From the NCBI GenBank assembly GCA_029667085.1, contig JARUHJ010000007.1:62001-126000 (forward strand): a stretch of 64,000 bases of DNA, read 5' to 3'. The first letter of the stretch is position 1. Each line of letters begins with the position of its first letter. This document shows positions 1 through 64,000 of the stretch, piece after piece. The DNA comes from Deltaproteobacteria bacterium IMCC39524. Its GTDB lineage: Bacteria > Desulfobacterota > Desulfuromonadia > Desulfuromonadales > BM103. The notes beneath the pieces were generated by a model. It worked only from the letters and a program-made list of their open reading frames with translations, was not told the origin of the DNA and did not search any database. The translations under genes and the position numbers were made by a program.

Positions 1-1163
1 AGCGCGCCAACTTCTGCCAACTTGGCGCTGACCTGAGGGTTGACGGCTGGAACTTTCTCCTTGCCAAAGAACTCAAGGTCCTCACGGTAACGACCGTAGT
101 CGTCAACCGGGTTGTAGATTTCGAGTCCGTAACGCAGGCCGGTCAGGTAGTCATCATGACCATGCCCGGGCGCGGTGTGTACGCATCCGGTCCCAGCTTC
201 AAGGGTGACGTAATCGCCGAGGACCAGAAGTGAAGCGCGGTCGTAAAGCGGGTGGCGGCACTCTTTCTTTTCGAAGACGTCAGCCTGAAAGGTTTTGGCG
301 ATTTTGAATTCAGTGATGTTGAGTTCGGCCAGGACCTGGGCGTGCAGGCCTTCTGCCATGACCAACAGCTCGGCGCCGGTGTCGATGGCGACGTAAGGCA
401 GCTCAGGGTGCAAGCAGACGGCCAGGTTGGCTGGAATCGTCCAGGGGGTCGTCGTCCAGATAACAAACGACAAGGGTTTTTCGGCGAGCGCGTCAAAGCC
501 TGCAGGTAACTCGTCCAGGTAGGGGAACTTGACGAAGATCGATGGCGAGGTGTGGTCTTCATACTCGACTTCGGCCTCAGCCAGCGCTGTTACGCAGGAA
601 GAACACCAGTGGATTGGTTTGCGTCCCTTGTAGAGACCATCTCGTTCGGCAAAGCGCGCAAGCTCACGAGCGGTTGCTGCTTCGTAATCGGTGGTCATGG
701 TCAGGTAGGGATGTTTCCAGTCACCGAAAATGCCGAGACGGCGGAATTCATCACTCTGGATGTCGACCCATTCTTTGGCGTAGGTGCGGCACTCTTTGCG
801 AACCTCGGCCTTGGTCATCTCCCGCTTCTTCTTGCCCAGCTTCTGATCGACTTTCAGCTCGATCGGCAGGCCATGGCAATCCCAGCCGGGGACGTAAGGC
901 GCATAATAGCCCTGCATCCGCTTGCTTTTGATGACGATGTCTTTGAGGATTTTGTTCAGCGCATGGCCAATGTGAATGTTGCCATTGGCATAGGGAGGGC
1001 CGTCGTGCAGAGTGAAGTTGGGCTTCTCCTGGTTCGGCTCGCTAAGTTTGCGGTCGAGATCCAGTTCGGTCCAGCGGAGCATGATTTCCGGCTCGCGTTG
1101 TGGCAGGTTGCCGCGCATCGGGAAATCGGTTGCCGGAAGATTTAGCGTCTCTTTGTAGTCCAT
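1..1163 (-). CDS. ileS: isoleucyl-tRNA synthetase, 5' part (3' end outside window)
   Basis: Charges tRNA-Ile with isoleucine in the cytoplasm. About 387 N-terminal codons are visible and the reading frame runs off the left edge, so the KMSKS loop and zinc-binding tail are not seen. Class I signature HIGH lies in GNIHIGHALN near residues 61-70, followed by GWDCHGLPIE. The CP1 editing domain is present, with WTTTPWTIPAN and GTGCVHTAPGHGHDDY. The ATG at 1163 is preceded by a GAGG about 9 nt upstream. The family normally has about 930 residues, so roughly 40% is shown. No T-box leader was seen upstream. Confidence 0.97.
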   Translation of the reverse strand, partial: MDYKETLNLPATDFPMRGNLPQREPEIMLRWTELDLDRKLSEPNQEKPNFTLHDGPPYANGNIHIGHALNKILKDIVIKSKRMQGYYAPYVPGWDCHGLPIELKVDQKLGKKKREMTKAEVRKECRTYAKEWVDIQSDEFRRLGIFGDWKHPYLTMTTDYEAATARELARFAERDGLYKGRKPIHWCSSCVTALAEAEVEYEDHTSPSIFVKFPYLDELPAGFDALAEKPLSFVIWTTTPWTIPANLAVCLHPELPYVAIDTGAELLVMAEGLHAQVLAELNITEFKIAKTFQADVFEKKECRHPLYDRASLLVLGDYVTLEAGTGCVHTAPGHGHDDYLTGLRYGLEIYNPVDDYGRYREDLEFFGKEKVPAVNPQVSAKLAEVGA

Positions 1164-1208
1164 ATTCAGCCTCGCAGGCCCCCTTTTCGGTGCAGATTTG
1201 AACACCGC

Positions 1209-1236
1209 AACTTATCAAAATGGCTGAATAAGTCAA
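1209..1236 (-). promoter_or_regulatory. possible sigma-70 promoter of ileS
   Basis: On the minus strand TTGACT (1236-1231) is followed after 16 nt by TAAGTT (1214-1209), about 45 nt upstream of the ileS ATG. The -35 is good and the -10 weak, so this is only a candidate. Confidence 0.3.
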
Positions 1237-1307
1237 GGTAAATCAGGGGATTGAGCTGAGGTAGAACCTCTGAATAAGGGCTTTTGCTAATCGGGCCTGT
1301 CTCTTGT

Positions 1308-1487
1308 TCAGGCGGCTTGCTGGCTGCCCTGGTGAGGCTGGTCGCAAAGTTGTAAGAGACTTTGTCGCAAGAGTTCCGAGATGCTGATGCCGGACTCTTC
1401 GGTCAGATGTTGAAGGGTTTCCATTTCACCTTCGTTGACGCGGCAAGAAACGATGTGCTTTTTAGGGTTTTTGACAGATTTTCCCAC
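1308..1487 (-). CDS. small ribbon-helix-helix (CopG/Arc-like) protein, 59 aa
   Basis: A 59-codon frame starts with GTG at 1487, preceded by a strong GGAGGT ribosome site 8 nt away, and ends at TGA 1308-1310. The protein has a basic N-terminus, a short beta strand HIVSCRVNEGEMETL, then helix-turn-helix LTEESGISISELLRQSLLQL. This strand-helix-helix pattern, with a Gly-Ile-Ser-Ile-Ser-Glu turn, is that of MetJ/Arc DNA-binding dimers. It sits alone between nth and ileS on the same strand and no toxin partner is adjacent. Function and target are unknown; autoregulation would be typical of the family. The frame choice rests on the ribosome site and fold pattern. Confidence 0.7.
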   Translation of the reverse strand: MGKSVKNPKKHIVSCRVNEGEMETLQHLTEESGISISELLRQSLLQLCDQPHQGSQQAA

Positions 1488-1652
1488 GGTTTAATACCTC
1501 CGGATGTTAACGCTTGATTTTCTTGGGGGCTGATATTTGCAGGAGGAGTGCCAGTATGATGTATGGGGATTAAAAAATTTATAACGGCCATAAATTGAGT
1601 CTTCACGGCTTTTTGCCGCGTCGAATTTACAAATGAGGGTGGCTGTGCTTGG

Positions 1653-1692
1653 CCATAAAGATACAATTCCAGACAATATTGTATCTTTATGG
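1653..1692. repeat. perfect 15-bp inverted repeat at the nth 3' end
   Basis: Arms 1653-1667 (CCATAAAGATACAAT) and 1678-1692 are perfect reverse complements around a 10-nt spacer. The right arm contains the stop codon of the endonuclease III-like gene. There is no T-run on either strand, so it is not a classical intrinsic terminator. It may end the nth transcript, be an operator for the RHH gene about 165 nt downstream, or be a small element remnant. Confidence 0.7.
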
Positions 1693-2400
1693 GGCTTTGG
1701 GCGGGCATGGTCCGTTTGTCTCGCCAAGCGTTGTCTGGGTTGCGAAACGGCAGTCTCTGCAGATCGGGCATCCGTTGCAAAGGGGCTTTCTCTTTTTGCA
1801 GAAGGTCTTGGCCAGTTGCACGATCAGTGCGTGGTATTGGTTGTAGAGGGTAACGTCTTCGGGGAGTGCCTGGGTAAAGATCTCTCTAACCTCAGCATAA
1901 GTCTCGTCGCCATGCAAAACTCCGACGCGCTCGAAAATGCGTCTGGTGTAGGCATCAACGACAAATGAAGGCCGATATACGGCGTAAAGGAGAATAGAAT
2001 CTGCGGTTTCCGGGCCGATTCCGGGCCTGGCAAGCAATCTATCCCTGGCTTCATCAAGTGATCCGCTGCAAAAATCGTTCAAGTTACCTTGCCATTCCGT
2101 TGCCAGATGTCTGGAAAGACTTTGCAGTCGGTTTGCTTTCTGCCGGAAAAAACCGGAGGGCTTGATTAGCTCTTCGAGCCGATCAATCGGAATGTCAGCC
2201 AATTTGTCAGGGGAAAGAACTTGCTCTTCTTTAAGGTTTGCTATCGCCAGTTCTACATTGGTCCAGGCTGTATTCTGAGTGAGGATGGCACCGATAACAA
2301 CCTCGAAGGGGTTGTCCGCCGGCCACCAGTTGAGTGGCCCGAAGTGGTCAAGCAACGTCATGTACAGGCAGAGTAGTTCTGTCTCTGTTGGTTTAGGCAT
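1687..2400 (-). CDS. endonuclease III-related HhH-GPD DNA glycosylase (MagIII-like)
   Basis: A 237-aa base-excision-repair protein of the HhH-GPD superfamily. The helix-hairpin-helix reads RPGIGPETADSILLYA (about residues 125-140) and the catalytic aspartate region is FVVDAYTRRIFERVG (Asp149). The C-terminal four-cysteine loop CKKRKPLCNGCPICRDC fits the C-x6-C-x2-C-x5-C [4Fe-4S] ligand pattern. In Nth the residue before Thr-Ala is the catalytic lysine; here it is Glu131. That points to a monofunctional glycosylase like Helicobacter MagIII (3-methyladenine) rather than a true AP lyase; this is inference from family knowledge. Confidence 0.85.
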   Translation of the reverse strand: MPKPTETELLCLYMTLLDHFGPLNWWPADNPFEVVIGAILTQNTAWTNVELAIANLKEEQVLSPDKLADIPIDRLEELIKPSGFFRQKANRLQSLSRHLATEWQGNLNDFCSGSLDEARDRLLARPGIGPETADSILLYAVYRPSFVVDAYTRRIFERVGVLHGDETYAEVREIFTQALPEDVTLYNQYHALIVQLAKTFCKKRKPLCNGCPICRDCRFATQTTLGETNGPCPPKAP

Positions 2401-2458
2401 GGTCGTTGTGGAGGGCGTTGGTCATCCCTTTGGTTTTGTACGGATTTGAGAGGGTGGG

Positions 2459-3952
2459 TTAATTGGGTTTCTCTCCGAAGGCCGGTGCTTTCGGCAAAGA
2501 GATGCAGAAGGTTGCGCCCCCACCGGGCGTTTGTTCAACCCAAACCTGGCCCATGCAGCGCAAGGCAATTTTACGCACAATGGCGAGGCCGACACCGGTG
2601 CCGCGTTGTCCCTTGGCTCTTTTGCCACGGGAAAAAATCTCAAAAATGGTTTCCCGTTCCTTCGCAGGAACGCCCGGACCGAAGTCGCGAACAAAGTAGG
2701 TGGTACTCTTGCTCTCATCCCAACTGCCTATTTCGATGGCGCTACTTTCCCTCGGTACGTAGTGGTTGGCGTTGCTCAGTAAATTGATGAAAATCTGGTA
2801 AACAAGGGTTTCGGGAAGCCACGTCTGGGGCAGTTTCTCGGCAATGATATCCAGGCTGTCCTCATTGTTGAGGGTCAGTTCGCGAACGACTTCATTCACG
2901 ATCATATTGACATCTGTCGGGTTGTCGCCGGCTTTAACGTGGCTGACCTGTGCGAGGTCCAGAAGATCATCAAGGAGCGCGATGGCCCTCTCACTCTGGC
3001 GTTCGACTTCACCTAGAATCTGAAGGATCTGGTCGTCAAAGACCTCGCTGTAGGTTATGCTCAGGAAGTCCATGTAGGTGACGACCGGGGCGAGAATACC
3101 GCGTAGGTCATGGGAAATTGAATGTGCAAAAGCATCCAGTTCACGATTGGCTTCTTTCAGGTCGTCTTCCGTCTTTTTGCGTAGGGTAATATCTCTGCAG
3201 ACCGCAAGCTTCTGCCTGATGCCGTCTTCTGCCGGCAAGGGTGTGTGTACAATTTCGTAGGTTCTCTCGTGCCCGCCGAGCTTGCGTTCGTCACGGACCG
3301 TGCGGTTCTTGAAGATCTTGTCCATAGGGCACCATGAGCAGGGATTTTTTTCGTTGTGGAGGACTTCATGGCAAGATTCTCCAACGCGATCCCCGAAAGA
3401 CTCCAGCATGGCACGGTTCATAAAAGTGAGCATGAGGTCTTCATTGGCGATGTAGGCCAAGTCGTCCATGTTGTCAAGGACGATACGGAAGCGTTGTTCG
3501 CTCTTCTTGAGTTCCTCTGTGCGCTTATTGACCCTGACTTCCAGCGTCGTCGCCTGTTCGCGCAAAGATTCTTCCAATGCGTACTGTTGAGAAAGATCGT
3601 TGAACGATTCGATGCCGCCGACAATTTCACCGTCAGCGTCGCGAAGAAACTCCATATTCTTGATCAGTTGAGCCGTTTTGCCCGACTTGGTAATGATTGT
3701 ACATCTGCCACCAATGATCGGCTTAGGGGTGTCGGAGTGAAAAAGCCCGCATCTTTCCTCGCAGGGAATCCCTCGCAAAAAAGAACAATGCTTTCCGACG
3801 GCTTCTTCGGCACTATAACCAGTGATCCGCTCCGCGGCAGGATTCCAGTAGACGATATGCATCTCTGTGTCGACGACAAACAGGCCGCTGGGTATAGTCG
3901 TCAGGGCTTGCTCAAGGGAGATGTTTTTTATGATGGCACTGGCTTTTGACAT
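2459..3952 (-). CDS. soluble PAS-PAS sensor histidine kinase with cysteine-rich PAS domains
   Basis: 497 aa with no membrane segment or signal peptide. PAS1 spans about residues 15-125, PAS2 about 150-258, then HisKA with SISHDLRG (phospho-accepting His281) and HATPase with N box NLLSNANHYV, G1 DFGPGVP, F box and G2 GTGVGLAI. A short coiled coil links the PAS domains. Both PAS domains carry clustered cysteines (Cys56/64/68 and Cys194/205/208, the latter in NPCSWCPM), which could bind a metal or sense redox state. There is no receiver or response regulator next to it, so the partner is unknown. The ATG has AAGGAG 12 nt upstream. Confidence 0.93.
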   Translation of the reverse strand: MSKASAIIKNISLEQALTTIPSGLFVVDTEMHIVYWNPAAERITGYSAEEAVGKHCSFLRGIPCEERCGLFHSDTPKPIIGGRCTIITKSGKTAQLIKNMEFLRDADGEIVGGIESFNDLSQQYALEESLREQATTLEVRVNKRTEELKKSEQRFRIVLDNMDDLAYIANEDLMLTFMNRAMLESFGDRVGESCHEVLHNEKNPCSWCPMDKIFKNRTVRDERKLGGHERTYEIVHTPLPAEDGIRQKLAVCRDITLRKKTEDDLKEANRELDAFAHSISHDLRGILAPVVTYMDFLSITYSEVFDDQILQILGEVERQSERAIALLDDLLDLAQVSHVKAGDNPTDVNMIVNEVVRELTLNNEDSLDIIAEKLPQTWLPETLVYQIFINLLSNANHYVPRESSAIEIGSWDESKSTTYFVRDFGPGVPAKERETIFEIFSRGKRAKGQRGTGVGLAIVRKIALRCMGQVWVEQTPGGGATFCISLPKAPAFGEKPN

Positions 3953-4019
3953 TAGGAAGATAAACTCCTTAGGTTTAAGATTTTATCACTAATGCTCTGT
4001 GCGTCACAATCCCCGATTT

Positions 4020-4745
4020 TCAAGCGCGTCCGATCACGGCAACCTGAACCTCAGCAATATTGTTTTTCATAAGAACCCTGCTGCACTCACGGACTGTTTC
4101 ACCGGTCGTCATAACATCATCGACCAGTAAGATGTTTCGTGCAGAGGGTGTTGTGGTGACTATGAAAGCGTTGCGTAGATTACTTCTTCTCTCTGCGGCG
4201 GTCAGCCCTTGCTGTGGCGGTGTTTTAAGGGTGCGTTGTAAAAGAGTGGTATCGATAGGAACCTGCATCTTTCTGGCCAGCGGCCGAGAGATTTCAAGCG
4301 CCTGGTTGTAGCCACGTTTTTTCAAGCGACCGGGGTGTAAGGGGACCGGAATAATACACTCTGGCTTGAAGCCGACTTCAGCAACCTCAAGCGATTTGCC
4401 GAGAAGTTTTCCTAGGGGCTCTGCCAGGTTGACCTGGTTGCGATACTTTAGCTGATGGATGGCGTCTTTGACGCGCTCCTGGTAGGAGCAGGCCGCGTGG
4501 ACGGTTGAAAAGGCAGCTGGTCGCTGCAGGCAAGTTGCACAGAGATGTTGTGATGAAGATGCGGGGAAAGGTTGGCTGCAACAACTGCAGTGTGATCTCC
4601 CCAGGGGCGGCATGCTTGCCTGACATTCTGCGCAGAATTCCTGCGGGTCGAAGCCTGGGGGCAGAAGCTGTCCACAGAGCAGGCAGGCCGGTGGTAAAAA
4701 CAGGTCGATACCTGCCGATAGTGCACGACGCAAGTTGACCCACAT
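4020..4745 (-). CDS. comF: ComF family phosphoribosyltransferase-like protein
   Basis: 241 aa. The N-terminus has a double zinc-ribbon with CxxC pairs (CLLC, CAEC, CSCC, CATC), and the C-terminus is a PRTase fold with the PRPP loop ILLVDDVMTTGETV. In naturally competent bacteria ComF is a cytoplasmic protein needed for DNA uptake; elsewhere its role is unclear. It lies 41 nt downstream of gpmI on the same strand. A run of 12 G on the coding strand begins 5 nt before the ATG and occupies the ribosome-binding position, described as a separate feature. Confidence 0.92.
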   Translation of the reverse strand: MWVNLRRALSAGIDLFLPPACLLCGQLLPPGFDPQEFCAECQASMPPLGRSHCSCCSQPFPASSSQHLCATCLQRPAAFSTVHAACSYQERVKDAIHQLKYRNQVNLAEPLGKLLGKSLEVAEVGFKPECIIPVPLHPGRLKKRGYNQALEISRPLARKMQVPIDTTLLQRTLKTPPQQGLTAAERRSNLRNAFIVTTTPSARNILLVDDVMTTGETVRECSRVLMKNNIAEVQVAVIGRA

Positions 4746-4750
4746 GGATT

Positions 4751-4762
4751 CCCCCCCCCCCC
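4751..4762 (-). promoter_or_regulatory. poly-G(12) tract at the comF ribosome-binding position
   Basis: Twelve uninterrupted C on the plus strand, hence G12 in the comF mRNA, end 5 nt before its ATG (4745). The tract is the only purine-rich Shine-Dalgarno candidate. Homopolymers of this length slip during replication, so spacing and possibly translation of comF could vary between cells. Assembly error in the tract length is also possible. Confidence 0.6.
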
Positions 4763-4786
4763 AGAGGTATGATAACTTACTACACT

Positions 4787-6316
4787 TTATGAAATAAGGT
4801 TCGTGCCTGTCATCTCAGCAGGAACTTCGAGGCCCAGCAGGTTGAGAATGGTGGGTGCAATATCAGCAAGGATGCCGGGCTGAAGACTGCAGTCGCGTTT
4901 TGCAGCGTCAACGAAGATGAGCGGAACCCTGTTTGCCGTGTGCGCGGTATGAGGCGTGCCGTTTTCATCGAGCATCTTTTCGCAATTGCCGTGGTCAGCT
5001 GTTATCAGAGCACAGCCTCCTGTCGCCAGCAAAGCATCAATAACTCGACCGGTGCAGAGGTCAACCGTTTCCATAGCCTTGATTGCCGCTGGCAGAACTC
5101 CTGTATGGCCCACCATGTCTGGGTTGGCAAAGTTCAGGATAATCAGATCATAGTGTTCTGATTGAATACGTCTGATAACCTCTTCGGTGACTTCAGGAGC
5201 GCTCATCTCGGGTTTCAGGTCGTATGTAGCGACCTCTTTGGGTGATGGAATCAGTGCGCGATCTTCGTTGTTAAAAGGAGCTTCGATGCCACCGTTGAAG
5301 AAGAAGGTGACGTGGGCATATTTTTCGGTCTCGGCAATCCGCAACTGGTTCATCCCGGCGGCTGCAACAACTTCGCCGAGAATCTTGGGATAACTTTCGG
5401 TGCTATAAGCGATCGGCAGGTCAAAGGTTTCATCGTATTCAGTCAGGCAGACAAAGGTTGAGAGTTGAGGTGTTTGCACACGTTCAAATTTATTGAAGTC
5501 TTTTTGTGTGAAGGGACGGGTGATTTCTCTGGCCCGGTCTGCGCGGAAATTGAAAAAGATGATGCCATCCTGATCATTGATGGGGCCGACCGGCGTGCCA
5601 TTTTTTTGGATGACCTGTGGTTCGACAAACTCATCGGTTTGGCCGGCCGCGTAGGCCGCTTCGATCGCCTCAGCGCTTGAATTGACCGCGTGCCCCTGGC
5701 CGAGGGTTATCGCCTGCCATGCTCGCGATACACGATCCCAGCGATTGTCTCGATCCATAGCGTAGTAGCGGCCGATGACGGTTGCCAGTTGCCCGTGTTG
5801 GATGCGCTTTAGCTCCGTTTCAAGTTGTGCGAGATACTCTGCTCCGCTCTGCGGAGGCGTGTCTCGACCATCCATAAAGGCGTGGATGCAGGCTTCAACT
5901 CCCTGGCGTTTAGCCAGTTCGATCAAGGCGTAGAGGTGGGTGTTGTGCGAATGGACGCCGCCGTCTGAGAGCAGCCCCATCAGGTGGAGTTTGCCGCCAG
6001 CTTTGTGGATCTGCTGCAGGGCTTCGAGCAGGACCCGATTGGTAAAGAAATCTCCCTCGGCAATGCTCTGACTGATGCGGGTCAGATCCTGGTAGATGAT
6101 ACGGCCGGCGCCGATATTGAGATGTCCGACCTCCGAGTTGCCCATCTGCCCTTCCGGCAGGCCGACATTGAGGCCCGAGGCATTCAGCCAGGTCGACGGG
6201 TAGCTCTGAAACAGATCATCCAGGCGTGGAGTCTTTGCCAGGCAGACGGCGTTGTTCTCGCAATTCTCGTTAATTCCCCAGCCGTCCAGAATGATCAGTG
6301 CTACCGGTTTTTTCAT
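4787..6316 (-). CDS. gpmI: 2,3-bisphosphoglycerate-independent phosphoglycerate mutase
   Basis: Interconverts 3- and 2-phosphoglycerate in glycolysis and gluconeogenesis, a di-manganese enzyme of the alkaline phosphatase superfamily. 509 aa, the usual length. The N-terminal metal site is LIILDGWG, and the catalytic serine lies in [14 protein letters not shown]. The C-terminal [10 protein letters not shown] supplies further metal ligands. The ATG at 6316 overlaps the stop of lapAB in an ATGA, implying translational coupling; an in-frame upstream extension to 6475 would run inside lapAB and is rejected. Confidence 0.96.
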
Positions 6317-7698
6317 GCACCTGCCCATTCTTTTTGCTCGCCGTGATGGATGACCATCTTGTCGAGAGCGAGAGGACGTGCATCCTGAATCAGCTTGCGA
6401 TCGACCAGACTGCTCGCATTCCATTCGCCGCAGGCTGGACAACGACTGTTCCATTCGGCAGAAACGTGCTGACATTTTTCACAGACGAAGTTCAGGTGCA
6501 GGCGTTTGGAGATGCCAAGAGCCTTTTTGTATTCACTGATGGCCTGCTCCGGCTCGCGGCAGCGACGGTAGGTTTCTGCAAGCAGGAGATGCACTTGAGG
6601 GGATTCGACGCCGGAACTCTCGACCGCCTGAAGTTGCTCTTTGGCCTCGTCGACCATTTCCAGGCGAAGACAGAGCTTGCCATAGAAGAGGCGGAACATG
6701 AGATCATCACCTTGCTCGAGGACTTCGCTGCGGAAGAAGTTCAGGAGTGAAGAAGGATCTTCACGCTCCATGAAGTAGTCCTCAAGACGTTCGAGGAAAA
6801 CACCTTTGCCAAGCTTCTTGTAGCCTTCCTGCCAGATTTTGACCGCGTCGTCTCCCTGGTTTAAAGCGACCAGGGCATCACCAAGGGAGACTTGCGCCGG
6901 AGCAAAGTCAGGCTCCTGGCGCAGGATGTCCTTCAGTTCCGATTTAGCCTGATCTGCAGAACCGTTCAATATTGACTGGCTGGCCACTTCATAGCGCAGG
7001 TAGAGAAGCAGGGCTTTCTCATCGGCAACGCGGTTAGCGCCCGGTCCGGCCTTGAGCACCTGACGCTGGGTTTCAAGAGCCTCCTGCCAGCGGTCGTGCT
7101 TGATGTAGAGATCTCGCAGAGAGCGAAGCGCTTTACGGTTGTCCTTTTCGCGGCTAATAAGTTCCTGGTAAGAAGCCATGGCCTCATCATCATGGCCGGT
7201 CTCTTCCTGGATCGCTGCCGTCTTGAAAAGAACCTCGAGACTTTTCGGGTCCAGATCCCCTGCTTTTCGCAACAGGCCAAGGCTCTCCGTGGAGTTACCC
7301 TCCTGGGCGGCCAGGTTGGCCATGGCGATCAGAGTGTCGACCCGTTTGGGGTCACGATCAATGGCCTTGTTTAGAAGGGTACGCGCTTTTTTCAGGTCGC
7401 CGGAGAGGAGCCGGCCGACGCCTTCGCGATAAATGGCATTTGTCTCCTGGGCCTTTTTCTGGCTCTGGTCGCGACGCCAATGAGAAAATGAATGAGCGAT
7501 AAGACTCAGAATATGCAGCCCGTTGCCCAGCAGCAAGCCGATCAGAATCGCGCCGATGATAATGATTGGAGCCGGAAAGGTCAGTCCCTCGCCTGCCGCG
7601 TAGAAGACTGTCATATCTCCCGGGTTGATGCCCCAGAAGTAGAGGAAGCAGAATGCAAAAATAACAAAAACGAAGGTTAATATTGCCAGATAAATCAT
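6313..7698 (-). CDS. LapA-LapB fusion: two TM segments, TPR array, rubredoxin-type metal site
   Basis: 461 aa. Residues 1-75 have two hydrophobic helices separated by a short periplasmic segment (NPGDMTVFY), the arrangement of LapA (DUF1049). About ten TPR-like helical repeats follow, and the C-terminus has [19 protein letters not shown], the rubredoxin-type CxxC...CxxC site of LapB/YciM. In Escherichia coli LapA and LapB are separate neighbours, and LapB guides LpxC to FtsH to control lipopolysaccharide synthesis. A role here in LPS control is inference. The start chosen (ATG 7698) has GGGAGG 7 nt upstream; a longer frame begins at 7734. Its stop overlaps gpmI. Confidence 0.88.
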
Positions 7699-7745
7699 TG
7701 TGACCCTCCCGGTAGGCTTATCGTCATGAAGCACTTAAGATCAGG

Positions 7746-8096
7746 TTATTCACCAAATTTTTCAATGTCGGTTTTGCATTCTATACAATAACGGGAAAAT
7801 GGCCTGACTTCCATCCGCCGGGGTGAAATATTTTCGCCGCAGCTCATGCAGATGCCATATTCGCCTTTTTCAATCTGATTCAGGGCTACATCGATGTCGT
7901 TGATACGCTGACGTTGCGTTTCGCTGACGTTGAAGAGGACGTCGCGACTGTAGGCTGCAGAGGACATGTCACCGATATCAGGTACGCCATCCTGACCAAT
8001 CTCACGGCAGGCTTCATAGGAATTGCTGACTTCCTGCAGAAGGTTCTGGCGTTCTTTCAGTAACTGCTCTTTGACCTGGTCGAAACGTTTACTCAT
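7746..8096 (-). CDS. DksA/TraR-family C4 zinc-finger transcription factor
   Basis: 116 aa. A coiled-coil N-terminus with acidic turn VPDIGDM (tip of the secondary-channel finger) is followed by the zinc finger CMSCGEN...RYCIECK. DksA proteins bind the RNA polymerase secondary channel and work with ppGpp. At 116 aa it is shorter than E. coli DksA (151). Whether it is the main DksA or a paralogue cannot be told from the window. It lies 47 nt upstream of lapAB on the same strand. Confidence 0.92.
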   Translation of the reverse strand: MSKRFDQVKEQLLKERQNLLQEVSNSYEACREIGQDGVPDIGDMSSAAYSRDVLFNVSETQRQRINDIDVALNQIEKGEYGICMSCGENISPRRMEVRPFSRYCIECKTDIEKFGE

Positions 8097-8208
8097 GCTA
8101 CTCTCCTTAACATGTCTGAAAATTGTATGGTCTGTCAGTTAACCACAAAAGACGGCTTTCTGGCGAAGAAAAAATCACTTAAAAAGGGTTGATGGAACAA
8201 TCTTTCTG

Positions 8209-8682
8209 CTACTGGTGGTGGTAGGGTTCGTTGCGAATAATCGTACAACATCTGTAGAGTTGTTCAAGCAGCAGCAGGCGTGCCATCTGATGAGTCAGGG
8301 TCATGGGTGACAGGGAGAGGGTCAGGTCTGCCCGTTTCTTCAAGGAGTCACTCAGGCCATAGGGGCCACCAATTAAAAGCGTCCATTCCGGAATGCTGCG
8401 CAGCATGTGATCTTGCATCAGGTCTGCAAGCCCCTCAGAACTTAGCTTCTTGCCGCCCTGGTCCAGTGCAATCACAAAGGCTCCGGGCGGGATCTTCTGC
8501 CCGAGAGCTTCACCCTCTGTAGCAACGATGCGTGGCAGGTCCTGTTTGCGTCCCGTCTTATGCTCTTTGATCTCATGGATGACGAGGGGCAGGTAACGTT
8601 TCAACCTCCCGGTAAATTCGGCGCAGCCATCATTCGCGAACGGCAGGTTAAGGCGACCGACACAGAGCAGGCTTAATTTCAC
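8209..8682 (-). CDS. rlmH: 23S rRNA (pseudouridine1915-N3)-methyltransferase
   Basis: 157 aa SPOUT-family methyltransferase that methylates the ribosome at helix 69. The SAM-binding knot is seen as LLIGGPYGLSD and LSLSPMTLTHQMARLLLLEQ, ending near YRCCTIIRNEPYHHQ. It begins with GTG at 8682, and this overlaps the rsfS stop by 4 nt, showing coupled translation in the nadD-rsfS-rlmH order common in bacteria. Confidence 0.96.
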   Translation of the reverse strand: MKLSLLCVGRLNLPFANDGCAEFTGRLKRYLPLVIHEIKEHKTGRKQDLPRIVATEGEALGQKIPPGAFVIALDQGGKKLSSEGLADLMQDHMLRSIPEWTLLIGGPYGLSDSLKKRADLTLSLSPMTLTHQMARLLLLEQLYRCCTIIRNEPYHHQ

Positions 8683-9053
8683 GGGGTTTCCTGGCCCGCC
8701 ATAGCGTCTTCCTGAATCGGGACCTCTTCAGCGTCACACCAGAGACCGTCAAGGTCGTAGAAGAGTCGAACCGGTTCGTGGAAAACGTGCACCATGACAT
8801 CACCGTAGTCGATCAGTACCCAGCGGCCTTCGTTGAGGCCCTCAATACCGATCGGCATGGTAGCGTGTTCGCTTTTCAGGCCGAGATGTACCGATTCGGC
8901 GGCCGCTTTGACCTGGCGATCCGAGCTGCCGGAAGCGAGGACAAGAAAATCGGTTAGTGATGAAATCTTACGAACGTCGAGAACGCGGACGTTAAATGCT
9001 TTTTTGTCGAGGGCTAAAGCGGCGCATTTTTGCGCCCGGTCTTGCGATAACAA
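8679..9053 (-). CDS. rsfS: ribosome silencing factor RsfS
   Basis: 124 aa. Binds ribosomal protein uL14 and blocks subunit joining when nutrients are low. Conserved segments are KISSLTDFLVLASGSSDRQV and WVLIDYGDVMVHVFHEPVR. The likely start is TTG at 9053 with AGGGAG 8 nt upstream; no better ATG exists in frame. The stop overlaps the GTG of rlmH, and nadD lies 48 nt upstream. Confidence 0.95.
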   Translation of the reverse strand: MLSQDRAQKCAALALDKKAFNVRVLDVRKISSLTDFLVLASGSSDRQVKAAAESVHLGLKSEHATMPIGIEGLNEGRWVLIDYGDVMVHVFHEPVRLFYDLDGLWCDAEEVPIQEDAMAGQETP

Positions 9054-9101
9054 ATTAGTGACTCCCTGTGTTAGGTTTTTTCTGCTTAAAGTGTGCTTCT
9101 T

Positions 9102-9758
9102 TTATTGATGCGGGCTCTCTTTATAGAGGCCATTCTCTTCAATGTAGGTTGCGACGGCAGCAGGAACCAGGTGCTCAATCGGTTGGCCTTTTCTTTTCAG
9201 CGCACGAATCTGTGTTGATGAGATGTCGAGTCTGGTCTCTTCCAGAAAAATCAGATAATTGCCTGATTTGTGGCGTATTTTTTTTGCATCTTCATCGTAA
9301 CAGAAGTCTCTGTGCATCGCAACGGAGAGGGGCTGCAGAGAATCCTTGATTACGACGCCAGGACGGGTTGTTACAACCAGGTGGCAGAGACTGAAAATGC
9401 GGGGAACATTTTTCCATGAAGCGATGTCACGATAAGAATCGAGGCCAATGATGAAGTAAAGTTCCCCTTGCGGGTCCTCCTGGCGCAAAATCTCCAAGGT
9501 GTCGACGGAGAAGCTCTTGCCACTCCGCTGCAGTTCGAGATCGGAGGCCTGGAAGGCCGGGTACTCTTTAATTGCAGCCTCGACCATGGCGAGACGGTGG
9601 GCGAAGGAAACCTCGCCGGCGACATCTTTGTGGGGAGGTTCTGCTGCCGGAATAAAAAGTGTTCTGTCGAGTTCAAGCGTCTGATGCACTTCTTCCGCAA
9701 TGCGCAGGTGAGCGAGGTGGATCGGGTTAAATGTGCCGCCGAGGATGCCGGTCTTCAT
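9102..9758 (-). CDS. nadD: nicotinate-nucleotide adenylyltransferase
   Basis: 218 aa. Transfers AMP from ATP to nicotinate mononucleotide in NAD synthesis. The nucleotidyltransferase signature GGTFNPIHLAHL is at the N-terminus and the ISSTQIR motif near the C-terminus. It stands downstream of proA, separated by a 155-bp gap that contains an inverted repeat element, and upstream of rsfS. Confidence 0.97.
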   Translation of the reverse strand: MKTGILGGTFNPIHLAHLRIAEEVHQTLELDRTLFIPAAEPPHKDVAGEVSFAHRLAMVEAAIKEYPAFQASDLELQRSGKSFSVDTLEILRQEDPQGELYFIIGLDSYRDIASWKNVPRIFSLCHLVVTTRPGVVIKDSLQPLSVAMHRDFCYDEDAKKIRHKSGNYLIFLEETRLDISSTQIRALKRKGQPIEHLVPAAVATYIEENGLYKESPHQ

Positions 9759-9792
9759 GGTTTAAGTCCAAGGCAAAATGGTCATAATTTTT

Positions 9793-9879
9793 AACGCGAA
9801 GGTGCTGAGCCGCAGAGAAAGCACCATTCTTTTCGGCGCCGTCAGAAAAATTCTCTCTGCAGCTGAGTGTCTCTGCGTT
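9793..9879. repeat. imperfect 30-bp inverted repeat of the AACGC-AAAG/AGAG type
   Basis: Arm 9793-9822 (begins AACGCGAAGGTGCTGAG) matches the reverse complement of 9850-9879 (AACGCAGAGACACTCAG...) with several mismatches. It fills the proA-nadD gap. Related, more A-rich arms occur at 49770-49878, and a degenerate one near 62127, so this looks like a dispersed intergenic repeat family. Confidence 0.65.
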
Positions 9880-9913
9880 GAAGTAAGATCTTGTCTGTTC
9901 AGTCCTGCTTTTG

Positions 9914-11170
9914 TCAGGATCGAATCTGACCGTCACCAAGGACGATGAACTTACGCGTTGTCAAATCTTCGAGTCCCATAGGGCCGAATGAATGCAGCTT
10001 TGTGGTTGAAATGCCGATTTCTGCACCGAGCCCAAATTGATTGCCATCGGAAAAACGCGATGAGGCGTTGATCATGACGACACTCGAGTTGACTTCGCGC
10101 AGGAATCGTTGTGAATTCTCGTAGTCGCGGGTGACGATGACCTCTGTATGTAGCGAGCCGTAGGTCTGGATGTGGTCAATTGCTTCATCGAGACTCTCGA
10201 CAACTCGCACCGCCAGGGTCAGGTCCAGGTACTCGGCGTGCCAATCCTCTTCGGTGGCCGGTTGTGCCTCCGGGGCAAACTCTCTGGTTGTTTCGCAGCC
10301 GCGCAGTTCGACACCCTGGGCGCGCATGGCCGAAGCGATATAGGGGACGAACGTTTCGGCGATGTCCTGGTGGATAAGGAGCGTCTCCATGGAGTTGCAG
10401 ACGCCTGGGCGTTGAACCTTGGCGTTGATGCAGATGCTCTCCGCCTTGGCATAGTCGGCGCTGGCATCGACAAAGGTATGACAGACGCCCTTGTAATGTT
10501 TGATGACAGGGATACGGGAGTTCTCACTGACAAAAAGAATCAGGCCTTCGCCACCGCGTGGAATGATCAGGTCGATCTCTTCTTCCAGCTTGAGTAGTTC
10601 GAGCACCGCGGTTCGGTCGGTTGTTTCGATTACTTGCAGGGCCGCCGTTGGCAGCCGCATGCGCTCCAATTCATTTTTCAGGATTCTGCCGATCGCCAGG
10701 TTAGAGTGAATCGCTTCTTTGCCGCCACGCAAAATCACAGCATTGCCACTCTTCAGGCAAAGGCCTGCAGCGTCGGCGGTGACGTTGGGACGAGATTCGT
10801 AAACGATACCGATCACGCCGAGCGGGATGCGCATGCGGCCGATCTGCAAGTCGTTGGGACGACGCCACATGCCGGTGATCTCGCCAACCGGGTCAGGAAG
10901 GTCGGCGACTTCACGTAGCCCGTCTGCCATGCTGCGGATGCGTTGCGAGTCAAGAGTCAGGCGATCGACCATGGCCGGCGCCAGCCCTTCTTCGCGGGCT
11001 GCCATCAGGTCTTTTTCGTTGGACTCGATCAACTGTTCGGTATGGTCTATAAGCGCCTGCGCCATCTTCTGCAGCAGTTCGTTCTTGACTGCGGAGGAGA
11101 GACTGGCCAACATCCGGGACGCCGCTTTGGCCTCCTGCGCGATCTTCAGCATCTGTTCAGCTACGTTCAT
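9914..11170 (-). CDS. proA: gamma-glutamyl phosphate reductase
   Basis: 418 aa. NADPH-dependent second step of proline synthesis, acting on the product of ProB. The catalytic cysteine lies in [13 protein letters not shown], and NAD(P)-site segments such as [19 protein letters not shown] are visible. The C-terminal [20 protein letters not shown] is conserved. It starts 13 nt after proB ends, forming proB-proA. Confidence 0.97.
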
Positions 11171-11183
11171 CTTGTTTGCTCCT

Positions 11184-12305
11184 TCATGTGTTGATCACCA
11201 TGTTGTCGCGGTGAACGACCTCGTCACCATACTGGTAGCCGAGGATCCCTTCAATCTCTTTGGTCTTTTTGCCGAGGATTCGCACCAGCTCTGCTGAGGT
11301 GTAGTTGGTAACGCCCTTGGCAAATTCGATGCCATCCAGATCGCAGATACGTACGGCGTCGCCACGCTCAAACGTACCTTCAAGTTGATAAATGCCTGAA
11401 GGTAGGAGGCTTTTGCCGCGCTCGGTGACGGCCGCTTGTGCGCCATGGTCGAGGATCAGCTTGCCCTTTGGCTTCTTGGTGAAGGCGATCCAGTGCTTGC
11501 GGGCGGCCATCGGGTCGCGCGCTGGCAGGAAGTAGGTGCCGAGTTCATGGCCATCGAAAAGATAGAGCAGATTGTGGGGTGTGCGGCCGTTGATGATGGC
11601 CGTACCCGCACCAAAGAGTGTGGCTCGCTTGGCGGCTTTGAGCTTGGTGGTCATACCGCCGGTACCGAGGTCCGTGTCTTCGTTGCCGGCCATGGCCTCA
11701 ATCTCGGGGGTGAGACGTTCGACTTCTGAAACCAGTCGCGCATCTGGATTCTTGCGCGGGTCACTGTCGTAGAGTCCATCAACATCGGAGAGAATGACCA
11801 GAAGCTGGGCTTCCACCAGGTTGGTGGCCATGGCAGAGAGATTGTCGTTGTCGCCGAAACGGATTTCGTCAACCACGACTGAATCATTCTCGTTGATAAT
11901 CGGTACAATGCCGTATTCGAGCAGAGTCATCAATGTGTTGCGTGCATTGAGGTAGCGGCGGCGGTTAGCGAGGTCATCGCGTGTCAGGAGAATCTGGCCG
12001 GCTTTGAGGTCGTATTGGCGTAACGAATCTTTGTAGGCGCGCATGAGGCGACTTTGACCAATGGCTGCAGCGGCCTGCTTCAGAGGGATCGTCTTCGGCT
12101 TGCCGACAATGCCCAGGTCCGCTTTGCCTGCCGCGACCGCAGCAGAAGAAACCAGGATGACTTCGTAACCACGCTGGCGAAGTTTGTGGACATCTTCGCA
12201 GATGGTTGCAATCCGATCGAGGTCGAGGCCATCACCGTTCGAGATGACGCCGCTGCCGATCTTGATAACGACTCGTTTGACATGTGCCAGAAGAATTGTG
12301 CGCAT
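11184..12305 (-). CDS. proB: glutamate 5-kinase with PUA domain
   Basis: 373 aa. Phosphorylates glutamate as the first committed proline step and is usually feedback-inhibited by proline. The amino-acid kinase domain starts [11 protein letters not shown] and includes [23 protein letters not shown]-terminal PUA domain begins about residue 278 ([10 protein letters not shown]). It lies 40 nt downstream of obgE and just upstream of proA. Confidence 0.97.
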
Positions 12306-12345
12306 TGTACTCTACTTGTAGAAGTTGTTGAAAAGACTGAAAACT

Positions 12346-13386
12346 TTACCCTTCGTCGCTAGAGCTGTCAAGCGGGTCGGCCTGACGCATACGATCAAGT
12401 TCGCTGGCGATGATCGTGACGAGCTCGGGGAGGCCTTCTCTGGTCACCGCGGAGATGGCGAAAGTCTTGAAGCCGCGCTGTTCGAACTCGGCGCGAATTT
12501 CCTCGGTTTTTTCACGAACTTCGGTAATGTCCTGCTTGGTAAAGACTACCAGCATGGGACGTTCACTCAATTCCTGCTTGAAACGTTCGAGTTCATGATT
12601 GATCTTTTCGAAGTTTTCAATCGGGTCACCTTCCTGTAAGTAGGAGAGGTCGACGAGATGAAGAAAGAGGTCAGTGCGCTCGATATGTCGCAAGAATCGC
12701 GCGCCGAGGCCATGGCCGTCACTAGCGCCTTCAATGAGGCCGGGGATGTCCGCCATAACAAAGGAACGAAAGTCGCCATGTTTGACTACGCCGAGATTTG
12801 GCACCAGAGTCGTGAAGGGATAGTCGGCAATCTTGGGGCGAGCTGCCGAGATACATGAAATCAAAGTCGATTTCCCGGCGTTGGGTAAGCCAACCAGGCC
12901 GACATCGGCGAGCAGCTTGAGCTGCAGTCTCAGAATGCGTTCTTCACCGGGCATCCCGGGTTGAGTGTGACGGGGCGCACGATTGGTGGAGGTCAGGAAC
13001 CGGGCATTTCCACGACCGCCCTGGCCGCCTTTGAGCAGCAGAAAGCCATGGTCGGCTTTGGTCAGGTCGGCGAGCAGCTCGCCTGTCTCGTCGTCGTAGA
13101 CCAGGGTCCCTGGCGGAACCTTGATAACGAGGTCCTCACCACTTTTGCCGTGCTTGTTCTTGCCCATGCCGGGGATGCCATTCTTGGCCTTAAGGTGATG
13201 TTTGTAGCGCAGGTCGAGGAGGGTCGTAAGGGCCGTATCCACTTCAAGCAGGACGTCACCGCCACGACCGCCGTCACCGCCGTCAGGACCGCCAAGGGGG
13301 ACAAACTTTTCGCGGAGGAAGGAAAGGCAGCCGCGACCGCCATCGCCAGCCTTGACGTGTATGTTGACCTCATCAATGAATTTCAT
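12346..13386 (-). CDS. obgE: GTPase ObgE/CgtA
   Basis: 346 aa. A ribosome-assembly and stringent-response GTPase. The glycine-rich Obg fold occupies residues 1-158 (GDGGRGCLSF, GGDGGRGGDV). The G domain has G1 GLPNAGKSTLI, G3 DIPG and G4 TKQD, with an acidic tail of only a few residues. A transcription terminator lies between rpmA and this gene, so it probably has its own promoter in 13387-13478. Confidence 0.97.
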   Translation of the reverse strand: MKFIDEVNIHVKAGDGGRGCLSFLREKFVPLGGPDGGDGGRGGDVLLEVDTALTTLLDLRYKHHLKAKNGIPGMGKNKHGKSGEDLVIKVPPGTLVYDDETGELLADLTKADHGFLLLKGGQGGRGNARFLTSTNRAPRHTQPGMPGEERILRLQLKLLADVGLVGLPNAGKSTLISCISAARPKIADYPFTTLVPNLGVVKHGDFRSFVMADIPGLIEGASDGHGLGARFLRHIERTDLFLHLVDLSYLQEGDPIENFEKINHELERFKQELSERPMLVVFTKQDITEVREKTEEIRAEFEQRGFKTFAISAVTREGLPELVTIIASELDRMRQADPLDSSSDEG

Positions 13387-13478
13387 GTGAACAGGCTCAG
13401 GTAAGGGGTAAAAGGTTCAGGGGGAGGCCCTTAACCATTGTCCTTGAATCCTTCTCCATTATTTAAAGTCTTAACATA

Positions 13479-13514
13479 AAAAACCCGAAGCTCACTAAAG
13501 AACCTCGGGTTTTT
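13479..13514 (-). terminator. intrinsic terminator of rplU-rpmA
   Basis: Arms AAAAACCCGAAG (from 13479) and CCTCGGGTTTTT (13503-13514) pair with one mismatch. In the minus-strand transcript the stem is followed by six U, right after the rpmA stop. Confidence 0.85.
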
Positions 13515-13536
13515 CAAGTTGTTCGGGAGTCTGACC

Positions 13537-13788
13537 TTAAGCGTAGACGCTAACTTTCTTGCGGTCTTTGCCGAGACGTTCGAATTTGACCTTGCCTTCA
13601 ACCAGGGCAAAGAGAGTGTAGTCTTTGCCGCAACCGACATTGTTGCCGGGGTGAATGGTCGTGCCGCGCTGGCGAACCAGAATTGATCCGGCTGTTACCA
13701 GTTGGCCATCGTAACGCTTGACTCCGAGGCGTTTGCCTGCGCTATCTCGGCCGTTTCTAGTACTGCCGACACCTTTTTTGTGAGCCAT
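13537..13788 (-). CDS. rpmA: 50S ribosomal protein L27
   Basis: 83 aa, standard length. It begins [20 protein letters not shown], so it has no cleaved N-terminal extension of the Firmicutes type. The N-terminal tail reaches the peptidyl-transferase centre. It follows rplU by 11 nt and ends at an intrinsic terminator. Confidence 0.99.
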
Positions 13789-13799
13789 GAGTCTACTCC

Positions 13800-14108
13800 T
13801 TAAGCTTCAATATTCGTTATCTTGAGACGGGTGAGGGGCTGACGGTGGCCGTACTTCTTGCGATAGTTTTTACGACGCTTCGATTTGAAGACCAGGATTT
13901 TTTTATCTTTACCCTGCTCAACGATCGTTGCTGTTACTTTCGCATTAGGTAAGAGAGGTGTTCCGATTTTAACCTCTTCTCCGCCAACCATGAGGACTTC
14001 GTCCAGTTCGATGGTTTCACCCACCGCACCAGCAAGTTTTTCGACCTTAAGAAGGTCGCCTGCGGAAACTTTATACTGTTTTCCTCCGGTTTTAATGACC
14101 GCGTACAT
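13800..14108 (-). CDS. rplU: 50S ribosomal protein L21
   Basis: 102 aa. Starts [18 protein letters not shown] and has the conserved [14 protein letters not shown] tail that contacts 23S rRNA. First gene of rplU-rpmA. The 100-nt leader between rng and rplU holds two hairpins, listed separately. Confidence 0.99.
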
Positions 14109-14141
14109 AGCCTATACACCTCGCTTTCGTTCCTTGGATTA

Positions 14142-14191
14142 CGGACCTTGGTCCGTTCAGGAACTGGTACTTATACGTCCGTCGGTATAAG
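14142..14191 (-). promoter_or_regulatory. paired hairpins in the rng-rplU gap (possible L21 leader)
   Basis: 14142-14157 is a perfect GC-rich palindrome (ACGGACC/GGTCCGT), and 14170-14191 is a 7-bp perfect stem (CTTATAC/GTATAAG) with an 8-nt loop. Both would form in the rplU mRNA leader. Autogenous L21 leaders are known in Firmicutes; here the function is inference. Neither stem has a U-run, so rng termination is less likely. Confidence 0.45.
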
Positions 14192-14208
14192 CATGTCAAG
14201 AAAAAATC

Positions 14209-15720
14209 TTAGCCGACAATAATTTCAAACTGCTCAAGGTGAAAGCTTTGGCGTGCCGTAATCGTAATCTGTTTTTCGAACTTTTTCTCCAACTCTTCGA
14301 TGCCGTGGCGTTCATCATCATAGAGGAGTGAAGCAATGTCGGGATGAACCAAGAGGGTCATGCGGTAGCCCGGTGCAGGCCCCATCTCTCGTTGCAGCTC
14401 ACGGAAAATTTCATAAACGGTGGTGGTGCGGCTTTTCACATACCCTTTGCCGTCACAGTAAGGACAGGCTTCGCACAGGGTGCGGCCGATACTTTCACGA
14501 ACCCGCTTACGGGTCATTTCGACCAGTCCAAGTTCCGAGATCTTGAGAATGTTGGTTTTCGACTTGTCGTTTTTGAGGACTTCTTCCAGTGAGCCGTGCA
14601 CCTTCTCACGGTGGGCCTCTTTCTCCATATCGATAAAGTCGATAATGATCAGACCACCGATGTTGCGCAGGCGCAACTGGAAGGCAACCTCTTTGACTGC
14701 CTCGAGGTTGGTCTTGAGAATCGTGTCTTCGAGATTGTGTTTGCCGACAAAGCGCCCGGTGTTGACATCGACTGCCGTAAGAGCTTCTGTCTGTTCAATA
14801 ATAATGTAGCCGCCGCTCTTCAGCCAGACTTTTCGTCCCAGCGCACGGGCGATCTCCACCTCGAGACCAAAGCTGTCAAAGATCGGCTCATCGCCTTTGT
14901 ACTGGTCGACCTGGAAATTGTGTCCAGGCATAAAGGTGTTCAGAAAACTGCCGATTTTGTCGAACTCGACAGGGCTGTCAACGATGATCCGCGAGACGTC
15001 TTCCGTGAGGATGTCGCGCAAAACCTTGCTGGTGACATCGAGATCCGAATGGATCAGGCAGGGTGCGCCTTTGTCTTCGCAGTGCTCACTGATTTTTTCC
15101 CAGAGGTTGACCAGATAGTCCATGTCGGCCTTGAGTTCTTCACCGTCTCGGCTCTCGGCCACGGTGCGGACGATGAAACCGGTCCCCTCCGGGCGCATGA
15201 CATCGATCAGGTGCTTAAGGCGATCCCGTTCTTCCTCGTTCTCGATGCGGCGGGAGATTCCGACATGGTCGACCGTCGGCATATAGACCAGGTTGCGTCC
15301 CGGCAGTGAGATGTGCGACGTGATGCGTGCACCCTTGGTGCCGAGCGGTTCCTTGGCAACCTGAACCAGGATCTCCTGGCCTTCCTGCAGCAGTTCTTCG
15401 ATCGGCGGTAGCGGCGGGCGCTCTTCGCTCGTCTCTTCACTGTGCTGATCGTGACGATGGCCAACCTCGACATAATGTTCTACGGCTTCCATCTCATCGA
15501 GAACGTCGGCGACATAGAGGAAGGCTGCTTTCTCCAGACCGATATCAACGAAGGCCGCCTGCATGCCAGGGAGCACCCGGATGACTCTGCCGCGGTAGAT
15601 GTTGCCGACAATTCCCAGTTCACGGTTGCGCTCGATGTAGAGCTCGGCAATGTGGCCGCTCTCCAGGAGGGCAATCCTCGTCTCATGGGACGTGGTGTTG
15701 ATGACCAGTTCTTTGGTCAT
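14209..15720 (-). CDS. rng: ribonuclease G (Rne/Rng family)
   Basis: 503 aa. Single-strand endoribonuclease for 16S rRNA 5' maturation and mRNA decay. An S1 RNA-binding domain lies at about residues 38-130 with an insert. The catalytic site has VDVNTGRF and IIIDFIDME, and the zinc-link cysteines are in CEACPYCDG. It has no long RNase E-type C-terminal scaffold, so RNase G is preferred. Gene order radical SAM-rng-rplU-rpmA is shared with many bacteria. Confidence 0.95.
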   Translation of the reverse strand: MTKELVINTTSHETRIALLESGHIAELYIERNRELGIVGNIYRGRVIRVLPGMQAAFVDIGLEKAAFLYVADVLDEMEAVEHYVEVGHRHDQHSEETSEERPPLPPIEELLQEGQEILVQVAKEPLGTKGARITSHISLPGRNLVYMPTVDHVGISRRIENEEERDRLKHLIDVMRPEGTGFIVRTVAESRDGEELKADMDYLVNLWEKISEHCEDKGAPCLIHSDLDVTSKVLRDILTEDVSRIIVDSPVEFDKIGSFLNTFMPGHNFQVDQYKGDEPIFDSFGLEVEIARALGRKVWLKSGGYIIIEQTEALTAVDVNTGRFVGKHNLEDTILKTNLEAVKEVAFQLRLRNIGGLIIIDFIDMEKEAHREKVHGSLEEVLKNDKSKTNILKISELGLVEMTRKRVRESIGRTLCEACPYCDGKGYVKSRTTTVYEIFRELQREMGPAPGYRMTLLVHPDIASLLYDDERHGIEELEKKFEKQITITARQSFHLEQFEIIVG

Positions 15721-15884
15721 GGGCTGTCTCCTTCAAGATTAAAAGTTTAAATGGTTTAATATGTGAAAACTGCAAATGCGTAAATTTGTTTTCTCCGACC
15801 CGCAGGAGCTCAATAAGACAGGGTCTCTTGACGGCTTCGTCCGCAGGCTTGAGTGCTTCGCGACAGTGCCTGCCACTCTCTTTC

Positions 15885-18404
15885 TTAATCTAACTGGCTA
15901 TCCTGTTCTTTCAACTCGACGGCGGTTTTGCATATGCCGAGTGATCGTACCTCTTCGACATCTTTGTCCAACAGGAATGCCGCGAGGAAGAGTGGACTGC
16001 CGCAATGCATGTCCATCCACAAAAGGTTGTCCTGTCGTTTCAGATTATGAACCCAGGGGCGCAGGTTGATCTCCACGGGGCGATCTTTTTTCATCCTTGT
16101 GGTCAGAACCGTCTCCTGCTCGAGGAAAGCGGTCAGTCTTTTCTCAAGGTGCTCCTCTGTATCTTCTGGAAGCGGGACTTTGAAAGTCGCGGTAAAGAGG
16201 CTGTTTGCCGGTGATTCCCCTTTGCGTGGCCAACTCGTCGCGGCCAACACCTCGACTCCTTCGGGAAGCTCCCGGTTAAGCCGAGTTAGCGCCTCTTGAG
16301 CGAGACATGGCTCCCTTAACTCCAGATCGATAAGTTCAGCTTCGCTTGAAACTCCCAAAGGCAGGGCGTCTCCAAAGCTGATGCGCGGTGCCGGATGGAA
16401 GCCCGCAGAGTATTTAATCGGCAGGTCCGCTCGACGAATCGCACGGTGGATCAGGGTCATGTACTCAAGGTGGCTCAGGCTGGCTGTGCGTCCGGTTTTG
16501 GTTATTGTCAGGCGCAGCTTGGGCAGGAGCGTTGGCTCTGTTGGTCCCTCTGGCTCTGCTGCCTCTGGCGTTTGTAGCCGGTTTATGTCGGCGAGCCTTG
16601 GTTTGACGGTTTCAAAGTCACAGAGGCCGCAGTAGCTGCATTGGCCGTTGCGACAGTCCGGGGTTGCTTTGCCGAGCAGGGCGGCTTGACGTTCCCGTAC
16701 AAGGAAATCCCTGCTGACTCCGGCATCAATATGCTCCCAGGGGAAGATTTCTCCCGGCAGACGCTGGCGCAGATACCATGCGGGATCAATCTCAGCTTTG
16801 ACAAAGGCTTCCATCCAGATGTCGTAGCGAAAGTGCTCTCTCCAGCCATCGAAACGACAACCTTGTTTCACCGCCTCCTCCAGGACCGCACCCAGACGAC
16901 GGTCTCCACGGGCGAAGACTCCTTCGAGAAAAGAAAGCTCGGCGTCATGCCATTTCAGGCGCAGGCGTTTCTTCTTCAGCGCACCACGCAGCATCTCCTG
17001 GCGAGCTATTGTTTCTTCGTAGCCTATCTGTGCTTCCCACTGAAAAGGGGTATGTGCTTTGGGCACAAAGGTTGAAACCGATACGTTGACATCTGCTCCA
17101 CCCTGCGTTCCTTTGCCGGCTTTCTTGACTCTGGCCGCAAGTTCAACGAGCGCGTCAAGGTCTTCGTCCGTTTCCGTTGGCAGGCCGATCATGAAGTACA
17201 GCTTGATGATTCTCCAGCCGAGTTCAAAGGCCGCGGTGGCACTGTCAACCAAATCTTCAGCATTGATCCCCTTGTTGATCACCTGTCGCAGCCTTTCGCT
17301 GCCAGCTTCTGGGGCCAGTGTGAAGCCGGTTTTTCGCACCTTCTTTATTTCGTTCATCAACTCCGGTGTCAGGGAGCCAACGCGCAGGCTGGGCAAGGAA
17401 ACCGCAATGCTCTGGTCGGCGTAACAACCCATAAGGTTCTGCATTAAGGTCTCGATAGCGCTGTAGTCACCGGTCGACAGGGACAACAGAGAGACCTCAT
17501 CGTATCCGGAGTGGTTCAGTAGCTGATCGATCAGGTTGCGGATGGTGTCCGGTTGGCGTTCGCGGACCGGCCTGTAGATGTAGCCGGCCTGGCAAAAGCG
17601 GCAGCCCCGGGTGCAGCCACGGGCGACTTCAATGGCGACCCGGTCATGGATCGTCTCTAAAAAAGGCACGATCGGCTGTTCCGGGTAGGGCGCGGAGTCG
17701 AGGTCGGCGAGGACCCGGCGGCGAACTTTCGGTTGCTGTGGATCTTTTGCGGTGATCGCTTCGATGCGACCATCTGCTTGATAGCTGACAATGAAGTGAG
17801 AAGGAACATAAATTCCCTCAATGGCAGCCAGCCGCTTCAAAAGCTCAGCACGGTTCTCGCCAGAGGCTTTGCTGGCTCGGACAGCAGCACATAGTTCAAC
17901 GACGACTTCTTCTCCATCGCCGATAACGGCACAGTCGAAAAAGTCAGCAAGAGGTTCAGGGTTGAATGCGCAGGGGCCACCAACGATAATCAGGGGGGCC
18001 TGCTCGTCACGTTCTGTGGCCCTCATTGGCAAACCTGCCAGGTCGAGCATTGAGAGGACATTTGAGTAGCAGAGCTCGTATTGCAGAGAAAAACCGACAA
18101 TGTCGAAATCAGCGAGGCTGCGGCCATTTTCCAGGGAGGAGAGGGGGCGCTTCGCATCTCGTAACTGTTGCTCACGATCGGGCCAGGGGGTATAGGCTCG
18201 TTCTGCTGCAATCCATGGGTGGTCGTTGAGTGTCCGATAAAGGATGGCTGAGCCGATATGGCTCATGCCGACTTCGTAGACATCGGGGAATGCCAGAGCA
18301 AAGGTCACCTCGACCTGCGCCCACTCTTTACGGATGCTACCCCGTTCTCCGCCCAGGTAGCGAGCCGGTCGTTTCAGCTGATAGAGGGATGATTCTTGTG
18401 TCAT
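15885..18404 (-). CDS. B12-binding-like/radical SAM protein fused to a DUF2344 domain
   Basis: 839 aa. N-terminal about 200 residues resemble the cobalamin-binding-like domain of TIGR03960-type proteins (FPDVYEVGMSHIGSAILY). The radical SAM core has CTRGCRFCQAG near residue 275. A further cysteine cluster CRNGQCSYCGLCDF near 600 could hold a second iron-sulphur cluster. From about residue 635 the TIGR03936/DUF2344 domain starts (LRLTITKTGRTASLSHLEYM). In other genomes these two parts are often separate genes beside rng and rplU-rpmA. Substrate is unknown; an RNA or ribosome link is inferred from context. ATG 18404 with GGAG is preferred to a longer frame from 18455. Confidence 0.88.
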   Translation of the reverse strand: MTQESSLYQLKRPARYLGGERGSIRKEWAQVEVTFALAFPDVYEVGMSHIGSAILYRTLNDHPWIAAERAYTPWPDREQQLRDAKRPLSSLENGRSLADFDIVGFSLQYELCYSNVLSMLDLAGLPMRATERDEQAPLIIVGGPCAFNPEPLADFFDCAVIGDGEEVVVELCAAVRASKASGENRAELLKRLAAIEGIYVPSHFIVSYQADGRIEAITAKDPQQPKVRRRVLADLDSAPYPEQPIVPFLETIHDRVAIEVARGCTRGCRFCQAGYIYRPVRERQPDTIRNLIDQLLNHSGYDEVSLLSLSTGDYSAIETLMQNLMGCYADQSIAVSLPSLRVGSLTPELMNEIKKVRKTGFTLAPEAGSERLRQVINKGINAEDLVDSATAAFELGWRIIKLYFMIGLPTETDEDLDALVELAARVKKAGKGTQGGADVNVSVSTFVPKAHTPFQWEAQIGYEETIARQEMLRGALKKKRLRLKWHDAELSFLEGVFARGDRRLGAVLEEAVKQGCRFDGWREHFRYDIWMEAFVKAEIDPAWYLRQRLPGEIFPWEHIDAGVSRDFLVRERQAALLGKATPDCRNGQCSYCGLCDFETVKPRLADINRLQTPEAAEPEGPTEPTLLPKLRLTITKTGRTASLSHLEYMTLIHRAIRRADLPIKYSAGFHPAPRISFGDALPLGVSSEAELIDLELREPCLAQEALTRLNRELPEGVEVLAATSWPRKGESPANSLFTATFKVPLPEDTEEHLEKRLTAFLEQETVLTTRMKKDRPVEINLRPWVHNLKRQDNLLWMDMHCGSPLFLAAFLLDKDVEEVRSLGICKTAVELKEQDSQLD

Positions 18405-18599
18405 GGTGCTCCGCGCTATGTTTTTCTGTCTCTGTCGACAGTTGTATGTGTTCAATCATTAAAAAAAGGCGAAAGATCAAGATAACACGTTATTTTTTGT
18501 TGGAACAATCAATTCGGTGGGGTAATCGATAACTTGACTGATATCTTTAAGGCTTAACTCAATTCGAGATTCTCTAAGTCTTAAATTCAAGGATAGGTA

Positions 18600-18632
18600 C
18601 AAGACCCGGCTTCTACAGAAAGCCGGGTCTTG
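18600..18632. terminator. strong 13-bp hairpin downstream of the c5-like cytochrome
   Basis: Perfect arms 18600-18612 (CAAGACCCGGCTT) and 18620-18632 around a 7-nt loop. It lies about 50 nt after the cytochrome stop on the minus strand and in the gap before the radical SAM gene. There is no U-run, so termination may be partial or the stem may protect the 3' end. Confidence 0.6.
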
Positions 18633-18684
18633 CCATTGGTCAGAGGTCTCACCCGTCCCAAATTAGTGGGTAAGCAGTTTCTGT

Positions 18685-19011
18685 CTATTTGCTTTGTTCG
18701 ACCATGTAGGTTGTTGCAGAGGTTACCTCTTCGTCTGTTAACGCACTGTTGCCGCCTTTGGCTGGCATGAATCCGCTTGATCCTTGAAAACCTTTGATCG
18801 CCAGCGCGGCCATCGCTTCTTCCCCTTTGTTAATACGGTCCTGCCAGGCGGCTTTGTCGCCGGTTTTGGGCGCGCCTGCAACGCCGCTGGCATGACAGGG
18901 CGCGCAAAAGTTCATATAGATGCCTTGCCCCTGCGTGTTGTCGGCAACAACGTTTGTGAAAAATACAAAGGGAAGTGCGAGCATTAAAAGCAGGGTGAAG
19001 ATTTTTTTCAT
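18685..19011 (-). CDS. periplasmic monohaem cytochrome c (c5-like)
   Basis: 108 aa with a cleavable signal peptide (MKKIFTLLLMLALPFVFFTNVVA). One haem site CAPCH near residue 36, and a likely axial methionine in SSGFMPAKGG. The pattern GxxxYxxxCAPCH...GFMPAKGG fits small class I cytochromes of the c5 type that carry electrons in the periplasm. It is a single gene, with a hairpin after it and a 580-bp gene-free stretch upstream. Its redox partner cannot be told. Confidence 0.92.
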   Translation of the reverse strand: MKKIFTLLLMLALPFVFFTNVVADNTQGQGIYMNFCAPCHASGVAGAPKTGDKAAWQDRINKGEEAMAALAIKGFQGSSGFMPAKGGNSALTDEEVTSATTYMVEQSK

Positions 19012-19595
19012 AATGAACCCTTCCTTCTGTTGTGTCTCTGGCCTGCAAAGAGAGCCGCAGGTGCTAGTTGTTAATCCGGCTTGTTATGATTCCTTGCTGT
19101 TCTGCTTGGGGGCTGACAATGGCGATATGCTGCAGAGTCGTGCTCCCCACATGTTGTGCACTGTTACATTTTTGGTTTGTTTGAAGTGCCCTCATACCAT
19201 TGCTGAACGAAAGGATCTATGACCCAAGGGGTTTCATATTAAATGAGTGCCTTTGAGAGGCGCAAGTTAAATTTTAAGCAGAATGGAGTAGTCATCAGTC
19301 TTCTTTCGTCTCAAGAAGAATAAATTTTTGTCCGGAGACGACGGGTTCTGCTCCTGATCCAGGCAAGCATTATTGGTTTTTATTAATAAAAAGTTAAAAA
19401 TAATAATGTAAAACAGAGCAAAAAACACCATTTCCCAACCATGAATAGGCGAATACCTCTTAAAAACGGATAGTTGCAAATATTAACAAAGTATGAATTT
19501 TTTTTAATTTGTTAGTTGACATGAAAGTTATTTAATGTTAAAAGTTTAATCAAGAGTAAGGAGCAACGTTAAAACCCAACCGACAGGAGGTCGTC
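19012..19595. other. gene-poor region upstream of the cytochrome and small-protein genes
   Basis: 584 bp, AT-rich in its second half. No convincing gene: a possible 70-codon minus-strand frame (19267-19479) has no clear ribosome site or family. The right end holds a candidate promoter for the tandem small proteins. No riboswitch was recognised. Confidence 0.6.
19516..19544 (+). promoter_or_regulatory. candidate sigma-70 promoter for the tandem small proteins
   Basis: A consensus TTGACA (19516-19521) is followed after 17 nt by TAAAAG (19539-19544), about 50 nt before the first small-protein ATG. The -35 is perfect and the -10 weak. Confidence 0.45.
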
Positions 19596-19742
19596 ATGAA
19601 AACTCAAAGCAATTTTATCGATATCGTAAAAAGTAGTTACATGGTTCTGATCATTGCCATGCTCGGCATCTTTGCTTTTATCTCTGCTGTATTGATCGCC
19701 TGGCCTGCTCTCGCTTACCTCGGTGCGAAGCTGTTTAACTAG
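19596..19742 (+). CDS. 48-aa single-pass membrane protein, copy 1 of tandem pair
   Basis: ATG 19596 with a strong CAGGAGG 8 nt upstream; 48 codons ending TAG. The N-terminal 14 residues are polar (MKTQSNFIDIVKSS), residues 15-44 are hydrophobic, and the end is AYLGAKLFN. It shares the invariant core AVLIAWPALAYLGAK with copy 2, 57 nt downstream. In that 15-codon core 9 codons differ between copies and all changes are synonymous, which is strong evidence of translation and protein-level selection. I do not recognise the family. A membrane-complex subunit or small stress protein is possible; a type I toxin is less likely given two intact well-translated copies. Confidence 0.85.
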   Translation: MKTQSNFIDIVKSSYMVLIIAMLGIFAFISAVLIAWPALAYLGAKLFN

Positions 19743-19799
19743 GATCAGACTTTAACAACCAACACTCTCAGCAAAGAGAGTTTCCCCAGGAGAGATATC

Positions 19800-19946
19800 A
19801 TGAGAAGCGCAGCCAATATCGTTAGTAATGTTAAGGCCAGTTACACCATCGCAGTTATGGGCGTCCTCGGAGTTTTTGCTTTTGTCTCGGCCGTACTGAT
19901 TGCCTGGCCGGCACTCGCCTACCTTGGCGCCAAGATGTTTAACTAG
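19800..19946 (+). CDS. 48-aa single-pass membrane protein, copy 2 of tandem pair
   Basis: ATG 19800 with CAGGAGAG 7 nt upstream; 48 codons ending TAG. Polar start MRSAANIVSNVKASY, hydrophobic stretch to about residue 44, end AYLGAKMFN. It matches copy 1 at 30 of 48 positions or better and has the same length and termini. The pair is followed by an intrinsic terminator, so the two form a compact bicistronic unit. No homologue is known to me and no partner gene lies on the same strand nearby. Confidence 0.85.
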   Translation: MRSAANIVSNVKASYTIAVMGVLGVFAFVSAVLIAWPALAYLGAKMFN

Positions 19947-19964
19947 GAATAAACCAAATAATCG

Positions 19965-19998
19965 AAAAAGCCCCGCGAGTTGCGGGGCTTTTTGTTTT
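19965..19998 (+). terminator. intrinsic terminator of the small-protein pair
   Basis: Perfect stem AAAAAGCCCCGC (19965-19976) with GCGGGGCTTTTT (19982-19993), then more T. It lies 18 nt after copy 2. Confidence 0.92.
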
Positions 19999-20139
19999 TG
20001 ATCTATAATCCCTTGCCCAATTTTAGACTTTCCTTTGCGACCTAGCGTTAAGAGAAGGTTTGAAATGTCCTTGTTGGGTTTGATGCCCATAAATAAGCCC
20101 CCTAGTTGTAAGCTTATTTCAGGACGGGACACTGCAATT

Positions 20140-20183
20140 AAAAAGGCCGCTCTCAGTTGAGAACAGCCTTTTCTGCTTTTTTT
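20140..20183. terminator. bidirectional terminator after the ferritin-like gene
   Basis: Stem AAAAGGC(C)GCTCTC / GAGAACAGCCTTTT with a short loop around 20157. U-rich tails exist on both strands. It ends the minus-strand gene at 20204. Confidence 0.8.
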
Positions 20184-20203
20184 ATATGCATCTTTGAGAA
20201 GAA

Positions 20204-20668
20204 TCAGCCGCTCATGCCAAGCATGGCTTTGTAGTCTTCTTCAACCAGTTCAAGGTGGTTATGAGTTGATGTAGCGTTCGCCAGGTAGACCCTCGAAATG
20301 TCTGGGTCATCAATCTGGGCGGCCATCTCGCGGAGGGTTTTCTCCAGGGCCTCTTCCTGATCAATCGCCAGCTCCAGCGCCTTGCGCTCGTCAAAATCTT
20401 GGACTAACAAGCTCTGCAGGTTCTTCCACCACGAGGAATCCGTGTTTGGTGGTGCATTCATGAATTCCTGAAAAGAAGGAATGTCATCGCCGGAGTAGAT
20501 TCTATAAAAAGATTCGGCATGTTGATATTCTTCACGAGCAAGGATCTCAAATGTCTGCCGAGCTCTATCTTCAGCCATACGTTCCGCGCCATACTTGTAG
20601 TAATCCATGGCGTCCTTTTCCGTCTGGATGGAGTCCTTGATCGCTTTTTGCACGTCAATGATTCCCAT
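20204..20668 (-). CDS. rubrerythrin-like ferritin-family protein, 154 aa
   Basis: A four-helix bundle protein without the rubredoxin tail of classical rubrerythrin. Helix 1 carries Glu in TEKDAMDYY, helix 2 has the di-iron motif EEYQHAE (ExxH), helix 3 has ERKALELAIDQEEALE. In helix 4 the usual ExxH seems to be TxxH (STHNHLE), shared with the paralogue at 57247. These proteins are linked to peroxide reduction and iron handling in anaerobes. The site change leaves the chemistry uncertain. The N-terminal start follows GAGGTTTCAATC. Single gene with terminator. Confidence 0.88.
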   Translation of the reverse strand: MGIIDVQKAIKDSIQTEKDAMDYYKYGAERMAEDRARQTFEILAREEYQHAESFYRIYSGDDIPSFQEFMNAPPNTDSSWWKNLQSLLVQDFDERKALELAIDQEEALEKTLREMAAQIDDPDISRVYLANATSTHNHLELVEEDYKAMLGMSG

Positions 20669-20979
20669 GATTGAAACCTCCTCTGGTAGTTCGTTTTTAC
20701 ATCAAATTAAATCGGGCATATTCATAACATATTTTAAGGAACAGGTCTTGCTTTTTCTTCTCTGTGGGGAGGGGCTCCATGAGTGGATATCGAGGCGTTT
20801 TACGCCTGATTCTATGATTTTTATCATTATGAGCCTGTAACTTGACCGGCCAGCCGTTTTTTTCTGCTTACGGTTATTTCAGCAATTTATATCGTGAAAT
20901 GGCAGTATTTCAACTTTTTTGACAACACCGTTACCTAAGGTAGACAGTATTTAGCGATAGATTTTAATCTATTTTTTGA
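20669..20979. other. intergenic region with small palindromes
   Basis: 311 bp. Holds the promoter region of the ferritin-like gene, an AGGCGT/ACGCCT mini-hairpin (20793-20807) and an ATGAT-TTTT-ATCAT repeat (20814-20827) that vaguely resembles a Fur half-site pair. No gene was supported. Confidence 0.4.
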
Positions 20980-21255
20980 CAGACCTATCGCATAAAGAGA
21001 GTCAACGAAGACTTACTGGTCGAAGTCCAGAATCGAGCCAAAACAGCCATGGCTTTGCGCACTGCCTTGAATGAGGCCAGTTCAGGAAAAGAGCAATTAC
21101 GAGCAATAATCAACGCCGTGTCAGAAGCGTTGGTTGTCGTTGATAATCAATGGCAGAATAAGATCGTTAACCGAGCGGCAGAAGCCATAATCGGTGCCGG
21201 TTAGTCTGGATGGTTTTTTTTCGAAGAGGACGAGAGGCTCAATCAATTTTCTTGA
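20980..21255 (+). pseudogene. remnant of a PAS-domain sensor protein
   Basis: Between two stops, the plus strand reads a coiled linker (RVNEDLLVEVQNRAKTAMAL) and a PAS start (LRAIINAVSEALVVVDNQWQ, then NRAAEAIIGAG), stopped by TAG at 21202. The same frame then continues SGWFFFEEDERLNQFS before TGA at 21253. This is the normal PAS order with an in-frame stop, no start codon or ribosome site at the front, and no output domain. It is best read as the decayed middle of a HAMP-PAS signalling gene. Confidence 0.65.
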
Positions 21256-21419
21256 CCCCATCCGGTAACTCTGGCGAAGTATAGCCTCGGGTGCAGATGC
21301 GTTTTGGTACGGAACTCAATTGGTAAGGTCAGCCATCAATTGTTTTGATGTCTTATTCTCAGGAAGATATTCCTCTACAGGATTCTCATACTGTTAATTT
21401 GAACGGATAAGGACGACTC

Positions 21420-22376
21420 ATGTTTGAGTATGAATTACCCATTGCTGTTGTGACGCTGGATAAAAAAGAAATCTTGCCAGCTGGTACTTTTTTGACGGAG
21501 CAAGTGGTTGCTGATGTTGCAGCCCTTGGCCGCCTGCAGCACCGTGAAGAGTGTCCCCTGCTGGAGTACGGCACAGTGCAAGCCGACTTGCAGCGTTTTT
21601 TGGCGGTCCCTCCTTATCTGGATATCTTCTCAGACAAGGAGCTAGTTGCAGAGTTGTTTGCCGAGATGAAAAGTGTCCGTTTGCCCCTGCCATTGCTGAA
21701 AGCCCTTGATTATTTTCGGCAACATGATTTTCATACCTATCGACACATTCTGATGGTTTTTAACCTGTCATCGGTGCTTGTTAAAGGCCTTGGTGCAGAC
21801 AGGCAAAAGAGTGATGCGGAGTTTGTCGCAGGGCCGAGCCACGATTTCGGCAAAATTTCGGTGCCGCTGCATGTTCTTAAAAAAGCAGGCCCGTTAACGA
21901 TTCGAGAGAAACAACTCCTCAAATACCACCCTCTTTCGGGGTATGTTCTGCTCGCCTATTATCTCGGTGATCACCACCACCCCGCCGTGCTCGTTGCACG
22001 TGATCATCATGAACGAAGAGATGGCAGTGGCTATCCGCGTGGGATCACAACCATTGATCCGGTGGTGGAGATGGTTGCCGCATGCGATGTTTATGATGCT
22101 CTGCTTTCTCCGCGGCCTTATCGACCAATGTCGTATGATAACCGTACTGCCCTGGAAGAGTTGACCAGAATGGCAGATAGCGGTGTTTTGGGATGGGAAT
22201 GTGTTGAAGCTCTGGTGTCCTGTAACCGTCATGGCCGTCCCGGAGTTGCTGATGTTTGTGTGTCCAGGGACGTTCGCGGCATCCCCCCAGTTGGAAACTG
22301 TTATGGCCTGATCGTTGATGACGAAGAACAAGATATTCCGGATCAAGGCTTGAACTCAGTACGGAGTTCAAGCTAG
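21420..22376 (+). CDS. HD-GYP domain protein (likely cyclic-di-GMP phosphodiesterase)
   Basis: 318 aa. N-terminal about 90 residues are unassigned. The HD-GYP domain has His105/His109 (HTYRH), the HD pair in PSHDFGK (141-142), HHERRDGSGYP (196-206, with the GYP signature) and ACDVYDALLSPRPYRP. All key metal-binding residues look intact, so hydrolysis of c-di-GMP is expected. There is no receiver or sensor domain, unlike most HD-GYP proteins. AAGGACGA precedes the ATG. The PAS remnant lies directly upstream in the same direction and a secreted protein follows after 65 nt. Confidence 0.9.
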   Translation: MFEYELPIAVVTLDKKEILPAGTFLTEQVVADVAALGRLQHREECPLLEYGTVQADLQRFLAVPPYLDIFSDKELVAELFAEMKSVRLPLPLLKALDYFRQHDFHTYRHILMVFNLSSVLVKGLGADRQKSDAEFVAGPSHDFGKISVPLHVLKKAGPLTIREKQLLKYHPLSGYVLLAYYLGDHHHPAVLVARDHHERRDGSGYPRGITTIDPVVEMVAACDVYDALLSPRPYRPMSYDNRTALEELTRMADSGVLGWECVEALVSCNRHGRPGVADVCVSRDVRGIPPVGNCYGLIVDDEEQDIPDQGLNSVRSSS

Positions 22377-22441
22377 ACTGTCCACTAACAGATAGTTCTG
22401 TCTGAACTCTCTCCCAACCTTCTCTGATTCGAGGTTTTGTC

Positions 22442-23203
22442 ATGCACTTTATTCTGCGTGTTATTTTCCTGTGTTCTCTGATTGTTTCACCATACACTTC
22501 CTATTGTTCTGCAGCACCGGTGGTGCTCTTTGATGAAGGCCATGCGCAGCAGTTTCTCACAGGCAAGAGTGGAGCCCTTGACCTTTCCGAACTGGCGGCA
22601 CTCTACCAAGAGCAGGGTGCGGTCGTTACCAGTTCAGTCGAAGAACTGAGTAAAGATTCTTTGGCCGCGGTTGATGTTCTGGTGATCTCCGGCCCCTTCC
22701 GCCCGTTAAGCGGCGCTGAGGTAGAGGCTGTGGTTGAGTTTATTCATGCTGGCGGAGGGCTCGCAGTCCTGTTGCATATTGCGCAACCTGTGCGTGATCT
22801 GCTGCATCGCCTGGAGGTCGATCATACCAACGGCTCTTTACGTGAGACGCGTGATGTGATTGGCGACAACCCACAGAATTTCAAGGTCACTTCTCTCACA
22901 GAGCACCCTCTGACGGCCGGGCTGGAAAGTTTTTCCCTCTATGGTGCATGGGCTTTACGTGGAACCGCGCCACAATCCGTAGTTCTGGCGGAGACGGGAG
23001 AGAAGAGCTGGGTAGACCTTGACCGCGACAGCAAATTTTCCAGCAACGATGCTGTTCAGCCCTTCGGTGTGATGGTGGCGGGAGAGATTGGCCAGGGCCG
23101 CTATGTTGTCATCGGCGATGATGCCCTTTTCCAGAACCGTTTCTTCGATAAGGCGAACCGGCAACTGGCCGTTAACCTTGTCGATTGGCTCAGTCGACGA
23201 TAA
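22442..23203 (+). CDS. secreted DUF4350/glutamine-amidotransferase-like protein
   Basis: 253 aa with a signal peptide (about residues 1-25, ending near CSAAP). The mature part resembles the flavodoxin/class I amidotransferase-like fold of DUF4350 and ThuA-type domains: FDEGHAQQFL, DVLVISGPFRPLSGAEVEAV, FIHAGGGLAVLLH, GRYVVIGDDALFQNRFF. The Asp-Glu-Gly-His start is typical of DUF4350 proteins. No catalytic Cys-His-Glu triad is evident. Role unknown. It follows the HD-GYP gene on the same strand and ends at an intrinsic terminator. Confidence 0.75.
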   Translation: MHFILRVIFLCSLIVSPYTSYCSAAPVVLFDEGHAQQFLTGKSGALDLSELAALYQEQGAVVTSSVEELSKDSLAAVDVLVISGPFRPLSGAEVEAVVEFIHAGGGLAVLLHIAQPVRDLLHRLEVDHTNGSLRETRDVIGDNPQNFKVTSLTEHPLTAGLESFSLYGAWALRGTAPQSVVLAETGEKSWVDLDRDSKFSSNDAVQPFGVMVAGEIGQGRYVVIGDDALFQNRFFDKANRQLAVNLVDWLSRR

Positions 23204-23226
23204 ATTCCCTCGCATAGTTTCAATAT

Positions 23227-23260
23227 AAAAGGCAGCCTTCAGAGTGAGGGCTGCCTTTTT
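23227..23260. terminator. intrinsic terminator after the DUF4350-like gene
   Basis: Stem AAAAGGCAGCC (23227-23237) with GGCTGCCTTTT (23249-23259) and T-run; lies between convergent genes and can act on both. Confidence 0.9.
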
Positions 23261-23279
23261 GCGTACTGGTGGAGTTTCT

Positions 23280-23639
23280 TTATAAGTTGCTAAGCCAAGT
23301 GCCTAATTCGCTACGTGTCGCTTCTGCATCACCTGTGTTGAGTTCAATCAACTTTCGCAGGTGGGTCAGAGTTTCGAGGTTTTCACTGATGAACTTGAAG
23401 CCATAGCAAAGCTCTTCCTGGTGGACAAGTTCTGCCTGAAAATTGAGAGAGATCGGGGTGCCCGGCAGGACGATACAAAGACTGCACTTTGCTCCGAGGT
23501 TGAATGGAAGGGGAGTCTCCGTGCCCACCATGGCTCCTTTGAGAGAAACATCGAACAGCTGCCCTGTGCAGGTTTCCTCGTCGGCTTTCAGGGTGACATC
23601 AGCTTCAAACGGGATTCTGCGAAAATGGCGATTTTTCAT
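23280..23639 (-). CDS. PilZ domain protein, 119 aa
   Basis: Stand-alone c-di-GMP receptor. The binding motifs are the arginine start RHFRRIPF (RxxxR) and DVSLKGAMV (D/NxSxxG), spaced as in PilZ. It is almost entirely one domain with a C-terminal helix, so it would signal by protein contact. GAGAGG precedes the ATG. It converges on the HD-GYP/DUF4350 unit across the terminator. Confidence 0.88.
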   Translation of the reverse strand: MKNRHFRRIPFEADVTLKADEETCTGQLFDVSLKGAMVGTETPLPFNLGAKCSLCIVLPGTPISLNFQAELVHQEELCYGFKFISENLETLTHLRKLIELNTGDAEATRSELGTWLSNL

Positions 23640-23747
23640 CAGACCTCTCTTTCGGCAGGGGCAAGCTTAAGACTTTTTATAACACCTAGTGATGATAACG
23701 GAATTTTAGCGCAGAATTGCATGGAGGCAAGTTCTGACCATAGAGAC

Positions 23748-24365
23748 TCAAGGTTCTTCTACTTCTGAAAATCCGAAATCAATTGCGCAAATATCGAAAA
23801 AACTGCGGATCAAGCGGTAGGTTATTCCCCATAGGAGCGGTTGCTGAGGTTCAAGCAGTTCGATTGCCGGGTGGCTATGTTCCTTGTCGCGGTAAAAGAA
23901 GTTTCTCTGCTGGTGACGCTCACTCTCCAATAAGTTTATGAGTGGTGTCCAGAAGGTAGCCGCCACTTCATGGTTAGGGTTCAGTGTAAGTGGTTCTGTT
24001 ACGTGATAGACAAAACAGGAGACCAGCACTGGCATGGTGGCGCCAAAAAGATCGTCGAGGCGACCGAGATATCGCGCCGGCCGCAAGTCCACGGAGAGTT
24101 CTTCAAAGGTCTCACGAATGGCTGCCTGCTGTGGAGATTCGTTTGCATCATTGAGCCTGCCGCCAGGAAAGCCAATATTCCCGGACCAGGGGTCACGATC
24201 ATGCTCGGCACGAATGATAAAGAGGACTTCCGGAGAGGTTGTTCCCTGCTTGATAAGCATGGCAACGGCGGCATGACCGCGTTGGCCGGGCTCCTGGATG
24301 ACTGGTGAGTAACCGGAGAGCTGTGTTGCAATAGCTGTGAGGTTCAAGTTCTGAATGGCGTCCAT
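23748..24365 (-). CDS. Nudix hydrolase, CoA pyrophosphatase-like (NudL type)
   Basis: 205 aa from ATG 24365; a TTG at 24383 would add six residues. The Nudix box is GGRLNDANESPQQAAIRETFEELSV read as G-x5-E-x7-RETFEEL, complete. Segments IRAEHDRDPWSGNIGFPGG before it resemble the NudL/CoAse group that cleaves CoA to phosphopantetheine and 3',5'-ADP. The substrate is inference. It starts about 25 nt after the ClC gene ends, on the same strand. Confidence 0.85.
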   Translation of the reverse strand: MDAIQNLNLTAIATQLSGYSPVIQEPGQRGHAAVAMLIKQGTTSPEVLFIIRAEHDRDPWSGNIGFPGGRLNDANESPQQAAIRETFEELSVDLRPARYLGRLDDLFGATMPVLVSCFVYHVTEPLTLNPNHEVAATFWTPLINLLESERHQQRNFFYRDKEHSHPAIELLEPQQPLLWGITYRLIRSFFDICAIDFGFSEVEEP

Positions 24366-24390
24366 CGTTACCGCTGCGATCAAGGTCTCA

Positions 24391-26259
24391 TTAATCTGAA
24401 GAATAATGCTCTTTTTTCTTTTCCAGCTCTGTCGCGTAACGGGCCAGCACGGCGCGGCGGGTCAGCATGTAGAGTACTTGTTGCGGGTCATCTTCAGCAA
24501 CCACGGGGATCTCTTCAAGCCCGCGACTGGAAAGTTTTCGCATGACTTCGGTTAATGATTCATCGGGAGTCGTGGTGATGACGCGTGTGATCGCGATGTC
24601 ACCGGCCAGAACCAGGCTGGGTGGGAGATCTTCGCTGAGGATGCGGCGGATATCGTTGACCGAAAAAATAGAGATCATGCGCAACTCATCGTCGACCACA
24701 GGATAGTAAGCGCCCTCGGCATTGGCTATCAGCTTGAGAATCTCTGGCAGCGGCAAGCCTTCGGCAATCAAAGTGGGTTTTCGTCCATGCTCCTGCAGAT
24801 CCTCAACCCTGATCCCTTCTAGAACGTCAACAATGAATTCACCAAGATGAACCGGTGAGTCAATCCGGCTTTTGACCTGCTTCTGGTAAATTGAATTGCG
24901 TGGGTAAACGATCATTGCCACGGTGCAGACCAACATCAGGGGAGCGAGCAATCCGTAGTTACCGGTTAATTCGCTGACCATGATCAGGGTGGCGATCGGT
25001 GTGTTGGAGACTGCGGAGAAGAAGCCGGCCATGCCGATCAGGACGTAGGCGCGCGGGTCATGGACCATCGCTGGAAAGAGCAGCTCTGCCGATGCGCCGA
25101 AGGCGCCGCCGAGCATGGCACCGATCACCAGGCTGGGGGCGAAGACACCACCGGAACCTCCGGAGGAAATCGTCAAACTGGTCGCAATGATTTTGGCCAG
25201 GGCAACAACCAGCATGACCCAGAGGGCCACTTTGCCATAGATGGCGGCCTGTACCATGCCATAGCCTGAGCCGAGCACCTGGGGGACGATCATGGCGAGC
25301 AGGCCAAGCATGAAGCCACCGACTGCAGGTTTCAAGATGACCGGGAAGTCCCACTTGCGGAACAGGTCTTGAGCGCCGTAGAAGCATTTGACGTAAAGCT
25401 TGCCGAGGCCGGCGCAGATGATGCCCAGCATGAGGAACAGCACCAGCTCACGCGGATGCTCGAAGCTGAAATGAGGTGTTTCCAGAAGTGGTTTCCAACC
25501 GGTCGTGGCGCCGAAGAGTGAAAACGCGGTGATCGAGGAGATGATCGCCGGGATCAGCCCCTCATGTTCAAATTCCGGGTTTTTATAAAGGACTTCTACC
25601 GCAAAGAGGGCCCCACCAAGAGGTGCACGGAAGGTCGCTCCGATACCTCCGGCCATGCCGGCCAGCAAAAGGATGCGGCGATCAGCAGAGGTTAACTTGA
25701 GCTTGGTGGCAATGAAGGAGCCAAAACCGGCCCCGATCTGGGCGATCGGTCCCTCGCGGCCTGCCGAGCCGCCAGTGCCGATTGTTGCCATCGAAGCGAG
25801 ACCCTTAATAATGGGCACCCGTCCCCTGATAATGCCTCCCTTGTTGTGGAAGGCGTCGATGGCGGCGTCTGTACCGTGTCCTTCCGCTTCAGGAGCAAAT
25901 TTGAAAACCAGAAAGCCTGAGATCAGACCACCGATAATCGGAATCAGAAAGAGAAACCAGCGGTGGTCCATGGCCAGGTTATCGATCATCTGGTCGCCCA
26001 TAGCCAAAACCGCTTCTGCTCCCTCTTTGGGAGGGCTGTAGCCGGCAAGATTGTCGAGAAAAAGGTGCTCGATACTGTTGGTGGCGAAATAGAACAGGAC
26101 TGCAGCACTACCTGTTACCAGACCAACCAGCACGCTGAGAATGACGGGCCGGGTCAGAACCCGCCAGTCGAGTTTTTTAAAGTTTGTGAAAATCGAACCA
26201 AGAGACGCCACAGATTTCGAATGTTTCTCGCTTAGTTGTTGCTTGCCGTCAGGCGGCAT
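24391..26259 (-). CDS. ClC-family chloride channel/antiporter with CBS pair
   Basis: 622 aa. About 30 cytoplasmic residues, then the ClC membrane domain (residues about 35-450), then two CBS domains (about 470-615) that usually bind nucleotides. The gating glutamate is present in GSAGREGPIAQIG and the GxFxP loop in GGVFAPSLVIGA. The first selectivity loop reads GHGTDAAIDAF instead of GSGIP, so the pore serine is absent. Whether it is a channel or a proton antiporter and which anion it carries are open. The start is ATG 26259 without a clear ribosome site. Confidence 0.92.
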   Translation of the reverse strand: MPPDGKQQLSEKHSKSVASLGSIFTNFKKLDWRVLTRPVILSVLVGLVTGSAAVLFYFATNSIEHLFLDNLAGYSPPKEGAEAVLAMGDQMIDNLAMDHRWFLFLIPIIGGLISGFLVFKFAPEAEGHGTDAAIDAFHNKGGIIRGRVPIIKGLASMATIGTGGSAGREGPIAQIGAGFGSFIATKLKLTSADRRILLLAGMAGGIGATFRAPLGGALFAVEVLYKNPEFEHEGLIPAIISSITAFSLFGATTGWKPLLETPHFSFEHPRELVLFLMLGIICAGLGKLYVKCFYGAQDLFRKWDFPVILKPAVGGFMLGLLAMIVPQVLGSGYGMVQAAIYGKVALWVMLVVALAKIIATSLTISSGGSGGVFAPSLVIGAMLGGAFGASAELLFPAMVHDPRAYVLIGMAGFFSAVSNTPIATLIMVSELTGNYGLLAPLMLVCTVAMIVYPRNSIYQKQVKSRIDSPVHLGEFIVDVLEGIRVEDLQEHGRKPTLIAEGLPLPEILKLIANAEGAYYPVVDDELRMISIFSVNDIRRILSEDLPPSLVLAGDIAITRVITTTPDESLTEVMRKLSSRGLEEIPVVAEDDPQQVLYMLTRRAVLARYATELEKKKEHYSSD

Positions 26260-26346
26260 TGAGCCAAGCGTTGTTGTTCTACGCTCCCGATTTTAAGGAC
26301 ACCAGTGCCGGAAATCGAAAATGTAGAGAGGCCTTTGCCCGTTGTT

Positions 26347-26658
26347 TTAATAAGTTTCGGCCTGACGGTGCAATTCGGTTTTAACTTTGTCGACCCATTC
26401 TGTGTCGATTAGTTTGACCTTTTTCAGGAAGCCGGAGGTGATCATCGTGCTGCCTACAGATGTCTTCATGAATGAGCAGACGAAAAAATTTGAATAGTCG
26501 ACTTGTTTCCATATCCGCGTCTGCATCTCCTCAGAGACGGGGTAAGTCTGCTGCAGTTCGGTGAGCAGGAAGGCTTTGTGGTCTTCCTCTTTAGGCGTTG
26601 TATAAACGAGATAACCCAGCCCGGCGATCAAAACAACAATGATAAAACGTGAGAACAT
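26347..26658 (-). CDS. small membrane-anchored protein (DUF4359-like)
   Basis: 103 aa with one N-terminal membrane helix (FIIVVLIAGLGYLVYTT) and a soluble remainder. The pattern of helix, then TPKEEDHKAFLLTEL, then VCSFMKTSV...GFLKKV resembles DUF4359 proteins of unknown role. AAGGAGT lies 11 nt before the ATG. It stands between the giant DUF748 gene and the ClC gene on the same strand. Confidence 0.7.
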   Translation of the reverse strand: MFSRFIIVVLIAGLGYLVYTTPKEEDHKAFLLTELQQTYPVSEEMQTRIWKQVDYSNFFVCSFMKTSVGSTMITSGFLKKVKLIDTEWVDKVKTELHRQAETY

Positions 26659-26849
26659 GACGATTTAGACTCCTTGGAAATTAATAATATCCCGTAACAT
26701 AACGCAAAAGGGTTCAGAGGAACAAGGTTTCAAAAGCGTGTTTCTCTGGAAATTTAGCTGTTTTGATATTATTTGAGTCTTCGCTGGAGTCGAAGTCACC
26801 GCTAGGGAGTAAATTGTCTGACAAGAGCTTTTGCAGATGAACGCTGAGG

Positions 26850-29800
26850 TCAACGCACAGCGGCGCCAAGTTCAACCCTGGCACGGTAGCTCGTTTCCTC
26901 TTCCGGAGCCGCCGTGATGTCCGGTTTCTTAAGGAAGATGCGTTTCGGCTCCAGTTGCCCCTCGTCGATCAGGTATCTCTGTACTGCAAGGGCTCGCGCC
27001 TGGGCGAGTTCGGCGAGATCGTCCGGAGAGACCTCTGTGTGGGTGAAGATCAACTTTTCCATCTCTGCGGGGGGGATCTTTTTGGTTATGCCGATAAAAT
27101 TGCGTGGTTTGGGGAAGTCGGCCTTGCGATAGACCTGCCAGAGGTATTCGTCATATTCTTCAGCAGGCACAACCACATTCTCTTCTGTCCTTCCTTCCTC
27201 GAGTTGATCATTCTTGACCAGGTCCAGGTACTTGAGTCGCTTAACCTGTCTGGTGAGTTGCTCGCTGCGGTAGCCTTCTTCATCGTTTTCCAGATCAACG
27301 AAGCCACTGACCTCGACGTCAATGTTTGGCCGGTCGGCCAGGGCCTGTGCCATGCGCTGCAATTTCTCCATCTCTGCCGAACTGAGTGATGACGAGCCGT
27401 AGGCAAAGCTGATATGGCTGAAGTCTTCTTCGCCGTCACCGAACATGGCTCCGAGCAGGGCGAAGGGCGAGGTTGCTACTTTAACCAACAGATTCTTAAC
27501 GACTGTCCAGATCACACCACCTATGCTGAACTGAGGATCTTCGAGACTTCCGGAGACCGGGATGTCGAGATGAATCTCGCCGTTGCGGTCTTTGAGCAGG
27601 GCCACAGCAAGCTTTACCGGCAGTTCGGTTGAATTCTCACTTTCGATTTCATCACCGAAGCTGAATTGGTCGAGAAAGACCTTGTTTTTGGCCTTGAGTT
27701 GATTGTCCTCAAGATAATATTCAAGAGTCAGGTTGAGCTTGCCCTTTTCAATCAAATAGCCGACATAGTCGCCTGAATAGGGTGACAAGGGGCTGAGTTC
27801 GATGTCATGGAAATTCAGCTTGAGGTCGAGAAAAAGCTTTTCCGCCAACGGGTTGATGACGCCGCTGATCTGTAACGGAGACTGGCTGCGTAACTGCCCT
27901 CTCAGGTCGACCTGGGCGCGTGATTCAGCTTCAGAGCTGACACCTTCGATCCGCCCGCCGAGATCTCGCATATCTGCTGTGAACAGTCGGGAGAGGTGAC
28001 GGTCGGTGAAATCGACATGACCTCCCTGCAGGGTGATGGTGTTGATATTTATGACCGGAGGTGTTGTCGTCTCAGACTCCTCCACGGGGGAGCTCTCCTG
28101 TTTTTGTTCCCCTCTGTCCTCGAGTTCTTCCTTTTTGCTAAAGGCTTCAGCCATGTTGAGACGGGCCTCTTCATCGATCAGTACTTTGGCAAAATAATCA
28201 CTGAGGGTGATTGATTCGATTTCTAGATTTAAAGGCTCCATTCCTCCTTCTATGCCGGCAACCTGCAGACTGTTCCATTTTAAAAGGTCCTCTTGGTGCA
28301 GATTGTCGATCAGGTGGAATCGGCTGACACCGATATCGCCACTGAAGGTGAGCTGCCGCGTGTCAGAGCCCGCTGTGACGTTCGTTTGCAGCTTGGTGTT
28401 GAGGTAGCCATCAGTGAGAACCAGATTGAGATGTTCTTCTATATAGGGAGACAAGCTGGCCAGTGGGATGCGTTTTAGGAGCGAACTCATGCTGATCGAC
28501 TGGTCGGCAAGTGAAGCCTTCCCTTTGATGTCGATCTCTCCTTTGCCCTGAAAGAGTGCGCTTAAAGTGAACGGGCTCTCGACTTTTTCAGGTGCGGCCA
28601 GGTTGTTGAAGATCAGGTTTATGGCGCTGGCGTTCAAATTGGTTGCTGTTGTCGGCAGCTTGTCAATGATGTCAATTTCCAGATTCTTGATGGCAAGAGT
28701 GCCGATACGATAGCTGAAAACAGGTCCTTCAGGTGTAACCTCAGGAGCCGGCTGCTCTTCCCGGGTCTCGGTGAGTTTGGCAAGAATCGGGAAGTTGTTT
28801 GAGAGAATAGTCCAGTGCCCCTCGGCGGTTCGGGAGAAATTAATCCGACTGTCTGTGTATTCTGCAGAGTCGATTTCCAGTCGGTTTCTGGCAAGGTCAA
28901 AAGAAATGTTCGATATGTTGTTTTCCTTGAGTCTAATGCCTTCATCTGCGTTGAAGGCCATATAAGCATCGCGGATTTTGAATTGCCCATGGCTCAAAAG
29001 GAATGGCTGCTCCGGGTTGCTCGCAAGGTTGGCGCGAAAATCGATTTTACCTTCTATGGGGACTGAATAAAATCCCACGTAATAGGGTTCATAGGCAGCC
29101 GTATCGATGTTTCTCAGATCGGTGTCCAGGACTATGGTGAATGGGCTGAGTGAGAAAAGCCCCTTGACCGAGGCCCTTTCGCCACGATCTGTCTCCAGAA
29201 TCAGCTTGAGGGGGCTGGACTGCTTGCCGTCAAGGGTGAAATTCCTGACGTCAATATTGATCTCCCGGGCGATGGTGCTAAATCCACCGCTGGCCATTTC
29301 ATCGGTGAAGAAGAGAACACCATCGCGGACTTCTATGGCGTCGATCTTTAAATCGAAGGGGTTCGATAGTTCCTCGGTGTTTTCCTCGACGGGGTCACTT
29401 GTTTGCGTCGACGCCATACGGGCATGGTTCCATTGTCCCTGGAGGTCACGCTTGAGCTGAACTTCAAGGTTGTAAATACGTAAGGCCGAGAGGTGGAGGT
29501 CCTTTTCTAATGGTTTTGACGGGGCTATTTCAACCTGCAGCAATGGCAGGAAAAAGAGTTGCTCCTGCAAGCTGTCATGGATGTTAAGGGACGCCAGATT
29601 GAGCTTTCCGCTTAACTCGAATTCACCTCCGGTTTCCGGCAAGAGGCGATAGAGCAGGTCAAGATTGAGGCTGAGCTTGCCGCTAAGGATCTCGACCGGA
29701 AGTTCGAATGGCACATAGCCGAGATAAAAGGGCAGGTCGATGTCGTCAAGTTCGAGTTTAAACTGCATCTCCTGAACATCGCTAAAAGGTTTCACTTCCC

Positions 29801-30419
29801 CCGCGAGATTGATTTCTGAATCATTGATTTCTGCTTTGAAGAGAGGTTGGGCGGGATTCTCAACCATATATGGCAGGTTGCCGATTGAGGGCAGCACCAG
29901 TTGCAGATTACGCACGGTGTGCTGTACTGCTTCATCCAGACTGTTGTCGAGCAGGTCTATCCGGCCATGGTGGATGGACAGGTTGTTCAGGGAGAAACGG
30001 CTCGGTTCGTCGAGGGTTGTGTGCTCAGGTTCATCTGGTTTCTCCGGGAGCAGGTCGCTGAAGTTGAAGCGTTCGGCCGGTTGCCTTTCCAGGTGAACAT
30101 AAGGTTTTTCTATGTGTAATTCGTCGATCACCGCTGCGCGATGATAAAGCGAAGCGGCGCTTAAAGAAACTCGCAGTAAATCCCAGGAGACGAAAGTTTT
30201 TTCCTGATCAGTTTCACTGAGCTGGAGTTGCTTGATCGTCACACTGAGGTTGAACGGGTTGATGCTGATCGATTCAATTTTGAGCGCTCTGCCTGTGTTT
30301 TCTGCGACCCAAAGACTGGCACGGCTATTGATAATCCCCGGCAGGATCAAGGTGATGAAGACCAGGGTAAGCAGGCACAGGCTTACGCCAATCAGAAGAG
30401 TTTTTTTCCAGAGCGACAT
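26850..30419 (-). CDS. large AsmA-like DUF748 envelope protein
   Basis: 1189 aa. One N-terminal membrane helix (residues about 5-28) then a long repetitive beta-rich region typical of AsmA/DUF748 proteins, which are thought to bridge the inner membrane and the periplasm and move lipids. A low-complexity acid/Ser segment lies near residue 760. The C-terminal part (about 1040-1180) resembles an OmpA-like/peptidoglycan-associated fold (SSLSSAEMEKLQRMAQAL, VSGFVD). Function is inferred from the family. Alone in its transcription unit or linked to the downstream DUF4359-like gene, 190 nt away. Confidence 0.85.
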   Translation of the reverse strand: MSLWKKTLLIGVSLCLLTLVFITLILPGIINSRASLWVAENTGRALKIESISINPFNLSVTIKQLQLSETDQEKTFVSWDLLRVSLSAASLYHRAAVIDELHIEKPYVHLERQPAERFNFSDLLPEKPDEPEHTTLDEPSRFSLNNLSIHHGRIDLLDNSLDEAVQHTVRNLQLVLPSIGNLPYMVENPAQPLFKAEINDSEINLAGEVKPFSDVQEMQFKLELDDIDLPFYLGYVPFELPVEILSGKLSLNLDLLYRLLPETGGEFELSGKLNLASLNIHDSLQEQLFFLPLLQVEIAPSKPLEKDLHLSALRIYNLEVQLKRDLQGQWNHARMASTQTSDPVEENTEELSNPFDLKIDAIEVRDGVLFFTDEMASGGFSTIAREINIDVRNFTLDGKQSSPLKLILETDRGERASVKGLFSLSPFTIVLDTDLRNIDTAAYEPYYVGFYSVPIEGKIDFRANLASNPEQPFLLSHGQFKIRDAYMAFNADEGIRLKENNISNISFDLARNRLEIDSAEYTDSRINFSRTAEGHWTILSNNFPILAKLTETREEQPAPEVTPEGPVFSYRIGTLAIKNLEIDIIDKLPTTATNLNASAINLIFNNLAAPEKVESPFTLSALFQGKGEIDIKGKASLADQSISMSSLLKRIPLASLSPYIEEHLNLVLTDGYLNTKLQTNVTAGSDTRQLTFSGDIGVSRFHLIDNLHQEDLLKWNSLQVAGIEGGMEPLNLEIESITLSDYFAKVLIDEEARLNMAEAFSKKEELEDRGEQKQESSPVEESETTTPPVININTITLQGGHVDFTDRHLSRLFTADMRDLGGRIEGVSSEAESRAQVDLRGQLRSQSPLQISGVINPLAEKLFLDLKLNFHDIELSPLSPYSGDYVGYLIEKGKLNLTLEYYLEDNQLKAKNKVFLDQFSFGDEIESENSTELPVKLAVALLKDRNGEIHLDIPVSGSLEDPQFSIGGVIWTVVKNLLVKVATSPFALLGAMFGDGEEDFSHISFAYGSSSLSSAEMEKLQRMAQALADRPNIDVEVSGFVDLENDEEGYRSEQLTRQVKRLKYLDLVKNDQLEEGRTEENVVVPAEEYDEYLWQVYRKADFPKPRNFIGITKKIPPAEMEKLIFTHTEVSPDDLAELAQARALAVQRYLIDEGQLEPKRIFLKKPDITAAPEEETSYRARVELGAAVR

Positions 30420-30722
30420 GAGGAGGCATCCTTGCTGGCAAAGTAGCTTTTACAGACACCCTTAATGACAGATATGTCGAAAGGCAGGGGGCATCTCTCA
30501 AACTAAAGGCTAGCACGTAAGTGGCGGGGTGCAACGAAGGTCTCTGAAATTATTAGTGGTTGTGCAGAACATCCCGGTCTTTGCTGCGCAGGGTTCGTTG
30601 TGCGTGGGGAAATGTATCGTAGCTTCTGTGATTGATTGCGGTGAAACTGTCAGGTTCGCTTGGCGAAAGTGAATTTTGCCGTCCTTACTCATCAAGCCGC
30701 AGGAGCAATCAGAAAAGGCTTG
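30420..30722. other. divergent intergenic region between DUF748 and tetR
   Basis: About 300 bp without a supported gene. It carries the promoter of the DUF748 gene on the minus strand and leads into the efflux-operon promoter on the plus strand. Confidence 0.5.
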
Positions 30723-30752
30723 ACATGATTCAAACGTACGTTTAAATCATGT
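30720..30752 (+). promoter_or_regulatory. TetR-type operator inside the efflux operon promoter
   Basis: 30723-30752 is a 30-bp palindrome with one mismatched pair, centred on the perfect core AAACGTACGTTT (30732-30743). A consensus -35 TTGACA (30720-30725) overlaps its left edge, and a weak -10 (TAAATC, 30743-30748) lies 17 nt further. A bound repressor would cover the spacer. It lies 50 nt upstream of the tetR ATG. Confidence 0.75.
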
Positions 30753-30801
30753 GTATGATCGAATCAATCCTTTCCCTTTTTCATGGAGACCTTGTCCTCA
30801 G

Positions 30802-31437
30802 ATGAGTCAAGCCGATACCAAGCAGAGGATTCTTGACGCTGCAGAGCATTTTTTTGCCCGCGATGGCTACCATGCCACCTCCCTGCGTAGCATTACCACC
30901 GAGGCTGAAGCCAACCTGGCCGCGGTCAATTACCACTTTGGGAGTAAAGAGTCTCTACTCGAAGCTATTATCGATCGTCGACTGCGGCCCCTCAACCAGA
31001 TTCGCCATAGTCAGCTCGAAGCTCTGCTGCAGAAAACAGAAGAAGCCGGAACACTCCCTTGCTGCCGTGACGTCTTGCGAACCTTCGTCGAACCAACGCT
31101 CCGTTTACGTAAGCAGGGGTCGGGCGCAGAGAATTTTGTCGCTCTTGTCGGCAGAACCCTTGCTGAACCACAGGGGATTGCCATGTCAATCTTCATGCGG
31201 CACATGGAACCGCTGATGCTCCGTTTATTCCAGGCGCTGAGTCTTTCTCTTCCCGGCCTGTCGCGACAGGTCCTCTTCTGGCGGGTTCACTTTGTGTTGG
31301 GTTCCCTGAGCCACGTGATGCGCTGTCATGAACGCCATTCCATTGTTCCAGAAGATGTCAGTATCGATATGAGTGTTGAAGAGGAAGTGGAACTGTTTCT
31401 TGATTTTGCGGCAGCAGGCATGGAGGGGACTCAATAA
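30802..31437 (+). CDS. TetR/AcrR-family repressor of the efflux operon
   Basis: 211 aa. The N-terminal helix-turn-helix is ILDAAEHFFARDGYHATSLR...ANLAAVNYHFGSKESLL, typical of TetR. The C-terminal ligand domain resembles the CecR/DUF1956 group (FVALVGRTLAEP, HVMRCHE). It starts the operon and sits next to a 30-bp palindrome, so autorepression relieved by a drug or metabolite is likely. ATG 30802 is preferred; a GTG at 30751 would place the start inside the operator. Its stop overlaps the next ATG by 1 nt. Confidence 0.93.
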   Translation: MSQADTKQRILDAAEHFFARDGYHATSLRSITTEAEANLAAVNYHFGSKESLLEAIIDRRLRPLNQIRHSQLEALLQKTEEAGTLPCCRDVLRTFVEPTLRLRKQGSGAENFVALVGRTLAEPQGIAMSIFMRHMEPLMLRLFQALSLSLPGLSRQVLFWRVHFVLGSLSHVMRCHERHSIVPEDVSIDMSVEEEVELFLDFAAAGMEGTQ

Positions 31438-32852
31438 TGAACCGTGTCAGTGCTCTAATCATGATGCTGCTCCTGGCTGGCTGCTCCCTGCATAAACCGA
31501 CAGAAGTCAGGCTGTCAGTGGAGCTCCCGCAAGAGTTCCTCGAGCAACAAGTGACAGGTGAGGCCAGGCCGCTTGCTGGGCAGTGGTGGCTGGCTTTCGA
31601 GGATGAACAGCTCAATCAGTTAATGACAGAGCTTTTTAAACAGAACCTGGAACTGACGCAGGCGGTGGCGCGCCTCGAACAAGTTGAAGCCCTGGCACGG
31701 ATCACCCGCAGTGCAGAGTCTCCGTTTCTCTCTGGCGGGGGGAATGTGGGTCGCTCAAGCCAGCCCGGCCTCTCGGATGATTTAATCGGCAACAATCAAC
31801 AGCTGTCTCTGGCGGCAGGGTACGAGCTTGATCTCTGGGGCAAGCTGTCGGCGCAGAGCAGGGCTGCCGAGTTAGACCTCTCTGCCAGCCGCCAGGACAT
31901 GCAGACCCTTTATCTGGGACTGTCAGCACGACTGGCTGACCTCTACTTCCTTGCCATTGAACAGCGCGCACAGTTGGCGCTGACCGACCAGTCCATTGCC
32001 TCTTTTGCAGAGACTTTGTTGCGTGTCGAAAACCGCTATAACCTGGGACTGGTTCCCGCTGTCGATATGTACCAGGCTCGTCAGAGCCTGGCCGGAGCAC
32101 AGGCTGCGCGATATCTTTTTGAAGCGTCCTTGGGCCAAGTCGAGCATGCCATAGCTGTTCTGATAGGGCGATATCCTGAGAGCAGTCCCGGTGGCAGTCT
32201 TGAGCAATTACCCGGAGCCCCCGATCTTTTTGATGCCGGTATCCCTGCTGAGCTGATCAGTCAGCGGCCTGACCTGCAGGCGGCTTTGCAGCGTGTTGAA
32301 GCCGCTGATTACCGCGTAGCTGCGGCTATTGCCGATCGCTTCCCGTCGATCAGCCTTTCTGGCGGCTATGGTTCTCTGCGTCAGGATGTGACTGCAGGGC
32401 TGATCAAAGGCGAGTTCTGGAGCCTGCTTGGCAACCTGGCCATGCCACTCGTTGATGGTGGCCGACGACGTGCCGAGGTCGACAGAAAAGAGGCGGCCTT
32501 GCGGGAAGCCGTTGCGAATTATCAGCAAAAAGTTTTGACCGCTTTTCAGGAAGTCGAAGACGCTTTGGTCAATAACTATGCAACGGAACAACGCGTCGAA
32601 CGGCTTGCTGAAACCGCACAGGCAACCGGAGCAACCTTGAGGTTGTCAACGGACCGTTATCTCGCCGGCCTGGTGGACTATCTCCCTGTATTGACAGCCC
32701 AGCGTACTGACTTTGATGTCAGCAGTCGACTGCTTGCTGCGCGGCGCCAATTGCTTGCTGAGCGAATCAGTCTGGCAAGAGCGCTGGGTGGCGACTGGAT
32801 GAGGGACCAAATGAATTCACGTTTGCAGATTGAAGAGGATAAGAAACAATGA
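31437..32852 (+). CDS. outer-membrane efflux lipoprotein (TolC/OprM-NodT type)
   Basis: 471 aa. Lipobox MMLLLAGCS gives a lipidated Cys at residue 16. Two OEP repeats follow (about 45-235 and 255-460), with typical segments GYELDLWGKLSAQSRAAELD and RPDLQAALQRVEAADYRVAA. It forms the trimeric exit duct for the RND pump downstream. Start codon overlaps the tetR stop (TAATG), and its stop overlaps the adaptor ATG, so the four genes are tightly coupled. Confidence 0.94.
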   Translation: MNRVSALIMMLLLAGCSLHKPTEVRLSVELPQEFLEQQVTGEARPLAGQWWLAFEDEQLNQLMTELFKQNLELTQAVARLEQVEALARITRSAESPFLSGGGNVGRSSQPGLSDDLIGNNQQLSLAAGYELDLWGKLSAQSRAAELDLSASRQDMQTLYLGLSARLADLYFLAIEQRAQLALTDQSIASFAETLLRVENRYNLGLVPAVDMYQARQSLAGAQAARYLFEASLGQVEHAIAVLIGRYPESSPGGSLEQLPGAPDLFDAGIPAELISQRPDLQAALQRVEAADYRVAAAIADRFPSISLSGGYGSLRQDVTAGLIKGEFWSLLGNLAMPLVDGGRRRAEVDRKEAALREAVANYQQKVLTAFQEVEDALVNNYATEQRVERLAETAQATGATLRLSTDRYLAGLVDYLPVLTAQRTDFDVSSRLLAARRQLLAERISLARALGGDWMRDQMNSRLQIEEDKKQ

Positions 32853-34021
32853 AGATGAAGCGAGCTCTACTACCTTTCCTGGTGATCGTGATTGCCCTGG
32901 TGTTGACCTTCGTTCTGGTCAAGTCGCGCAAGACTCCCAAGCCTCATGAGACGCCTCATCTCGGGCCTCTGGTTGAAATTGGAGTGCTGACTAAAGCCAA
33001 CCGCCAGATCCTGGTCAGCGGCACCGGCAGTGCCCAGTCGCGCTATGAAGTCAGTATTACGCCACAGGTTAAAGGTCGGGTCAGCGAGCTTTCACCGCAG
33101 ATGGTTGCTGGCGGAACCTTTCAAAAAGATGAATTGCTGTTCGCCATCGAAGACCTTGACTACCAGCTGGCGATCGCTCACGCACAAGCCACTCTGGCCC
33201 AGGCAGAGTTGGAACTCTTGCGCAACGAGAACCTGGCTGACCTGGCCCGGAAGGAATGGCATTCACTGAACAGTGAGAGCGATTTAGAGCCAAACCCCTT
33301 GGTTGTCTATGAACCCCAGTTGAAAAGTGCCCGGGCTCTGCGCGATGCCGCTCAGGCGAATGTCAAACAGGCCGAACTTAATCTGCAGCGGACCAGGATC
33401 TATGCTCCCTTTGATTGTTACGTGCGCAGCGAGCAGCTCGAGATAGGGCAGTTTCTCATTGCGGGAGCACCGGTGGCGACTGTGGCAGGGATAGACCAGA
33501 TAGAAATTGTTGTGCCGGTTTCTCTCGATGAAATTGTCTGGTTACAAGTGCCGCGCAAAGGAACAAAGCAGAGAGGCTCTCTCGCGAAGGTTGAGTTGCA
33601 ATCAGGTGGCAGGACATTCCACTGGCAGGGAGAGCTTACCCGATCATTGGGAGAAATTGACCCGCGCAACCGGATGGCGCGCGTCGTCGTCACTGTGAAT
33701 GATCCTTTCACCGAGGATACAGAGAAAGCGAATCTACTGAATGATCTTCTGCCGGGCATGTTCGTTAATGTGCAACTTTTGGGAGAGGAGCTCCCTGATG
33801 TCATTTCCGTGCCGCGCGGTGCCCTACACGATAACGACACCATATGGGTGATTGATGACGAAAATCGGTTGCATATCCGTGAGGTTGATATCCTGCGTCG
33901 GGAACGTGATGAAGTTTTGATTCGTTCCGGATTGGATGCGAATGAAAAGATCGTTCTGACCAACCTTTCCGGAGCCGCTGAAGGGATGCTGCTGAGACCG
34001 AAAATGCGGGAGACCAACTAA
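32849..34021 (+). CDS. RND efflux periplasmic adaptor (HlyD/AcrA family)
   Basis: 390 aa. N-terminal membrane anchor (residues about 5-25), split lipoyl/barrel-sandwich halves around a helical hairpin (QLAIAHAQATLAQAELELL), beta-barrel and membrane-proximal domain. The lipoyl halves show VSITPQVKGRVSEL and RIYAPFDCYVRSEQLEIGQFL. It links pump and outer-membrane duct. ATGA overlap with the upstream gene and TAATG overlap with the pump gene. Confidence 0.94.
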   Translation: MKMKRALLPFLVIVIALVLTFVLVKSRKTPKPHETPHLGPLVEIGVLTKANRQILVSGTGSAQSRYEVSITPQVKGRVSELSPQMVAGGTFQKDELLFAIEDLDYQLAIAHAQATLAQAELELLRNENLADLARKEWHSLNSESDLEPNPLVVYEPQLKSARALRDAAQANVKQAELNLQRTRIYAPFDCYVRSEQLEIGQFLIAGAPVATVAGIDQIEIVVPVSLDEIVWLQVPRKGTKQRGSLAKVELQSGGRTFHWQGELTRSLGEIDPRNRMARVVVTVNDPFTEDTEKANLLNDLLPGMFVNVQLLGEELPDVISVPRGALHDNDTIWVIDDENRLHIREVDILRRERDEVLIRSGLDANEKIVLTNLSGAAEGMLLRPKMRETN

Positions 34022-37000
34022 TGAACGGGGCTATTCGCTGGATGGCGGAGAATCACGTTGCTGCCAATCTGTTGATGCTGGTGCTGATCGTTGGCGGCGT
34101 GATCATGGGCTTCAGCATCAAACAGGAAGTCTTCCCGGATATCACCCTTGATCGGATTCAGGTTAGCGTGGCTTATCCTGGCGCTGGTCCGGAAGAGGTC
34201 GAAGAGGGTGTCATCTTCAAGGTCGAGGAAAACCTGACCGGGGTTGACGGTATCAAACAGGTTAAATCCGTTGCGGCTGAAGGTTACGGGAGTGTTATTG
34301 CGGAAGTTACAACTGACGCTGACATAGATCTGGTCCTGCAAGATATTAAGAGCGAGGTGGATCGTATTACCACCTTTCCGAAGGATGCGGAACAACCGGT
34401 GGTCAGTAAAATTCTCAACCGCCGTGAAGTCATCTCCGTGGTTGTCTTCGGTGCTCTGCCGGAGCGCAGCTTACGCGAGTTGGCAGAGCAGGTTCGAGAC
34501 GAACTGCTACTGGAACCCGGCATCACCCAGGTCGATTTGAGTGGTGTGCGACCCTACGAAATTTCCATTGAGATCAGCGAGGATAACCTGCGCCGCTACG
34601 GCTTAACCTTTGATCAGGTGGCGCAAAGGGTTCGTCAGGCGTCTCTCGATCTTCCCGGTGGAACCATCAAGGCCGACTCGGGCGAAGTCCTTATCCGGAC
34701 CAAGGAGCGCCGCTATGTGGGGCATGAGTACGCCCGTATCGTTGTTTTAACAACGGTCGATGGTACAGAAGTCAGCCTCGGTGACATTGCAACCATTCAG
34801 GATGGGTTCGAGGAGACCGATCAGTTCGGGCTCTTTGATGGCCAACCTGCAGCCATGGTCAAGGTTTATCGGGTCGGTGATCAGAAGCCCACGGAAATAT
34901 CCGATACGGTCAAAAAGTTTGTCGAGGCGAAGCGCAGGCAACTTCCCGAATCGGTCGACCTTGCGACCTGGAACGATAATTCTGAGCTTTTCAAAAGCCG
35001 CAAAGACCTGCTGATCAGGAATGCTTTGATCGGTCTGGTCCTGGTGTTTGTTACCCTCGGCCTGTTCCTTGAGATTCGTCTGGCACTCTGGGTCATGCTT
35101 GGCATCCCCATCTCTTTCTGCGGCGCCCTGCTCTTTATGCCCGCCATCGACGTATCGATTAACATGATCTCGCTCTTCGCATTTATCATGGCGCTCGGCA
35201 TCGTGGTCGATGATGCCATTGTCGTCGGAGAAAACATTTACGAGCATCGACAGTCCGGCAAAACTTATCTGCAGGCGGCCGTTGATGGCACGATCGAGGT
35301 TGCTCAGCCGGTTATCTTTGCCATTCTAACTTCGGTGACAGCCTTTTTGCCCCTGCTCTTCACGACCGGCATCATGGGCAAATTCATCATGGTCATTCCG
35401 GCGATCGTTATTACGATTCTGCTGGTCTCTCTTGTCGAAGGTCTATTCATTTTGCCAGCGCACCTGGCGTTTGGCAAACCTCGTCAGGACACGGGTGGTT
35501 TCCTGGGCTGGCTGGATAAAAACCGCAAACGGTTTGGTCAGGCACTGCAGAAATTCATCGAGGGCCCCTATCGGAAGACTCTCGCGCTTTGTCTGGAATA
35601 CCGCTACACGACGATTGCCGCTGCCTGTGCGGTTTTGCTGATGGCCGGGGTCGGTCTGGTCGGTGGTGGTATTGTCAAGTTCCGCTTTATGCCCGAGGTC
35701 GATGGTGATGTTATTCAGGTTGCTCTTGAGTTGGCACCGGGGAGTTCTGTGGAATTGACAACCCGGATTCAGGAGCAGATCGTTAATGCCGGCATGGACG
35801 TGATTGCCGACTACGATAAGGATCGCCCGGCGTCTGATTCAGTGATGCGTCACGTCTATGCGTCGGTTGGTTCAGCGACAACGGACAGGGGCCCTGGCGG
35901 CGCAAGTTCCAGTGCCGGTGGGAACTTGGCCACGATTTCCATGTTTCTGACTCCGAGTGAGCGGCGGGGAGTGCCGGCTACGGAAATCTCAAATCGCTGG
36001 CGCGAACGGGTGGGAGAGATCGCCTCGGTTGAAAAGCTGACGTTTGTTTCGAACTTGATTCATCTCGGTGCCAATATCGATATTCAACTGGCTCATGAGG
36101 ACTTTACCGTTTTGGATGAGGCGGCCGAACGTCTCAAAGAACTCATTGCTACATATCCCGGGACGGGAGATATCACAGACAATTACACTCTGGGCAAACG
36201 GGAGGTGAAAGTTCGCCTGAAGGCAGAAGCCCGCACCCTCGGGATTACGGAAGAGAACCTTGGTCGACAGTTGCGTGGTGCTTTTTATGGTTCTGAGGCT
36301 TTGCGATTACAGCGTGGTCGCAATGAAGTCAAGGTTCTGGTTCGCTACCCGGAAGAGAGCCGGAGGCGGTTCTGGGATCTGGAAACCATGCGCATCCGGG
36401 TGCCGAATGGTGGCGAGATCCCTCTGGATCGGGCGGCGACCCTGGTTGAGAGTCGCGGTTTCAGCAAAATCAACCGCAGCGATCGGAAGCGCGTGATCAA
36501 TGTTACGGCGACAGTCGACAGCCATACTGCCAACGCCGAAGAGGTTGTCGCTGCAATTAAAGCAACTGACTTGCCGAAATTGATGGCCGACTACCCCGGG
36601 TTGAGCTACGACATGGAAGGTGAAGACAAGAACCGTAGAGAGTCGATGGAGAGTATGTTCAAAGGTTTTAAACTGGTGTTGATTGTCATCTTTGCTTTGC
36701 TTGCGATTCCTTTTCGCAGCTACTCTCAGCCGCTGCTGATTATGGTTGCGATTCCGTTCGGGATTGTCGGCGCGATTCTTGGGCATTTTATTATGGGCTA
36801 CGACCTGAGTATCCTGAGCATGTTTGGCATCGTTGCCCTGACCGGCGTGGTGGTCAATGATTCATTGCTGTTGATTGACTACATCAACCGTGTTCGCCGT
36901 AAGGGGACGTCTTTGATGGATGCGGTTATGGAGGCAGGGCAAAGACGTTTCCGACCGATTTTACTGACCTCTCTGACGACATTTTTCGGTCTCATGCCGA

Positions 37001-37191
37001 TGATTCTGGAAACCAGTGTCCAGGCCCAGTTCCTGGTTCCTATGGCGATCAGCCTGGCCTTCGGAATCCTCTTTGCGACGGGGATCACCCTTTTGTTGAT
37101 TCCTTCTCTTTATCTGGCACTGGAAGATGTCCGTCAAATCTTCGGTTTGAAGCACTTTCATGCCGATCACAGTTCTGGTTCAAAAGGCTAG
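34021..37191 (+). CDS. RND-family efflux pump (AcrB/MexF-like)
   Basis: 1056 aa, full length. Two six-helix membrane bundles plus two large periplasmic loops. The proton-relay pair Asp-Asp is present in TM4 (LGIVVDDAIVVGENIYEH), and TM10-12 carry GVVVNDSLLLIDYINR. The sequence group resembles the MMPL/AcrB members paired with NodT-type lipoproteins. Substrate is unknown; drug, dye, lipid or solvent are all possible. It is the last gene of the operon and ends in a hairpin. Confidence 0.95.
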   Translation: MNGAIRWMAENHVAANLLMLVLIVGGVIMGFSIKQEVFPDITLDRIQVSVAYPGAGPEEVEEGVIFKVEENLTGVDGIKQVKSVAAEGYGSVIAEVTTDADIDLVLQDIKSEVDRITTFPKDAEQPVVSKILNRREVISVVVFGALPERSLRELAEQVRDELLLEPGITQVDLSGVRPYEISIEISEDNLRRYGLTFDQVAQRVRQASLDLPGGTIKADSGEVLIRTKERRYVGHEYARIVVLTTVDGTEVSLGDIATIQDGFEETDQFGLFDGQPAAMVKVYRVGDQKPTEISDTVKKFVEAKRRQLPESVDLATWNDNSELFKSRKDLLIRNALIGLVLVFVTLGLFLEIRLALWVMLGIPISFCGALLFMPAIDVSINMISLFAFIMALGIVVDDAIVVGENIYEHRQSGKTYLQAAVDGTIEVAQPVIFAILTSVTAFLPLLFTTGIMGKFIMVIPAIVITILLVSLVEGLFILPAHLAFGKPRQDTGGFLGWLDKNRKRFGQALQKFIEGPYRKTLALCLEYRYTTIAAACAVLLMAGVGLVGGGIVKFRFMPEVDGDVIQVALELAPGSSVELTTRIQEQIVNAGMDVIADYDKDRPASDSVMRHVYASVGSATTDRGPGGASSSAGGNLATISMFLTPSERRGVPATEISNRWRERVGEIASVEKLTFVSNLIHLGANIDIQLAHEDFTVLDEAAERLKELIATYPGTGDITDNYTLGKREVKVRLKAEARTLGITEENLGRQLRGAFYGSEALRLQRGRNEVKVLVRYPEESRRRFWDLETMRIRVPNGGEIPLDRAATLVESRGFSKINRSDRKRVINVTATVDSHTANAEEVVAAIKATDLPKLMADYPGLSYDMEGEDKNRRESMESMFKGFKLVLIVIFALLAIPFRSYSQPLLIMVAIPFGIVGAILGHFIMGYDLSILSMFGIVALTGVVVNDSLLLIDYINRVRRKGTSLMDAVMEAGQRRFRPILLTSLTTFFGLMPMILETSVQAQFLVPMAISLAFGILFATGITLLLIPSLYLALEDVRQIFGLKHFHADHSSGSKG

Positions 37192-37223
37192 TGTCGCGTC
37201 AATGATGAAATGACGCGGCACTA
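37189..37223 (+). terminator. 13-bp hairpin at the end of the efflux operon
   Basis: Arms 37189-37201 (starts with the pump stop codon TAG) and 37211-37223 pair at 12 positions plus one G-U, with a 9-nt loop. There is no T-run after it, so it may be a weak terminator or an mRNA 3' stabiliser. Confidence 0.6.
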
Positions 37224-37385
37224 AGTTCTTGTCCGCAAGAAACACCCCCTTTTAACGGCGGCCACAAGGTCGCCGTTGCTTTCTCCCCTTGAAAAGTTTA
37301 GACCTATAGCGTTAAATGTTTCAATCTTATATTAACTTGAGTGAGCAACTGTGTTGCAAATCTCAAAAGAAGCGGGATCACGACA

Positions 37386-38168
37386 GTGCTACTCAATAAT
37401 AGCCACTTTCGCAAAGTCAAAAGACTCACCGGCCAGGCGGTTGGCGATTTCAACCTGATTGAAGATGGCGACCGTATTGCCGTTGCTGTTTCCGGTGGTA
37501 AAGATTCTTACGCTCTGTTGCATATCCTCACGCAACTACAACGCCGTGCCCCGATTAATTACGAGTTGATCGCAGTGAATGTGGATGCCGGCTTTCCTGG
37601 TTATCGCAAAGGTGTTCTGGAAGATTATCTGCTGGAATGTGGTTTCCAAGTGCATATGGAAAGCACGAACTGCACAGAGATTATTGAAGAAAAAAGACGC
37701 CCCGGTTCTTCCTACTGTGCTTTCTGTGCGCGCCTTCGTCGCGGTGTTCTCTATTCCGTGGCCGACCGGCTCGGGTGCAACAAGATTGCCCTCGGTCATC
37801 ATCTTGATGATTTTATCGAGACCCTGCTGCTCAATCAGTTTTATGTTGGTAAACTTGCTGCCATGAGTCCGAAACTTCTGGCAGACAATAAACGTCATAC
37901 GGTGATTCGTCCTCTGGTTTATGTGGAAGAATCCGATATAATCAAGTTAGCTCGCCAGAACGAATTTCCTGTCATTGACTGCGGCTGTCCCGTGATGGGA
38001 CAAGAAGACCAGAAAAGACAGCGTATGAAGCAACTTCTGACTGAGCTTGCAGACGAAAATCCTTATCTCAAAAGAAGCATGATTCGTGCTCTAAGCAATG
38101 TACAGCCGAGACACTTGCTGGATCGTGAGCTGGCCAGACTGATGGCGTTGGATGAGCAGGAGAGTTGA
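37386..38168 (+). CDS. ttcA: tRNA 2-thiocytidine biosynthesis protein TtcA
   Basis: About 261 aa. ATP-dependent thiolation of cytidine 32 in tRNA, using an oxygen-sensitive [4Fe-4S] cluster. The PP-loop is AVAVSGGKDSYALLH and the cluster cysteines include CAFCARLRRG plus a later CGCP. LGHHLDDFIETLLLN is conserved. The ATP-pyrophosphatase core matches TtcA closely. GTG at 37386 is chosen because the TtcA-like alignment starts just after it (SHFRKVKRL); another GTG at 37341 is possible and has no better ribosome site. Confidence 0.93.
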   Translation: MLLNNSHFRKVKRLTGQAVGDFNLIEDGDRIAVAVSGGKDSYALLHILTQLQRRAPINYELIAVNVDAGFPGYRKGVLEDYLLECGFQVHMESTNCTEIIEEKRRPGSSYCAFCARLRRGVLYSVADRLGCNKIALGHHLDDFIETLLLNQFYVGKLAAMSPKLLADNKRHTVIRPLVYVEESDIIKLARQNEFPVIDCGCPVMGQEDQKRQRMKQLLTELADENPYLKRSMIRALSNVQPRHLLDRELARLMALDEQES

Positions 38169-38237
38169 TGGCATCGATGACTGTACCGCCATTGTCATTA
38201 ATTTTCGTGATGTTTTTATATAAGGGGAGCGCTGATA

Positions 38238-38930
38238 TTGTTACTCGGGGGTAAGCAGTCTGAAATAAAACAGGTTGCCGTGATTACGCGCAGTCAACAG
38301 TTCAGTAAACTGTTGACCAGCATTCTTGCCGATTGGAAATTTTTCGCGGTTGAAGATCTCTCTGCAGCAACGGTTGCTTTTGTTGAACGCGGTGTCGAAT
38401 TGCCCGATCAAGATGTTCAGGTGGTTTGGTTGACGTCCATGCCTCTTGAAAAGGGTGATTTTCTGACGACCCCCATCTCTCTGAGTGAACTGTATCTCCT
38501 TCTGGAAGCTCATTTCTTTCCAACACCACGTAGAAACATCCGGGTGCCCACGGAAATATCGGTTGAATTGAAGATTGAGAGCGAGTGGTTGGAGGGTCAG
38601 CTGGTTTCCCTTTCTGACCGTGGCGGACGCCTTACCTGTGCCAGAGAAATTCCTCGTGGCACAGAGTTGATCCTTGAAGCAAAACTTGCGGGTGAAATTC
38701 TGAGGATTCCCTCCGAGGTGCTCTATTGTATTCCGGCGGGAGATTCGCCGAGCCGGCTACAGCCCCAGATCGGAGTTCTTTTCAAGCCGACCAACATAGA
38801 GATGTTTGAACGGTTAAAACGCTTTATAGAAAAAACCTGTATTGAGTGTGCCTGCGCAAGAGAGGGGATTTCTCTTGATGATCCTTGCCTCAGCTGGCTG
38901 GCCATGCCGGTTGTTAATGGCACTCCTTGA
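38238..38930 (+). CDS. PilZ domain protein with N-terminal receiver-like region
   Basis: 230 aa. Residues 1-95 have alternating hydrophobic strands resembling a degenerate receiver (VAVITRSQQFSKLLTSIL) but I see no phospho-aspartate. Residues about 97-200 are PilZ, with RRNIRVPTEISVEL and SLSDRGGRL (D-x-G-G variant of D/NxSxxG). The C-terminus has CIECACAREG cysteines. TTG 38238 follows AGGGGAG at 10 nt. It converges with the receiver-DnaJ gene, 3 nt apart, with no visible terminator. Confidence 0.8.
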   Translation: MLLGGKQSEIKQVAVITRSQQFSKLLTSILADWKFFAVEDLSAATVAFVERGVELPDQDVQVVWLTSMPLEKGDFLTTPISLSELYLLLEAHFFPTPRRNIRVPTEISVELKIESEWLEGQLVSLSDRGGRLTCAREIPRGTELILEAKLAGEILRIPSEVLYCIPAGDSPSRLQPQIGVLFKPTNIEMFERLKRFIEKTCIECACAREGISLDDPCLSWLAMPVVNGTP

Positions 38931-38933
38931 TTC

Positions 38934-40829
38934 TCAGCTGAACATTTTTCCGAACAAGCCTTTTTTCTCTTTTTCTTTTCGCATGCTCATCAGCCGTATC
39001 TCCCGCAAGGCCTCGGTGCAATTCGGGTTGCATTGAATGGCCTTTTCAAAGCGGCGTAGAGCCTCTTTTTCATTGCCTTCGTCTTTGCATACATAGCCCA
39101 GGAACAGATACGCAAGGCTCAGTTTGGGATTCAACTCTATCGCCCGCAGCAGGTTTTTACGGGCATTGATGATGACGTCCGTTGCCTTGGGGTTGAATTT
39201 GTAAGCACACCACGCCTGGTACATCAGGTATTCAGCTTCGTTTGGACTGATTTCAAGGGCTTCGGCAAAAGCTTTTTGTGCCTGGTCGTATTTTTTAACT
39301 CTAAAGAGGACGATGCCCTTCTGGAAAGCGGTTTCAGCTTGCAGGATTTTTTCCAGGCTGGTGGTCGAAGTTTTTTTCTCTCCCTGGCGGTCGTTAAGGT
39401 AAAGAGCTTTGGCCTTTGTATCGCTCAGTGTTTCATGCGCGTCGCTGATATGTTGAAAGAGGGCGTTAACCTTGTCCTTTAAGTCGGGGAGTGCGTCCTG
39501 CTCAAAAAAACGATCCGGATGATATTTTTTGACCATGTTGTAATACGATTTGCGCACTTGCTCGCGTGAGTCCGACTCACTCACACCGAGGAGCGTAAAG
39601 TAGTCCTGCTCCATCATCCAGGCGTAATCTTTCAGAAAGGATTCTCTGCGTGCTCGCGTAAGTTCCGTCTCATCACAATCCAAGTCCTCTTTTGCTTCTT
39701 CTGACTCCATGCGGGTAACGAGTATCCCCGTCGTCAGGAGGGCCGCGAGAAGAGGTTCTGCCTCTTTGCGTGACAAAAGGTGCCGTTTGAGAACTTCGCC
39801 CAAGGTCTCATTGCCCTGGCAACTTGCAAGTATGCGCTGCTCGTTGACCGAGAGCTGGATTTCCTGAAAACGATAAAGAGGGTTCTCTGCCTGTTGCAGG
39901 TAATGTTCAAGATGTGGCTCAAGAATTTTCAAAACCTGGTCTCTGTTAGCGTGGTCGCGCAATCCCTGAAGAATCAAATTGGCCGGAGAAAGATCAATGC
40001 TGGTGACGCCCTGCTTAAATTCACGAGCCTGGACAAAGCGGTATTTGCCTTCCGGCCAGGAAAATATGTCGAGGAGTTTGTCCAGCACCTGGGTACGCAG
40101 AGCGTCGTTCAGTTGCTGGGGCTTGAGCAAGCCCATCTCGATCAGAGCCGTGCCGTGTCGTTGCTTGCTCTGCTTGGACGCTTCCAGCGACTCTGCAAGA
40201 ACCTCGTCGCTGAGGAGGCCAGTGCGAACCAGCATCTGGCCAAGAAATTCGCGAACCAGGTTTGACCGGACAAAGATAGGATAGCCGTTGCGAATATAGA
40301 CAACTTTTTTCAGGTTGTTGTTTTCCAGGTGCAAGAGACCGGTCGCGCGTAAGCTGTAGAGGTTGTGAAGGATCCGTGGAAAGGCAGTTTCCGAGAGATT
40401 CCCTTCAATGCTCAGACGACCTGTTTCGGAAGCGGCCGTCGGAGCCCCGAGCAACGCGTCAATCTTTTCGTGGAGTGTTTTTAGAGGGAATGGCTTGAGC
40501 AGGTAGTCTGTTGCTCCGTATTGCTCACGAGCATCTTGAATGTGGTCTGCCTGCTTGTAGAAAGCCGTCATCATGATGATCGGCAGTTCGCTGGTTTTGG
40601 GGATCCCCCTCAGCTTACGGCAGAGTTGCAAGCCATTGGTGCCGGGAAGCAGGATGTCGAGGAGAGCGAGGGAGAAGTCGTGCTTGTCCAGCTCCTCCAA
40701 TGCGGTTTCCGCATCTTCAAAACTGTGCACTTGATATCCGTGCAGACGCAGAGACTCGGAGAGAAAACGACGAATGTTAGGATCGTCATCCACGACCAGA
40801 ATATGCTTGTTGCCCCCCTCCGCAATCAT
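38934..40829 (-). CDS. receiver-PATAN(DUF4388)-DnaJ-TPR chimeric signalling protein
   Basis: 631 aa. Receiver domain with Asp58 as phospho-acceptor (LALLDILLPG), acidic pocket VVDDD and Lys in YLLKPFP. Residues about 136-300 form a DUF4388/PATAN-type module (FPRILHNLYSLRATGLLHLEN). A J domain at about 405-470 has YHPDRF with the HPD needed to stimulate Hsp70. A TPR region (about 490-620) and basic C-terminus follow. No DNA-binding output exists. A phosphorylation-controlled co-chaperone or scaffold is inference. Its ATG overlaps the glnE stop (ATGA), so the two are coupled. Confidence 0.9.
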   Translation of the reverse strand: MIAEGGNKHILVVDDDPNIRRFLSESLRLHGYQVHSFEDAETALEELDKHDFSLALLDILLPGTNGLQLCRKLRGIPKTSELPIIMMTAFYKQADHIQDAREQYGATDYLLKPFPLKTLHEKIDALLGAPTAASETGRLSIEGNLSETAFPRILHNLYSLRATGLLHLENNNLKKVVYIRNGYPIFVRSNLVREFLGQMLVRTGLLSDEVLAESLEASKQSKQRHGTALIEMGLLKPQQLNDALRTQVLDKLLDIFSWPEGKYRFVQAREFKQGVTSIDLSPANLILQGLRDHANRDQVLKILEPHLEHYLQQAENPLYRFQEIQLSVNEQRILASCQGNETLGEVLKRHLLSRKEAEPLLAALLTTGILVTRMESEEAKEDLDCDETELTRARRESFLKDYAWMMEQDYFTLLGVSESDSREQVRKSYYNMVKKYHPDRFFEQDALPDLKDKVNALFQHISDAHETLSDTKAKALYLNDRQGEKKTSTTSLEKILQAETAFQKGIVLFRVKKYDQAQKAFAEALEISPNEAEYLMYQAWCAYKFNPKATDVIINARKNLLRAIELNPKLSLAYLFLGYVCKDEGNEKEALRRFEKAIQCNPNCTEALREIRLMSMRKEKEKKGLFGKMFS

Positions 40830-43800
40830 GCTCGAGCACTCTCCTTGCTGTTCAAGATACGTTCAAAAATATCCCGGATGGTCTGAGTCGTTCTGGCGTA
40901 CTCATCCTTGAACAACTGTTCAGGTCGACCGGTGGCCTCTGAATAGCCAAGATGCCGCGCCAGTTTGGCAAGATAGAGTGGCTCAGACATCAATTGGTTA
41001 ATTGATTGGTCATGTACCAGCCGCAACTTGTTTTCGAGGCGTCTTAAGAACTTATAGCCGATAACGAGATTCTCACAGTCTTTTTCCGAAAGCAAGTTTT
41101 CGTCCCTGAGAATTTCTAGAGCCTCTACCGTATTGCGACAGCGTAGCGCTACATGCTCCCTGCCGTGAAGTAGTTGTAAATATTGAGCGATGAACTCAAC
41201 ATCAACCATGCCGCCACGCCCGGTTTTGATGTTTCGATTCTCCGCACTTTCCTGGCCGAGTTCTTTCTCCATGCGTTGACGCAGTCGGTAGATCTCTTCT
41301 TTGAGATTCTCGGGCAAGGGCTGTTCGTAAACAATCTCTGCTGTCAGTGCGTCGTAATTTGCTGCTAGCCCGGGGTGGCCTGCGACAACCCTGGCCTTGA
41401 TTAACGCCTGACGCTCCCATGGCGCCGCTGACTCTTCGTGGTATTCCCGATAGGCTGGCAGGGACGAGACCAGCGGCCCCTGATTCCCTGAAGGTCTCAA
41501 TCGCGTGTCTATTTCGTAGACATGCCCTTCCTGGGTCATCAGGGTCAGCACTGAAATAATCCGTTGAGCAAGACGTGCAAAATACTGCTGATTGGTCTGG
41601 GGCCTGAAGCGATCAGGGTCGGTCCCTTCAACCGGTCTGGTCTTTCCGTCACCTTCGTAGATAAAGATGATGTCGAGGTCGGAATGATAGTTCAGCTCCA
41701 TGCCGCCGAGTTTACCCATGCCGATGATCGCAAAGGTTGCCTCATGCAGCGCGTCTCCATTGCCTTCACAATAAGGCAGCCCGTAGCGCTCGATCAGCTC
41801 TTTGCGAGCGATCTCCATTGCCTTTTGTAAGCAGACTTCAGCGACCAGTGACAACTGCGTCGTGGTGTGTCCCTGTGGTGTATGGCCATAGATATCGTTG
41901 AGGGCGATGCGCAGAAACTCTTCATTGCGGAACCGTCGCAGGGTGTTCAGCAGTTCCTCGTAGTGTGGAGCATTGTCCAGCAATTCGGTCAGCTCATGGT
42001 CAAGGTCTTCCAGGGTCTTGATGTTCTGGGCGTAGCTCCTTGATACAAGGGTGTCGAGAACTTCCGGGTGCTGGATAAAGTTGCGTGACAGGAATTGACT
42101 GGTTGCAAAAAGCGAGACCAGAACCTTGATAATCTCCGGGTTCTCTGCGAGTAGGGAATAGTAAGTGCCACGTGCCCGCCGACAGGCTTCGAGAAACTTT
42201 TCCATGTTCGCCAGAGCCATCGGTGGGTCCGGGCAGTGCAAGACTTCCTGGAAGAGGAGTGGAGCGATACGGTCGAGTCGTCGATGTGCCCGTTCTGTCA
42301 GGTAACCCTTGGTGCCACCTTGACGCAGCATCTTGAGGCTCTCGAAAGCCGGTTCCGGGGGCCGGAAGCCTTTTTCTTCAAGAATGTCCAGGCAGAGGTC
42401 CGGGTCCGCGTTGTCATCAAAGAGAAGGGACACTTCGCGACTGACCTGGGTAGGCAGATCTTCTTCACTGGTATAGAAGAGATCATGAAAGACTGTCGTG
42501 ACATTGTCCCGGTGCTTTTGCAGCTCTGTCATGAATGCGTCGGTATGAGGGAAGCCACAGCGCCTTGCCAGCGCAGTGAGTTCGTCGGGCCTGGTTGGCA
42601 GGTTGTGAGTCTGTTGTTCATGGACCACCTGAATGCGGTGCTCTGCCGTGCGCAGAAAACGATAGGCGGCAGTCAGGTTGTCCCGCTCTTCGGTGGTAAT
42701 GAGCTCCTCGGCACAGAGAAGATGCAAAGCTTTGAGGGAGTTGCGTTCACGTAGCTGCGGTTTTTTCCCGGCGTTGATCAATTGCAGCGCCTGGATGAAA
42801 AACTCTATTTCGCGGATCCCGCCTTGTCCCAGCTTAAGGTTCAACTCCCCCTCTTTCTCACGCGTCAGGCTGCGATCGATCTTCTGCTTCATGATCTTGA
42901 TGTCATCGATCATGGCGTAGTCGAGGTGGCGACGGTAGATGAAGGGTTGCAAGCGTTCCAGCAACTCTTCGCCCAGGGGCTTTGAACCCGCAACAGGGCG
43001 AGCCTTGAGCATTGCAGAGCGTTCCCAGCTCTGCCCCCAGCTCTCGTAATAAATTTCCCCGGCGGCGATGGAGTTGGCCATCTCTCCGCTGTTGCCCTCC
43101 GGCCGCAAGCGCAGGTCGACGCGGAATACGAAGCCGTCTTCTGTCGCCTGTCCGATCGCCTTACTGATCAACTCAGAGAGTTTTACAAAGTATTGATGGA
43201 TTGAAATCTGGTTGCGCAGTCCTCGAACAGGGTCGTTAACGCCGGTGGTTTTGCCACGATCAGAGTTGTAGAAGTAGATCAGGTCAACATCAGACGAAAA
43301 GTTCAGTTCGCAGCCGCCGAACTTGCCCATGCCAAGCACAGTGAATTTTGCGGTCTCCGGCGCTTCATCGTCCTCGGCATCGATAAGGGGCAAACCATAG
43401 TCGGACTGAAGCTGAACGCTGCAGACTTCGAATGCCCTCTGCAGGGTGGCTGCAGCCAGTGAGGAGAGCTCATCCGTGACCTCTTCCAACTCTGCAAGCC
43501 CGCACAGGTCGCGACCGCCGATACGCAACATCTCCTGGCCTTTGTAAATGCGTAGACCACGATGCAATGCCGCTGTATCTGCCGTATCAGCGATCAGTTG
43601 ACGAAGTTCAACACACATTTGTTCTTCGGTTTTTGTCTGCTCTATCTGGGATTGAACAAACAGCCCTTCAAAAAAGCTGGCTCTACGACAGAGCAGCCCT
43701 GCCAGGAAGGGTGAAGCACCAAGAATTGTCAGGAGTTGATTTGATGGTATGGGGTGGCTCAGGATCGTGGTCAGTCGCTCATTTTTAACTGTACCGCTTA

Positions 43801-44026
43801 AACGCTCGAGATTGTTGAGGGCCAGGTCGGGATCGGCAGTTGTCAGCGCATGCTTGGCAATGTTGATGACAAGCTTGGGCCTTGTAAATATTCCCTGTAG
43901 AAGAACCAGGTTGGTTGCGGTCTTCGCCGGTTCTGCAAAGCCAGCTTTTCTGGCAGTCTCCGCAAGGGCTTTTTCATCACCGGTCAAGAGTTCTTCCAGC
44001 CATGTCCGAATCTCTGAAAAGGTCAT
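40826..44026 (-). CDS. glnE: bifunctional glutamine synthetase adenylyltransferase/deadenylase
   Basis: 1066 aa, longer than the usual about 950. Adjusts glutamine synthetase activity by adding or removing AMP in response to PII and glutamine. Two nucleotidyltransferase domains are seen: FSSDVDLIYFY (deadenylase half) and YHSDLDIIFIY (adenylase half), each with the G-x-S/H-D-x-D type active site. It lies 8 nt after mtnA and overlaps the receiver-DnaJ gene, an unusual neighbour. Confidence 0.96.
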   Translation of the reverse strand: MTFSEIRTWLEELLTGDEKALAETARKAGFAEPAKTATNLVLLQGIFTRPKLVINIAKHALTTADPDLALNNLERLSGTVKNERLTTILSHPIPSNQLLTILGASPFLAGLLCRRASFFEGLFVQSQIEQTKTEEQMCVELRQLIADTADTAALHRGLRIYKGQEMLRIGGRDLCGLAELEEVTDELSSLAAATLQRAFEVCSVQLQSDYGLPLIDAEDDEAPETAKFTVLGMGKFGGCELNFSSDVDLIYFYNSDRGKTTGVNDPVRGLRNQISIHQYFVKLSELISKAIGQATEDGFVFRVDLRLRPEGNSGEMANSIAAGEIYYESWGQSWERSAMLKARPVAGSKPLGEELLERLQPFIYRRHLDYAMIDDIKIMKQKIDRSLTREKEGELNLKLGQGGIREIEFFIQALQLINAGKKPQLRERNSLKALHLLCAEELITTEERDNLTAAYRFLRTAEHRIQVVHEQQTHNLPTRPDELTALARRCGFPHTDAFMTELQKHRDNVTTVFHDLFYTSEEDLPTQVSREVSLLFDDNADPDLCLDILEEKGFRPPEPAFESLKMLRQGGTKGYLTERAHRRLDRIAPLLFQEVLHCPDPPMALANMEKFLEACRRARGTYYSLLAENPEIIKVLVSLFATSQFLSRNFIQHPEVLDTLVSRSYAQNIKTLEDLDHELTELLDNAPHYEELLNTLRRFRNEEFLRIALNDIYGHTPQGHTTTQLSLVAEVCLQKAMEIARKELIERYGLPYCEGNGDALHEATFAIIGMGKLGGMELNYHSDLDIIFIYEGDGKTRPVEGTDPDRFRPQTNQQYFARLAQRIISVLTLMTQEGHVYEIDTRLRPSGNQGPLVSSLPAYREYHEESAAPWERQALIKARVVAGHPGLAANYDALTAEIVYEQPLPENLKEEIYRLRQRMEKELGQESAENRNIKTGRGGMVDVEFIAQYLQLLHGREHVALRCRNTVEALEILRDENLLSEKDCENLVIGYKFLRRLENKLRLVHDQSINQLMSEPLYLAKLARHLGYSEATGRPEQLFKDEYARTTQTIRDIFERILNSKESARA

Positions 44027-44034
44027 CAGGTCAT

Positions 44035-45111
44035 TTATCCGCTCTGCCGGACATAAGCGGCCAGTTGCTCTGTGTAGTTCCCTTGGGCGACACCATGTTC
44101 GGTGATGATGGCGCTGATCAGGCGCGCTGGTGTTATGTCAAAGGCTGGATTGAAGACAGCAATACCTGTAGGCGCCAGTTGTTGCTCACCGATGTGGGTC
44201 ACTTCGCGCGTATCTCTTTCTTCGATCGGAATCTGTGAGCCGTCAGTGAGCTGCAAATCAATCGTCGAGGTCGGCGCCGCGACATAGAAAGGGATCTTGT
44301 GCTCCTTGGCGAGAATGGCAACGGTATAGGTGCCGATCTTGTTTGCAACATCGCCGTTGGCCGCGATCCGGTCGGCACCCACAATGACCGCATCAATGGC
44401 GCCCTTCGACATCAGGTAGCCCGCCATGTTGTCGCAGATCAGAACGGTCTGGATGCCATCTCTTTGCAATTCCCATGCGGTCAACCGAGAACCTTGCAGG
44501 AAGGGACGGGTCTCATCGGCAAAGACAGCAACCTCCTTGCCGGCAGCGACTGCGGCGCGGATGACTCCCAGGGCTGTACCGTAACCGCCCGTTGCCAGGG
44601 CCCCCGCATTGCAATGCGTCAAGATACGTACCTTGTCAGGCAGGAGCGCTGCCCCGTGGCGGCCCATATTCATATTGATGCGGATATCTTCCTCGTTGAT
44701 CGCCATGGCCTCGTACTCAAGAGCGATCTTCAGGTTGCCTACAGGCTGCTCGGGGTTAGCCTGTACCAGGCTCTTCATCCGGTCCAGAGCCCAGAAGAGG
44801 TTGACCGCTGTCGGCCTGGTTGCCCCTAGAACTTCGCAGGCATGGTCAAACTCTTTCACAAATTCGGCATAGTCTTCGGTCTCTATGGCACGTGCCCCGA
44901 AGAGCGCACCGTAGGCTGCGGTCACGCCGATCGCCGGGGCTCCTCGGACGACCATGCTGCGAATCGCCTCGGCCACCGCCAGGTAGTCTGTGTATTCCAG
45001 CCAGACTTCTTCGGTCGGCAGGAGACGTTGGTCGATCAGGCTGAGAACGCCATCGTTGTATTTGATGGGTCGAATACCACCCGCGTCGGGGAATGCTGCG
45101 CAATTGCTCAT
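44035..45111 (-). CDS. mtnA: S-methyl-5-thioribose-1-phosphate isomerase
   Basis: 358 aa. Isomerises methylthioribose 1-phosphate to the ribulose form in methionine salvage. Signature segments are VVRGAPAIGVTAAYG, HCNAGALATGGYGTALG with the catalytic Cys, and VIVGADRIAANGDVANKIGTY with the catalytic Asp. It starts 5 nt after gatB and precedes glnE. No other mtn genes are in the window. Confidence 0.96.
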   Translation of the reverse strand: MSNCAAFPDAGGIRPIKYNDGVLSLIDQRLLPTEEVWLEYTDYLAVAEAIRSMVVRGAPAIGVTAAYGALFGARAIETEDYAEFVKEFDHACEVLGATRPTAVNLFWALDRMKSLVQANPEQPVGNLKIALEYEAMAINEEDIRINMNMGRHGAALLPDKVRILTHCNAGALATGGYGTALGVIRAAVAAGKEVAVFADETRPFLQGSRLTAWELQRDGIQTVLICDNMAGYLMSKGAIDAVIVGADRIAANGDVANKIGTYTVAILAKEHKIPFYVAAPTSTIDLQLTDGSQIPIEERDTREVTHIGEQQLAPTGIAVFNPAFDITPARLISAIITEHGVAQGNYTEQLAAYVRQSG

Positions 45112-45116
45112 TGTCT

Positions 45117-46568
45117 TCAGTTTCCTGTGAGTTTTTTCTTCAGTAGTTGATTGACCATGCCGGGGTTGGCTTTGCCCTGGCTGGCCTGCATGACCTTGCC
45201 GACGAAGAAGCCGATCAGCTTGTCTTTGCCGCCCAGGTACTCAGCGACCTGGTCCGGGTTGGCGGCGATAACCTCATCGACCAGGCCTTCGATGGCACCG
45301 GTGTCTGTGACCTGCTTGAGGCCCTCAGCGTCTATGATCTGATCAGCGGTCTGGCCCTTTTGCCACATCTTTTCAAAGACGGTTTTGGCGATCTTGCCGG
45401 AGATTGTGTTGTCTGCTATGCGGGCGAGCAAGCCGGTGAGAAGCTCTGGCGTGATCGGCACGTCCGTAATCTCGGTATCAGATTCCTTGAGCTTGCGCAA
45501 AATCTCACCCATGATCCAGTTAGCACAGCTTTTGGCGTCGCTGCCGAGGGCGACACAAGCATCAAAATATTCAGCCAGAGCACGGTCAGATGCGAGTACC
45601 CCGGCGTCGTAGACGGACATCCCCAACTCTTCGACAAAGCGGCCGCGTTTTACCTCCGGAAGCTCGGGGAGGGTGGCCCGCACTTCTTCGATCCACTCCG
45701 GGCTGATGACCAGCGGCACAAGGTCCGGGTCTGGGAAGTAGCGGTAGTCGTGAGCCTCTTCCTTGCCGCGCATGGAGCGGGTCATGCCGGTGTCGCTGTC
45801 AAAGAGTCGCGTTTCCTGAACGACTTTGCCGCCTCCTTCAATCAGATCGATCTGACGTTCGACCTCGTACTCGATGGCCTGCTTAATGAAGCGGAAGGAG
45901 TTGATGTTCTTCAACTCGGCGCGGGTGCCGAACTCTTCCTGATCGTAGGGGCGCACCGAGACGTTGGCGTCACAACGGAAGCTGCCTTCCTCCAGGTTGC
46001 CATCGCAAACCCCGAGATAAACGACGATCTGATGTAGTTTTTTCAGGTAGTCGATGGCCTCTTCAGCAGAGCGCATGTCCGGCTCCGAGACAATTTCCAG
46101 CAAGGGTGTACAGGCACGGTTGAGGTCGACCAGCGAGCTCCCTGCTGTTTGCGGGGTGTCGCCGTGGATCAGTTTGCCGGCATCCTCTTCCATGTGAGCG
46201 CGGGTGATCCCGATCCGTTTGCGTTCACCATTGTCGAGGTCGATGTCCAACCAGCCATGCTCGCAGATCGGCAGTTCGAACTGGGAGATCTGGTAGCCCT
46301 TGGGCAGGTCCGGGTAGAAATAATTTTTGCGTGCGAAGATAGAGCGTGGTGCGATCTGGCATTTGGTCGCCAGGCCGGTTTTAATGGCAAGCTCTACGAC
46401 CTTCTGGTTGAGGACGGGCAGGGCGCCGGGCAGGCCGAGACAAACCGGGCAGGTCTGCGAGTTGGGTGTTTGGCCGAAATCTTTAGAGCAGCCGCAAAAA
46501 ATCTTGGTGTTGGTGGTCAGCTGGACATGCACTTCCAGGCCGATGACAGTTTCGTAACTTTGGCTCAT
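45117..46568 (-). CDS. gatB: Asp-tRNA(Asn)/Glu-tRNA(Gln) amidotransferase subunit B
   Basis: 483 aa. Kinase/tRNA-binding subunit of GatCAB, which turns misacylated Glu-tRNA(Gln) or Asp-tRNA(Asn) into the correct form. The start [13 protein letters not shown] and FCGCS...[15 protein letters not shown] are diagnostic, including the zinc cysteines. The C-terminal YqeY-like domain is present. It follows gatA by 44 nt, in order gatC-gatA-gatB. Confidence 0.97.
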
Positions 46569-46612
46569 ATTCTTAGCCCTTTTGCGTTTAAACTTTTGTG
46601 TTTATAGAGACA

Positions 46613-48070
46613 TTAAAATTCTGGTTTCCGTTTGTGCCATTCCGTCGCCTGCTCGTAAGCATGGGCTGTGCGCAAAAGAGTTGCTTCATCGAAAGGCTTG
46701 CCGATCAACTGCAGGCCGATTGGTCGCTCGTCTGTCGAGAAACCGCAGGGCAGACTCATGGCACAGGTGCCGGCCAGGTTGACCGGGATCGTGTAAATGT
46801 CCGACAGGTACATCTGCAGCGGGTCGTTGACCTTCTCTCCCAAGGCGAAGGCAGGGGTTGGTGCCACCGGCGTCAAGAGCGCGTCTACGGTTTCAAAGGC
46901 GTTCAAGAAGTCCTGACGGATCAGGGTCCTGACTTTCTGTGCCTTGAGGTAATAAGCATCGTAATAACCCGAAGAGAGGGCGTAGGTGCCGAGCATGATG
47001 CGACGCTTGACTTCGGAACCGAATCCGGCCGCACGAGTCTGCATGTACATATCGACCAGATTATCGGCATTCTCGGCGCGCAGGCCATAGCGTACGCCGT
47101 CGTACCGCGCGAGGTTGCTGGAAGCCTCTGCTGTTGCGATCAGGTAGTAGCAGGCGACCGCGTAAGAGGTGTGCGGGAGGCTGACCTCAATAATCTCTGC
47201 GCCCAGTTCACGGTATTTGTCTGCGGCCTGTTCGACCGCTTTGCGGACATCGTCATCCAGGCCTTCGATGAAGTATTCTTTCGGCAGGCCGATCTTCAAC
47301 CCTTTAAGGTCTCCGGTCAGGTTGCTTTGATAGTCAGCGACCGGGGTGTTGACGGAGGTGGAGTCTGCCGGGTCGTAGCCGGCGATGGCTTGCAACATCA
47401 GGGCGCAGTCGCGAACGTCGCGGGTGACCGGACCGACCTGGTCCAGTGATGAAGCATAGGCAATGACGCCGTAACGGGAGACCCGACCGTAGGTCGGCTT
47501 GAGGCCGACGACGCTGCAGTGTGCCGCCGGTTGCCGGATCGACCCTCCGGTGTCTGTGCCGAGCGCGGCAACCGCCTGGCGCGCGGCTACACTGGCTGCG
47601 CTGCCACCTGAAGAGCCACCCGGAACGAGGTCTTGATTCCAGGGGTTACGAGCCGGGCCAAAGGCGCTGTTCTCGTTGGAGCTGCCCATGGCGAACTCAT
47701 CCATGTTCAACTTGCCGACAATGACGGCTTTTTGTTCTTTGATGCGGGCAATGGCCGTAGCATCGTAAGGGGAGACGTAATTATCGAGAATGCGCGACGC
47801 ACAGGTGGTACGCAATCCGGCGGTATTGAAAATGTCTTTTGCAGCGATTGGCAACCCCGTCAAGGCTTGTGCCTTGCCATCGGCGATAGCTTGATCAGCG
47901 GCCTGCGCTTCTGCGAGCGCCGTTTCGTTGCAGATGGTGATAAAAGTGTTGAGGGCCGGATTGGTCGCCGCAATGCGGTCAAGGTAAGTCTTTGTGACCT
48001 CGACAGACGAGATTTCCCGTTTGTCCAGTTTGGCGCGTAACTCCGAGAGAGTTAGATCATAAACCGTCAT
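46613..48070 (-). CDS. gatA: Asp-tRNA(Asn)/Glu-tRNA(Gln) amidotransferase subunit A
   Basis: 485 aa. Glutaminase subunit with the amidase Ser-cis-Ser-Lys triad: Lys in [14 protein letters not shown], the Gly/Ser-rich [13 protein letters not shown] and [18 protein letters not shown] 48070 matches the family start ([14 protein letters not shown]); an upstream in-frame extension to 48148 would overlap gatC and is rejected. Confidence 0.97.
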
Positions 48071-48095
48071 AATATTTTGTCCGTAGAGAAGATGT

Positions 48096-48383
48096 TTATT
48101 CGATGACTCGGCGAACCCTGAAGGCGCTCTCTGCAGCGTCAGGAGCATTACTCAAGGCTTGTTCAGGGGTGAACCCGTCTTTTATCTCGTCAGGGCGAAA
48201 GGCGTTTTCCATCGGCACGGCGTGGGCGGTGGGGACGATGCCTTCTGTATCAAGAGCGGCAAGCTGCTCAACATAACCGAGAATTGCATCCATCTCTCCG
48301 GTCAGAGAATCGAGTTCCTCTGCGCTCAATGCCAGGCGAGCGAGGCGACTGACATGCTCGACTTCGGTACGAGTAATTTTCAT
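48096..48383 (-). CDS. gatC: Asp-tRNA(Asn)/Glu-tRNA(Gln) amidotransferase subunit C
   Basis: 95 aa. Small helper that wraps GatA and GatB. Starts [19 protein letters not shown] and ends with [14 protein letters not shown], the usual GatC layout. It opens the gatCAB-mtnA-glnE-receiver/DnaJ line. An in-frame upstream extension to 48452 has no family support. Confidence 0.96.
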
Positions 48384-48658
48384 TTCCAGGTAAACCTCCA
48401 AGGCTTGATCTCGTCTAAAAAAGCAAAGAAGAAAATTAGCACGGCGGTCCATAACAAGGCAAGGGCGAGAAGCCTTGTTTCTGCCTGTTTACCCTGTTTT
48501 TCGTGCGATCTGTCGTAAAGTTGCTGATATGATTCGTAGAAGTGGCAAAGTTATCGTCAGTAAGATATCATGCCTTTAGATGGTAGCGCGTTGTTTGTCG
48601 TCAAGACGTTTGTCCATACTATATCTTGAATCCTTAAAATTTGAAGGGGAGGTCTTTC
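48384..48658. other. divergent promoter region gatC / OmpA lipoprotein
   Basis: 275 bp between diverging genes. No gene or clear palindrome; it must hold promoters for the long gatCAB unit and for the lipoprotein. Confidence 0.5.
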
Positions 48659-49327
48659 ATGCTTATGATTAAACGAATTTCAGTTCTGGTCCTGGTTGCG
48701 GTAACTCTGTGGGGTTGTGCTGCGCCTCAGAATAACACTCAAAAAGGGGCTCTTTATGGCACCGGTATCGGCGCGGCCGTTGGCGCCGGTCTGGGGCAGG
48801 TTATTGGTGGCGACACCAAGTCAACGCTGGTCGGCGCAGGCATCGGAGCGGCCCTCGGCGGCGTTGCCGGTGGTTCCATCGGCCGCTATATGGATAACCA
48901 GGAAGCGGAGCTTCGTCAGCAGTTTGCTGCGAGTGATGCGGCTAATATCCAGCGCAATGCCGATCTTCTCGCTGTTACCTTCAAGAGTGATGTCCTCTTC
49001 GAGGTTAACTCGTCAACCTTAAAGGCCGGAGCCTATACGGAGATCGATCGTATCGCCAAGGTTCTGGTGCAGTACCCTCAGACGACGATCCAGATCGCCG
49101 GTCATACGGATAGCTCTGGTGCTGAAAGCTACAACCAGACGCTCTCTGAGCGTCGTGCCATGAGCGTTCAGAATGCTTTGTCCGGCCGGGGTGTCGATGC
49201 TACGCGCATGCAGGTGATCGGTTTTGGTGAAGGTCAGCCGATTGCTGATAACGCAACGGAGGCCGGACGCCAGCTGAATCGACGGGTGGTTGTTACGATT
49301 GCTCCCCAACAGGGCGCGACTTACTAA
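48659..49327 (+). CDS. OmpA-family peptidoglycan-associated lipoprotein with glycine zipper
   Basis: 222 aa. Lipobox VTLWGCAAP places the lipidated Cys near residue 20. A glycine-zipper region follows (GTGIGAAVGAGLGQVIGG, GAGIGAALGGVAGGSIG), then an OmpA/MotB C-terminal domain (about 110-215) with GHTDSSGAESYNQTLSERRA for peptidoglycan contact. It resembles the YiaD/Pal-like outer-membrane lipoproteins. ATG 48659 has GGGGAGG 6 nt upstream; an in-frame TTG 18 nt earlier is rejected. Ends at a shared terminator. Confidence 0.93.
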   Translation: MLMIKRISVLVLVAVTLWGCAAPQNNTQKGALYGTGIGAAVGAGLGQVIGGDTKSTLVGAGIGAALGGVAGGSIGRYMDNQEAELRQQFAASDAANIQRNADLLAVTFKSDVLFEVNSSTLKAGAYTEIDRIAKVLVQYPQTTIQIAGHTDSSGAESYNQTLSERRAMSVQNALSGRGVDATRMQVIGFGEGQPIADNATEAGRQLNRRVVVTIAPQQGATY

Positions 49328-49350
49328 TCGAAACAAGTTTAAAATCCGAC

Positions 49351-49387
49351 AAAAAAGCGACTCCTGATAGGGAGTCGCTTTTTTGTT
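49351..49387. terminator. bidirectional terminator between OmpA lipoprotein and tatA
   Basis: Stem AAAAAGCGACTCC / GGGAGTCGCTTTTT with 5-nt loop; A-run and T-run flank it, so it can serve the convergent genes on both strands. Confidence 0.93.
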
Positions 49388-49407
49388 GTTAACTATTTAG
49401 CTCCGGA

Positions 49408-49605
49408 CTATTTGTCCTGCTCTTTATCATCGATTTTTTCAGGTTCCTCTTCAGACTTCTCTTCGTTACCTTCTTTGACGCCGTCCTTGAAGTTGCGCAG
49501 GCCTTTACCCAGCGCACCACCAACCTGTGGTAATTTGCCGGCACCGAAAATAATCATGACAAGTACCAGGATGATAATCAGTTCTGTTGTACCAAGTCCG
49601 AACAT
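49408..49605 (-). CDS. tatA: Sec-independent translocase subunit TatA/E
   Basis: 65 aa. Begins [20 protein letters not shown] (membrane helix), then the amphipathic helix with [20 protein letters not shown] and an acidic tail. Forms the protein-conducting part of the twin-arginine pathway, which exports folded cofactor proteins. No tatB or tatC is adjacent. Confidence 0.95.
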
Positions 49606-49684
49606 GGGAGTGACTCCTTGAAAGAGTTGTTTGTGCCATCATCATAGCCATATCCATGGAAAAATCAACTGATTTACAGACTCT

Positions 49685-49698
49685 TGCCGTATACGGCA
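49685..49698. promoter_or_regulatory. 14-bp perfect palindrome upstream of tatA
   Basis: TGCCGTATACGGCA lies 80 nt upstream of the tatA ATG. It could be an operator; nothing else supports this. Confidence 0.3.
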
Positions 49699-49769
49699 TT
49701 CTCGCAAATTAATCGGACCTATTGCCCATACTAAGGGAATACGTCTTTACGCGAGAATAGGAAAAGCTC

Positions 49770-49878
49770 AACGCAAAGACGCAAAGATAAGCAAGGAAAG
49801 ACGCAAAGGGAGTTTGTCCTCGCTTTTTGAGATGGTTTTCTTTGCGGGCTTTCTCTGCCCCCTTTGCGCCTTTGCGTT
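49770..49878. repeat. inverted repeat of the AACGCAAAGACGCAAAG family
   Basis: The left side starts AACGCAAAGACGCAAAG (49770) and the right end, read on the minus strand from 49878, starts AACGCAAAGGCGCAAAG. The interior also carries repeated GCAAAG and AAGACGCAAAGG. The 109-bp element has no reading frame. Related arms occur at 9793-9879. Confidence 0.75.
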
Positions 49879-49888
49879 AAATAGTTTT

Positions 49889-49907
49889 GTGGTTATCTAC
49901 TTCACTC
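49889..49907 (-). repeat. short motif GAAGTAGATAACCA, copy 1
   Basis: Read on the minus strand: GAGTGAAGTAGATAACCAC. The same core recurs on the plus strand at 50126-50147 and 62216-62237 beside other repeats. Confidence 0.55.
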
Positions 49908-49985
49908 AACTAACTGATCAAGGTTAGCAGACAACCATTCTATCCTTACAAATCAAGAGGCTTTAAGGTCAAAAGAAATATTAAT

Positions 49986-50095
49986 AACAGGGATAGGCAG
50001 GATAAGCAGGATAAAGTCAAAACCTTCGGAGTGTGGAGAAATCACTAATGTTTGGTTCTTATGGTTTTATCCTATACATCCTGTATATCCCTGTT
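49986..50095. repeat. inverted repeat of the AACAGGGATA-AGGATA family
   Basis: Left arm 49986-50016 (AACAGGGATAGGCAGGATAA...) pairs with right arm 50065-50095, whose reverse complement starts AACAGGGATATACAGGATG. Arms match at most positions over 31 nt. AGGATA recurs about every 9-10 nt in each arm. Confidence 0.75.
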
Positions 50096-50125
50096 CAAAA
50101 AAAGTTTAAGACCCTATGGCTATTG

Positions 50126-50147
50126 GTGGAGCGAAGTAGATAATCAG
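50126..50147 (+). repeat. short motif GGAGCGAAGTAGATAATCAG, copy 2
   Basis: Closes the repeat cluster of 49.77-50.15 kb in opposite orientation to the copy at 49889-49907, and nearly matches 62216-62237. Confidence 0.55.
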
Positions 50148-50172
50148 ATAGCTTTTTTATGTAGGCCCGAAT

Positions 50173-50201
50173 AAAAAAAGGGACCGACAGTTGCCGGTCC
50201 C
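50173..50201 (-). terminator. intrinsic terminator of the octahaem cytochrome operon
   Basis: Stem GGGACCG (50180-50186) with CGGTCCC (50195-50201). On the minus strand seven U follow (A-run 50173-50179). It lies 25 nt after the octahaem cytochrome stop. Confidence 0.92.
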
Positions 50202-50226
50202 CGTAAGCCAAACAAGTTAAGGGCGC

Positions 50227-51615
50227 TTATTTGGATCTTGCGAATTTAGGGTTGTCCATCGGGTCGCCTTTGTAGCCGAGGTCTTCCCAGGTCATCCGGC
50301 CGTTGTCTCCGTGGCAGTCCAGGCAACCCAGGGCATCTTCTTTGGGAGAAACCATGTGGTTGATGCTCCAGTACATTTCGGTGGGCGCAAAGCCATATTC
50401 ACCACTGTAGGCAAGACCGCTGGACTCCATGCCGAGGCGAGCTGCCTTATCCCAGTCGTAGTCGACCCAGTAGCCGCCATCACCGAAAACTTTTGCGGTG
50501 ATGAAGTACTTGTTCTTTGAATCATAGATCTGCTTGCCTGAATGGAGCTTGAAGGGGTGGATCTTGGCCTTCTCATCCTTGATATCGCCATTAGGGTAAG
50601 TCAGGTAGGTCATTTTCGACGGGTCCATTTTATCGCCACGGTTGTATGCGCTGGCGCTACCGTTGTACCAGAGGTAGTTGGGTGTCACCATTTTACCCCA
50701 GGTGAAGTGGCCTTTCTTTTTGTTGTAAGAGTGTTTGCCGTTTTCATCTACAGGAGCTTCAATGTCCTGTCCGGCCGTTGACCAGTCCCATGAAAGCTTG
50801 GTGGGGACTTCTTTGGCGTAGAACGGAATATGGCACGTCTGGCAGGAGATGTCCTCTGCGTGCTTGTTCAGTCTGCTCTGGGCATGAGGAGCGTCTTCAT
50901 GGCACTTGGCGCAGGAGAAATGGCTGGTACCGCCCGGTGAAACACCGAGTGAGTTGCCGGGGATCGCATGACCTTCTGTGACGTGGCACTCCTGGCAAGT
51001 GAAGTCATTGCCATCGGCATCCATGTGAACATCAACAGAACGGCTTGGATACTCCATGGAAGAGTCGAGATCGCCGTGCTTGACCGCATCTCCGCCACCA
51101 CCATAGAAGTGACAGGTGCCGCAGTTGAAACGGCTTGGTGCGCCAACGCTCTGGGCGACGTAAACCAGGTCGACACGCTTGGCAGGGTTGCCTGCTCCCG
51201 TGGCTTCTTTAACGTAGGTTCCCGTAGTGTCATGGCAGACCAGGCAGTCAACCTTGCTGGAATCGGTGAAGTCGAAACTGGAATCTGTCCAGCCGTAGCC
51301 GGCGTGACAGCTGGTGCAGCGTGGCTCATTGCCGGAGATTGAAGTGCAAAAATTGTTGATCGCATTTTTCTTGCCGCGAACAACTTTCTTACCGTCAACC
51401 ATTTGCTCCTGAGCCCAGGTCCAGTGAGTGGTCTTCATGAAGTCATTGGCGTGCTTCTCGTGGCACTTAAGACACTTGGCCGTTACTTCCGGCCCAGTAT
51501 CAAGAGGGCCCTGAAGGTAGTAGGAGTGGTCGTTTTCGACTGCCAGCGCTGTGGCTGCAGTCAGGGCGAGTAGTAGGACGCTGCAGAGTACGCCTGACAT
51601 AAACGCTTTTTTCAT
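50227..51615 (-). CDS. octahaem c-type cytochrome, tetrathionate reductase (Otr) family
   Basis: 462 aa with signal peptide (about 1-25), so periplasmic. Eight CxxCH sites: CLKCH, CTSCH, CLVCH, CGTCH, CQECH, CAKCH, CQTCH, CLDCH. Otr active-site residues of Shewanella (Asn61, Cys64, Asp150, Lys153) have candidate equivalents in INNFC and GDAVKHGDLD, with the same spacing; the lysine would ligate one haem in place of His. Otr reduces tetrathionate, nitrite and hydroxylamine in vitro, and the physiological substrate is unsettled. Last gene of the porin/cytochrome cluster, 175 nt after the barrel gene; AAGGAG precedes the ATG. Confidence 0.92.
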   Translation of the reverse strand: MKKAFMSGVLCSVLLLALTAATALAVENDHSYYLQGPLDTGPEVTAKCLKCHEKHANDFMKTTHWTWAQEQMVDGKKVVRGKKNAINNFCTSISGNEPRCTSCHAGYGWTDSSFDFTDSSKVDCLVCHDTTGTYVKEATGAGNPAKRVDLVYVAQSVGAPSRFNCGTCHFYGGGGDAVKHGDLDSSMEYPSRSVDVHMDADGNDFTCQECHVTEGHAIPGNSLGVSPGGTSHFSCAKCHEDAPHAQSRLNKHAEDISCQTCHIPFYAKEVPTKLSWDWSTAGQDIEAPVDENGKHSYNKKKGHFTWGKMVTPNYLWYNGSASAYNRGDKMDPSKMTYLTYPNGDIKDEKAKIHPFKLHSGKQIYDSKNKYFITAKVFGDGGYWVDYDWDKAARLGMESSGLAYSGEYGFAPTEMYWSINHMVSPKEDALGCLDCHGDNGRMTWEDLGYKGDPMDNPKFARSK

Positions 51616-51748
51616 GGTTGTTTCTCCTTAAAAAAGAAAGGTGTGTCGCTGGTTAGAGTTTTGTAAGATTATTTATGTTTACCAGAATAATGGTCTTTGG
51701 CAAACCAACATAATATATCGATATATAGATTAATATCGCCAAATAAGT

Positions 51749-51773
51749 GGGGGAGAGGTTGAACCTCTCCCCC
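51749..51773. terminator. hairpin between the barrel and octahaem genes
   Basis: A perfect 12-bp inverted repeat (GGGGGAGAGGTT and its complement) with almost no spacer, 18 nt after the barrel stop. No U-run follows on the minus strand, so it may attenuate rather than stop transcription into the cytochrome gene. An AT-only palindrome around TATATCGATATA lies at 51713-51726. Confidence 0.6.
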
Positions 51774-51790
51774 AAGAAGAACGGTCTGAC

Positions 51791-53545
51791 TTAGAACTGC
51801 ACTGTCAGAGAAGCATTCAGGTCATAAGCTGTGTCGATGACGGGCAACAGGGAGTAAGCAGTGCCATCCTGGATGTCGTCAATCTTTTTCGGCTTGCCAA
51901 CCGGTGAGCCGCTGTTGCTGTACTCGAAGTCGTAGTAGAGACCAGCAAGCTTGATGAACATCTTCGGGTTAATGTCGAAGATATAGTAGGCTTCGCCGAC
52001 ATGACCGCGGGTGGCCAGCTTGCTGCCAAGAGAGTCATCTTGGCCCTGGGTGAAAGGGGTCCAGTATTTGGAGCCGTAGTTGTACTCCAGGCCGGCCTTG
52101 CCGTAGGGCGCTGGAACCTGGACACCGGCGTAGAAGCCGTAACCGTCGCGGTTCTTGTCTTCGCTGGCGTTTTTCGGAACCATATAGATCTCGGTGCCGT
52201 CAGCAGAGAGCTCGGCTTCGAAAACTGCATCGGTGCCCATGCCGCCGAACATGCCGGCATTGCCGTTGGGGCGCATCTGGGTCCAACCGACAGAGGTGAA
52301 CCATTTAATGCCGTTGTCTTCAGCACGGGAGAAGACCATGCCAGCGAGGTTGATATCACCGATCGTAGTGCTGGGCTGATAGCGGGTTTCAAAGTTGAAG
52401 TTGGGGAACTTCTGCATGTCCTTGTACAGCGTTGGAGCGAACAGCTCGGCATATTGAGTCGGGAAAGCGATGGTTCCCTTGAAGCCGTCGTTGATGTCCT
52501 GGGCCGTAAAGATAGTGGTCTGGAAGAAGTTCTGGCCATCATTGTACAGGTCGAAGTTGAAGCCGGCAAAATGGGTGTCTTTAGTGGTTCTGAGGTCGTT
52601 GAAAAGCTCACCGTTGCCCCACTCGGACTCAAAACCCTGGCCGTAGCAGAAGCGGGCGACCATGCCTTCGATGCCGGTCAGGTCTTCGAGGCTGCGGCCA
52701 ACCGTGATGCCGTCAAAGTTGAGGAACATGACGTTACCGGTCGGGGTGCCGCCGCGCAGTTCGTTCTCGCGGACCTCGGTGGGAGGGCCGTAAGTGGAGG
52801 GACGACGACCGATGGAGAGGTACATGCCCGTATCAGCGATATTGCTCCAGTCCATGTAGGCGCGATCTACGCGAAGGGCGTCACCGTTAGTGTTCCCACC
52901 GTTGGTGCCGTCCATGGAGAAGGCTCGCCAGGAATCAAAAACCTGAGAATTGGTAGAATCACCCCAGTTCTTGTACATGGCCAGACGACCAGAAAACTTA
53001 ACATTGTCCCACACCTTAGCTTTCATGTTGAGGCGTAAACGGGAGTCGTACATGATGTCGTTGTTGATGTCGCTTGTGTCGGGATTTATTGCAAGTCTGA
53101 AATTCCCAACACCAGGAGCATTGTTGACTGGATCCATCATGTATGCGCCCATCATTTGCTGAAGCATTGTGAACATTTCAGGATCAGTTTTAGCCAAGTT
53201 GGTAAACAGTGTATTCAGCGCAGCACCCGAACCTGGGTCTGTCTGCCAAACTGCCGCTTTGTTGAAGAAATCCGTGAAATCAACCTGAATCCCTGGGTTA
53301 AAAGTCACATCATTGTAGTGCAGGCTGTGAGCTCTGGAGCGCAAGTCCCCGCTGAACTCAATGCGATCGAGGGTCGCGTGACGCTCAGCGCCATCGACAC
53401 GATCGTTCAGCTCCTCAAGTTCTTCGCTCAACTCCTGGATCTGCTTCTGCAGCTCCGAGATCATGGCGTCTTCTTGGCCCGCCGCGAAGGTGGTCATCGG
53501 CAGAGCCAGCAGCGTCGCCATAACCAGGTAAAGAAACTTCTGCAT
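51791..53545 (-). CDS. DUF3373-type outer-membrane beta-barrel (porin-like)
   Basis: 584 aa. Signal peptide MQKFLYLVMATLLALPMTTFA, a short coiled coil (ISELQKQIQELSEELEELND, the trimerisation type seen in some porins), then a long beta-rich region with aromatic strand ends and a terminal phenylalanine (LNASLTVQF), the usual barrel-assembly signal. Similar to DUF3373 proteins found in Geobacter and Pelobacter relatives. It lies between two monohaem cytochromes and an octahaem cytochrome, which suggests substrate entry or an outer-membrane role in electron transfer. GGAGG precedes the ATG. Confidence 0.85.
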   Translation of the reverse strand: MQKFLYLVMATLLALPMTTFAAGQEDAMISELQKQIQELSEELEELNDRVDGAERHATLDRIEFSGDLRSRAHSLHYNDVTFNPGIQVDFTDFFNKAAVWQTDPGSGAALNTLFTNLAKTDPEMFTMLQQMMGAYMMDPVNNAPGVGNFRLAINPDTSDINNDIMYDSRLRLNMKAKVWDNVKFSGRLAMYKNWGDSTNSQVFDSWRAFSMDGTNGGNTNGDALRVDRAYMDWSNIADTGMYLSIGRRPSTYGPPTEVRENELRGGTPTGNVMFLNFDGITVGRSLEDLTGIEGMVARFCYGQGFESEWGNGELFNDLRTTKDTHFAGFNFDLYNDGQNFFQTTIFTAQDINDGFKGTIAFPTQYAELFAPTLYKDMQKFPNFNFETRYQPSTTIGDINLAGMVFSRAEDNGIKWFTSVGWTQMRPNGNAGMFGGMGTDAVFEAELSADGTEIYMVPKNASEDKNRDGYGFYAGVQVPAPYGKAGLEYNYGSKYWTPFTQGQDDSLGSKLATRGHVGEAYYIFDINPKMFIKLAGLYYDFEYSNSGSPVGKPKKIDDIQDGTAYSLLPVIDTAYDLNASLTVQF

Positions 53546-53575
53546 CTTGGTACCTCCTAATAAAATAGTGAAAAT

Positions 53576-53926
53576 CTACTGGCCGCAGGTTTCCGGTTGT
53601 GCAGAGTCTGCGGCATGATCATACATAAACTGTATGATATCAATAAGTTCGTTTGAAGAAATCTTGTCCCAGGCTCCCGGTGCAAGCTTGTTATGCTTGT
53701 CTTTCTTGTAGAAACGCTCCCACTGTTTCTGAGTCTTCGAGAGTGGCGTCATGGTGCCGCCATCGCTTCCGGCCAGATGACAATACTTGCACTTCTCTTT
53801 TGCCAGGGCCTTGCCTGCCTTGGAATCGCCCCCTTCGATTGCAGCTTGCGCGATTGTGATTGTAATCAGGCTCGCAAAAAACAGGGTTAAACAAGAGACC
53901 TTAAGCGATTTCAGGACAACTTTCAT
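53576..53926 (-). CDS. secreted monohaem cytochrome c, copy A
   Basis: 116 aa with signal peptide ending near IAQAA. One CKYCH haem site. Its paralogue at 53982 shares GG...TP..KTQ.QW.R, and the tail DHAADS.QP.TCG. The conserved His in DHAADS and C-terminal Cys are notable, while the methionines (TMTPLS here, TPMTK there) are not aligned, so the sixth ligand is unclear. GGAGG precedes the ATG. Second gene of the cluster, 30 nt before the barrel gene. Confidence 0.9.
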   Translation of the reverse strand: MKVVLKSLKVSCLTLFFASLITITIAQAAIEGGDSKAGKALAKEKCKYCHLAGSDGGTMTPLSKTQKQWERFYKKDKHNKLAPGAWDKISSNELIDIIQFMYDHAADSAQPETCGQ

Positions 53927-53981
53927 GGTCGAGCCTCCAGCAGGGTCATTGGATCCGAGCTAGATCTCCTTCGAAAACTAT

Positions 53982-54302
53982 TTAGCCGCAAGTCTGTGGC
54001 TGAGGAGAGTCTGCCGCGTGATCAAACAGGAACTGCTGAATGTCTTTCAAATCTTGTTCCGAAAGATTTTTCCAGGCCTCTTCGTCATGCTTTTTCTTGT
54101 CGAAAAGGCGGTCCCACTGAGACTGGGTTTTGGTCATTGGGGTGACTTCGCCGCCTTCACCGCCACTTGAATGACAGGTTTTGCAGGTTTTTTTGAAGAG
54201 GTGCTTGCCTTTCCGTGGGTTGCCACCCTCGGCAGCCAGGGCTGATGTTGCAATGAAGGTCACCAGGGTAAGAAAGATTACTGACTTGATTAAGCTTTTC
54301 AT
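53982..54302 (-). CDS. secreted monohaem cytochrome c, copy B
   Basis: 106 aa with signal peptide (MKSLIKSVIFLTLVTFIATSALA). One CKTCH site, then TPMTKTQSQWDRLF and a tail ending DHAADSPQPQTCG. It opens the cytochrome cluster, 55 nt before copy A. Presumed to shuttle electrons to or from the octahaem cytochrome; this is inferred from context. Confidence 0.9.
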   Translation of the reverse strand: MKSLIKSVIFLTLVTFIATSALAAEGGNPRKGKHLFKKTCKTCHSSGGEGGEVTPMTKTQSQWDRLFDKKKHDEEAWKNLSEQDLKDIQQFLFDHAADSPQPQTCG

Positions 54303-54751
54303 GATTGATATGCCTCCGCTTTTTGTTGTTACCGGGTCTCGCTATGTCACTATGTCACCAGCATAACTTAAGCTTGACTGACCGGCCTATATTGGTTTTC
54401 GTATATTCTAATTTCACAATCTATGCCAATTTGACTAAGCATATATCTAAGATATTGAATTAAGCAAAAAAGTACCTCATAGATGCGTTTTCTGCATTGG
54501 TTCTAGTGTGAATCGTATCATAAGAACACTCTAATGACAGTGATATAACTGAAGATGTGAAATATAAGTTCGCCTTTTGACCAATCTCGTTTTCAGATTG
54601 GATCAAAGGTGTCTTCCTGCAAGAAGGATATTAATCTTCAGGAGTGTCTTCAATTGCCCAAAAGCTATAGTTTCTTCTAGATGTTTAATAAATTTTTATT
54701 TATATTTAAACATCTTTCTCTTCTCTGTTTTGAAATGGGGGTCTTGTCAGA
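54303..54751. other. divergent regulatory region of the cytochrome operon and the GGDEF-EAL gene
   Basis: 449 bp, AT-rich, no supported gene. A long leader precedes the GGDEF-EAL gene. No clear operator, sigma-54 site or c-di-GMP riboswitch was recognised. Confidence 0.5.
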
Positions 54752-57130
54752 ATGAGTCGTATTGAACAAGAAAACGCTCAGTCATCGGCAAACTGGGTCG
54801 ACAGCCTCGGCAAATATTTACAGAACAGCAACATGAAGACTGCTCTGCTTGAAGGTCACGAGCGGTTTCTTCTGGTTGCCAAAGCCCGTTGGCTTTTCCT
54901 GGTCTTCGTTGCTGTTTATGGTGCTTGCGCCGGGGTCGGTTACGTCTTCAGCGATTTTGGCTGGTTTCTGACCACTCCGCAGTTGGTTGGTCTGATGGTT
55001 GGAGTGTTACTCATCCTGACTTACAATGCCGTCTTCTTCGTCAATCACAAACAACTGGCCGGACTCCGCTATAGCGGCCACTTCCAGGTCATGCTCGATT
55101 ATCTTTGCGTCACCTTGCTTGTCCATTTGAGTGGTGGCGTGGCCAGTTGGTTCTGGCCGGTTTACCTGTTGGTCACCTTTGAAGCCGCCATCCTGATTGA
55201 AAGCCGTGCCCAGGTTTATCTGCTCGGGATGTTTTCTGGCGGTTGCTATTTCTTCATCTTGGCCGGTGCTTATCTCGATATCATCCCATACGTTAATATG
55301 CCCTTTATTGACACTGGATTACATCACCATGCGTTCTTCCTGGCGCTGATGTGGTTCTGGGTGAGTTTGCTGAACACCATTACGACCGTGGTCAGTAACT
55401 ATCTCATGAATGTTCTGCGCCGTGGTCATGCCCAGGTACAGGCAACCGAAGCGCGGCTCAAGGAATTTCTCGAAGGTGCAAATGACCTGATATTCAGTGT
55501 GAAACCTGATGGCCAATTTCTCTATGCCAATCGTGCGTGGGAGCGTGTGCTCGGCTATGATCGCGCAAATATTTCCGAGTTGTCACTCGAGAATGTCATT
55601 GATGCCGATATGCGGATCAAGTGCATGGCGGAGGTTGAGAAAGCAACCAGGGGGGAAAAGGTAGAGCCTCTGGAGGGCCGTTTAAAGACTGAGGCTGGAG
55701 GAACCGTCGATGTTGAAGGGACGATTACCTGCAGCTTCCAGAACGATGAGGCCGGTGCCGTCTGGGTGATCTGCCGGGATATCACCGCTCGAAAGACAGC
55801 CCAGGAGCAACTCCATTTCCTGGCTCATCATGACCAGCTGACGGATTTGCCCAATCGCCTCTTGTTCGCGGACAGGTTGCGTCAGGCGCAGGCTCGTGCG
55901 AAACGTGAAAAACATCAGTGCGGTATTCTTTATCTGGACCTGGACCGTTTTAAAATTATAAATGACACTTTGGGCCATGCTGTCGGTGATCTCCTATTGC
56001 AAGAGGTTGGCAGGCGTTTACGCCGTTGTACCCGCGAGGTTGACACCGTGGCCCGCATCGGTGGTGATGAGTTCTCTATCGTACTCGTCCATCTTAACAG
56101 TGTGTTAGACGCTGAACAGGTCGCGACTAAGATTCTCAAGGCTCTTGCCAAGCCGGTGCAGGCCGATGAACATGAAATCTTTATTACCACCAGTATCGGC
56201 ATCAGTATCTATCCAAATCATGATGATGAACCTGAAGAGCTTTTGAAGAAAGCTGATGCGGCCATGTACCAGGCGAAAGCCCAGGGGCGCAACAATTACC
56301 AGCTTTATGATCCCGCGATGGATCAGGATGCCGAAAAGCGGATGACGCTTGAGAATGGCATGCGCCGGGCGATTGAACGGGAAGAATTCCGTATTTTTTA
56401 CCAACCGAAAATTGATTCGCTCAGCGGTGAGATCACGGCTCTGGAAGCCCTGATTCGTTGGGAGCATCCCGAGCTTGGTTTGCTTTCACCAGCAGAGTTT
56501 ATTGCCCTTGCTGAGGAGACCGGCCTGATTGTTCCGATCGGCGAATGGGTTATGAGGCGAGCCTGCCAAGACAACCGGCGGTGGCAGGAAGAGGGACTGC
56601 CAAAAGTGCGCGTCGCAGTTAATTTGAGTGGTTACCAACTGCAGGCAAAGAACTTTGTCACCGCGGTAGCGACGGTTCTCGAAGAGACAGGGCTTGCGGG
56701 GGAGTGTCTCGAGTTCGAAGTCACCGAGACGGTAATTATGCAGAACCCGGATTTTGTTGTGGGTATTTTGGTACAGGTCCGTGATATGGGGATCCATATC
56801 TCAATCGATGATTTCGGCACAGGTTATTCCTCCCTTGCCCATCTCAAGCGCTTCTCGGTGAATACCCTGAAGATTGATCGTACCTTTGTGCGGGATATCG
56901 AAAAGAATTCAACCGATGCGGCCATAACCAGCGCGATCATCTCTATGGGCAGCAGCCTTGATCTCAAGGTTATTGCAGAAGGGGTTGAAACAGAAGGGCA
57001 GTTTGACATGCTCAAGGAAAAGCATTGTGATGAGATGCAGGGCTATTTATTCAGTAAGCCTGTGCCAGTGGAAAATGTGGCAGATCTTTTGCGTGACGGC
57101 TTGACGAAAAGAAAGCATAGCGGGAAATAG
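54752..57130 (+). CDS. membrane PAS-GGDEF-EAL protein (c-di-GMP turnover)
   Basis: 792 aa. About six membrane helices in residues 45-220 form a MASE-like sensor with a His triplet (LHHHAF), then PAS (about 232-345), GGDEF (about 355-510) and EAL (about 525-780). The GGDEF motif is intact (ARIGGDEFSI, 437-441) with an I-site REVD five residues before it. EAL has LEALIRW, DDFGTGYSSL and VIAEGVETEGQ, so the metal and base residues are present. Synthesis and breakdown are both possible; the net activity cannot be predicted. A long upstream region suggests a regulated promoter. Confidence 0.95.
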   Translation: MSRIEQENAQSSANWVDSLGKYLQNSNMKTALLEGHERFLLVAKARWLFLVFVAVYGACAGVGYVFSDFGWFLTTPQLVGLMVGVLLILTYNAVFFVNHKQLAGLRYSGHFQVMLDYLCVTLLVHLSGGVASWFWPVYLLVTFEAAILIESRAQVYLLGMFSGGCYFFILAGAYLDIIPYVNMPFIDTGLHHHAFFLALMWFWVSLLNTITTVVSNYLMNVLRRGHAQVQATEARLKEFLEGANDLIFSVKPDGQFLYANRAWERVLGYDRANISELSLENVIDADMRIKCMAEVEKATRGEKVEPLEGRLKTEAGGTVDVEGTITCSFQNDEAGAVWVICRDITARKTAQEQLHFLAHHDQLTDLPNRLLFADRLRQAQARAKREKHQCGILYLDLDRFKIINDTLGHAVGDLLLQEVGRRLRRCTREVDTVARIGGDEFSIVLVHLNSVLDAEQVATKILKALAKPVQADEHEIFITTSIGISIYPNHDDEPEELLKKADAAMYQAKAQGRNNYQLYDPAMDQDAEKRMTLENGMRRAIEREEFRIFYQPKIDSLSGEITALEALIRWEHPELGLLSPAEFIALAEETGLIVPIGEWVMRRACQDNRRWQEEGLPKVRVAVNLSGYQLQAKNFVTAVATVLEETGLAGECLEFEVTETVIMQNPDFVVGILVQVRDMGIHISIDDFGTGYSSLAHLKRFSVNTLKIDRTFVRDIEKNSTDAAITSAIISMGSSLDLKVIAEGVETEGQFDMLKEKHCDEMQGYLFSKPVPVENVADLLRDGLTKRKHSGK

Positions 57131-57184
57131 CCTGATGGCTCGGCTGTTGTGTTATTGCGGGAAGCCGTGAGAGAAGAGAAGTGA

Positions 57185-57227
57185 AAAATAAAAGGCCGGA
57201 GGCTACATAAGCCTCCGGCCTTTATTG
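57185..57227. terminator. bidirectional terminator after the GGDEF-EAL gene
   Basis: Perfect 14-bp stem AAAGGCCGGAGGCT / AGCCTCCGGCCTTT around ACATA. A- and T-tracts flank it; serves this gene and the convergent ferritin-like gene. Confidence 0.93.
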
Positions 57228-57246
57228 TGTTGTCAAGATGGTGTTG

Positions 57247-57744
57247 CTATTCGCGCACAAAAGTGTCCATGTCTGTTTCGTGGACCATGCCCATGAGGCG
57301 CGCATACTCAGACTCAATGATCTGGTAATGGTGGTCGGTCGAGGTCGCATTCTGCTCGAAAACCGCGCGGATCTCAGGATTGTCGATTTTCTCAGCCAGA
57401 GCACGCAGATGCTCGGCCAGGGCTTTCTCTTTTGCCATAGCCAGTTCCATTGCTTTGCGCTCGTTGAAGTCAGCGGCTTTGACTTCGTTCAGCTCGTTCA
57501 TCCACTCGGAGTCCTGATCGGCGCCTGAGTCCAGAAATGCTTTGAAATCAGCGATATCATCGCCGGGATAGACGTTATAAAACCATTCGGCATGCTCGCT
57601 TTCTTCGCGTGCCAGGAGTTCAAATACTTTCTTGGCTTCGGCATTCTTCATCATCTCGGCACCACGCTTGTAAAAATCCATGGCATTTTTTTCTGTCTGC
57701 ATGGCACGGCGAACAGCGTCCTTCAAATCGATGTTATCAAACAT
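57247..57744 (-). CDS. rubrerythrin-like ferritin-family protein, 165 aa
   Basis: Paralogue of the protein at 20204, with the same four-helix layout. Helix 1 TEKNAMDFYK, helix 2 REESEHAEWF (ExxH), helix 3 ERKAMELAMAKEKALAE, helix 4 with NATSTDHHYQ, where TxxH replaces the usual ExxH. No rubredoxin domain. The shared YPGDDI/YSGDDI segment marks the subfamily. Likely in oxidative stress or iron homeostasis in an anaerobe; the altered ligand makes the reaction uncertain. Flanked by terminators, so monocistronic. Next gene upstream on the strand is ferritin. Confidence 0.88.
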   Translation of the reverse strand: MFDNIDLKDAVRRAMQTEKNAMDFYKRGAEMMKNAEAKKVFELLAREESEHAEWFYNVYPGDDIADFKAFLDSGADQDSEWMNELNEVKAADFNERKAMELAMAKEKALAEHLRALAEKIDNPEIRAVFEQNATSTDHHYQIIESEYARLMGMVHETDMDTFVRE

Positions 57745-57849
57745 GTAAATCCTCCTGAGTTAATGGTGTATACGTTTCAAAGACGGGGAATATTAGCAGA
57801 AATTACAAACTTGCCAAATGAAAAATTACTTTTTCAGGTCAGTTTAAAA

Positions 57850-57886
57850 AGAAAAGGCGGATTAAGGTATCCGCCTTTTCTTTTTT
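57850..57886. terminator. intrinsic terminator of the ferritin gene
   Basis: Perfect 13-bp stem AGAAAAGGCGGAT / ATCCGCCTTTTCT with 6-nt loop and A/T-rich flanks; 27 nt after the ferritin stop. Confidence 0.92.
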
Positions 57887-57912
57887 GTCGCTTCTTATAA
57901 GCCTTGTGATGA

Positions 57913-58425
57913 TTACGCTTCCGCTGCAGGTGGAACGAACACTCGTTGCCCAAGTTCTTCGTCAAGGCGCAGCAGGCCGTTGCCGTCGTCGCCGATGCGT
58001 TGCAACTTTTTCACGATCAAACCGAAGCTGGCTTCTTCTTCGACTTGTTCTGTGACAAACCACTGCAGGAATATCTGGGCCGCGTGATTATTGTCGCCAC
58101 GGGCAAGATCCATCAGTTTGTTGATGCTGTCGGTCACAAAGTTTTCGTGTTTGAGAGAATATTCGAAGCAATCAAGGGGTGATTTATAGTCGTTCTGTGG
58201 AGCATCGAATCCGCGCATGTCTGAGCGGCCGCCGGCTTCACATATGAAATTGAAGAATTTTTCGCCGTGGGTGAGCTCCTCGAGAGCTTGGACTCTCATC
58301 CATGATGCGATACCAGGCAGGTCTTCTGCTTCGAAGTATCCGGCCATGGCCAGATAGAGATAACCAGAAAAAAACTCATTTTTCATCTGCTCGTTCATTG
58401 CGTCGAGCAAGTCTTTGCTGAACAT
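57913..58425 (-). CDS. ferritin (non-haem, FtnA-like)
   Basis: 170 aa. Iron storage as a 24-mer. The ferroxidase residues are visible: Glu in NEQMKNEFFSGYLYLAMAGY, EELTHGEKF (ExxH), and EEEASFGLIVKKL with QWFVTEQVEEE. Length and layout match prokaryotic ferritins, not bacterioferritin, since no haem methionine is apparent. GGAGGC precedes the ATG. Own terminator. Confidence 0.95.
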   Translation of the reverse strand: MFSKDLLDAMNEQMKNEFFSGYLYLAMAGYFEAEDLPGIASWMRVQALEELTHGEKFFNFICEAGGRSDMRGFDAPQNDYKSPLDCFEYSLKHENFVTDSINKLMDLARGDNNHAAQIFLQWFVTEQVEEEASFGLIVKKLQRIGDDGNGLLRLDEELGQRVFVPPAAEA

Positions 58426-58524
58426 TGGTGGAAGCCTCCTTCAAGATTAAGCGCTGATAGGGTTTGTAGTGTCTTACCTTTGAATTTATACCTTAGTGAA
58501 CGAGTTTGCGCAATGCAGTGCAAT

Positions 58525-58557
58525 AAAAAAAGCGGGGCTTTTCAGCCCCGCTTTTTA
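58525..58557. terminator. intrinsic terminator of the small secreted protein gene
   Basis: Stem AAAAAGCGGGGCT / AGCCCCGCTTTTT, 4-nt loop, lies 20 nt after the minus-strand stop at 58578. Confidence 0.92.
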
Positions 58558-58577
58558 TGTTTGTCTCTTTTTTGAAA

Positions 58578-59039
58578 TCAGCGTACGCCGTCTTCAAAAA
58601 TAATTTTCTGCAGCCCGTCGATCGCTGCATTGGCTTGCAAGCTTTCTCCCGTGAAAGGATTGCGGTAGGTGTAAGTGATGTAACTGCAATTACAGTCCGC
58701 AGGCATGAAGGCATCGTGCAGAACGAATTTTTTGCCATCGTTGCGGCGCGTTAGACCCATGATGCCGGTCTTGATGTCGTTACCGATGATGCTGTAATCA
58801 ACCTTAGGTGCTTCAAAAAAGGTGATTTCGGTGACGGTGTCTACGGGCACGCTAATCGCTGAGCCGTTCCACCATCCTTTGACAATATCTCGATCCATGA
58901 TGCTGTCAAAAACGATTTCCTTGTTGTCGAGGGTAACCAGACGGCCGGGGCGGCCCTGGTCGGCACTGGCGAATGTTGCCAGGCACAAGATAGTCAATAG
59001 GGGGATTGCTATCAAGCGCATGCATATGCGAACTCCCAT
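58578..59039 (-). CDS. small secreted protein of unknown function
   Basis: 153 aa with signal peptide (about residues 1-26, ending FASADQ). The mature part starts with a small beta-rich segment (GRLVTLDNKEIVFDSI, SAISVPVDTVTEITFF) and has a CNC pair (PADCNCSYITYTYRNPFTGES). I do not recognise the family. The chosen ATG 59039 has AAAAGGAG 9 nt upstream. It is monocistronic with its own terminator. Upstream DNA holds a clear inverted repeat. Confidence 0.75.
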   Translation of the reverse strand: MGVRICMRLIAIPLLTILCLATFASADQGRPGRLVTLDNKEIVFDSIMDRDIVKGWWNGSAISVPVDTVTEITFFEAPKVDYSIIGNDIKTGIMGLTRRNDGKKFVLHDAFMPADCNCSYITYTYRNPFTGESLQANAAIDGLQKIIFEDGVR

Positions 59040-59448
59040 TTCACGGCACTCCTTTTAGACAAAAGATTGTAATTAAAACTGAACCAAGCGGTATTTATAC
59101 ATGACTTTGATTCGAGGCGCGTCTCCTCGAATGATCTTTGTTGTAGTCCGGGCGCCTCGAGGGCTTTGCCGCTGTGGGAATCCTCGGCAATATATGGCTT
59201 GCTGAAGTTGACGACAAGCACCCCTCTTAGAAAATAGTGAAGCATCAAATCCCATTGACAGCATATTGGATATCAGCTTTCATAAAAAAAATCAACGCTT
59301 TTTCCCAGTTAACTTGGCATACTAGGCCCAAATCTCAGTGGCTTATGGGGGCTATAGAAAGTTGGGTGATTCTGTGGCTATGTGGTAGGATGTGCGGCGT
59401 AAAAGCAGATAATTAAGAAGTCAGAATGTTGAAAATGAGACGTAAATA
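59040..59448. other. intergenic region between the secreted protein and engB
   Basis: 409 bp. It holds a perfect 8-bp inverted repeat, ATTCGAGG (59110-59117) and CCTCGAAT (59125-59132), with a 7-nt loop in the leader of the minus-strand gene. It may be an operator or a leader hairpin. No further gene is supported. Confidence 0.5.
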
Positions 59449-60075
59449 ATGATTGTGCATAGTGTTGATTTTATAACCAGTGCTCCCGCATTGGCGAGTT
59501 GTCCCCCCCCAGAATGGCCGGAAATCGCATTTGCCGGACGTAGTAACGTTGGTAAAAGTAGCCTGATCAACTGTTTGCTGAATCGCAAAGGGTTGGTTCG
59601 TACCTCGTCGACTCCGGGGCGGACGCAATTGCTTAACTATTTTGCGATTAATGACCAGCTGTATTTTGTCGACCTGCCAGGCTATGGTTTTGCCCGGGCT
59701 CCCCGCTCGGTACGCGAAAAGTGGCAGCCGATGGTGCATGGCTACCTTAAGGGGCGTGCCACCCTTAAGGCTGTCGTCTGGCTTCTCGACGTTCGCCGTG
59801 AACCGAGCAAGGAAGATTTGCAATTTCTCGATTGGCTGGAGGAGAGTGCGATCCCCACCATTCCTGTCGTGACAAAGATAGACAAGGTCAGTCGTAATGA
59901 ACTGGGGCGTTGTCTGGCAAAGATTTCAAGCAGCACCGGACTTCCGGTTGAGCTCTTTACTCCTTTTTCGGTGTTAAGCCGAAAGGGGCACGCGGAGCTG
60001 TGGGAGTTGATCTCCATGGCTCTAGAGCCCGATGAAATCCCTGATGTTACAAATGACGATTCCGTGAACGACTGA
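59449..60075 (+). CDS. engB: ribosome-biogenesis GTP-binding protein EngB/YsxC
   Basis: 208 aa. Essential GTPase in 50S assembly. G1 FAGRSNVGKSSLIN, G2 Thr in SSTPGRTQ, G3 VDLPGYGF, G4 VTKIDK. Standard length. Codons 20-23 are written with eight consecutive C (59503-59510), a possible slippage site in an essential gene. It starts a plus-strand group with the cobC-like and cobL genes. Confidence 0.97.
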   Translation: MIVHSVDFITSAPALASCPPPEWPEIAFAGRSNVGKSSLINCLLNRKGLVRTSSTPGRTQLLNYFAINDQLYFVDLPGYGFARAPRSVREKWQPMVHGYLKGRATLKAVVWLLDVRREPSKEDLQFLDWLEESAIPTIPVVTKIDKVSRNELGRCLAKISSSTGLPVELFTPFSVLSRKGHAELWELISMALEPDEIPDVTNDDSVND

Positions 60076-60095
60076 ATGTTTATAGAGGAATTATA

Positions 60096-60713
60096 ATGCA
60101 ACGAACACGGCTCTTTCTGGTGCGTCATGGCCAGGTTGAAGGACATGAAGAGAAACGTTATAACGGCCAGGTTAATGTGCCGCTTACTCCGTTGGGTCGG
60201 CAACAGTCCGCTCGCGTTCGAGATCATATGACCAGCAATCCTGTTGACGCAGTTTACAGCAGCGACCTGGATCGCAGTTGCTACTGTGCGGAACTTATCG
60301 CTGAAGCACACAATCTGCAGCCTGTCACTGATGCTGCGTTACGGGAATTGCATGTCGGCGACTGGGAAGGCCGGACCTGGGCTGAACTTCACGAGGCCTA
60401 CCCTGATGATTGGCAGGCAAGGCTTAAAGACCTGGTGAACTTCCAGGTGCCGGGAGGCGAAAGTCTGCAGGATGCAGCGAATCGTATTCGTCCCACCCTT
60501 AGGAAGATCCTTAAAGAGCACGTGGGTGGTCACATCGCACTGGTCGCTCATGGAGGGGTTAATCGGATTATCTTGCTCGATGCCATTGGTGCGCCCCTGC
60601 AGCAGGCTTTTTCTATTGAGCAGGATTTTGGCTGCCTGAATATTATTGACTACTTTGAAGGCGGCAATTCGGTTGTGAAACTCCTCAATGGGGTCTCTCA
60701 TCAGGACGGCTGA
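60096..60713 (+). CDS. histidine phosphatase, alpha-ribazole phosphatase-like
   Basis: 205 aa. The RHG motif FLVRHGQVEGHEEKRY holds the phospho-histidine, with a second His in LVAHGGVNRIILL. The family includes CobC (alpha-ribazole-5'-phosphate phosphatase) and phosphoglycerate mutase-like enzymes. Its place 20 nt after engB and 130 nt before the corrinoid gene cobL favours a CobC role in cobalamin assembly; this is inference. AGAGGAA precedes the ATG. Confidence 0.85.
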   Translation: MQRTRLFLVRHGQVEGHEEKRYNGQVNVPLTPLGRQQSARVRDHMTSNPVDAVYSSDLDRSCYCAELIAEAHNLQPVTDAALRELHVGDWEGRTWAELHEAYPDDWQARLKDLVNFQVPGGESLQDAANRIRPTLRKILKEHVGGHIALVAHGGVNRIILLDAIGAPLQQAFSIEQDFGCLNIIDYFEGGNSVVKLLNGVSHQDG

Positions 60714-60842
60714 AGCAGCGTCTAGCAGCCAGTTCATGGTTAGTCCGACAGGTTGCTAAGGCTTGACGACGAAAGAGGCAAACAGATAAAGTTGGCGCTT
60801 CTTGATCAGACGGATCAGAAGCTTTAAGGAGGATGTCGGCAG

Positions 60843-62054
60843 ATGAAAACTATTTATGTCATCGGTGCTGGAATTGAAGGCCAGGAAGGTTTCAGCCGCA
60901 GGGCTTTGGAGCTGGTCGCTCAGGCGGAGTTGCTGATCGGTGGCCCTCGGCAGCTGGCGCTGTTTCCTGACTTCTCCGGTAAAACCATGGCGACCGGAGA
61001 TAATCTGGCGCCGGTGGTTGAGTGCCTGGAAAAGTGCACAGGGTCAGCTGTTGTGCTGGCCTCCGGAGACCCTCTTTTCTTCGGTATCGGTCGTTACCTG
61101 CTGCGCAACCTTCCTGATGCCGATTTAGAGTTCGTGCCGAATGTCAGCTCGGCCCAGTACGCTTTTGCCAAGATTCGCGAGCCCTGGGACGATGCCGTGT
61201 TTGTGTCAACTCAAGGGCGGGGACTGAAGGGGGCTGTCGATCAGATTGTGGCTCATGACAAAGTGGCCCTTCTCACCGACAATGTGAATACCCCCAAGGT
61301 GATTGCAAAAGAGCTGATTGAAAGAGGCCGGGACGGTTACACGGCTTATCTCTGTGAAAATTTGGGGACGGCTGAAGAGACGATCACGCACACCGAGCTC
61401 AAGGGTTTACTCAAAAGACCGGCCGCCGCGTTGAATGTTCTGATCCTGATCAAAGAATATGAGGCCGGCGGTGACGGCATCGGTCCTTGCATGGGTATTC
61501 CGGACGAGGATTTTGCTACGGTCAAGAAACTGATCACCCATGAAGAGGTGAGGGCTGTGAGCCTGGCCAAGTTACGTTTGCGTCAGGATATGACTCTTTG
61601 GGATGTCGGCGCCGGTTCCGGTTCCGTCAGTATTGAGGCCGATCATCTTATGCCGAACGGTCGAGTCTTTGCGATAGAACGCAATCCTCAGTGTCTGACC
61701 TTCTTCAAGGAAAATCTGAAAAAATTCAACTCGCGCAATATCACTCTGGTTGCCGGCGATGCGCCTGCCTGTCTGGATGATCTGCCTGATCCGGACCGGG
61801 TCTTCATCGGTGGCTCCGGAGGTCATCTCTGGAAAATTCTTGATGCGGCGGACGGTCGTCTGCCGATCGGGGGGCGTGTGGTTCTCAATGCTGTTACTTT
61901 AGATACTTTGAATGCCGCAACCGAGTTTTTTGAGAACGCTGGCTACGAGCTGGAAGTGACGACGGTTAATATTTCACGGACACGTCCTTTGACGGATTAT
62001 AAAATGTTCGAGGCTTACAACCCGGTTTTTGTGTTGGCGGCTGTAAAAACCTAA
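60843..62054 (+). CDS. cobL: precorrin-6Y C5,15-methyltransferase (decarboxylating), CbiE-CbiT fusion
   Basis: 403 aa. N-terminal CbiE SAM methyltransferase (VIGAGIEGQEGFSR, ASGDPLFFGIGRYL) and C-terminal CbiT (about 215-403; DVGAGSGSVSIEADHLMP, FIGGSGGHLWKIL). Acts in corrin-ring synthesis; the anaerobic or aerobic route cannot be told from this gene alone. Other cob/cbi genes are outside the window. AAGGAGG precedes the ATG; no cobalamin riboswitch was recognised in the upstream gap. Confidence 0.95.
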   Translation: MKTIYVIGAGIEGQEGFSRRALELVAQAELLIGGPRQLALFPDFSGKTMATGDNLAPVVECLEKCTGSAVVLASGDPLFFGIGRYLLRNLPDADLEFVPNVSSAQYAFAKIREPWDDAVFVSTQGRGLKGAVDQIVAHDKVALLTDNVNTPKVIAKELIERGRDGYTAYLCENLGTAEETITHTELKGLLKRPAAALNVLILIKEYEAGGDGIGPCMGIPDEDFATVKKLITHEEVRAVSLAKLRLRQDMTLWDVGAGSGSVSIEADHLMPNGRVFAIERNPQCLTFFKENLKKFNSRNITLVAGDAPACLDDLPDPDRVFIGGSGGHLWKILDAADGRLPIGGRVVLNAVTLDTLNAATEFFENAGYELEVTTVNISRTRPLTDYKMFEAYNPVFVLAAVKT

Positions 62055-62083
62055 TTTTTTTGTTTTTGACTTTGCTCTTTGAT

Positions 62084-62112
62084 ATGGGGACACACAAATT
62101 GTGAGTCCCCAT
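62084..62112. repeat. GGGGAC hairpin after cobL (REP-like)
   Basis: Arms ATGGGGACACAC and GTGAGTCCCCAT pair with one mismatch around AAATT. It has no U-run. Similar GGGGACACAC palindromes are known as REP-type elements moved by RAYT transposases in other genomes; that link is a guess. Confidence 0.5.
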
Positions 62113-62126
62113 TCGCTTATCTATTA

Positions 62127-62158
62127 CTTTGCGCTCTCTGCGTCTCAAGAGAGCAAAG
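62127..62158. repeat. CTTTGCGCTCTCT / AGAGAGCAAAG hairpin
   Basis: Imperfect inverted repeat with the internal CTGCGTCTC of the AACGCAGAGAC-type repeats; degenerate relative of the element at 9793-9879. Confidence 0.5.
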
Positions 62159-62215
62159 CGAACGGGCGTGAGTCAGGTCGATTGCTTTTCCTGTTTCACG
62201 TTCTCCGATGCTTTA

Positions 62216-62237
62216 CTGGAGCGAAATAGATAACCAG
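62216..62237 (+). repeat. short motif GGAGCGAAATAGATAACCAG, copy 3
   Basis: Matches 50126-50147 at all but three of 22 positions and is again beside a GCAAAG-type repeat, just before the gap stop codon. Confidence 0.55.
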
Positions 62238-62242
62238 GAAAG

Positions 62243-63688
62243 TTAAAAAGGCAAAACAGGCAATTCCAACCCCGCCAAATTCTGCGTCAAACGCACCACC
62301 TGACTGCTGTAACCAAATTCATTGTCATACCAGACATACAGAACAATCCGGTCTTCCGAAACGATCGTCGAGATCGAGTCAACGATCCCGGCATATATAG
62401 AACCAACAAAGTCACTGGAAACGGCTTCTGGAGAATTGGTGTAATCAATCTGGTTCTGCAGCGGTGAGTCGAGAGAGACGTCACGCAAATATCTGTTGAG
62501 CTCTTCGCGGCTGACTTTCTTCTTCAGGGTGAGGTTGAGAATTGCCAGAGAAACGTTTGGAGTTGGCACCCTGATGGCGTTGCCGGTCAGTCTTCCTGTT
62601 AACTCGGGCAGGGCCTTGGCGATAGCGCTCGCAGCACCGGTCTCAGTGATAACCATATTGAGTGGCGCGCTGCGTCCGCGGCGGTGATTGTTGTGGTAAT
62701 TGTCAATCAGGTTCTGGTCGTTGGTGTAGGAGTGGCAGGTTTCGACATGGCCGTTGACAACCCCGTAGCGGTCGTTGACAGCTTTCAGAACCGGAACGAT
62801 CGCGTTGGTGGTGCAGCTGGCTGCCGAGAAGATGTTTTCCTCAGCGGTCAGCAGCTCGTTGTTCACACCGAAAACCACGTTGGGAAGATCGCCCTTGCCC
62901 GGGGCGGTTAAAATGACCTTGCTGATGCCCTTGGCTTGCAGATGACGGCCAAGACCTTCGCGGTCACGCCACTTGCCTGTGTTGTCAATCAATATGGCGT
63001 CCTGGATGCCGTACTCTGTGTAGTCGATCTGGTCAGGGGCGTCCGCATAAATGAGACGGATCATGTTGCCGTTGGCGATGATCGCATTCTCTTCTTCGTC
63101 GATGGTGATGGCACCATTGAATTGGCCATGCACCGAATCACGGCGCAGCAGGCTGGCCCGTTTCATCAGGTCGTCATCGTCGCCTTTGCGGACAACTGCC
63201 GCGCGCAGGCGTAGCTTGTCGCCCCCGCCGGCTTTGTCGACAAGGATCCTGGCCAGCAGCCGGCCGATGCGACCGAAACCGTAAAGGACCACATCACGGG
63301 GTTCGCTGAGCAAAGATGTTTGCCCGGTGTTGACTTTGGAGAGCTCCTGGCGGACGAAGATCGATACGTCTTGCCCAGGCTCTTGTGCTTGCAGGCGAAC
63401 GGTCAGTTTGCCGATGTCAATTCTTGAGGGGGCCAGGTCAAGGTTTTCCATGGCCAGTAAAACCGGGAAAGTGTCGCGCACTGAGAGCTCATTTTCGAGA
63501 ATCTGTCGGGCGAAACGATGGGCTTTGAGTATGTCCACCATGGAACCGTGCACCAGGCTGCGGCCGTAGACTGTGATGACAATGCCATGATCCCGGTAGA
63601 GCCGGCCGATAATCGGGAGCATCGCTTCAGCAAGCTCCTCACGTTCTTTCCAGTCTGAAAAATATTTCTCGTGTTTTCGTAAATCCAT
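62243..63688 (-). CDS. gap: glyceraldehyde-3-phosphate dehydrogenase, long form
   Basis: 481 aa, about 140 longer than standard GAPDH because of an N-terminal extension (residues 1-130) of helical character. The Rossmann start is VVLYGFGRIGRLLAR, the catalytic cysteine is in ASCTTNAIVPVLKA, and the C-terminal WYDNEFGYSSQVV is conserved. Long forms of this kind occur in several gammaproteobacteria and deltaproteobacteria. ATG 63688 has GGAAGG 7 nt upstream; a longer frame from 63715 is less likely. It points away from fba, linking two reactions of glycolysis and gluconeogenesis. Confidence 0.94.
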   Translation of the reverse strand: MDLRKHEKYFSDWKEREELAEAMLPIIGRLYRDHGIVITVYGRSLVHGSMVDILKAHRFARQILENELSVRDTFPVLLAMENLDLAPSRIDIGKLTVRLQAQEPGQDVSIFVRQELSKVNTGQTSLLSEPRDVVLYGFGRIGRLLARILVDKAGGGDKLRLRAAVVRKGDDDDLMKRASLLRRDSVHGQFNGAITIDEEENAIIANGNMIRLIYADAPDQIDYTEYGIQDAILIDNTGKWRDREGLGRHLQAKGISKVILTAPGKGDLPNVVFGVNNELLTAEENIFSAASCTTNAIVPVLKAVNDRYGVVNGHVETCHSYTNDQNLIDNYHNNHRRGRSAPLNMVITETGAASAIAKALPELTGRLTGNAIRVPTPNVSLAILNLTLKKKVSREELNRYLRDVSLDSPLQNQIDYTNSPEAVSSDFVGSIYAGIVDSISTIVSEDRIVLYVWYDNEFGYSSQVVRLTQNLAGLELPVLPF

Positions 63689-63881
63689 TGTTCTTCCTTC
63701 CCCGTTCTGCTTCATGTTTTGATTGTTGAAGAGCCATCTTAATCCTAGAACAGGGACGTATTATATGCAACGTCTAGCGGAGGAATTATCAGAGTTTGCT
63801 CTGGACTTGTTTTGGATAACTTGGTATTAAGGTTTGTTTATAAAAACGATTTCTGAAACATCCACAGGGAGGGCTTTACTG
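63689..63881. promoter_or_regulatory. divergent promoter region gap / fba
   Basis: 193 bp between diverging glycolytic genes; must contain both promoters. A good GGGAGGG ribosome site for fba lies at its right end. No operator was recognised. Confidence 0.5.
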
Positions 63882-64000
63882 ATGAGCGACAAGGTACATT
63901 ATTCGGATTTGGGGCTGGTCAATACTCGCGACATGTTCGCCAAGGCGATGGCGGGTGGTTATGCCATACCTGCCTACAATTTTAATAACCTTGAGCAGCT
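63882..64000 (+). CDS. fba: class II fructose-bisphosphate aldolase, N-terminal part
   Basis: Forty codons are visible before the window ends. MSDKVHYSDLGLVNTRDMFA followed by MAGGYAIPAYNFNNLEQ is characteristic of class II aldolases, where this segment forms the start of the TIM barrel. Splits fructose 1,6-bisphosphate in glycolysis or forms it in gluconeogenesis with zinc. GGGAGGG lies 9 nt before the ATG. The catalytic and zinc residues are outside the window. Confidence 0.9.
   Translation, partial: MSDKVHYSDLGLVNTRDMFAKAMAGGYAIPAYNFNNLEQ

What the first reader, a model, noticed from the sequence alone, without database searches (positions are those of the whole stretch)
19596..19946. Tandem pair of 48-aa membrane proteins of unknown family
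Two adjacent, equal-length small genes each have a strong ribosome site, shared termini (AYLGAK-x-FN) and one hydrophobic helix, then a shared terminator. In the 15-codon core AVLIAWPALAYLGAK nine codons differ and every change is synonymous, a direct sign of protein-level selection after an old duplication. They are too short for default gene callers and sit between iron and cytochrome genes. They may be subunits of a membrane complex or a stress-induced small-protein family.
Basis: partly seen in the sequence, partly recalled or inferred. Interest (0 to 1): 0.75.

Follow-up and report, generated by a model that had tools for sequence, protein, structure and literature searches.

The report
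Paired tiny respiratory membrane proteins
Two neighbouring 48-residue membrane proteins belong to an apparently undescribed family of small gene pairs, often found beside the membrane cytochrome genes with which iron-breathing bacteria send electrons out of the cell, so they may be overlooked small parts of that machinery.

Summary
In detail: two 48-codon genes (19596-19742, 19800-19946, +), good ribosome sites, a shared terminator, and a 15-codon core with nine differences, all synonymous. Relatives occur in 68 of 277 genomes of the class and in 22 of 22 of the own family. Median dN/dS is about 0.1. No Pfam, NCBIfam or PDB family fits. New here: a second copy of the pair in the same genome lies between NrfD-like and ImcH-like quinol-oxidase genes, near a CbcL-like gene. 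30 of 45 order genomes carry a copy within 3.5 kb of a CbcL- or ImcH-like gene. 44 of 89 fetched loci have a multiheme gene within 5 kb, against 1 of 40 controls. About 64 of 89 loci are tandem pairs or arrays. All 31 testable units of the own family share one promoter motif. Against: half of the loci, the window's included, are not near such genes, and many CbcL-bearing genomes lack the family. Best reading: paired single-span accessory subunits or assembly factors of inner-membrane quinol-oxidising cytochromes; the partner is inferred, not shown.

The parts
19516..19544 (+). Conserved promoter-like element: TTGACA (19516-19521), 17-base spacer, TGTTAAAAG read as an extended -10 (19536-19544)
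   Evidence: Motif present in 31 of 31 first-gene units of the own family that have 130 nt upstream; relaxed form 1 hit in 976 kb of control, both strands; 2 sites in the own genome at up to 2 mismatches, both before this unit. Reading as sigma-70 -35/-10 is inference; the tool scan did not report it
19585..19590 (+). Shine-Dalgarno AGGAGG of the first gene
   Evidence: Sequence
19596..19742 (+). First small gene (A), 48 aa, one membrane helix
   Evidence: ORF; family; selection; AF2 helices 2-34 and 36-47
19788..19792 (+). Shine-Dalgarno AGGAG of the second gene
   Evidence: Sequence
19800..19946 (+). Second small gene (B), 48 aa, paralogue of A
   Evidence: ORF; family; selection
19493..19949 (+). 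Stretch repeated on contig C5 of the same genome (457-base gap-free alignment)
   Evidence: Local alignment
19965..19993 (+). Intrinsic terminator
   Evidence: 13-pair stem, loop 3, then a T-rich tail

Best explanation
A and B are a co-transcribed pair of paralogous single-span inner-membrane proteins of a family that the searches found only in the class holding Desulfuromonadales. Each has a short N-terminus, one membrane helix, and a conserved W-P kink leading into a short C-terminal helix. Most likely the two pair with each other and act as small accessory subunits or assembly/stability factors of inner-membrane quinol-oxidising cytochromes (CbcL-like b/c cytochrome, ImcH-like NapC/NirT cytochrome, or the NrfD/4Fe-4S/multiheme complex), the first step of extracellular electron transfer. 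The window copy would be an extra dose of the pair that also sits in the respiratory cluster, driven by the same promoter. Shown: genes, selection, frequent pairing, synteny enrichment, promoter motif, second copy. Inferred: topology, heteromer formation, partner complex, dosage role.
For: Second copy between NrfD-like and ImcH-like genes. 30 of 45 order genomes have a copy within 3.5 kb of a CbcL- or ImcH-like gene. 44 of 89 fetched loci have an ORF with >= 4 CXXCH within 5 kb against 1 of 40 controls, and 45 of 89 against 0 of 40 a Cbc-cluster type gene (Fisher p 2e-8 and 7e-10). 65 of 89 loci called as having >= 2 adjacent small membrane ORFs, about 64 after dropping L095. A second, homologous type partners the first in other families (profile comparison 95.3%). 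Strong purifying selection. One promoter motif in 31 of 31 units.
Against: 45 of 89 loci, the window's own included, have no multiheme gene within 5 kb. CbcL-like genes occur in 91 of 136 order genomes while the family is in 48 of 136 by profile, and ten CbcL regions of genomes without a family match show no similar small gene, so it cannot be an obligate CbcL subunit. Copies away from such genes have unrelated neighbours (read by eye). No expression, interaction or structure of a complex was available.
Confidence: 0.5

Rival explanations
1. They are free-standing small membrane regulators (like MgrB or AcrZ in manner, recalled, not in sequence) that tune some membrane protein according to energy state; the respiratory locus is one of several places that encode them, and copy number and promoter type set the dose.
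For: Many copies lie away from cytochrome genes (45 of 89 loci). In families f5/f6, 13 of 16 copies away from cbcL carry a sigma-54-type site, 0 of 12 at cbcL loci do. CbcL exists without the family.
Against: Enrichment beside quinol-oxidase genes and tight spacing to them (192-556 bases from ImcH-like genes in 14 genomes, 258-285 from CbcL-like genes in 4).
Confidence: 0.28
2. They are type I toxins: small hydrophobic peptides in tandem multicopy units held in check by an RNA.
For: Small, hydrophobic, tandem, multicopy.
Against: Exposed ribosome sites and a conserved forward promoter; respiratory synteny; no Rfam antitoxin or other family above its cut-off around the unit; no minus-strand promoter-like site inside the unit, one upstream at 19397-19369. 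Antisense RNA was not tested further.
Confidence: 0.07
3. A selfish mobile repeat that happens to carry two ORFs.
For: The unit is repeated within genomes, up to 100% over 531 bases, and several contigs end in it.
Against: Two sites are syntenic across genomes; no tblastn match in plasmid or phage records; purifying selection on the proteins. No dedicated search for end repeats or target duplications was made.
Confidence: 0.05

Closest known systems
CydX, 37-aa subunit of cytochrome bd oxidase (PMC4325964: abstract and outline read)
   Same: Works-like comparison: a very short single-span protein encoded with a quinol oxidase, often unannotated, with few invariant residues.
   Different: No sequence relation found; here pairs of paralogues, several loci per genome, and cytochrome clusters of the CbcL/ImcH/NrfD type instead of cydAB.
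CbcL and ImcH inner-membrane quinol oxidases (PMC6295460 and PMC4914508: passages read)
   Same: Their homologues are the recurrent large neighbours of the family.
   Different: The small proteins hold no CXXCH and are separate genes; the passages seen do not mention them.
Type I toxins such as Ldr, Ibs, Hok (recalled)
   Same: Small, hydrophobic, tandem, multicopy.
   Different: Open ribosome site, conserved promoter, respiratory synteny; no antitoxin RNA found.

Membership tests
Any Pfam-A or NCBIfam family | Score at or above the curated cut-off | tested here: not met
   34 first-type and 14 second-type members scanned; only weak matches at E <= 0.1, the one printed with a score (member 1) far below its cut-off, and best E-values of 0.006-0.09 scattered over unrelated families
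CydX-like small subunit of a quinol oxidase | Short single-span protein | tested here: met
   48 aa; AF2 gives helices 2-34 and 36-47, mean pLDDT 83.3; membrane span inferred from hydrophobicity
CydX-like small subunit of a quinol oxidase | Encoded with the oxidase genes | tested here: inconclusive
   True for a Cbc-type neighbour within 5 kb at 45 of 89 loci, not at the window site; the own C5 copy is on the strand opposite to its neighbours c0 and c1
CydX-like small subunit of a quinol oxidase | Physical part of the enzyme complex | not testable with these tools
   Needs purification or multimer prediction
CydX (the sequence family) | Sequence homology to CydX | tested here: not met
   No family reached its cut-off in Pfam and NCBIfam scans; no direct CydX comparison was run
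Type I toxin-antitoxin system | Antisense or trans RNA antitoxin | tested here: inconclusive
   No Rfam match above a gathering score; no minus-strand promoter-like site within the unit
Mobile element | Presence on plasmids or phages | tested here: not met
   No tblastn match at E <= 0.01 in 72,556 plasmid and 50,697 phage records, one query each

The most novel reading that the evidence does not exclude
A set of paired single-span paralogues is an unseen structural subunit pair of the quinol-oxidising complexes that start extracellular electron transfer in Desulfuromonadales and their sister order, and extra copies under sigma-54-type or strong sigma-70-type promoters set its dose and so help choose which inner-membrane redox branch is used.
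Probability: 0.25. Interest if true: 0.8.

Novelty: new variant of a known kind. Interest (0 to 1): 0.55.

Why it matters
How electrons leave the quinone pool in iron- and electrode-respiring bacteria, and what makes different inner-membrane cytochromes serve different redox potentials, is open. A conserved small-protein pair beside these cytochromes, short enough to be missed by annotation, could be a missing subunit or regulator, and can be tested directly by deletion and pull-down in a cultured relative.

Tried and rejected
Known family: rejected after Pfam, NCBIfam and PDB-sequence scans. RNA element: eight sub-threshold Rfam matches, most over the terminator hairpin. Rubrerythrin-like or monoheme cytochrome gene as partner: both on the other strand, though the rubrerythrin-like gene does recur in 12 loci of the own family. 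Obligate CbcL subunit: rejected. Structure search: not run, since the AF2 model is one kinked helix. Chance matches dropped: G201 (E 9.7e-5 inside a 752-aa frame) and L174 (E 3e-4, unlike the family); L174 is left out of the 89. My simple ORF caller sometimes prefers antisense ORFs, so some neighbour labels are missing (for example at L154, L240, L242); L154 was counted with the cbcL loci by its sigma-54-activator neighbour only. Literature: six searches listed no paper on such a family; passages of PMC6295460, PMC4914508 and PMC2725144 do not mention it. Only open-access papers are held, so this is not proof of absence.

Full report
The observation. Their shared 15-codon core has nine codon differences, all synonymous. 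Among loci plus the two own copies, 32 distinct first genes and 26 distinct second genes of 48 codons give pN/pS 0.22 and 0.19 and median pairwise dN/dS 0.11 and 0.10. These are selected proteins.

The family. One query finds 45 of 136 genomes of the order; a profile of 34 sequences finds 68 of 277 of the class, 48 in the order and 20 outside it. All 22 held genomes of the own family match. In a phylum-wide sample 6 of 17 class members match and 1 of 378 others, a weak match within a 752-aa frame that I take as chance. No Pfam, NCBIfam or PDB sequence family fits. AlphaFold2 gives a helix broken at Trp36-Pro37 (mean pLDDT 83.3, pTM 0.44). Positions conserved in 90% or more of the 34 rows are Gly24, Pro37 and Leu39.

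A second copy and its neighbours. The own genome holds a second copy of the unit: a 457-base gap-free alignment from 103 bases before the first gene to just past the second stop. It lies on contig C5, on the strand opposite to both neighbours, between a NrfD-like gene (Pfam NrfD, E 7e-36) and a gene with five CXXCH and one CXXXCH that matches NapC/NirT just under the cut-off; nearby are a 4Fe-4S gene, a four-heme gene, an eight-heme NapC/NirT-type gene and a 620-aa nine-heme gene. I call the last CbcL-like and the divergent one ImcH-like.

Association. From match coordinates, 30 of 45 order genomes have a copy within 3.5 kb of a CbcL- or ImcH-like gene. Of the 45, the three genomes found only by the profile are not included. 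Of 89 fetched loci, 44 have an ORF with four or more CXXCH within 5 kb and 45 a gene of the Cbc-type clusters; in 40 control regions of the same genomes it is 1 and 0 (Fisher p 2e-8 and 7e-10). The clusters were defined from family loci, so the heme count is the fairer test; related loci are not independent, and control positions were set by hand. In G267, G307, G453 and G474 the small gene ends or begins 258-285 bases from the CbcL-like gene. In the f5/f6 cbcL loci the usual order is small pair, about 250-aa gene, CbcL-like, often a small membrane gene, sigma-54 activator. Against: CbcL-like genes are in 91 of 136 order genomes, and ten such regions from genomes without a family match show no similar small gene. 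The other 45 of 89 loci, the window's included, have no multiheme neighbour.

Pairs. 65 of 89 loci are called with at least two adjacent small hydrophobic ORFs with ribosome-like sites; the second ORF of L095 looks spurious, so about 64, and single extra ORFs in L104 and L147 look spurious too. Outside the own family the partner is often a second type ending in W-S instead of W-P-A-L; the two are homologous by profile comparison (95.3%, E 2e-8). The second type finds 30 of 277 class genomes, six of which are cross-matches at first-type places. Alternating arrays occur (L097, L167). Keeping two unlike members side by side over such distances suggests that they act together.

Regulation. All 31 first-gene units of the own family with 130 bases upstream share TTGACAT with TAATGTTA (allowing T/G and T/C changes) 15-17 bases on; a relaxed pattern has 1 hit in 976 kb of control, both strands. 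In the own genome the stricter pattern occurs only before the two copies. It is 0 of 12 at cbcL loci and 0 in the controls. Several of the 16 are the same site in different genomes. The sigma-54 reading is from recalled consensus; most cbcL loci encode a sigma-54 activator.

Exchange between copies. Site I (rubrerythrin-like gene, the window) and site II (ImcH-like) are each syntenic across genomes. In G400 and G408 the two sites are 100% and 99% identical while other genomes are at most 0.85-0.89 in the concatenated genes of site I or II, and they group by genome. In G000 the pair groups by genome (100/96), but gene by gene only the first is homogenised (0.99 of its first 100 bases); the second is 0.932 alike, less than to G410 or to G405 site I (0.946). 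G405 and G411 show no homogenisation, and other within-genome copies are 79-91% alike. So exchange is occasional. Solo genes at site II in L034 and L036 match the first gene at their start and mostly the second at their end, as a deletion between repeats would leave; L033 is less clean and L032 and L041 give no clear break.

Interpretation. I hold it most likely (0.5) that the proteins are paired accessory subunits or assembly factors of inner-membrane quinol-oxidising cytochromes. A free-standing small membrane regulator is the main rival (0.28). A toxin or selfish repeat is unlikely. I found no description in six searches of open-access text.

Noticed in passing
L092:8296-8676 (+): A 127-aa ORF beside a Nitro_FeMo-Co-domain gene begins MRPENSVSKPLSGVYR, much like the leaders of the adjacent small membrane proteins (MRVENSKSKPVSDKYL), as if a small-gene start had been fused to an unrelated body.
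   Followed up: no
L016, L021, L029, L036, downstream of the last small gene: A shared repeat-like sequence (ATGGCG..GCAAAAAGT.CGCCCTAC.GCGTTGCAGCG) follows the stop codon in place of the usual terminator region.
   Followed up: no
L053:838-1074 (-) and its homologues beside CbcL-like genes: A second small membrane protein (about 75-90 aa, probably two helices, no Pfam match) recurs directly beside CbcL-like genes; unrelated to the finding's family.
   Followed up: no
L053:2-1400: The CbcL-like gene of the own genome lies next to atpB- and atpE-like genes, a neighbourhood seen also in L092 and L094.
   Followed up: no
L025:5559-7087 and 8354-9882; L030:5375-7368: Recent tandem duplications that include the whole pair: 99.9% over 1.5 kb in L025 and 82% over 1 kb in L030.
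   Followed up: no
G401:C40:74539-74601 (-): A 21-residue partial first-gene match (E 0.0099) 230 bases from the ImcH-like gene, possibly a remnant of a site II copy.
   Followed up: no
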